Assembly (NCBI GenBank): GCA_025925615.1
Contig: JAICLN010000091.1
Span: forward strand, 1 to 11,548
Source: Actinomycetospora sp.
GTDB taxonomy: Bacteria > Actinomycetota > Actinomycetes > Mycobacteriales > Pseudonocardiaceae
Length of the DNA: 11,548 nt
Reading direction: 5' to 3'
In this document: positions 1 through 11,548 of the stretch, piece by piece
How the letters are laid out: each line of letters opens with the position of its first letter
Numbering within the stretch: position 1 is the stretch's first letter
Program-made: the position numbers and the translations under genes
The notes under the pieces: model-generated
Seen by the model: only the letters and a program-made list of their open reading frames with translations
What the model was told of the DNA's origin: nothing
Databases searched by the model: none

Positions 1-69
1 GGCGAGCACGGCGGCCCGCTGCTCGGGGTCGAGTCCCTGCTCCGGGGTCTGGCCGGGCGCCGCGGTCAC
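1..69 (-). CDS. uvrD2: UvrD-family DNA helicase, N-terminal fragment (probably UvrD2)
   Basis: Only the first 23-25 codons are present; the gene runs off the left edge. The translation contains GLDPEQRAAVLA, typical of the segment just before the Walker A motif (the Q-motif region) in superfamily 1 UvrD/PcrA helicases, which are 3'-5' ATP-dependent DNA unwinding enzymes acting in repair. No ATPase motif is inside the window, so the family call rests on this short match and on context: mycoredoxin and nudC follow, as in mycobacteria where uvrD2 is their neighbour. Two GTG codons can start the frame, at 75 and 69. A GGAG at 78-81 lies 8 nt before the GTG at 69 but only 2 nt before the one at 75, so 69 is preferred. 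The assignment to UvrD2 rather than another UvrD paralogue is inference. Confidence 0.6.
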   Translation of the reverse strand, partial: MTAAPGQTPEQGLDPEQRAAVLA

Positions 70-146
70 CGTCACCGCTCCATCGTCTCAACCCGGCCCG
101 ACGTCGTGGGGCAGGACGGTCCGGCCGGTCGCGGCCACCCCGTGAG

Positions 147-195
147 AGCGAACGGCACTCTCGCTGCGTCTCCGCGCGCGAACGAGCCGCTCGCT
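147..195. repeat. Paired palindromic repeat (two 19-bp units 30 bp apart)
   Basis: Two imperfect inverted-repeat units, at 147-165 and 177-195, each run from a GCGAA-type arm to a TCGCT arm, separated by an 11-nt spacer containing TCTCCGCG. The same architecture (19 + 11 + 19 nt) recurs at 4869-4917, with about 35 of 49 positions identical by hand alignment. It lies between the helicase start and the 3' end of the AraC-type gene, both on the minus strand, so it could form a stem-loop downstream of the regulator. No other content is evident in the 70-205 gap. Confidence 0.6.
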
Positions 196-205
196 CGGGG
201 ACGGT

Positions 206-916
206 CTACCCCGACCGGGCCCGCCGGCGGAACTGCCCGGGCGTCTCGCCGGCCAGCCGGGTGAACTGGCGGGTGAAGGCCGGCTGGTCGTAGAACCCGC
301 ACGCAACGGCGATCTCCGCCAGCGGCCGGTCGGTATCGGTGAGCAGCGCCCGGGCGCGGTCGATGCGGGTGCGCAGCACGAACTGGGTAGGGGCGAGCCC
401 GAACACGGCCCGCATCCGCCGCTCGAGCGCCGACAGCGACAGCCCCGCGGTCGTCGCCATCTCCTCCACCCGCGGCGGATTGTCGACGCGGGACTCCACG
501 AGCTCCACGACCCGGGACAGCGCCGGCATCGCCGGGTCGGCGGCGTCCGCCGAGCGCAGGTCCTCGGACACGGTGACGACGCCGGCGGTGGTCCCGTCCG
601 CGCCCGGCACCGGGATCTTCGTCGTGAGGTACCAGCCCGGCTGCCCGCCCTCGCGGCGGATGAGCTCGAGCTCGTGGCGCAGCGGACGCCCGTCGGCGAG
701 CACCCGGGCGTCCTGCTCCTCGTAGCGCTCGGCCAGCGCCGCGACGAACAGCTCGCCCGCGCGGCGACCGATCACCCCGGCCCGCGTGCGCTGGTTGGTG
801 CGCCGCACGAACGCGTCGTTGACCTCCGTGTACCGCCCCTCGGCGTCCTTGGCGCAGAACATCACGCCGGTCAGCTCGGCGAAGAGCGCGATCAGGGCGG
901 GGGCGGGCACGTCCAC
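206..916 (-). CDS. PAS-domain AraC-family transcriptional regulator
   Basis: A 236-residue DNA-binding regulator. Residues about 7-117 look like a PAS sensor domain: a G-R-Y-T-E-V-N-D-A-F stretch near 27-36, a G-W-Y-L-T-T-K-I-P strand near 94-102, and a final G-V-V-T-V-S-E-D strand. Residues about 132-233 form an AraC-type double helix-turn-helix. The first helix pair is near 150-171 (E-E-M-A-T-T-A-G-L-S). The second is near 198-220, followed by the conserved family ending G-E-T-P-G-Q-F-R-R. The GTG start at 916 has a strong GGAGGAG ribosome site at 922-928, 5 nt away. It is divergent from putA across 139 nt, which suggests it controls putA and perhaps itself. The PAS ligand cannot be read from sequence, and a proline-related signal is only inferred from position. 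Family confidence is high; target confidence is moderate. Confidence 0.88.
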   Translation of the reverse strand: MDVPAPALIALFAELTGVMFCAKDAEGRYTEVNDAFVRRTNQRTRAGVIGRRAGELFVAALAERYEEQDARVLADGRPLRHELELIRREGGQPGWYLTTKIPVPGADGTTAGVVTVSEDLRSADAADPAMPALSRVVELVESRVDNPPRVEEMATTAGLSLSALERRMRAVFGLAPTQFVLRTRIDRARALLTDTDRPLAEIAVACGFYDQPAFTRQFTRLAGETPGQFRRRARSG

Positions 917-931
917 GTCGTCTCCTCCCGA

Positions 932-989
932 GCCCGGCGAGGGGAGGATCCGGTCGCTCTACCCGCACGAGGGCTCCCCTCGCGCCGGG
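932..989. promoter_or_regulatory. Inverted repeat in the araC-putA divergent promoter region
   Basis: The 917-1055 gap holds an inverted repeat. The left arm, near 932-946, reads CCCGGCG then AGGGGAG; the right arm, 974-989, reads CTCCCCT, two extra bases (CG), then CGCCGGG. It gives two 7-bp blocks with a 2-nt bulge around a spacer of about 27 nt. It could be an operator for the AraC-type regulator or an RNA hairpin in a leader. A TACAAG at 1026-1031 resembles a -10 box for putA, but no convincing -35 lies 16-18 nt upstream. The inverted repeat is seen in sequence; its function is inference. Confidence 0.4.
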
Positions 990-1055
990 GGTTGGTGTCC
1001 CGCCCCGGCCGAGGAGCGGGAACGGTACAAGACCCGCGCGCCGGAGCGGCGCACG

Positions 1056-4000
1056 ATGGAGCGCATGACCGAGCAGGTGATCGCCCCGATCGCGGAGATC
1101 GACGAGCCGATGGTGGACCGGGCGGTCGCCCGCGCGGCCCGGTGGAGCGAGGTGAGCGCGGGCGGGCACGACACCGCCACCCGCCGCCTGGCCTCCCTGG
1201 TGCACGACCCCGACGGCGTCGAGTTCGCCCTGCGCTTCGTCGACCGCGTCGCCCGTCCCGACGACGACGGCGTCGCGGCCCGCGAGCTCGCGCGCCTCGC
1301 CGGGCGGGGCGCGACGCTGCCCGGGTTCGCGAACGTGGTGGACCGGACGATGCTGCGCACCGGGGCCGTGCTCGCGCCCCGGGCGCCGCGGGTGGTCGTC
1401 CCCCTCGCGCGGCGCCGGCTCAAGCAGCTCGTCGGGCACCTGGTCGTGGACGCGTCGGGCCGCAGCCTCCGCCGTCACCTCGCGGACGCGCGCGCCCGGG
1501 GCCGGCGCCTCAACCTCAACCTGCTCGGCGAGGCCGTCCTCGGCGAGGCCGAGGCCGACCGCCGCTTCGAGCGCACCCTCGCGCTGATCCGCCGCCCGGA
1601 CGTCGACTACGTCTCGGTGAAGGCCTCCGCGGTAGCGAGCCAGCTCGTCCCGTGGGACCTCGAGGGCAGCCGCGACCGGCTCGTCCGCCGCCTCACCCCG
1701 CTGTTCGAGACCGCCCGCGACGAGGACGTCTTCATCAACCTGGACATGGAGGAGTACAAGGACCTCGACCTCACGCTGGCGCTGTTCACCACGCTGCTCG
1801 ACGCGCCGTCGCTGCGCGGGTACTCCGCCGGCATCGTGCTGCAGGCCTATCTGCCGGACTCGGTGGCGGCCCTCGAGCAGGTCGCGCGGTTCGCCCGACG
1901 CCGGGTCGACGCCGGCGGCGCGCCGGTGAAGGTCCGGCTGGTCAAGGGCGCGAACCTCGCCATGGAGCGGGTGGACGCCGCCCTGCACGACTGGCCGCAG
2001 GCGCCCTACGCCACCAAGGCCGAGGTCGACGCCAACTACGTCCGGCTCCTCGACCGAGCACTGCGTCCCGAGCTGGCCGACGCGCTGCGGGTCGGCGTCG
2101 CGAGCCACCACCTGCACCACGTGGCGCTGGCCGTCGAGCTGGCCGCCGCGCGCGGGGTCGAGCACCAGATGGACGTCGAGATGCTCCAGGGGATGGCCCC
2201 GGCGCAGGCCGAGGCGGTGGCCGCGGACCTGCGGGGCAGCGGCGGACGCGAAGCGGAGCGGAGCCGGACCATCGAGTCCAACCTGGTGCTCTACACGCCG
2301 GTCGTGCACGCCGAGGACTTCGACGCCGCGGTGAGCTACCTGGTCCGGCGGCTCGAGGAGAACGCCGGGCACGAGAACTACCTGTACGCGATGTTCTCCG
2401 CCGACGGCCCGGCCAGCTACCTCGACCGGTTCCGCGCCTCGGTCCGCGACCGCGACACCGTCGTGGACCAGCCCCGCCGCACCCAGGACCGGTCGGCCGA
2501 GCGGTCAGAAGAGTCGCGTTCCGGACACTCGACGTCCCGAAACCGTCGTTCGTCAACGGGCGACCCCGAATTCCGCAACGAGCCCGACACCGACCCCTCG
2601 CTGCCTGCGAACCGGAACTGGGCCCGGCGGGCCGTCTCCGCCACACCGGCCGTCGTCCGGGAACCCGAGCTGACCGACCCGGCCGCCGTCGACGTCGTCG
2701 TGGACCGCGCCGCCGCCTCGTCGTGGCGCGACACCGCACCGGACGAGCGCGCCCGGCTGCTCCGCGAGGCCGCGCGGTCGCTGGCCGGCGCCCGCACCGA
2801 GCTGCTGAGCGTGATGGTCCACGAGGCCGGCAAGACGGTCGCCGAGGCCGACCCGGAGATCTCCGAGGCGATCGACTTCGCCGCGTACTACGCCGACCGG
2901 GCCGCAGAGCTGCCGGGAGACGGAGCGCAGCGGAGCTCGACCCATCGGACGCCGTCGACGAGGTTCACCCCGGCCCGCGTCGTCGTCGTGACCCCGCCGT
3001 GGAACTTCCCCGTCGCGATCCCGCTCGGCGGCTGTCTGGCCGCCCTCGCGGCCGGGGCCGCCGTCGTGATCAAGCCGGCGCCGCAGGTGCGGGCGTGCGC
3101 GGAGGTCGGGGTCGCGGCGCTGCTCCGCGCGGGCATCCCCGCCGACGCGCTGCAGCTCGTGCACACCGACGAGGGCGCGGCCGGCCAGCGGCTGATCACG
3201 CACCCGGCGGTGGAGCGCGTCGTGCTGACCGGCGCGAGCGAGACGGCGGCGCTGTTCCGGTCGTGGCGCCCGGACCTGCCGCTGATCGCCGAGACGTCGG
3301 GCAAGAACGCGCTCGTGATCACCCCCGCCGCCGACCCCGACCTCGCCGTCGCCGACCTCGTCCGCTCCGCGTTCGGGCACGCCGGCCAGAAGTGCTCGGC
3401 GGCCTCGCTGGCGATCCTCGTGGGGTCGATGGGCGACCCGCGGACCCGGGTCGGGAAGCGGTTCCGCCGCCAGCTCGTCGACGCGGTGACGACGCTGCGG
3501 GTGGGTCACGGCAGCGACCTCGGGACGACGATGGGCCCGCTGGTCGGGGACCTGTCGGAGAAGCTGGAGCGGGGGCTGACGCGGCTCGACGACGGCGAGT
3601 CGTGGCTGGTCGAGCCGCGACACGTCGACGGGGCGGTCTGGACGCCCGGGGTGCGCGACGGCGTGGCGCCCGGCTCGTGGTTCCACCGCACCGAGTGCTT
3701 CGGGCCGGTGCTGGGGCTGATGACGGCGGGGTCGCTGGACGAGGCGATCGAGCTCCAGAACGCCACCGGGTTCGGGCTGACCGGCGGGCTGCACTCGCTG
3801 GACGCCGACGAGATCGAGCACTGGAGCACGTACGTCGAGGTCGGCAACGCCTACGTCAACCGTCACATCACCGGAGCGATCGTGCAGCGACAGTCGTTCG
3901 GGGGCTGGAAGGGCTCCGTGGTCGGGCCGGGCGCGAAGCCGGGCGGGCCGAACTACGTCGCGCAGTTCGGGACGTGGAGCGATCCCGTAGAGCTCCCCGC

Positions 4001-4490
4001 CGCTCCCCTGGGCCGGGCGGCGGCGGACCTGCTCGCCGCCGTCGCGTCGTCGGTGTCCGCCGAGGACCTGACCTGGCTGCGAGCGGCCGCGGGCTCTGAC
4101 GCGGCGGCGTGGCGGGACGAGTTCGCGCCCGAGCACGACCCGACGGGGATCGCCGCCGAGGCCAACGTCTTCCGGTACCGGCCGCTGCCGGCCCTGCGGC
4201 TGGTCGTCGGGGAGGACGCGGCGCAGCGGGACGTGCTGCGGGTCCGACTGGCCGCGGCGTGCGCCGGGGTTCCGGTGGACGAGGTGGGTCCCGACGTGGA
4301 GCCGGCGCCGGGTGAGCGGCTGCGGACGGTGGGGACGGTGGCGGAGGGTCTGCGGCGCGCGGCTGCGGAGGTCGGGGCCTCGCTGGTGGACGCCCCGGTG
4401 CTCGCGGACGGGCGGCGGGAGATGCTCACGGTGCTGCGCGAGCAGGCGATCAGTGTGACCCGTCACCGGTTCGGTCACGTGGAAGCCTGA
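1056..4490 (+). CDS. putA: Bifunctional proline dehydrogenase / L-glutamate gamma-semialdehyde dehydrogenase (PutA)
   Basis: A 1144-residue enzyme that oxidises proline to pyrroline-5-carboxylate using FAD, then oxidises the derived glutamate semialdehyde to glutamate using NAD+. The N-terminal half is the proline dehydrogenase barrel: VSVKAS with K189, the R-L-V-K-G-A-N strand (R294, K297), and L-V-L-Y-T-P-V-V near the end of the barrel. The C-terminal half is an aldehyde dehydrogenase: T-P-P-W-N-F from T646, the general base in A-E-T-S-G-K-N (E746), and the nucleophile in G-Q-K-C-S (C780). A C-terminal region of about 150 residues follows. The ATG at 1056 has GGAG at 1043-1046; an ATG three codons later is an alternative. 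There is no N-terminal ribbon-helix-helix repressor domain as in E. coli PutA, so regulation must come from elsewhere, perhaps the divergent AraC-type protein. Oddly, three low-similarity insertions interrupt otherwise conserved regions at residues about 397-407, 480-502 and 621-635, all in frame. Confidence 0.95.
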   Translation: MERMTEQVIAPIAEIDEPMVDRAVARAARWSEVSAGGHDTATRRLASLVHDPDGVEFALRFVDRVARPDDDGVAARELARLAGRGATLPGFANVVDRTMLRTGAVLAPRAPRVVVPLARRRLKQLVGHLVVDASGRSLRRHLADARARGRRLNLNLLGEAVLGEAEADRRFERTLALIRRPDVDYVSVKASAVASQLVPWDLEGSRDRLVRRLTPLFETARDEDVFINLDMEEYKDLDLTLALFTTLLDAPSLRGYSAGIVLQAYLPDSVAALEQVARFARRRVDAGGAPVKVRLVKGANLAMERVDAALHDWPQAPYATKAEVDANYVRLLDRALRPELADALRVGVASHHLHHVALAVELAAARGVEHQMDVEMLQGMAPAQAEAVAADLRGSGGREAERSRTIESNLVLYTPVVHAEDFDAAVSYLVRRLEENAGHENYLYAMFSADGPASYLDRFRASVRDRDTVVDQPRRTQDRSAERSEESRSGHSTSRNRRSSTGDPEFRNEPDTDPSLPANRNWARRAVSATPAVVREPELTDPAAVDVVVDRAAASSWRDTAPDERARLLREAARSLAGARTELLSVMVHEAGKTVAEADPEISEAIDFAAYYADRAAELPGDGAQRSSTHRTPSTRFTPARVVVVTPPWNFPVAIPLGGCLAALAAGAAVVIKPAPQVRACAEVGVAALLRAGIPADALQLVHTDEGAAGQRLITHPAVERVVLTGASETAALFRSWRPDLPLIAETSGKNALVITPAADPDLAVADLVRSAFGHAGQKCSAASLAILVGSMGDPRTRVGKRFRRQLVDAVTTLRVGHGSDLGTTMGPLVGDLSEKLERGLTRLDDGESWLVEPRHVDGAVWTPGVRDGVAPGSWFHRTECFGPVLGLMTAGSLDEAIELQNATGFGLTGGLHSLDADEIEHWSTYVEVGNAYVNRHITGAIVQRQSFGGWKGSVVGPGAKPGGPNYVAQFGTWSDPVELPAAPLGRAAADLLAAVASSVSAEDLTWLRAAAGSDAAAWRDEFAPEHDPTGIAAEANVFRYRPLPALRLVVGEDAAQRDVLRVRLAAACAGVPVDEVGPDVEPAPGERLRTVGTVAEGLRRAAAEVGASLVDAPVLADGRREMLTVLREQAISVTRHRFGHVEA
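2244..2270 (+). repeat. In-frame 27-bp dispersed repeat, copy A (inside putA)
   Basis: Encodes GREAERSRT (putA residues 397-405), in a loop just before the last barrel strand of the proline dehydrogenase domain, where relatives as I know them have only a short turn. It matches copy B (2916-2942) at 21 of 27 bases and copy C (8693-8719, minus strand) at 21 of 27. It is in the same reading frame as both. The divergence suggests it is the oldest copy or a sub-family. Confidence 0.55.
2504..2543 (+). repeat. Repeat-derived insertion in the putA interdomain linker
   Basis: Within the linker between the two PutA enzymes, residues about 480-502 are a Ser/Arg-rich stretch (SAERSEESRSGHSTSRNRR) including two TCA serine codons, unusual in this GC-rich gene. 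The DNA at 2504-2543 aligns with 7571-7609, the right half of the hairpin after the lrp gene, at roughly 28 of 39 positions with one gap; both share GTCAG, GTCGC, GACAC and ACGT blocks in order. I read this as a decayed or divergent copy of that element inserted in frame. The alignment is by hand and moderately convincing. Confidence 0.4.
2916..2942 (+). repeat. In-frame 27-bp dispersed repeat, copy B (inside putA)
   Basis: Encodes GDGAQRSST (putA residues 621-629) in the loop between the N-terminal helices of the aldehyde dehydrogenase domain and the T-P-P-W-N-F strand region. It is 24 of 27 bases identical to copy C in nudC, in the same orientation relative to coding and in the same frame. 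Nearby residues HRTPSTR may also belong to the insertion. Confidence 0.7.
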
Positions 4491-4515
4491 GCCGGGTGCC
4501 GGTGTTGAACGGCAC

Positions 4516-4776
4516 ATGGCGCAGATGACGATGTACACGACCGGCTGGTGCGGGTTCTGCCGGCGGCTCAAGAGCCAGCTGGACCGCGAGGGCATCGGGT
4601 ACGACGAGGTCGACATCGAGCGCACCCCGGACGCCGCCGAGATCGTCATGCAGGTCAACGGCGGCAACCGGACGGTGCCGACGGTCGTCTACCCCGACGG
4701 GTCGGCCGCGACCAACCCGAGCTTCGCCGAGGTCAAGTCGGCGCTGGCCAAGGCCGAGGCCGCGTCCGGCATCTGA
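4516..4776 (+). CDS. mrx1: Mycoredoxin / glutaredoxin-like protein
   Basis: An 86-residue thioredoxin-fold redox protein. The active site is C12-G-F-C15 after the first strand M-T-M-Y-T-T-G-W, and the cis-proline motif T-V-P is at 53-55, followed by the expected P-D-G turn. Length, the W-C-G-[FY]-C signature and the actinobacterial setting fit mycoredoxin-1, which reduces mixed disulfides between proteins and mycothiol. The ATG is 25 nt after the putA stop, so it may be read from the putA transcript. No strong ribosome site is visible, and an ATG three codons in is possible. Hairpin repeats lie directly downstream, before the convergent exporter. A plain glutaredoxin using another thiol is the alternative, less likely in this lineage. 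Confidence 0.88.
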   Translation: MAQMTMYTTGWCGFCRRLKSQLDREGIGYDEVDIERTPDAAEIVMQVNGGNRTVPTVVYPDGSAATNPSFAEVKSALAKAEAASGI

Positions 4777-4788
4777 GCCCGGCCCGGC

Positions 4789-4815
4789 TTCTGAGCGAAG
4801 GGCACCTTCGGTCGA
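4789..4815 (+). repeat. Palindromic repeat unit after mrx1
   Basis: A unit beginning TTCTGA with a CGAAGG stem (4796-4801), a 3-nt loop and a CCTTCG arm (4805-4810). It is 24 of 27 bases identical to 4864-4890, 75 bp downstream. It starts 13 nt after the mrx1 stop and may act as a weak terminator; there is no T-tract. Confidence 0.6.
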
Positions 4816-4866
4816 ATAGATTGGCGACGGGCGCCCACCGCCGGAACGGCTGGTCGGCCGAGGTTC

Positions 4867-4919
4867 TGACCGAAGGGCCCCTTCGCTCGATCTACGCGAG
4901 CGAAGGGGCCCTTCGCTCA
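4867..4919. terminator. Long stem-loop made of two palindromic repeat units; likely bidirectional terminator
   Basis: Two units, at 4868-4888 and 4898-4918, are each palindromes: the second is perfect around a single central base and the first has one mismatch. As neighbours they also form one long hairpin: 4871-4889 pairs with 4897-4915 for 19 uninterrupted base pairs around a 7-nt loop (ATCTACG), then one mismatch and three more pairs. It sits between the 3' ends of mrx1 (+) and the exporter (-), 17 nt from the exporter stop, a natural place for a two-way terminator. No T-tract is seen, common for actinobacterial terminators. It is also a member of the paired-repeat family at 147-195. Confidence 0.65.
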
Positions 4920-4935
4920 TCCCGGCACGGCTCAC

Positions 4936-6432
4936 TCAGGCTCGGGCCCGCTCCCCGACCGGTGCCGGCTCCGCCGCCCGCACGGGCCGGGCCCAGACCG
5001 CCACGACCACCGCGGCGACGAGCGCGCCCACCCCGGCCACCGTGAACACCCGGTCCAGCCCGGCCGCGAAGGCCTGGTGCACCAGCGCGGTCGTCGCGTC
5101 CCCGCTCCCGACGACCTGCGCGGCGCGCCCGCCGGCGAGCGCGTTCGCCGTCGTCGTCACCTCGGACGTCCCGGCACCCGACAGCACCGTCGCGACCCGC
5201 CCCGCGAAGATCGTCCCCAGCACGGCCAGCCCGACGGCGAGGCCCAGCTGGCGGAACGTGTTCACCGCGGCGCTGCCCACCCCGGCGCGGGCCGGCGGGA
5301 GGACCGCGAGGGTCGCCGAGACGAGGACCGGGGTCGCGAGCCCGACGCCGAGGCCCGCGACGACGAGCCCGGTCACCAGCACCCACGGGCCCGACGTCGG
5401 CGCCACCAGCGTCATCAGCAGCACCCCGGCGCCGATCAGCACCAGACCGCCGGCGATCGGGCGCGCGGGCGACCCGCCGTGCAGGAACCGGCCCGCCGAC
5501 AGCGAGACCACGAACGACGCCACGGAGAGCGGCAGCGCCACCAGGCCCGCCTGGATCGGGGAGAGGTCCAGCACCGACTGGAGCCAGATCGACACCAGCG
5601 CGAGGTGAGCGAATGCGGCAGCCTGCAGGACCGCGGCCGCGATCATGAGCGCGGTGAACGAGGGGTTGGCGAACAGCGCGAGGTCGAGCATCGGCGCGGC
5701 GCTGCGGTGCTCGACGACGACGAACGCCACGAGGGCGGCGGCCGCGAGCGCCAGGGCGACCACGGTCGCCGTCGCACCCCACCCGTCCTCCCCCGCCGCC
5801 ACCAGTCCGTAGACCAGCGCCGCCGACGCGACGGTGAACGTGGCCGCGCCGGGGACGTCGATCCGGTGCCGGCCGCCCGGGGCGGACTCGGTCACGACGG
5901 CGAGGGTGAGCGCCACGGCGACGACCGCGACAGGCAGGTTGACCAGGAAGATCGACCGCCAGCCCCACGCCTCGGTGAGCAGGCCGCCGAGCAGTGGCCC
6001 ACAGGCGGCGGCGAGGCCGTTGACCGCGCCCCACACGCCGAAGGCCGTGCCGCGCCGCCGGCCGTGGTAGGTGATGGCGATCAGGGCCGCCGTCGTCGCG
6101 AACATCGCCGCCCCGCCGACGCCCTGCACGATCCGGGCCGCGACGAGGGTCCCGACGCTCGGCGCGAGGCCGCAGGCCAGCGACGCCACCGCGAACAGCC
6201 CGAGCCCGGCGAGGTAGAGGCGCCGCCGGCCGAAGCGGTCGGCGAGGGTGCCGGTGACCATGAGCAGCGCCGCCAGCGCGAGCGCGTACCCGTCGATCAC
6301 CCACTGCAGGCCGCCGAACGACGTGCCGAGCGACGCGCCGATGGGCGGCAGGGCGACGTTCACGATCGTGACGTCGACCAGAAGCATGAAGGTGCCCAGA
6401 CAGACGGCCACCAGGGGCCACCACGGACGCAT
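4936..6432 (-). CDS. MFS drug exporter, DHA2 family (14 membrane segments)
   Basis: A 498-residue inner-membrane transporter, predicted to use the proton gradient to export small hydrophobic compounds or drugs. It starts with the DHA2 motif L-L-V-D-V-T-I-V-N-V-A-L-P near 17-29. Motif A (G-T-L-A-D-R-F-G-R-R-R) is at 61-71, an R-I-V-Q-G-V-G-G motif B at 100-107, and antiporter motif C (G-P-L-L-G-G) at 145-150, followed by W-G-W-R-S-I-F-L-V-N-L-P, typical of EmrB/QacA-like proteins. Length and hydrophobic profile fit 14 segments. The ATG at 6432 has a strong GAGGAGGAG ribosome site at 6438-6446. It is divergent from the Lrp-type regulator over 131 nt, suggesting control by that protein. Substrate cannot be told from sequence; export of an amino-acid-like compound is possible given the regulator class, but this is inference. 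Confidence 0.9.
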   Translation of the reverse strand: MRPWWPLVAVCLGTFMLLVDVTIVNVALPPIGASLGTSFGGLQWVIDGYALALAALLMVTGTLADRFGRRRLYLAGLGLFAVASLACGLAPSVGTLVAARIVQGVGGAAMFATTAALIAITYHGRRRGTAFGVWGAVNGLAAACGPLLGGLLTEAWGWRSIFLVNLPVAVVAVALTLAVVTESAPGGRHRIDVPGAATFTVASAALVYGLVAAGEDGWGATATVVALALAAAALVAFVVVEHRSAAPMLDLALFANPSFTALMIAAAVLQAAAFAHLALVSIWLQSVLDLSPIQAGLVALPLSVASFVVSLSAGRFLHGGSPARPIAGGLVLIGAGVLLMTLVAPTSGPWVLVTGLVVAGLGVGLATPVLVSATLAVLPPARAGVGSAAVNTFRQLGLAVGLAVLGTIFAGRVATVLSGAGTSEVTTTANALAGGRAAQVVGSGDATTALVHQAFAAGLDRVFTVAGVGALVAAVVVAVWARPVRAAEPAPVGERARA

Positions 6433-6488
6433 CGGTTCTCCTCCTCGGGACTGCGGTTCGCGACGACGGGGGCCGCCGGTGCCACCAT

Positions 6489-6511
6489 CGTCGACACCCG
6501 GTGCGTCGACG
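6489..6511. promoter_or_regulatory. Candidate operator between exporter and lrp genes
   Basis: CGTCGAC and its reverse complement GTCGACG flank a 9-nt spacer (ACCCGGTGC) in the middle of the 131-nt divergent gap. Size and symmetry fit a dimeric regulator site, and the adjacent Lrp-type protein is the obvious candidate. Such words are easy to find by chance in GC-rich DNA, so support is weak. Confidence 0.3.
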
Positions 6512-6563
6512 GACGCGTCGGGGACGTCGTGTCGGCGGGTATCGACATCCTGGAGGCAGAGCC

Positions 6564-7532
6564 GTGGTGGAATTCGACGATCTCGACCGTGGGCTGCTGC
6601 ACGCCCTCCAGGTCGACGGACGGGCCCCGTTCCGGCGGATCGCGGACGTGCTCGGGGTCTCCGACCAGACGGTGGCCCGGCGCTACGCCCGGCTGCGCTC
6701 GGGGCAGGCGCTGCGGGTGATCGGGGTCAGCGACCCGGCGGTCGTCGGCGACGACCAGTGGATGGTGCGCGCCCGCTGCGCGCCGGACGCCGCGCCCGAG
6801 ATCGCCGACGCGCTCGCCCGCCGTCCGGACACGTCGTGGATCAGCCTGAACTCGGGCGGGACCGAGGTCGCGTGCTCGCTGCGCTCGAGCGACACGGCGG
6901 CGGCCGGCGAGGTGCTGCTCGCCAAGCTCCCCCGCACCCCGCGGGTGCTCGACGTCAGCGCGCACCAGGTGCTGCACGTGTTCTACGGCGGGGCGAACGA
7001 GCCCTTCACCAAGATCGGGCCGCTCGACGACGGCCAGGTGGCGCAGCTGAGCGAGCACCTGCCCGACCCGGCGCCCGCCCCGCGGCTCGACGACGTCGAC
7101 CGCCGGATCCTGCGGTCGCTGCGCGCCGACGGGCGGGCCGCGGTGGAGGACCTGGCGCGGGAGTGCGGGACGTCGGCGTCGACGGTGCGGCGCCGCCTGC
7201 ACGAGCTGCGCGCCGGCGGGCTGCTCTACCTCGACGTCGACGTGGCGCCCGACTCCCACGAGCTGCCGATGCGCACGATGCTCTACCTGTCCGTGCTCCC
7301 CGCCGACCTCGACGCGGCCGGGCGGGCGCTCGCGGCCCACCCGGAGGTCCCGTTCGCGGCGGCGACGACGGGGCGCACGAACGTCTACGCGAGCGTCGCC
7401 AGTCCCGACGCGCCGGCGCTCTACCGGTACCTGACGACGCGCGTGGCGGCGCTGCCGGGCGTGCAGGGCATCGAGACCGCGCCGGTCATCCGCACGGTCA
7501 AGGCGGCGGGCACGCACTATCCGGCGCGTTGA
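6564..7532 (+). CDS. Tandem-domain Lrp/AsnC-family transcriptional regulator
   Basis: A 322-residue regulator made of two Lrp/AsnC units in one chain. Unit 1 has an N-terminal helix-turn-helix at about 4-50 (D-D-L-D-R-G-L-L-H-A-L-Q, then V-S-D-Q-T-V-A-R-R) and a ligand-type domain to about 140. Unit 2 has a second helix-turn-helix at about 175-222 (D-D-V-D-R-R-I-L-R-S-L, then S-A-S-T-V-R-R-R) and a second effector domain to about 312. Ordinary family members have one unit of about 150 residues; the double form is familiar in Actinobacteria. The frame is open upstream to 6501, but GTG at 6564 is chosen because GGAGG lies 7 nt before it (6552-6556) and the domain begins there. It is divergent from the exporter, so a local regulator of export, perhaps sensing an amino acid or related ligand, is inferred. 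Confidence 0.87.
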   Translation: MVEFDDLDRGLLHALQVDGRAPFRRIADVLGVSDQTVARRYARLRSGQALRVIGVSDPAVVGDDQWMVRARCAPDAAPEIADALARRPDTSWISLNSGGTEVACSLRSSDTAAAGEVLLAKLPRTPRVLDVSAHQVLHVFYGGANEPFTKIGPLDDGQVAQLSEHLPDPAPAPRLDDVDRRILRSLRADGRAAVEDLARECGTSASTVRRRLHELRAGGLLYLDVDVAPDSHELPMRTMLYLSVLPADLDAAGRALAAHPEVPFAAATTGRTNVYASVASPDAPALYRYLTTRVAALPGVQGIETAPVIRTVKAAGTHYPAR

Positions 7533-7542
7533 GGCCTGGCCG

Positions 7543-7621
7543 CGACGGTGTGGATTTCCGGACGTCCAGTGTCAGCGGTGTCGCATCGCTGACACTCAAC
7601 GTCTGAAAAGCCACACCGTCG
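7543..7621. terminator. Large inverted repeat between convergent lrp and nudC; likely bidirectional terminator
   Basis: Arms 7543-7577 and 7587-7621 (35 nt each) pair at 30 of 35 positions around a 9-nt loop (GTGTCGCAT). The outer 11 pairs (CGACGGTGTGG) and inner 10 pairs (AGTGTCAGCG) are perfect. It fills most of the 98-nt gap between the stop of the Lrp gene and the stop of nudC, so either transcript would fold it. The arm includes TTTTC/GAAAA on one side. Its right half resembles an insertion in putA (2504-2543), suggesting a dispersed element recruited as a terminator. Confidence 0.65.
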
Positions 7622-7630
7622 ACCCGCCCA

Positions 7631-8740
7631 CTAGCCCGCGGCGGCCCAGGCCTCCAACATCGCCCGGGCGATCGACACCCCGCCGGGCAGGATGAGGTCG
7701 CGGTCCTCGCCGGCCTCGAACGAGGTCCCGCCGACCCCCCGCGCACCGGTCAGCCGGGTCACCGGGCTGTCGCCCTCGCGGGTCATCCAGTCGCCGGCCG
7801 CCAGGGCCTCGATGAGCTCCTCGCGGGTCACCCAGCGGGCGTTCTCGATCTCGCCCTGCTGCAGCTTCATCGGCGCGTCCGGGTCCGCGACCGCCGAGAA
7901 CCCGATCATCAGCGAGCGCGGGAACGGCCACGGCTGCGACCCGAGGTAGGTGATCGTCGAGACGGTCACCCCGACCTCCTCGGCGCACTCCCGCGCCACG
8001 CACGCCTCCAGCGACTCGCCCGCCTCGACGAACCCGGCCAGCACGCTGTAGCGGCCCTCCGGCCAGATCGGCTGGCGGGCCAGCAGCACACGGTCGGCGC
8101 CGTCGTGCACCAGGCAGATCATCGACGGGTCGGTGCGCGGGTACTCCTCGTGGTGGTGGGCCTCGCAGAGCTGCGCCCACCCGGCCTTGATCGCGTGCAT
8201 CGGGGAGCCGTCGCGGGAGCAGAACCGCGCCCGGTCGTGCCAGGACAGCAGCGCCACCGCCGTCGTCAGCAGCCCGGCCGAGCGGGCGTCGAGGTCGCCG
8301 CCGGACACCCGCAGGTCCCGCCACAGCTCGAGCGCGCTGAAGCCCGAGCCGGCGTCGTTCGACTCGTCGGGGTCGGGCACCCGCACGCCCCAGTACGCGA
8401 CGCCGCCGTCCTCGCCGAGCAGCACCGCGCCGTCGGGGACCGTCTCGCCGAAGTCGCGCGCCGGGGAGTCGATCAACCGCAGCGACCCGTCGTCGGCCTC
8501 CTCGACCGGGGTGCGCCCGCGCGGGTCGACGCGCACCACCCGGGCCCGCGGCCAGATCGACGCGACGTGGTCGGGGTCGCCGCGCACCTGCTCGCGCCGG
8601 TCCACCGTCGAGCGCGAGAGGCGGGGCAGGGAGTCCAGGTGGAACGCGGCCCGCAGGTCCGGCCCGGAGGTCGCCGAACCGGCTGCGCCGTTGGTCGAGC
8701 TCCGCGTCGCTTCGTCTCCGACCGCTCTCGTGGTGCTCAC
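7631..8740 (-). CDS. nudC: NudC-type NADH diphosphatase (Nudix hydrolase)
   Basis: A 369-residue Nudix enzyme expected to cut NADH/NAD+ to the nicotinamide mononucleotide and AMP and, in known relatives, to remove NAD caps from RNA. An N-terminal NudC-like domain covers about 33-165. A zinc-ribbon-like region follows (C174, C192), then the catalytic Nudix domain with a full box: G236, E242, R250-E251, E254-E255, G257. The NudC signature S-Q-P-W-P-F-P is at 268-274 and separates it from other Nudix families. The usual four-cysteine ribbon is degraded: the second and fourth ligand positions look like D177 and H195. The GTG start overlaps the upstream protease stop by 4 nt (GTGA), implying translational coupling; its own ribosome site is weak. 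Residues about 8-20 are an in-frame repeat insertion, giving an unusually long N-terminus. Confidence 0.93.
   Translation of the reverse strand: MSTTRAVGDEATRSSTNGAAGSATSGPDLRAAFHLDSLPRLSRSTVDRREQVRGDPDHVASIWPRARVVRVDPRGRTPVEEADDGSLRLIDSPARDFGETVPDGAVLLGEDGGVAYWGVRVPDPDESNDAGSGFSALELWRDLRVSGGDLDARSAGLLTTAVALLSWHDRARFCSRDGSPMHAIKAGWAQLCEAHHHEEYPRTDPSMICLVHDGADRVLLARQPIWPEGRYSVLAGFVEAGESLEACVARECAEEVGVTVSTITYLGSQPWPFPRSLMIGFSAVADPDAPMKLQQGEIENARWVTREELIEALAAGDWMTREGDSPVTRLTGARGVGGTSFEAGEDRDLILPGGVSIARAMLEAWAAAG
8693..8719 (-). repeat. In-frame 27-bp dispersed repeat, copy C (inside nudC)
   Basis: Encodes GDEATRSST (nudC residues 8-16), just after the start codon and before the first recognisable domain. 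It is 24 of 27 bases identical to putA copy B and 21 of 27 to copy A, all in the same sense and frame. A related 14-nt core (13 of 14 identical, 8707-8720 against 161-174) also occurs in the intergenic repeat near the left edge. Confidence 0.7.
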
Positions 8741-10137
8741 GAACTCGATGATCCCCCGGGGACGCGGATCCCACCCAACGCGGCCAGCGAGCTCGCCGTC
8801 GTCGCCGCGTCGGTCACCACGACCCCGGTGAACCGCGCGGGCGCGAGGAACTCGGCGGCCGCGGCGGCGGCCTCCTCGGCCGTGACCGCCTCGAGGCGCT
8901 GCGGGTGCTCGCGCACCCATGCCGACGACAGCCCGACCCCGGCGAGGCCGGCGAGGGTCGATGCGAGCCCGGCCTGCGTCGTCATGGAGATCAGCAGCGA
9001 GCCGATCGCGTACCGGCGGGCCGACTCCAGCTCGGCGGCCGACGGCGGGACGACGGCGATCCGGCCCAGCTCGTAGCGCATCTCCAGGAGCGCGGCGGCG
9101 GTGACCTCGGAGGCGCAGTCGGTCTCGACGAGCAGGGCGGCGCCGTACGGGTCGAACTCCAGCGACGACGACGCGTGGTAGGTGTAGCCCTTGTCCTCGC
9201 GCAGGTTCTCGACCAGCCGCGAGGAGAAGTAGCCGCCGAACGCGAGGTTGGCCAGCTGCAGTGCCGGATAGCGCCGGTCGGTGCGCGGGATCGCGGCCGC
9301 CGAGAGCCGCAGCTGCGACTGGACCGCGCCGGGCCGGTCGACCAGCAGCAGCTCCGAGCCGTGCAGCTCCGGCAGCGGCGGCAGCAGGGCGGCCTCGCCG
9401 GGGGTGTCCCACGCCGCGAGCGAGGCGGACACGGCGGCGACCGCGTCGTCCGGGTCGAGGTCGCCCACGAGGACGAGCACCGACCCGGAGGGCACCACCA
9501 TGCGCCGGTGCAGGGCGAGCAGGTCGTCGGTCGAGACCCGGACGACCTCGGAGACCTCGGGCATCTCGCGGGTCACCGGGTGGTCGCCGTAGCGGTGGCG
9601 CTGCAGGGCGCGGCGGGCGATCACCGACGGCTGCGCGGCCGCGACCTGGATGCGCTCGGCGAGCCGCTCCCGCTCGCGCTCGACCTCGTCGGCGGGGTAG
9701 GTCGCGGAGGTCAGTACGTCGGAGATCACGTCGAGCAGGGTCGGGAGGCCCTCGGCCAGGGCGTGCCCGGAGGCGGCGAGCCGCTCCGGGTCGACCGAGA
9801 ACCCGAGCTCGCCGCCGACACCCGCCAGGTCGTCGTCGAGAGAGACGCGGCTGCGCCGCGTGGTGCCCGACAGCGTTGTCGAGGCGAGCACCTCGGCGAC
9901 GGCGGGGTGGCGGGGGTCGGGGTCGGAGAACGGGATTCGCAGGCGGACCTCGACCATCGGGACGGCCGGGCGGCGCACCGCGATGACCCGGAGGCCGGTC
10001 GGCAGGACGACGTCCTTCTCGTCCGGCGCCGGGACCTGCGGCTGGGGGCGCAGCGGCGGCAGGGCGCGCGGCCCGCTCGGCGTGCGGCCGATCTCCTCGG
10101 CGGAACGTCGGGTGGTGGCGACGGTGGGGGCGCTCAT
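8737..10137 (-). CDS. M16-family peptidase-like protein, non-catalytic subunit
   Basis: A 466-residue protein with the two-lobed M16 fold (L-P-T-G-L-R-V-I-A-V near 45-54; second lobe from about 262). It lacks the zinc-binding HXXEH motif: the aligned region near 77-85 reads H-P-A-V-A-E-V-L-A. It keeps the second-lobe signature G-G-Y-F-S-S-R-L-V-E-N-L-R-E-D-K-G-Y-T-Y (301-320), whose Arg and Tyr (R313, Y318 or Y320) help bind substrate in two-subunit bacterial M16 proteases. The expected role is partner of the catalytic subunit encoded immediately upstream, forming a cytosolic peptide-degrading chamber. The ATG at 10137 overlaps the previous stop (ATGA) and has GGAG 7 nt upstream (10145-10148). 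No signal peptide is visible. A Pro/Arg-rich tail of about 40 residues precedes the domain. Substrate unknown. Confidence 0.87.
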   Translation of the reverse strand: MSAPTVATTRRSAEEIGRTPSGPRALPPLRPQPQVPAPDEKDVVLPTGLRVIAVRRPAVPMVEVRLRIPFSDPDPRHPAVAEVLASTTLSGTTRRSRVSLDDDLAGVGGELGFSVDPERLAASGHALAEGLPTLLDVISDVLTSATYPADEVERERERLAERIQVAAAQPSVIARRALQRHRYGDHPVTREMPEVSEVVRVSTDDLLALHRRMVVPSGSVLVLVGDLDPDDAVAAVSASLAAWDTPGEAALLPPLPELHGSELLLVDRPGAVQSQLRLSAAAIPRTDRRYPALQLANLAFGGYFSSRLVENLREDKGYTYHASSSLEFDPYGAALLVETDCASEVTAAALLEMRYELGRIAVVPPSAAELESARRYAIGSLLISMTTQAGLASTLAGLAGVGLSSAWVREHPQRLEAVTAEEAAAAAAEFLAPARFTGVVVTDAATTASSLAALGGIRVPGGSSSS

Positions 10138-11483
10138 GCGTCGGCTCCGGGGGTGAGGACGAGCAGGGCGCGGGCATCGGGGCGCAACGCGGCGGCCGCG
10201 GCGGCGACGGCCTCGGGGCTGACCGCGGCGATCGCGCCCGGGAGCTCGTCGGAGAGCTCGGCCCGCCCGTGCACGAGCTCCGCGGAGCCGAGGGCGAGCA
10301 TGCGGTTCATCAGCCGGTCGTGCTCGCGGTGCAGCGCCGCCGACCAGCGTGCGGTGACCCGGCGCAGCTCCTCCGGGTCCGGGCCCTCGGCGGCGAGCTT
10401 CCCCAGCTCGTCGTCGACCGCGTCCACGATGCGGCGCGGCTCGACGCCGTCGGGATGGACCGCGGTGATCGTGAAGGTGTCCGGGTCGCGGGCGTCCAGC
10501 GGTGCGCCCATGAGCCCGGCCGAGGCGGAGAGGTCGGTGACGAGTCCGTCGCCGTAGACCAGCCGCTGGGTCAGGCGCGCGGCCTCGCCGTCGGTGAGCA
10601 GGCTCGCGAGCACGGCGTGGGCGAGGTAGCCGGACAGGTCGGTGCCCGGGTCGGGCATCCGGTAGCCCAGGGCCAGCGCCGGCAGCGGGGCATGCGCGTC
10701 GACGACCGAGGAGACCCGCTCGCCGTCGGGACCCGGCTCCCCGAAGGACGGACGTGCGGGCACCGCCCGCGCCGGGATGTCGCCGAAGTGCCGCTCGACC
10801 AGCGTCGCCGCGTCGGAGATCTCGAAATCCCCGACGACGGTGAGCACGGCGTTGCCCGGCGCGTAGTAGGCGTCGAAGAACGCCGCGGCGTCGTCGAGCG
10901 AGGAGCGCTCGAGGTCGGTGAAGTCGCCGTAGCCGTTGTGGGCGTTCGCGAACGTCGAGTAGAGCACCGGCGGGAGCAGGATCCAGGGGAAGCCGCCGTA
11001 GGGCCGGTTGAGGACGTTGAGGCGGATCTCCTCCTTCACCACGTCGATCTGGTTGGCGAGGTTCTCAGGCGTCAGCTTCGGCGCGCGGAGCCGGTCGGCC
11101 TCGAGGAAGAGGCCCCGCTCCAGCGCGGCGGCGGGGAGGATCTCGAAGTAGTCGGTGTAGTCCTGGTGCGTCGACCCGTTGAACACCCCGCCCGAGCCCT
11201 GCACGTGGCGGAAGTGGGCGAGCTTCTCCAGGCTCTCCGAGCCCTGGAACATCAGGTGCTCGAAGAGGTGGGCGAAGCCGGTGCGTCCCTCGGGCTCGCT
11301 GCGGAAGCCGACGTCGACGTGTACGGCCACCCCGACGACGGGGTTGGACCGGTCGGGCGCGAGGACGACGCGCAGCCCGTTGTCGAGGGTGAGGCGGTGA
11401 CGTGCCGCCGTCCTCGTGTTCCCGGGGGAGCTGGGGGGCGCCGGAGCGGCACCGGGGATCGGGGGGAGAGCGGCCGTACTCAC
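10134..11483 (-). CDS. M16-family zinc metalloprotease, catalytic subunit
   Basis: A 449-residue insulinase/pitrilysin-family protease. The zinc motif HXXEH is intact as H72-L-F-E-H76, with E75 the catalytic base. The third zinc ligand is likely E152 in V-V-K-E-E-I-R-L-N, 76 residues after H76 as is usual. N-terminal L-D-N-G-L-R-V-V-L-A and G-F-R-S-E-P-E-G-R-T-G-F-A complete the active-site domain; an inactive second lobe follows from about 240. A Pro/Ala-rich stretch occupies residues 1-28 and shows no signal peptide, so a cytosolic role with the downstream non-catalytic M16 protein is likely. First gene of a coupled operon with that partner and nudC. Translation starts at a GTG with no spaced ribosome site, and a promoter box sits 6 nt upstream, pointing to a leaderless message. 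Substrate cannot be inferred. Confidence 0.92.
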   Translation of the reverse strand: MSTAALPPIPGAAPAPPSSPGNTRTAARHRLTLDNGLRVVLAPDRSNPVVGVAVHVDVGFRSEPEGRTGFAHLFEHLMFQGSESLEKLAHFRHVQGSGGVFNGSTHQDYTDYFEILPAAALERGLFLEADRLRAPKLTPENLANQIDVVKEEIRLNVLNRPYGGFPWILLPPVLYSTFANAHNGYGDFTDLERSSLDDAAAFFDAYYAPGNAVLTVVGDFEISDAATLVERHFGDIPARAVPARPSFGEPGPDGERVSSVVDAHAPLPALALGYRMPDPGTDLSGYLAHAVLASLLTDGEAARLTQRLVYGDGLVTDLSASAGLMGAPLDARDPDTFTITAVHPDGVEPRRIVDAVDDELGKLAAEGPDPEELRRVTARWSAALHREHDRLMNRMLALGSAELVHGRAELSDELPGAIAAVSPEAVAAAAAALRPDARALLVLTPGADA

Positions 11484-11489
11484 CCCTCG

Positions 11490-11518
11490 ACCCTAACGGC
11501 GACGGCGAGTGGCGTCCG
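11490..11518 (-). promoter_or_regulatory. Candidate leaderless promoter of the M16-nudC operon
   Basis: On the minus strand a TAGGGT -10 box (TANNNT class, 11490-11495) ends 6 nt before the GTG start codon at 11483, so transcription could begin on or next to the start codon. A CGGACG hexamer at 11513-11518, 17 nt farther upstream, keeps the GAC part of an actinobacterial -35. GAGGGG touches the start codon directly, too close to serve as a ribosome site. I saw nothing further in 11519-11548. Confidence 0.45.
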
Positions 11519-11548
11519 CGCGCCGGGCGCGCGCGGCCGGGGTGGACC

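What the first reader, a model, noticed from the sequence alone, without database searches (positions are those of the whole stretch)
2244..8719. A 27-bp repeat inserted in the same reading frame in two unrelated genes (three copies)
Copies at 2244-2270 and 2916-2942 (putA, plus) and 8693-8719 (nudC, minus) are 21-24 of 27 identical and encode GREAERSRT, GDGAQRSST and GDEATRSST. All three have the same orientation and frame relative to coding, although the consensus appears stop-free in all six frames, so a shared frame is about a 1 in 36 event if frames were random. Each sits in a place expected to be a surface loop or a tail. This resembles protein-coding palindromic elements of Rickettsia in concept, but in a GC-rich actinobacterium. 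I am not aware of a description, though I cannot search for one.
Basis: partly seen in the sequence, partly recalled or inferred. Interest (0 to 1): 0.8.

Follow-up and report, generated by a model that had tools for sequence, protein, structure and literature searches.

The report
Tiny repeat inserted in-frame within genes
A 27-letter DNA sequence has been pasted again and again, as blocks of about 36 letters, into otherwise unrelated genes of soil actinobacteria, most often in the one reading frame that adds a short, probably flexible linker to the protein; what copies it is unknown.

Summary
The finding holds and is far larger than the window shows. The three 27-mers are at the stated coordinates and belong to two sister subfamilies of one dispersed repeat: 49 places in the incomplete own genome (reversed control 1) and 1165 places in 18 of 18 genomes of the genus, Actinomycetospora (controls 0). 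It also occurs in Williamsia and in IleS of a few Mycobacterium-like genomes. The window's nearest relatives lack all three inserts. The inserted block is most often 36 bp (15 of 34 empty-site comparisons): 27 constant plus about 9 variable. Of 185 events, 144 lie inside called genes; 89 of these are in the sense frame reading GDxAxRSST, 26 and 6 in the other sense frames, 23 antisense. The shared frame is thus a strong preference, not a rule. The 27-mer is not palindromic, and its two freely variable bases both change the peptide, so DNA, not peptide, seems to be what spreads. No mobiliser was found: no Y1 transposase, and reverse transcriptase missing from several high-copy genomes. It behaves like the protein-coding repeats of Rickettsia but fails their defining features. 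I found no description in the library searched.

The parts
2244..2270 (+). repeat copy 1, subfamily B, frame 0 in putA (GREAERSRT)
   Evidence: absent in 17 of 17 other genus genomes
2271..2279 (+). approximate 9-bp variable part of the inserted block of copy 1 (placement of the 9 bp is ambiguous)
   Evidence: 36-bp gap against L235 and L236, 39-bp against L237 and L238
2916..2942 (+). repeat copy 2, subfamily A, frame 0 in putA (GDGAQRSST)
   Evidence: of 18 genus genomes filled only in the window and G007 (L242); 39-bp gap in five relatives aligned
8693..8719 (-). repeat copy 3, subfamily A, frame 0 in the N-terminal tail of nudC (GDEATRSST)
   Evidence: absent in 17 of 17 other genus genomes
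1065..4490 (+). host gene putA (proline dehydrogenase / P5C dehydrogenase)
   Evidence: ORF; PDB match 5UX5 PutA E=0; orthologues in 18 of 18 genus genomes
   Evidence: orthologues in 18 of 18 genus genomes

Best explanation
This is a dispersed, very short protein-coding repeat that spreads by insertion. SHOWN: a fixed 27-bp DNA sequence (two free positions, 8 and 13) is added to new sites as a block most often 36 bp long, giving clean presence/absence between species, tandem arrays mostly of period 36, and copies in both orientations, all frames and intergenic DNA, with a strong excess in the sense frame that reads G-D-x-A-x-R-S-S-T. INFERRED: an unidentified trans-acting activity copies the 27-mer (the sequence is conserved as DNA, not as peptide) into sites resembling C-G|G, sometimes with a degenerate ~9-bp target duplication. 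Selection then keeps mainly insertions whose length is a multiple of three and whose peptide is small, hydrophilic and written in usable codons, at protein ends and in loops. Surviving frame-0 copies then evolve as ordinary coding DNA. The element is therefore probably a selfish or neutral passenger whose sequence happens, or has evolved, to be harmless in one frame.
For: Census: 49 own-genome copies vs control 1; 1165 places in 18 of 18 genus genomes, 1 to 154 each, controls 0. Empty sites: PutA and NudC; 4x200-kb syntenic stretches, where 16 of 21 copies could be aligned across an orthologous site and 15 of 34 comparisons with an empty site give exactly 36 bp; IleS 36 bp. Tandem spacer 9 bp in 26 of 40 intervals. 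Frame: 89 sense0, 26 sense2, 6 sense1, 23 antisense, 41 outside called genes, of 185; composition-only test, 39 in frame 0 of the 61 events (of 182 scored) with the same frame on both sides. Within 20 codons of a gene end: 47 of 89 sense0. DNA-level conservation: in 39 own A copies only positions 8 (major base 0.46) and 13 (0.59) vary freely, both nonsynonymous in frame 0, while third positions are 0.90-1.00. Frame 0 has the best codon score of the six frames. Flanking 9-bp similarity z=5.8; at least 7 of 9 in 13 of 185 vs about 1.4 expected.
Against: No machinery identified: Y1 transposase 0 of 18; reverse transcriptase in 4 of 18 (3 over the cut-off), missing from G002, G005 and G007 but present in high-copy G008; no phage match and only four weak plasmid matches; viral contigs 0. 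The other 19 of 34 empty-site comparisons give 15 to 45 bp, partly from unrelated indels. The target duplication is absent or degenerate in most events, including IleS, and a test with free repeat length is weak (score 4 or more: 21 observed vs 9.1; score 5 or more: 5 vs 3.7). Codon quality alone does not rank all frames (antisense frames score better than sense2 yet are rarer). Williamsia shows no frame-0 excess in 17 events. Frame-0 copies near gene ends look too many for a purely neutral model, so positive selection or codon-phased targeting is not excluded.
Confidence: 0.62

Rival explanations
1. Footprint of a conventional transposon: an insertion sequence with a ~9-bp target duplication inserted, then excised leaving a fixed 27-bp scar plus the duplicated 9 bp, a 36-bp remainder that restores the frame.
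For: Most frequent insert length 36 bp; of the flank lengths tested with the class-preserving shuffle only 9 stands out; would explain a constant asymmetric core in any frame.
Against: Flank repeats reach 7 of 9 in only 13 of 185 events although 138 of 185 cores have no mismatch; tandem arrays with one spacer repeated are hard to explain; the one inverted pair examined has ordinary genes between. A parent element was not searched for exhaustively.
Confidence: 0.15
2. The peptide GDxAxRSST is a functional tag or motif kept by positive selection, and its DNA is spread by recombination.
For: Strong frame-0 excess, even near gene ends where other frames might be expected to be tolerated; decayed frame-0 copies change third positions more (12 of 23) than other copies (8 of 30).
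Against: Codons 3 and 5 vary freely and subfamily B reads GRxAxRSRT or GHxAxRSWT; third positions nearly invariant; 96 of 185 events are antisense, in other frames or outside called genes; hosts are unrelated enzymes.
Confidence: 0.12
3. A DNA-level signal (uptake sequence, segregation or recombination motif) that accumulates for its own function and is tolerated best in one frame, as recalled for Haemophilus and Neisseria uptake sequences.
For: Conserved at DNA level with two free bases, like a protein-binding site; frame preference is recalled for uptake sequences.
Against: Arrives as whole blocks rather than by point mutation; copy number ranges from 1 to 154 within one genus; tandem arrays.
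Confidence: 0.07
4. Ancestral conserved protein sequence or chance similarity.
For: None found.
Against: Absent from close orthologues and from PutA 5UX5; reversed-pattern control 0 in 18 genomes.
Confidence: 0.01

Closest known systems
Rickettsia palindromic elements (RPE); Wolbachia counterparts seen only as a title in a reference list
   Same: Dispersed repeat inserted in frame in unrelated, often conserved genes, also in intergenic DNA; called selfish DNA (passages of PMC10969869 and PMC2229807).
   Different: RPEs are about 105-150 bp, with terminal inverted repeats and a long stem-loop; this is 27 bp with no significant fold, in a high-GC actinobacterium, arriving most often as 36-bp blocks and forming arrays mostly of period 36.
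PARCEL repeats
   Same: Repeated coding module, tandem and dispersed, patchy across lineages (passages of PMC2996958).
   Different: PARCELs are palindrome-based amphipathic domains in tandem tracts, largely in membrane proteins; this is a short hydrophilic insert, single in 97 of 119 arrays, also in cytosolic enzymes.
REP / RAYT systems (recalled)
   Same: Short, high-copy, genome-wide, lineage-specific repeats.
   Different: REPs are extragenic palindromes mobilised by Y1 transposases (recalled); here the Y1 family is absent (0 of 18), there is no palindrome, and 144 of 185 events are genic.
DNA uptake sequences (Haemophilus, Neisseria; recalled, nothing read)
   Same: Short DNA motif in a preferred reading frame, in tolerant protein regions.
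   Different: Uptake sequences are about 10-12 bp, around a thousand copies, and arise by mutation (all recalled); this arrives by insertion.

Membership tests
Protein-coding palindromic elements (RPE type) | same repeat inserted in frame in unrelated genes | tested here: met
   89 of 144 genic events in one sense frame; unrelated hosts incl. MurC, MurG, CTP synthase, FabD, RsgA
Protein-coding palindromic elements (RPE type) | palindromic, stable stem-loop | tested here: not met
   three 27-mers, one also as its complement, fold no better than shuffles, z 0.35 to 0.85; a tandem pair folds somewhat better, z -2.58
Protein-coding palindromic elements (RPE type) | length about 100-150 bp | tested here: not met
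   27-bp core, block most often 36 bp
REP/RAYT | Y1 transposase in the genome | tested here: not met
   PF01797 0 of 18 genus genomes; same search finds it in 5 of 14 control genomes
REP/RAYT | extragenic location | tested here: not met
   144 of 185 events inside called genes
MITE | terminal inverted repeats | tested here: not met
   ends GGAGACG / CTCGACC are not inverted repeats of each other beyond three bases (direct reading)
MITE | constant-length target duplication | tested here: inconclusive
   significant but degenerate 9-bp signal in a minority; weak when length is free
Retroelement-dependent repeat | reverse transcriptase present in carrier genomes | tested here: not met
   RVT_1 in 4 of 18 (3 over the cut-off); absent in G002, G005, G007, present in G008

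The most novel reading that the evidence does not exclude
Perhaps the smallest protein-coding mobile DNA yet seen: a 27-bp, non-palindromic sequence without transposase or terminal repeats, copied into genes as a 36-bp (12-codon) block by an undescribed insertion machinery shared by Actinomycetospora, Williamsia and occasionally Mycobacterium, with block length and sequence adapted to slip a harmless linker into proteins in one reading frame.
Probability: 0.3. Interest if true: 0.9.

Novelty: new variant of a known kind. Interest (0 to 1): 0.7.

Why it matters
It is a natural, large-scale insertion scan of proteins: many independent insertions of about 12 residues of nearly one peptide, some in enzymes that are usually essential, across species, with empty sites for comparison. 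It offers a structurally different case of protein-coding interspersed repeats in a high-GC actinobacterium, and it raises the question of what copies a 27-bp sequence that has no ends or transposase of a known kind.

Tried and rejected
Palindrome or hairpin element: single copies do not fold better than shuffles; a tandem pair does moderately (z -2.58). RAYT: absent. Reverse transcriptase: unlikely, since G002, G005 and G007 lack it, although G008 (117 copies) has it. Phage or plasmid vehicle: no phage match; 4 plasmid records matched weakly, E about 0.3; viral contigs 0. Inverted pair G002 C27 (L330) as transposon ends: ordinary genes between. Microhomology between target and element 3' end, suggested by IleS and PutA: no excess over distant windows in 180 events. 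Mycobacterium IleS as the source gene: rejected, because relatives lack the block. Target motif as cause of the frame bias: a target matrix from intergenic and antisense events predicts 0.30 for sense0 and about 0.49 antisense, against observed 0.48 and 0.16 on the counts, so at most partial. Sense bias as a transcription effect: most of the sense excess sits in frame 0. AlphaFold of PutA from 12 sequences was poor (pLDDT 51.5) and is only a hint.

Weak points: gene calls come from my own simple caller. The multi-round version made mirror-frame antisense errors (seen), so I use the single-round version. One search failed to classify for the same reason; only its binomial figures, made on counts, are used. 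Events with identical flanks or under 60 bp of flank were dropped before the 185. Orthologous copies in different species may be counted twice. Of G002, 60 stretches were fetched; 106 places were listed and 135 counted. The one named Mycobacterium locus (L113) was left out of the census. Pfam was run on 20 of 39 interior sense0 hosts and 20 of 29 antisense-called hosts. The gap sizes first read by eye were recounted.
Full report
WHAT IS THERE. The three copies are at the stated coordinates with the stated identities and peptides, and no other copy lies in the window within 6 mismatches of any of them. The own genome (G000, 3.52 Mb in 382 contigs, 59.8% complete) holds 49 places within 3 mismatches of a degenerate pattern; the same pattern read backwards gives 1. 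Aligned copies show sharp edges and unrelated flanks. There are two subfamilies: A, GGAGACGNAGCGNAGCGGAGCTCGACC (window 2916 and 8693), and B, GGACNCGNAGCGNAGCGGAGCNGGACC (window 2244).

DISTRIBUTION. Subfamily A at up to 2 mismatches occurs in 18 of 18 genomes of the genus, 1165 places by my sum, from 1 (G015) to 154 (G007), with 0 control hits in each genome. Subfamily B at up to 1 mismatch occurs in 17 of 18. In the family, 20 of 390 genomes match at up to 1 mismatch: the 18 of the genus plus 2 of another genus, with 3 copies and 1. In a sample of the order, 3 of 249 match, one of them the own genome. Viral contigs gave 0, phages none, plasmids four weak partial matches.

INSERTION, NOT ANCESTRY. 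PutA and NudC orthologues were found in 18 of 18 genus genomes. Site 1 is filled only in the window, site 2 in the window and G007, the NudC site only in the window. Seven species closer to the window than G007 by PutA identity lack site 2, so a parallel insertion is likely. PutA 5UX5 (organism not shown in the call; Corynebacterium from memory) lacks both. Nucleotide alignments give 36 bp for site 1 against the two nearest relatives (39 against two others), 39 bp for site 2 and about 33 bp for NudC against one relative. In four syntenic 200-kb stretches, 86 to 88% identical, 21 copies were found. For 16 of them an orthologous site could be aligned; of 34 comparisons with an empty site 15 give exactly 36 bp, 11 give 33-35 or 37-42, and the rest 15, 18, 18, 27, 30, 45 and 45. 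In M. pinniadriaticum (L113) and in two genomes of an unnamed genus g53, probably Mycobacterium (L352, L353), a copy lies at one position of isoleucyl-tRNA synthetase, again a 36-bp block; in the two g53 genomes it is the only copy at up to 1 mismatch. The 29 other fetched g53 loci (L363-L391, of 58 genomes with a match) show a 12-residue gap. What follows the core differs in the three. The own genome and G002 both carry a copy in the same loop of FabD, with different flanks.

TANDEM ARRAYS AND FLANKS. In the first set of 159 copies (Williamsia included) there are 119 arrays, of which 97 are single. The spacer is 9 bp in 26 of 40 intervals, otherwise 12, 6, 8 or 7. Within arrays the core is mostly identical while spacers can differ. 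The base before the core is usually G and the one before it usually C. The 9 bp on either side are more alike than chance (z 5.8 with a class-preserving shuffle; at least 7 of 9 in 13 of 185 events against about 1.4); the ten other lengths tested that way reach at most z 2.3. With a simple shuffle lengths 12 and 15 also reach z 3.3 and 3.7, probably from codon phase, and a test that lets the repeat length vary is weak. Most events, including IleS, show no clear duplication, so I call it degenerate and partial.

FRAME AND ORIENTATION. After collapsing arrays and dropping repeated flanks I have 185 Actinomycetospora events (42 own, 67 from named loci, 57 from G002, 19 from the four stretches). 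With the cleaner gene model: sense frame 0, 89; sense frame 2, 26; sense frame 1, 6; antisense 23 (9, 7, 7); not in a called gene, 41. Called coding fraction is 0.932. A test using composition alone scored 182 events; 61 have the same clear frame on both sides, and 39 of those are frame 0. On the earlier counts (83 of 114 sense; 83 of 143 genic) binomial chances are about 8e-18 and 6e-29, ignoring relatedness. Frame-0 events lie within 20 codons of a gene end in 47 of 89. In 17 Williamsia events no single frame dominates: sense0 4, sense2 5, intergenic 5, others 3. Of 20 interior frame-0 host genes tested (of 39), 18 carry Pfam domains, among them RsgA, MazG, acyl-CoA dehydrogenase, CTP synthase, MurC, MurG, FabD and citrate synthase. 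Of 20 antisense-called hosts tested (of 29), 16 carry Pfam domains, so antisense insertions are real. PutA itself carries antisense B copies in L247 and L249.

WHY FRAME 0. In 39 own A copies the only freely varying bases are 8 and 13, both nonsynonymous in frame 0, while third positions are 90 to 100% constant. That is the opposite of peptide selection on the spreading sequence. Frame 0 has the best mean codon score of the six frames and sense frame 1, which contains the rare AGA, the worst; this matches the top and bottom sense classes but not the antisense ones. Decayed frame-0 copies carry 12 of 23 substitutions at third positions, other copies 8 of 30, a weak sign that resident copies evolve as coding DNA. 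A target matrix explains only part of the bias. My reading is insertion followed by selection for the least harmful frame; positive selection is not excluded.

MECHANISM. Shown: repeated arrival of a fixed DNA sequence in blocks most often 36 bp long. Inferred: a trans-acting copier. Y1 transposases are absent (0 of 18). Reverse transcriptase is found in 4 of 18 genomes (3 over the cut-off); G002, G005 and G007 with 135, 99 and 154 copies lack it, G008 with 117 has it. Single copies are not palindromic.

COMPARISON AND NOVELTY. The nearest relatives in behaviour are the Rickettsia palindromic elements, read in passages of two reviews (PMC10969869, PMC2229807); PARCEL repeats are more distant (passages of PMC2996958). 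The present element fails the length and palindrome criteria. Eight searches of the held library (listings and abstract starts) showed no description of this repeat. Most subscription papers are not held, so this is not proof of absence. I rate it a new variant of a known kind.

Noticed in passing
L113:1417-1443, L352:2456-2482, L353:2497-2523: M. pinniadriaticum and two genomes of unnamed genus g53 carry an exact copy at the same position of IleS, in sense frame 2, while the 29 other fetched g53 loci lack it: parallel insertion or transfer between species.
   Followed up: partly
L247:3385-3411, L249:3397-3423: Subfamily B copies lie antisense in the PutA linker of two other species, reading GPAPLRSxS-like peptide: a third PutA insertion region.
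   Followed up: partly
window:2461-2600: The PutA inter-domain linker is highly variable in length and sequence across the genus and may hold other insert types.
   Followed up: no
L252-L291: Other repeat families, CCCGTCGTCGGGAA and variants, and AGGAAAGCGTCGTTGC, occur 4 to 8 times per 200 kb.
   Followed up: no
window:4871-4919: Inverted-repeat-rich intergenic stretch with GAGCGAAGGGGCCCTTCGCTC-like units between a glutaredoxin-like gene and an MFS-transporter-like gene (names by eye, no family search).
   Followed up: no
window:7561-7602: Inverted repeat around AGTGTCAGCG...CGCTGACACT downstream of an Lrp-like regulator (name by eye), possibly a terminator.
   Followed up: no
L076 and L305: FabD carries a copy in the same loop in two species with different flanks, which suggests loop hot spots.
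   Followed up: partly
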